Shown here piece after piece: positions 1-5,455 of a stretch of DNA of 5,455 nt. Within the stretch, counting starts at the first letter, position 1, and each line of letters begins with the position of its first letter. The DNA comes from Candidatus Margulisiibacteriota bacterium. Lineage in GTDB: Bacteria > Margulisbacteria > Marinamargulisbacteria > DT-59. Under the pieces are notes generated by a model, which saw nothing but the letters and a program-made list of their open reading frames with translations, did not search any database and was not told the DNA's origin. The stretch spans positions 1 to 5,455 of the forward strand of contig JABSQL010000028.1 in assembly GCA_013215865.1 (NCBI GenBank), written 5' to 3'. The position numbers and the translations under genes were made by a program.

Positions 1-1389
1 AAAGCCCTTACTAACAATGAGGTATATCGTTTCGCCAATTTCGATTTTCCCATTGGGTGTAGGATGCTGTAAAACAACCTGCCCCCTTTGATATTTATGA
101 GAATATATAGCGGACTCTATCTCCAGTTTAAGCTCTTTTTGATCTAAAATAATTTGAGATTGTGATAGATTTCTCCCTAAAAGATTGGGAATCAATGTTT
201 CAGCAGACCCTTTGGATACAAAAAGGCGTATGACTCTATTCTGTTTCACCTCGCGCCCAGGAGGCGGTTTAACTTCCATAATATATCCTTCAGGCATATA
301 TGGTGTGGGTCTAGTACCTGCTACAATGCTTTTCAAGCCCATTTTGTCCAACTCGTTTTTTGCTTCTTCTACAGATATACCCAATATATTTGGTACCTGT
401 TTTAACGGAATTTCTGTGATATAGCTCATATAGAAATGATAAGTAGCAGATAATATTATACCCATGAAAATGATGGCTGTACCCACTTTAATACCGGATA
501 GAATGCCATGAAATTTTTGTTTTCTGAGATCTTTTTTAAGAGATTTAGATACATGATCACTTTGAATGATGCCCACTAAATCATCGTCAATGTCTGTTTG
601 ACCAACGTATTGTTGATGTAATTCCAAAATTGATGAAAATCGCTTATGAGGATCCTTGGCCATAGCACGAAATATGACTTTTTCTAGCCTTTGTGACATG
701 TTAGAATCATATTTTCGAGGAAGACATGGATCTTTCAAAAGATATTTTTTCTGTTGATTAATATAAGAAGTGTACGGATAAGGCCATGATAAGGTATGTA
801 AAAAATACATGAGCACGCCTAAGCTGTATTGATCCAAGTGAGTACACTGGTGATGCTGCAAAAATTCTGGGGAATAAAAAATACATCCTTCAATTGCATC
901 AAATGCGGTTATATTTTCTGTCAATACCATCAAAGGAATGTGTATGCCAACAAGCTTTACATGTTTTTCTCGGGTTAAAAATATTTGGGTGAGGTTTATT
1001 GCCCCAGATACAATGTTGCTGCTCTCTAATAATTGAAGCACATTCATCAGTTGCGTTGTGATCGTAATAATATCTACATTTTCTAAAGACTCTTTATTTG
1101 AAACATAGGATTCTAAAGAAAGAAGTGTGTGATCAAAATGGTAGATCAAAAACAGGTTTTTTCCATCAAAATGGTGATCCGTTAACGTTAATATATGGGG
1201 ATGTTTAAGGTCATGTAGACGATGGGCCTCTTTTAGAATATTTTTTACCAGATGTTGGGGTAAGTATTCTTTTTTTAGCTTAAGAACCATCACTTGCGAA
1301 TTCTTAGTTTGGTCTTCAGCCAAATATGTATGATATAGAAGTCCATCAGAAATAAGCTGTTTCAGCTTATACTTACGCTTTATGAGCAT
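1..1389 (-). CDS. PASTA-domain membrane pseudokinase (Stk/PknB-like, catalytically degenerate), C-terminus outside window
   Basis: The reading frame is open for 463 codons from ATG at 1389 to the left edge. Residues about 7-260 follow the Hanks-type Ser/Thr kinase fold: Lys37 (MVLKL), alpha-C Glu54 (LKEAHRL), SPE at 173-175, DQYSLG at 186-191, and Arg250 (DPHKRF). A charged juxtamembrane stretch (264-297), one transmembrane helix (about 300-322) and two PASTA repeats (about 330-394 and 398-462) follow; more repeats may lie beyond the edge. In this family PASTA domains bind muropeptides or lipid II outside the cell, while the kinase faces the cytoplasm. Here the catalytic residues are gone: HRDLKPSN aligns with SGAINLTQ (128-135), DFG with GIH (148-150), and no GxGxxG loop is visible. 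Phosphotransfer is therefore unlikely; a sensor or scaffold role is inferred. It is the last visible gene of the eno operon, 7 bases after the S1 gene, with no clear Shine-Dalgarno, suggesting translational coupling. Confidence 0.88.
   Translation of the reverse strand, partial: MLIKRKYKLKQLISDGLLYHTYLAEDQTKNSQVMVLKLKKEYLPQHLVKNILKEAHRLHDLKHPHILTLTDHHFDGKNLFLIYHFDHTLLSLESYVSNKESLENVDIITITTQLMNVLQLLESSNIVSGAINLTQIFLTREKHVKLVGIHIPLMVLTENITAFDAIEGCIFYSPEFLQHHQCTHLDQYSLGVLMYFLHTLSWPYPYTSYINQQKKYLLKDPCLPRKYDSNMSQRLEKVIFRAMAKDPHKRFSSILELHQQYVGQTDIDDDLVGIIQSDHVSKSLKKDLRKQKFHGILSGIKVGTAIIFMGIILSATYHFYMSYITEIPLKQVPNILGISVEEAKNELDKMGLKSIVAGTRPTPYMPEGYIMEVKPPPGREVKQNRVIRLFVSKGSAETLIPNLLGRNLSQSQIILDQKELKLEIESAIYSHKYQRGQVVLQHPTPNGKIEIGETIYLIVSKGF
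4..198 (-). other. PASTA domain 2 of the pseudokinase
   Basis: Residues about 398-462 repeat the pattern: IPNLLGR, a SQSQIIL helix, a central strand, RGQVVLQHP, and the closing strand IYLIVSKG. It is more divergent than repeat 1; PNG replaces the PPPG turn. The repeat ends at the window edge and the frame stays open, so a third repeat could follow. Confidence 0.8.
208..402 (-). other. PASTA domain 1 of the pseudokinase
   Basis: Residues about 330-394 fit the PASTA pattern: VPN followed by GIS, an EEAKNEL helix, a GLK turn, PEGYI, a PPPG motif and a final FVSKG strand. PASTA repeats form the extracellular part of penicillin-binding-protein and Ser/Thr-kinase receptors. The repeat starts about 8 residues after the transmembrane helix, so it would lie close to the outer face of the membrane. 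Confidence 0.85.
430..498 (-). other. Transmembrane helix of the pseudokinase
   Basis: Residues about 298-320 (from SGIKVGTAIIF through ILSATYHF) form the only long hydrophobic segment of the protein. It is preceded by the basic run SKSLKKDLRKQK, consistent with a positive-inside orientation. This puts the kinase-like domain in the cytoplasm and the PASTA repeats outside. Confidence 0.8.
1352..1370 (-). repeat. Inverted repeat (hairpin) at the start of the pseudokinase gene
   Basis: The mRNA strand reads ATAAGCTG-AAA-CAGCTTAT, a perfect 8-base stem with a 3-base loop, at +20 to +38 from the A of the start codon. It lies inside the coding sequence, in a gene that has no evident Shine-Dalgarno. 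It could affect ribosome loading, be a cleavage site that separates the last gene from the rest of the operon mRNA, or be chance. Confidence 0.4.
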
Positions 1390-1396
1390 AATAGTA

Positions 1397-1852
1397 CTAT
1401 GTTTTGCGTTTTTTATTGGCGATACCCTGTTTAACTTTCAGATTTCTTCGGATATCAATTTGTTTTTCTTCAGATCGTTTTAAAAAACTATTCAACTTAT
1501 TTTCAAACACCTCATCTTTTGATCTAGATTGAATGAAAAGGGGGTCTTTTTTTTGCTTGTCTTCTGTTCGCTTCTTTGAAAGCTCTAGTTTTCCTTGCTT
1601 ATTGCGCCCCATGATTTTCACTTTTACTCTGTCACCAACACTCACATACTTTGTGATATCAGTAACATATTCATTAGCGACTTCAGATATATGTACAAGA
1701 CCTTCTTCACCATTTTGAAGCTTAACAAAAGCACCAAAAGAAGTAATATTAGACACATCACCCTCAACAATATCCCCTGGATTTAAAGAAACGGGTTTTT
1801 CAGGTTCTTTATCGGGTTCGATTTTCTTTTCTTGATCTTCAGAATTTGACAA
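1397..1852 (-). CDS. S1 RNA-binding domain protein (YabR/GSP13-type)
   Basis: A 151-residue protein with one S1 (OB-fold) RNA-binding domain at about residues 23-95. Visible S1 signatures are PGDIVEGDV, then SFGAFVKL, GLVHISEVAN, VGDRVKVKI and KLELSKK. The N-terminal 20 residues are charged and rich in Glu, Lys and Pro. The C-terminal tail (about 114-151) has FENKLNSFLKRSEEKQ, then RRNLK and a basic end (KKRKT). From memory, this tail resembles that of clostridial S1 proteins encoded beside divIC. The start is TTG at 1852, backed by GGAG nine bases upstream; no ATG fits as well. Small S1 proteins of this type (YabR, GSP13/YugI, CvfD) associate with RNA or ribosomes and act in post-transcriptional regulation; the exact target here is unknown. 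It lies 15 bases after ftsB and 7 before the pseudokinase, in one operon. Confidence 0.88.
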   Translation of the reverse strand: MSNSEDQEKKIEPDKEPEKPVSLNPGDIVEGDVSNITSFGAFVKLQNGEEGLVHISEVANEYVTDITKYVSVGDRVKVKIMGRNKQGKLELSKKRTEDKQKKDPLFIQSRSKDEVFENKLNSFLKRSEEKQIDIRRNLKVKQGIANKKRKT

Positions 1853-1861
1853 AAATTGTTA

Positions 1862-1865
1862 CTCC
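1862..1865 (-). promoter_or_regulatory. Ribosome binding site GGAG deciding the TTG start of the S1 gene
   Basis: On the minus strand GGAG lies just after the ftsB stop codon and nine bases before TTG at 1852. It is the best Shine-Dalgarno in the downstream part of the operon and supports the unusual TTG start. Confidence 0.7.
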
Positions 1866-1867
1866 AA

Positions 1868-2152
1868 TTATTCGATAGACACTATAAACTTATACACAAC
1901 TTCACCAGAATAAACATAATTCAATCTTTTTCTTGCATGGAACTCCCAAAAAGGGGTGGTTTTCATTTCCTCAACCTTTTGCCTGTAATCATCATGCTTC
2001 AATGTTTCAAATCTATATTCATCCATTAGGCTATTATACTCAACACGATACCTATTATATCTAAAAATATTCTTAATTCCAATACAAAAAACATAAACGA
2101 TTAAAATAGCCCCTATAAAGACACATACAAACCGCTTCGAAAAAAAAGTCAT
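1868..2152 (-). CDS. ftsB: FtsB/DivIC-family septum formation initiator
   Basis: A 94-residue single-pass membrane protein. It has a short basic N-terminus (SKR), a transmembrane helix at about residues 8-26, a heptad-like coiled-coil stretch at about 32-62, and the family's C-terminal signature ARKRLNYVYSGEVVYKF at 73-89. FtsB/DivIC pairs with FtsL through this coiled coil and joins FtsQ/DivIB in the divisome, where the complex activates septal peptidoglycan synthesis. The length fits FtsB (about 100 residues) better than the longer DivIC of Bacillus, but the two are homologous and the name is a matter of convention. It starts 6 bases after the eno stop with only a weak GGA, so translation is probably coupled. 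The eno-ftsB order is the same as in many gammaproteobacteria. Confidence 0.85.
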   Translation of the reverse strand: MTFFSKRFVCVFIGAILIVYVFCIGIKNIFRYNRYRVEYNSLMDEYRFETLKHDDYRQKVEEMKTTPFWEFHARKRLNYVYSGEVVYKFIVSIE

Positions 2153-2158
2153 TTTCCG

Positions 2159-3504
<1,346 letters not shown>

Positions 3505-3509
3505 GAATC

Positions 3510-3539
3510 AACATAGGTCACAATACCTCCCATTGTCAA
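3510..3539 (-). promoter_or_regulatory. Putative sigma70-type promoter of the eno operon
   Basis: Reading the minus strand, TTGACA (3539-3534, a perfect -35 consensus) is followed after 18 bases by TATGTT (3515-3510, 4 of 6 matches to the -10). The start would fall near 3503, giving a leader of about 70 bases. A second overlapping candidate, TTGATT (3511-3506), 17 bases, TATGTA (3488-3483), is weaker. The assignment rests on motif matching alone. Confidence 0.5.
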
Positions 3540-3556
3540 CAAATTGAATGGATAAT

Positions 3557-3586
3557 TTGATTTTTCGCTGCCTTTTGTTCTATGAT
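3557..3586 (+). promoter_or_regulatory. Putative sigma70-type promoter of aroH-tyrA, leaderless
   Basis: TTGATT (3557-3562) is followed after 18 bases by TATGAT (3581-3586, 5 of 6 matches). Seven bases after the -10 comes ATG 3594, so the predicted transcription start is the A of the start codon or next to it. No Shine-Dalgarno is seen before aroH, which agrees with a leaderless transcript. The -35 element lies back to back with the eno -35, with 17 bases between them, so the two promoters could influence each other. Confidence 0.5.
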
Positions 3587-3593
3587 ATTGGCC

Positions 3594-3965
3594 ATGTATA
3601 TTCGAGGAATCAGAGGCGCAACAACCGTAAATCATAATCAAGAGTCAGATATCTTGCAGGAAACCAAAGTTCTTTTAGAGACGATTATAAGAAAAAACAA
3701 TCTTCAGATCGATGATATTGCATCCATCTTTTTTTCTGTTACTCAGGACTTAGATGCGGCATTCCCCGCAAAAGCAGCACGGGATCTGGGGCTAACCACC
3801 ACGCCTCTACTTTGTTTAAGAGAAATACCGGTTAAGCTAAGTCTAAATAAATGCATCCGTGTATTGCTACATGTAAATACGGCTAAAAAACAAATAGACA
3901 TGACACATGTTTATCTCAATGAAGCTGCCAATCTCAGACCTGATCATGCGGCTGGCTCTTTATGA
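3594..3965 (+). CDS. aroH: Chorismate mutase, monofunctional AroH class
   Basis: A 123-residue AroH-fold chorismate mutase (trimeric pseudo-alpha/beta barrel, unlike the all-helical AroQ class). It rearranges chorismate to prephenate, the branch point to tyrosine and phenylalanine. Compared with the B. subtilis enzyme as I recall it, the active-site residues are all present: Arg7 (RGIRGATTV), Phe57, Lys60 and Arg63 (AAFPAKAARDLG), Cys74, Glu77, Arg89 (CIRVLLHVNT), Tyr107 (HVYL) and Arg115 (LRPD). With the start at ATG 3594, Arg7, Phe57, Lys60 and Arg63 take the same numbers as in B. subtilis, so this start is preferred over the in-frame ATG at 3582, which adds MILA and overlaps the promoter -10. 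No Shine-Dalgarno is visible at either ATG. The stop overlaps the tyrA start as ATGA. No feedback domain is present. Confidence 0.95.
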   Translation: MYIRGIRGATTVNHNQESDILQETKVLLETIIRKNNLQIDDIASIFFSVTQDLDAAFPAKAARDLGLTTTPLLCLREIPVKLSLNKCIRVLLHVNTAKKQIDMTHVYLNEAANLRPDHAAGSL

Positions 3966-4807
3966 CGCTCCCTCCTTTTCAACATATTGGGGTCATAGGG
4001 CTGGGTGTTATGGGTGGGTCACTCGCTAAACTCATTAGAGAAAAATATCCTGATATACCCGTATTTGGATTTGATCAAAGCCCAACAGTTATTAAAAATG
4101 CAAAAAAAAGTGTGATTACGTCGGGAACCACATCAGAAATAGATATCCCATCAGATCTAGATCTGGTATTTATTTGTACCCCCATTTCAGAGATACAACA
4201 CTTTATAAATACAGTATCAAAACGTGTGGTTGGCCCATGTATCATAACGGATATTGGTAGTGTTAAAGCACCTTTTTCTGATATGACGCTTCCCAATCCA
4301 AATCACGCTTACATACCTGGACATCCTATGGCAGGGTGTGAAAAACAGGGGTTTGATCATTCCCAGGCACAATTACTAGAAAAAGCGCTTTATGTGATAA
4401 TAGATACCCCTTTCTCACAGGCAGAAAAACTTTCTGGTTTTTTATCTTCTCTATCATTTAAAGTGATGACCATGTCAGCAAAAGAGCATGATGAATGGGT
4501 GGCATTATCCTCTCATTTACCTTATCTAATGGCACAACTCATGGTTTCAGCTACCCTTGGGTATCCGATAGACGCCCACATTCAGCACTTATTTGGAAGT
4601 GGGTTCAAAGATACCACTCGTGTGGCTTCCTCTTCCGTAGAATGGGGAACAGACGTATGTCTGCACAATCAAGAGCCATTATTAAAAGGGCTCAAAAATG
4701 TTCAGTCACATCTTGAAAATCTCATTACGATTTTGGAAAATAAAGACCGGCATTCCCTTCATCAGTTCCTCTTAAAAAATCACGATCAAAGAGAAAATAT
4801 AATTTAA
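3962..4807 (+). CDS. tyrA: Prephenate (or arogenate) dehydrogenase
   Basis: A 281-residue cytoplasmic TyrA-family dehydrogenase that oxidatively decarboxylates prephenate to 4-hydroxyphenylpyruvate, the last committed step to tyrosine. The N-terminal Rossmann domain shows GLGVMG (13-18), with Asp38 (VFGFDQS) at the end of the second strand, which favours NAD over NADP. Catalytic and substrate residues are visible: Ser100 (DIGSVK), His121 (GHPMAG), His185 (SHLPY) and Arg220 (FKDTTRVAS). Many relatives have SHLPH where this protein has SHLPY. The length fits the bare catalytic protein: there is no fused chorismate mutase and no C-terminal ACT domain, so tyrosine feedback through ACT is not expected. 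The ATG overlaps the aroH stop by four bases and has no clear Shine-Dalgarno, so translation is probably coupled. Arogenate specificity cannot be excluded by eye. Confidence 0.94.
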   Translation: MTLPPFQHIGVIGLGVMGGSLAKLIREKYPDIPVFGFDQSPTVIKNAKKSVITSGTTSEIDIPSDLDLVFICTPISEIQHFINTVSKRVVGPCIITDIGSVKAPFSDMTLPNPNHAYIPGHPMAGCEKQGFDHSQAQLLEKALYVIIDTPFSQAEKLSGFLSSLSFKVMTMSAKEHDEWVALSSHLPYLMAQLMVSATLGYPIDAHIQHLFGSGFKDTTRVASSSVEWGTDVCLHNQEPLLKGLKNVQSHLENLITILENKDRHSLHQFLLKNHDQRENII

Positions 4808-5455
4808 TCTTGTTTCTTTCTTATTTCTAGAATTGACAAAAGGGTATTCCGAGATGAATCACTTATCCACTTTTTTGGAATATTTTTAGCATCTTCTATC
4901 GCTTCATCAGGGTTTGTCTCAACTTTGTAAAATAAGGACAATAGTTGAGATTCAAATGAACCATCAAATGTAAATTCTGGCTTCTTCACATCAAATGTCT
5001 CAACTATATTTTGAGGTTGCGTGTAGGGAAGTGCCAAAGAAAATCCTGACGGGTAGATCATGTTTAAGTCATCCAATTTGTCTGGAGAATCTATATAACC
5101 CTCACCCACAAGGTCCATCAGAAAAAGGCTTGAAATGAAGGTGTCATGCCTGTCATGGGGTTCTAATTTGAGGGTGTTATTTCCCGACGCAATAGATTCT
5201 GAAAACGTTTTGAGATAAAATCGGTTTTCCTGTGTATAAAATGCGACTAAGTATATATCGTAGCCACGCTTAATGGCTTTGCTGGTTCCTTCCCAGGTAT
5301 ACATTTCAGGCCCTCTTTTAAAAGATAAAAAGGACTCTCTATATTCTGATTTTTTAATACGAAGTTCGTCTTTATTGAAAGAAGACGATTCAAAAACTGT
5401 GAGGGGGTTGGCTGTCGATACCACTTCGTTTGAAGTAGACTTAATAAGGGTGGTT
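4804..5455 (-). CDS. Protein of unknown function, N-terminus outside window
   Basis: I do not recognise this protein. The frame is open from the right edge to TAA at 4806-4804, 216 visible residues. A GTG at 5424 is a possible start, but it has no Shine-Dalgarno and the frame stays open upstream to the edge, so the gene most likely begins outside. The visible part has no hydrophobic helix long enough for a membrane span. It looks like a soluble mixed alpha/beta domain: alternating strand-like stretches (YDIYLVAFYT, NRFYLKTF, SGFSLALPY), an acidic patch (DSPDKLDDLN), and a helical C-terminus (DEAIEDAKNIPKKW, then NTLLSILEIRKK). Aromatic residues are frequent in the central part. It converges on tyrA and shares four bases with it (TTAA), so it belongs to a different transcription unit. 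Confidence 0.75.
   Translation of the reverse strand, partial: TTLIKSTSNEVVSTANPLTVFESSSFNKDELRIKKSEYRESFLSFKRGPEMYTWEGTSKAIKRGYDIYLVAFYTQENRFYLKTFSESIASGNNTLKLEPHDRHDTFISSLFLMDLVGEGYIDSPDKLDDLNMIYPSGFSLALPYTQPQNIVETFDVKKPEFTFDGSFESQLLSLFYKVETNPDEAIEDAKNIPKKWISDSSRNTLLSILEIRKKQD

Follow-up and report, generated by a model that had tools for sequence, protein, structure and literature searches.

The window, i.e. the whole stretch of 5,455 nucleotides analysed here, is the entire contig C201; the draft genome to which it belongs (495 contigs totalling 2.2 Mb, 78.5% complete) is from the class Ca. Marinamargulisbacteria, phylum Ca. Margulisiibacteriota, of the Cyanobacteriota/Melainabacteria group. 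It begins with a PASTA pseudokinase gene on the reverse strand (1..1389 (-); 463 codons, ATG at 1389), the 3' end of which is cut by the contig end. Read from 1389 to 1, this gene encodes a kinase-like domain, one predicted membrane helix and two PASTA domains, its end being missing. The kinase-fold domain, assigned as a pseudokinase, was found to span 595..1389 (-), or about amino acids 1-265, and the interval 940..1389 given in the original prediction was too short. The predicted transmembrane helix lies at 427..495 (-) (about amino acids 299-321; hydropathy maximum at 295-313, model helix at 278-325), and the PASTA domains at 211..399 (-) (amino acids 331-393) and 7..192 (-). The PASTA part had also been called intact; since the contig stops within the gene, this is shown for two PASTA domains only. 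In relatives, the PASTA part is followed by a C-terminal beta domain.

The window protein matched the Pfam families PK_Tyr_Ser-Thr (E 4.5e-17) and PASTA (E 5.9e-22), and, judging from the sequence, its kinase and PASTA matches are not due to chance. The kinase fold was retained in the predicted structure of the domain (pLDDT 94.6), for which S. aureus Stk1 and PknA were the best solved-structure matches; the MviN structure 3uqc was absent among the matches listed in the structure comparisons, which excludes nothing. The ectodomain of a relative was found to match PDB 3py9. The window protein is predicted to be a single-pass membrane PASTA receptor, and it is homologous to PrkC/PknB/Stk1 in both halves. 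With family NF033483, which represents PrkC, PknB, StkP and Stk1, the cut gene scored 175.1 bits against a cut-off of 450, and this cut-off was passed by none of the 74 phylum genomes.

Gene neighbourhood of the receptor

Three genes lie upstream of the receptor gene on the same strand, 6 to 15 bases apart: those of an S1 domain protein (YabR/GSP13-like; 1397..1852 (-)), a DivIC-type septum formation initiator (1868..2152 (-)) and, at the head of this gene string, enolase (2159..3433 (-)). The class relative G007 shares this gene order. Enolase was found within a few genes upstream in 17 of the 21 class loci, and the DivIC cluster in 13 of the 21. The enolase-DivIC genes do not adjoin the receptor gene in G001, G002 and G023 (in G023 they are elsewhere on the contig), and the link to division is therefore not universal. 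Downstream, a gene of one cluster is present in 19 of the 20 class loci besides the window; the copy tested is a deaminase, which we take to be RibD. Across the phylum, the loci are followed by varying sets of RsgA, Rpe and deaminase genes, a neighbourhood like that of PrkC in Bacillus. Matches to the PASTA-cognate phosphatase NF033484 were obtained in 27 of the 74 phylum genomes and 6 of the 27 class genomes, all below the cut-off; none of the matches listed lies at the PASTA locus (by contig), and presence elsewhere varies too widely to speak for or against a loss of this phosphatase.

A diverged, apparently exported gene, absent from the window, lies directly upstream of the pseudokinase in 10 of the 21 class loci (examples include L102:8309-9271 (-), L104:7300-8259, L109:7341-8336 and L103:9721-10713). 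Its product is of about 320 amino acids, with one copy called at 206, and of five copies tested, three had matches to the BamB-like PQQ_2 propeller family; outside the membrane, the PASTA part could have this protein as a partner. The remainder of the window carries, at 3582-4807 (+) and facing away from enolase, a tight two-gene unit for an AroH-type chorismate mutase and prephenate dehydrogenase with a 4-base overlap, and an open frame of 216 amino acids (4804-5454 (-)) that runs off the contig end and had no Pfam/NCBIfam match at E 0.001.

Active site of the window copy and of its relatives

The loss of catalytic motifs that had been claimed for the window protein was borne out by its alignment with StkP, which is ungapped from the former catalytic loop to the former DFG. 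SGAINLTQ (amino acids 128-135; 985..1008 (-)) sits opposite HRDLKPQN of StkP, Gly129 and Ala130 being at the HRD Arg and Asp positions, and GIH (148-150; 940..948 (-)) sits opposite DFG. The glycine-rich loop is likewise gone, with SDGLLY (14-19; 1333..1350 (-)) in its place. Lys37 had been counted among the surviving markers. This was off by one, as the alignments to StkP and to the family both put Leu36 (1282..1284 (-)) at the beta3 Lys position and Lys37 one residue on, so that the ATP-binding Lys is lost too. The positions of the nucleotide and metal ligands are thus occupied by Leu36, Gln135 and Gly148. A shifted catalytic Asp or DFG, which would have spoken against the original prediction, was not found: residues 107-163 contain no Asp, a result independent of any alignment, so that this stretch offers no displaced Asp for catalysis or metal binding. 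With the beta3 Lys, HRD Asp and DFG Asp all three missing and the kinase fold present, the protein is a pseudokinase. As claimed, SPE (the APE motif; 173-175, 865..873 (-)), DQYSLG (186-191) and Arg250 are present. Glu54 is in register, as predicted, but is kept by the window copy alone among 55 copies.

PASTA domains were identified in 64 of the 74 phylum genomes, in one place each, and in all 34 of high quality. These 64 places comprise 55 readable kinase-like domains, six PASTA-only genes, the cut locus of G060, which was left out of the 55 because its catalytic loop is off the contig, a remnant in G008 and a PASTA fragment at a contig end in G046. The HRD Asp is absent from all 55 readable copies, being replaced by Ala (26), Gly (7), Ser (6), Glu (4), Asn (4), His (3), Gln (2), Thr (2) or Cys (1), and the HRD Arg position holds Gly (48), Ala (6) or Ser (1). 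Relatives with intact motifs, which might have pointed to recent decay, were also sought: an intact HRD occurs in none of the readable copies at the locus, and G057, a split copy, is alone among the 55 in keeping DFG whole. The family has kept the APE Glu (Glu175 of the window) and the C-lobe Arg in 55/55 copies and the alphaF Asp in 54/55. Retention is partial at three other sites, with the beta3 Lys present in 30 copies, the Asn of the catalytic loop in 40 and the Asp of DFG in 29, and nucleotide binding may hence persist in some members of the phylum. Trp stands at the beta3 position in 12 of the 55 copies, all of them Marinamargulis.

The architecture of the locus was found to vary. Among the 27 class genomes, a fusion of the kinase-like domain with PASTA is encoded in 21, always without the HRD Asp; G008 has PASTA plus a short remnant, and five, all at most 76% complete, have neither. 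The kinase half and the PASTA half are encoded by two adjacent genes in 28 genomes, a count that leaves G060 aside (for example L121:7429-9162 and L122:4716-6454, with 26 further genomes); the kinase-like protein seems to terminate in a membrane helix of its own, and the PASTA protein carries its own hydrophobic N-terminal segment. All 28 split copies have the beta3 Lys and the DFG Asp, and most of them read HG[AG]LKPxN and DFV. Families f19 and f23 include six genomes (G028, G037, G034, G040, G043 and G049) with a PASTA-only gene at the same locus (L127:8372-9241, L128:6551-7399, L132:6859-7698, L133:6959-7984, L134:7197-8048 and L159:1334-2197), and for five of these genes the ectodomain aligns along its length with those of the pseudokinase receptors (alignment A7). 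The family profile had no match anywhere in G028, G037, G034 and G043 (97-99% complete) and finds one kinase elsewhere in G040 and G049. At the sequence level, the loci form a graded series within the phylum, in which remnants of the active site are kept, the ATP ligands are lost, the receptor is divided into two separate genes or the kinase half is gone. In the PASTA gene of G008 (L119:8009-9169), all that is left of the kinase half is a short remnant with no recognisable C-lobe.

Ancestry of the family and selection on its kinase-like domain

Two control searches were made, from which the best 120 of 1782 split-type homologues and the best 120 of 971 PASTA proteins were taken. The HRD Asp is absent from all 120 of the former (115 by pattern, 5 by eye), some of which are the same proteins as among the phylum copies. 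It is kept in 140 of 146 other PASTA proteins, a set made up of the best 120 of 971 plus 26 from a further protein search, of whose rows P0001 and P0028-P0054 were left out. Four of the six exceptions (P0175, P0176, P0023 and P0003) belong to the pseudokinase family, the relevant stretch is missing from P0019, and P0002 is a fragment.

In a tree of 86 domains, all 57 pseudokinases were found to form one clade with a support of 100/98, with long-branch warnings for G023 and G025. This support was 99/96 after removal of the glycine loop, beta3, alphaC, HRD and DFG columns, in a tree in which not every active group is set off by a single branch. The simplest reading, inferred from these sequences, would be that catalysis was lost once, before the phylum radiated; it may also have been lost repeatedly within the pseudokinase clade. 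P0023 (HGT..), at the base of this clade, and P0176 (HGS..), beside G031, are further fused PASTA pseudokinases that could show a reach of the family beyond the phylum.

Purifying selection acts on the kinase-fold domain in close pairs. The Nei-Gojobori dN/dS values, rough because dS comes close to 1 in four pairs out of five, were 0.047 for the kinase-like part against 0.095 for the rest of the gene, 0.041 against 0.113, 0.100 against 0.106 (a tie) and 0.161 against 0.299 in the fused pairs, and 0.053 against 0.200 in the split pair, for which the rest is the tail only and not PASTA. A sixth pair, G012/G017, is saturated and outside the dN/dS range (pN/pS of 0.361 in the domain against 0.424 outside it). 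The original view of a pseudokinase that is maintained and not decaying is strongly supported by the absence of the HRD Asp from 55/55 copies and by the domain dN/dS of 0.04-0.16.

Probable signalling by a PASTA receptor without catalysis

PASTA receptors are taken to turn wall signals into phosphorylation. The residues needed for phosphorylation are lacking in this uncultured bacterium, as is the HRD Asp in all readable copies of the phylum, and the protein is therefore likely to signal through contacts with partner proteins instead of by enzymatic action. The predicted membrane PASTA receptor, which lacks the catalytic Asp, probably works without phosphotransfer, dimerising and docking partners upon wall binding. 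The PASTA domains would bind cell-wall material, possibly muropeptide or lipid II as in PASTA kinases generally, a back-to-back dimerisation of the N-lobes would relay the signal, and the dimerised dead kinase fold would dock partner proteins at the membrane. The receptor may act at the division site, as suggested by the enolase-DivIC-S1 string in which its gene lies in most of the class. The dimer relay is suggested by Asp71 (1177..1179 (-)), the equivalent of PknB Asp76, which is Asp in 51/55 copies and highly conserved while the ATP-site positions drifted; the PknB residue was mutated as D76A in PDB 3orm, in work on the PknB dimer. This Asp is also found in the active reference and is common in active kinases, which makes it weak evidence for dimerisation, and PknB L33, also mutated in the dimer work, is not conserved (T/G/S in 40/55). 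PknB R10 has a role in the PknB dimer as well. The receptor signalling by binding that had originally been proposed fits this picture, its muropeptide ligand being carried over from PASTA kinases generally. As to its origin, we give somewhat better than even chances to a phylum ancestor that lost PrkC/PknB catalysis once and kept the dead fold for dimerising and docking, with PASTA sensing continuing without phosphorylation, and whose descendants split the receptor, dropped ATP binding or discarded the kinase half.

The original prediction also offered a regulator of an active paralogue, and the dead receptor might pair via its N-lobe with such a kinase and switch it on or off. The kept N-lobe Asp would agree with this unlikely course, as would the other Pkinase matches, many with intact motifs, that were found in most class genomes; among the 31 class kinase loci scanned, which are part of all matches, 18 have HxD..N and a DFG-like motif, 7 are the pseudokinase gene and 6 show no pattern, and the window genome encodes one such intact kinase, on C125 (HADVKPAN and DFG). 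The idea is weakened by 5 of the 21 class genomes, G003 (94% complete), G013, G016, G017 and G025, in which Pkinase matched nothing but the pseudokinase at E 0.001, and by the candidate paralogues themselves, whose open frames of <200 to >1900 amino acids imply a varied architecture. An active PASTA paralogue was rejected, as a second PASTA locus was found in none of the 64 genomes.

It is improbable that the domain still binds nucleotide and catalyses another chemistry, like SelO (AMPylation) or SidJ. The beta3 Lys and DFG Asp of the 28 split copies and their prevailing HG[AG]LKPxN and DFV motifs would be compatible with such a function, and SelO itself has Hgvmntdn instead of HRDxxxxN (Table 1 of PMC12599244); however, the window copy has neither nucleotide nor metal ligands and no Asp in 107-163, and the 12 Marinamargulis copies carry Trp at the beta3 position. 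Equally doubtful is a kinase fold that is a passenger being lost, with only the membrane anchor and PASTA part of importance. The six PASTA-only genomes at the same locus, four of them nearly complete and without any family-profile match, and the remnant of G008 would be expected in that case, but stop-free kinase-like domains persist in 55 genomes, and the dN/dS of the kinase-like part is below that of the TM-PASTA part in three of four fused pairs and about equal in one, and below that of the tail in the split pair. An assembly artefact or a recent decay in one strain, for which the draft contig and the cut gene could be cited, has a negligible probability, given that 20 other class genomes carry this gene with the same losses, for the most part in an unchanged gene order, and is refuted by this and by the absence of the HRD Asp from 55/55 readable phylum copies.

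The receptor can be set beside several known systems. It shares with PrkC, PknB, StkP and Stk1 the order of kinase fold, membrane helix and PASTA ectodomain, the C-terminal beta domain, the closest folds for both halves and, in some relatives, the RsgA and Rpe neighbours; it differs in lacking the catalytic Asp, beta3 Lys, DFG and glycine loop, and part of the phylum has the receptor in two genes or without its kinase half. The mycobacterial MviN/MurJ pseudokinase (ActPs3) is likewise tied to peptidoglycan control and forms a back-to-back N-lobe dimer, according to PMC12599244. That pseudokinase belongs to MviN and is a phosphorylation target of PknB, whereas the present one makes up the cytoplasmic half of a PASTA receptor; the ActPs3 motifs VALT / Lsidhpsr / Y-- contrast with VMVL / SGAINLTQ / GIH in the window, and the Pfam scan of the window protein found PASTA and no MviN domain. 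EssB/YukC of type VIIb secretion is a membrane pseudokinase that has lost all motifs, dimerises and recruits partners (PMC12599244, section 4). It belongs to a secretion apparatus, whereas the neighbours in the window are S1, DivIC and enolase genes. To our knowledge, EssB/YukC has no PASTA domains.

ActPs1-3, GLW, DLHK, CP1 and DYD are described as seven conserved bacterial pseudokinase families in PMC12599244, a review in which PASTA occurs only in a reference title. They differ from the present family in their motifs, which are HG[AGS] or xGxxN here: GLW is at the HRD place in 0/55 copies, the window having SGA, and the HRD Asp kept in DLHK proteins, which have no membrane helix, is lost here, where a helix is predicted. 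PASTA kinases and bacterial pseudokinases are thus known already; in the open-access literature searched, neither a PASTA pseudokinase of Ca. Margulisiibacteriota nor a dead-kinase PASTA receptor as the only one of a phylum was found.

A phylum that keeps a PASTA receptor with the enzyme off amounts to a natural experiment on which part of the signalling needs catalysis. The graded loss bears on work in pneumococcus, where, according to PMC12077195 and PMC3983041, kinase-dead StkP was rescued by a phosphomimetic juxtamembrane segment and GpsB binds inactive StkP. Annotation is also corrected, as many named split-type copies among the matches listed were deposited as 'serine/threonine protein kinase'. 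Elsewhere in the window genome, contig C409 (L001) encodes a giant multidomain protein with an ATPase-like part and a kinase-like domain that reads HKEILPEN, has no DFG and looks catalytically degraded.
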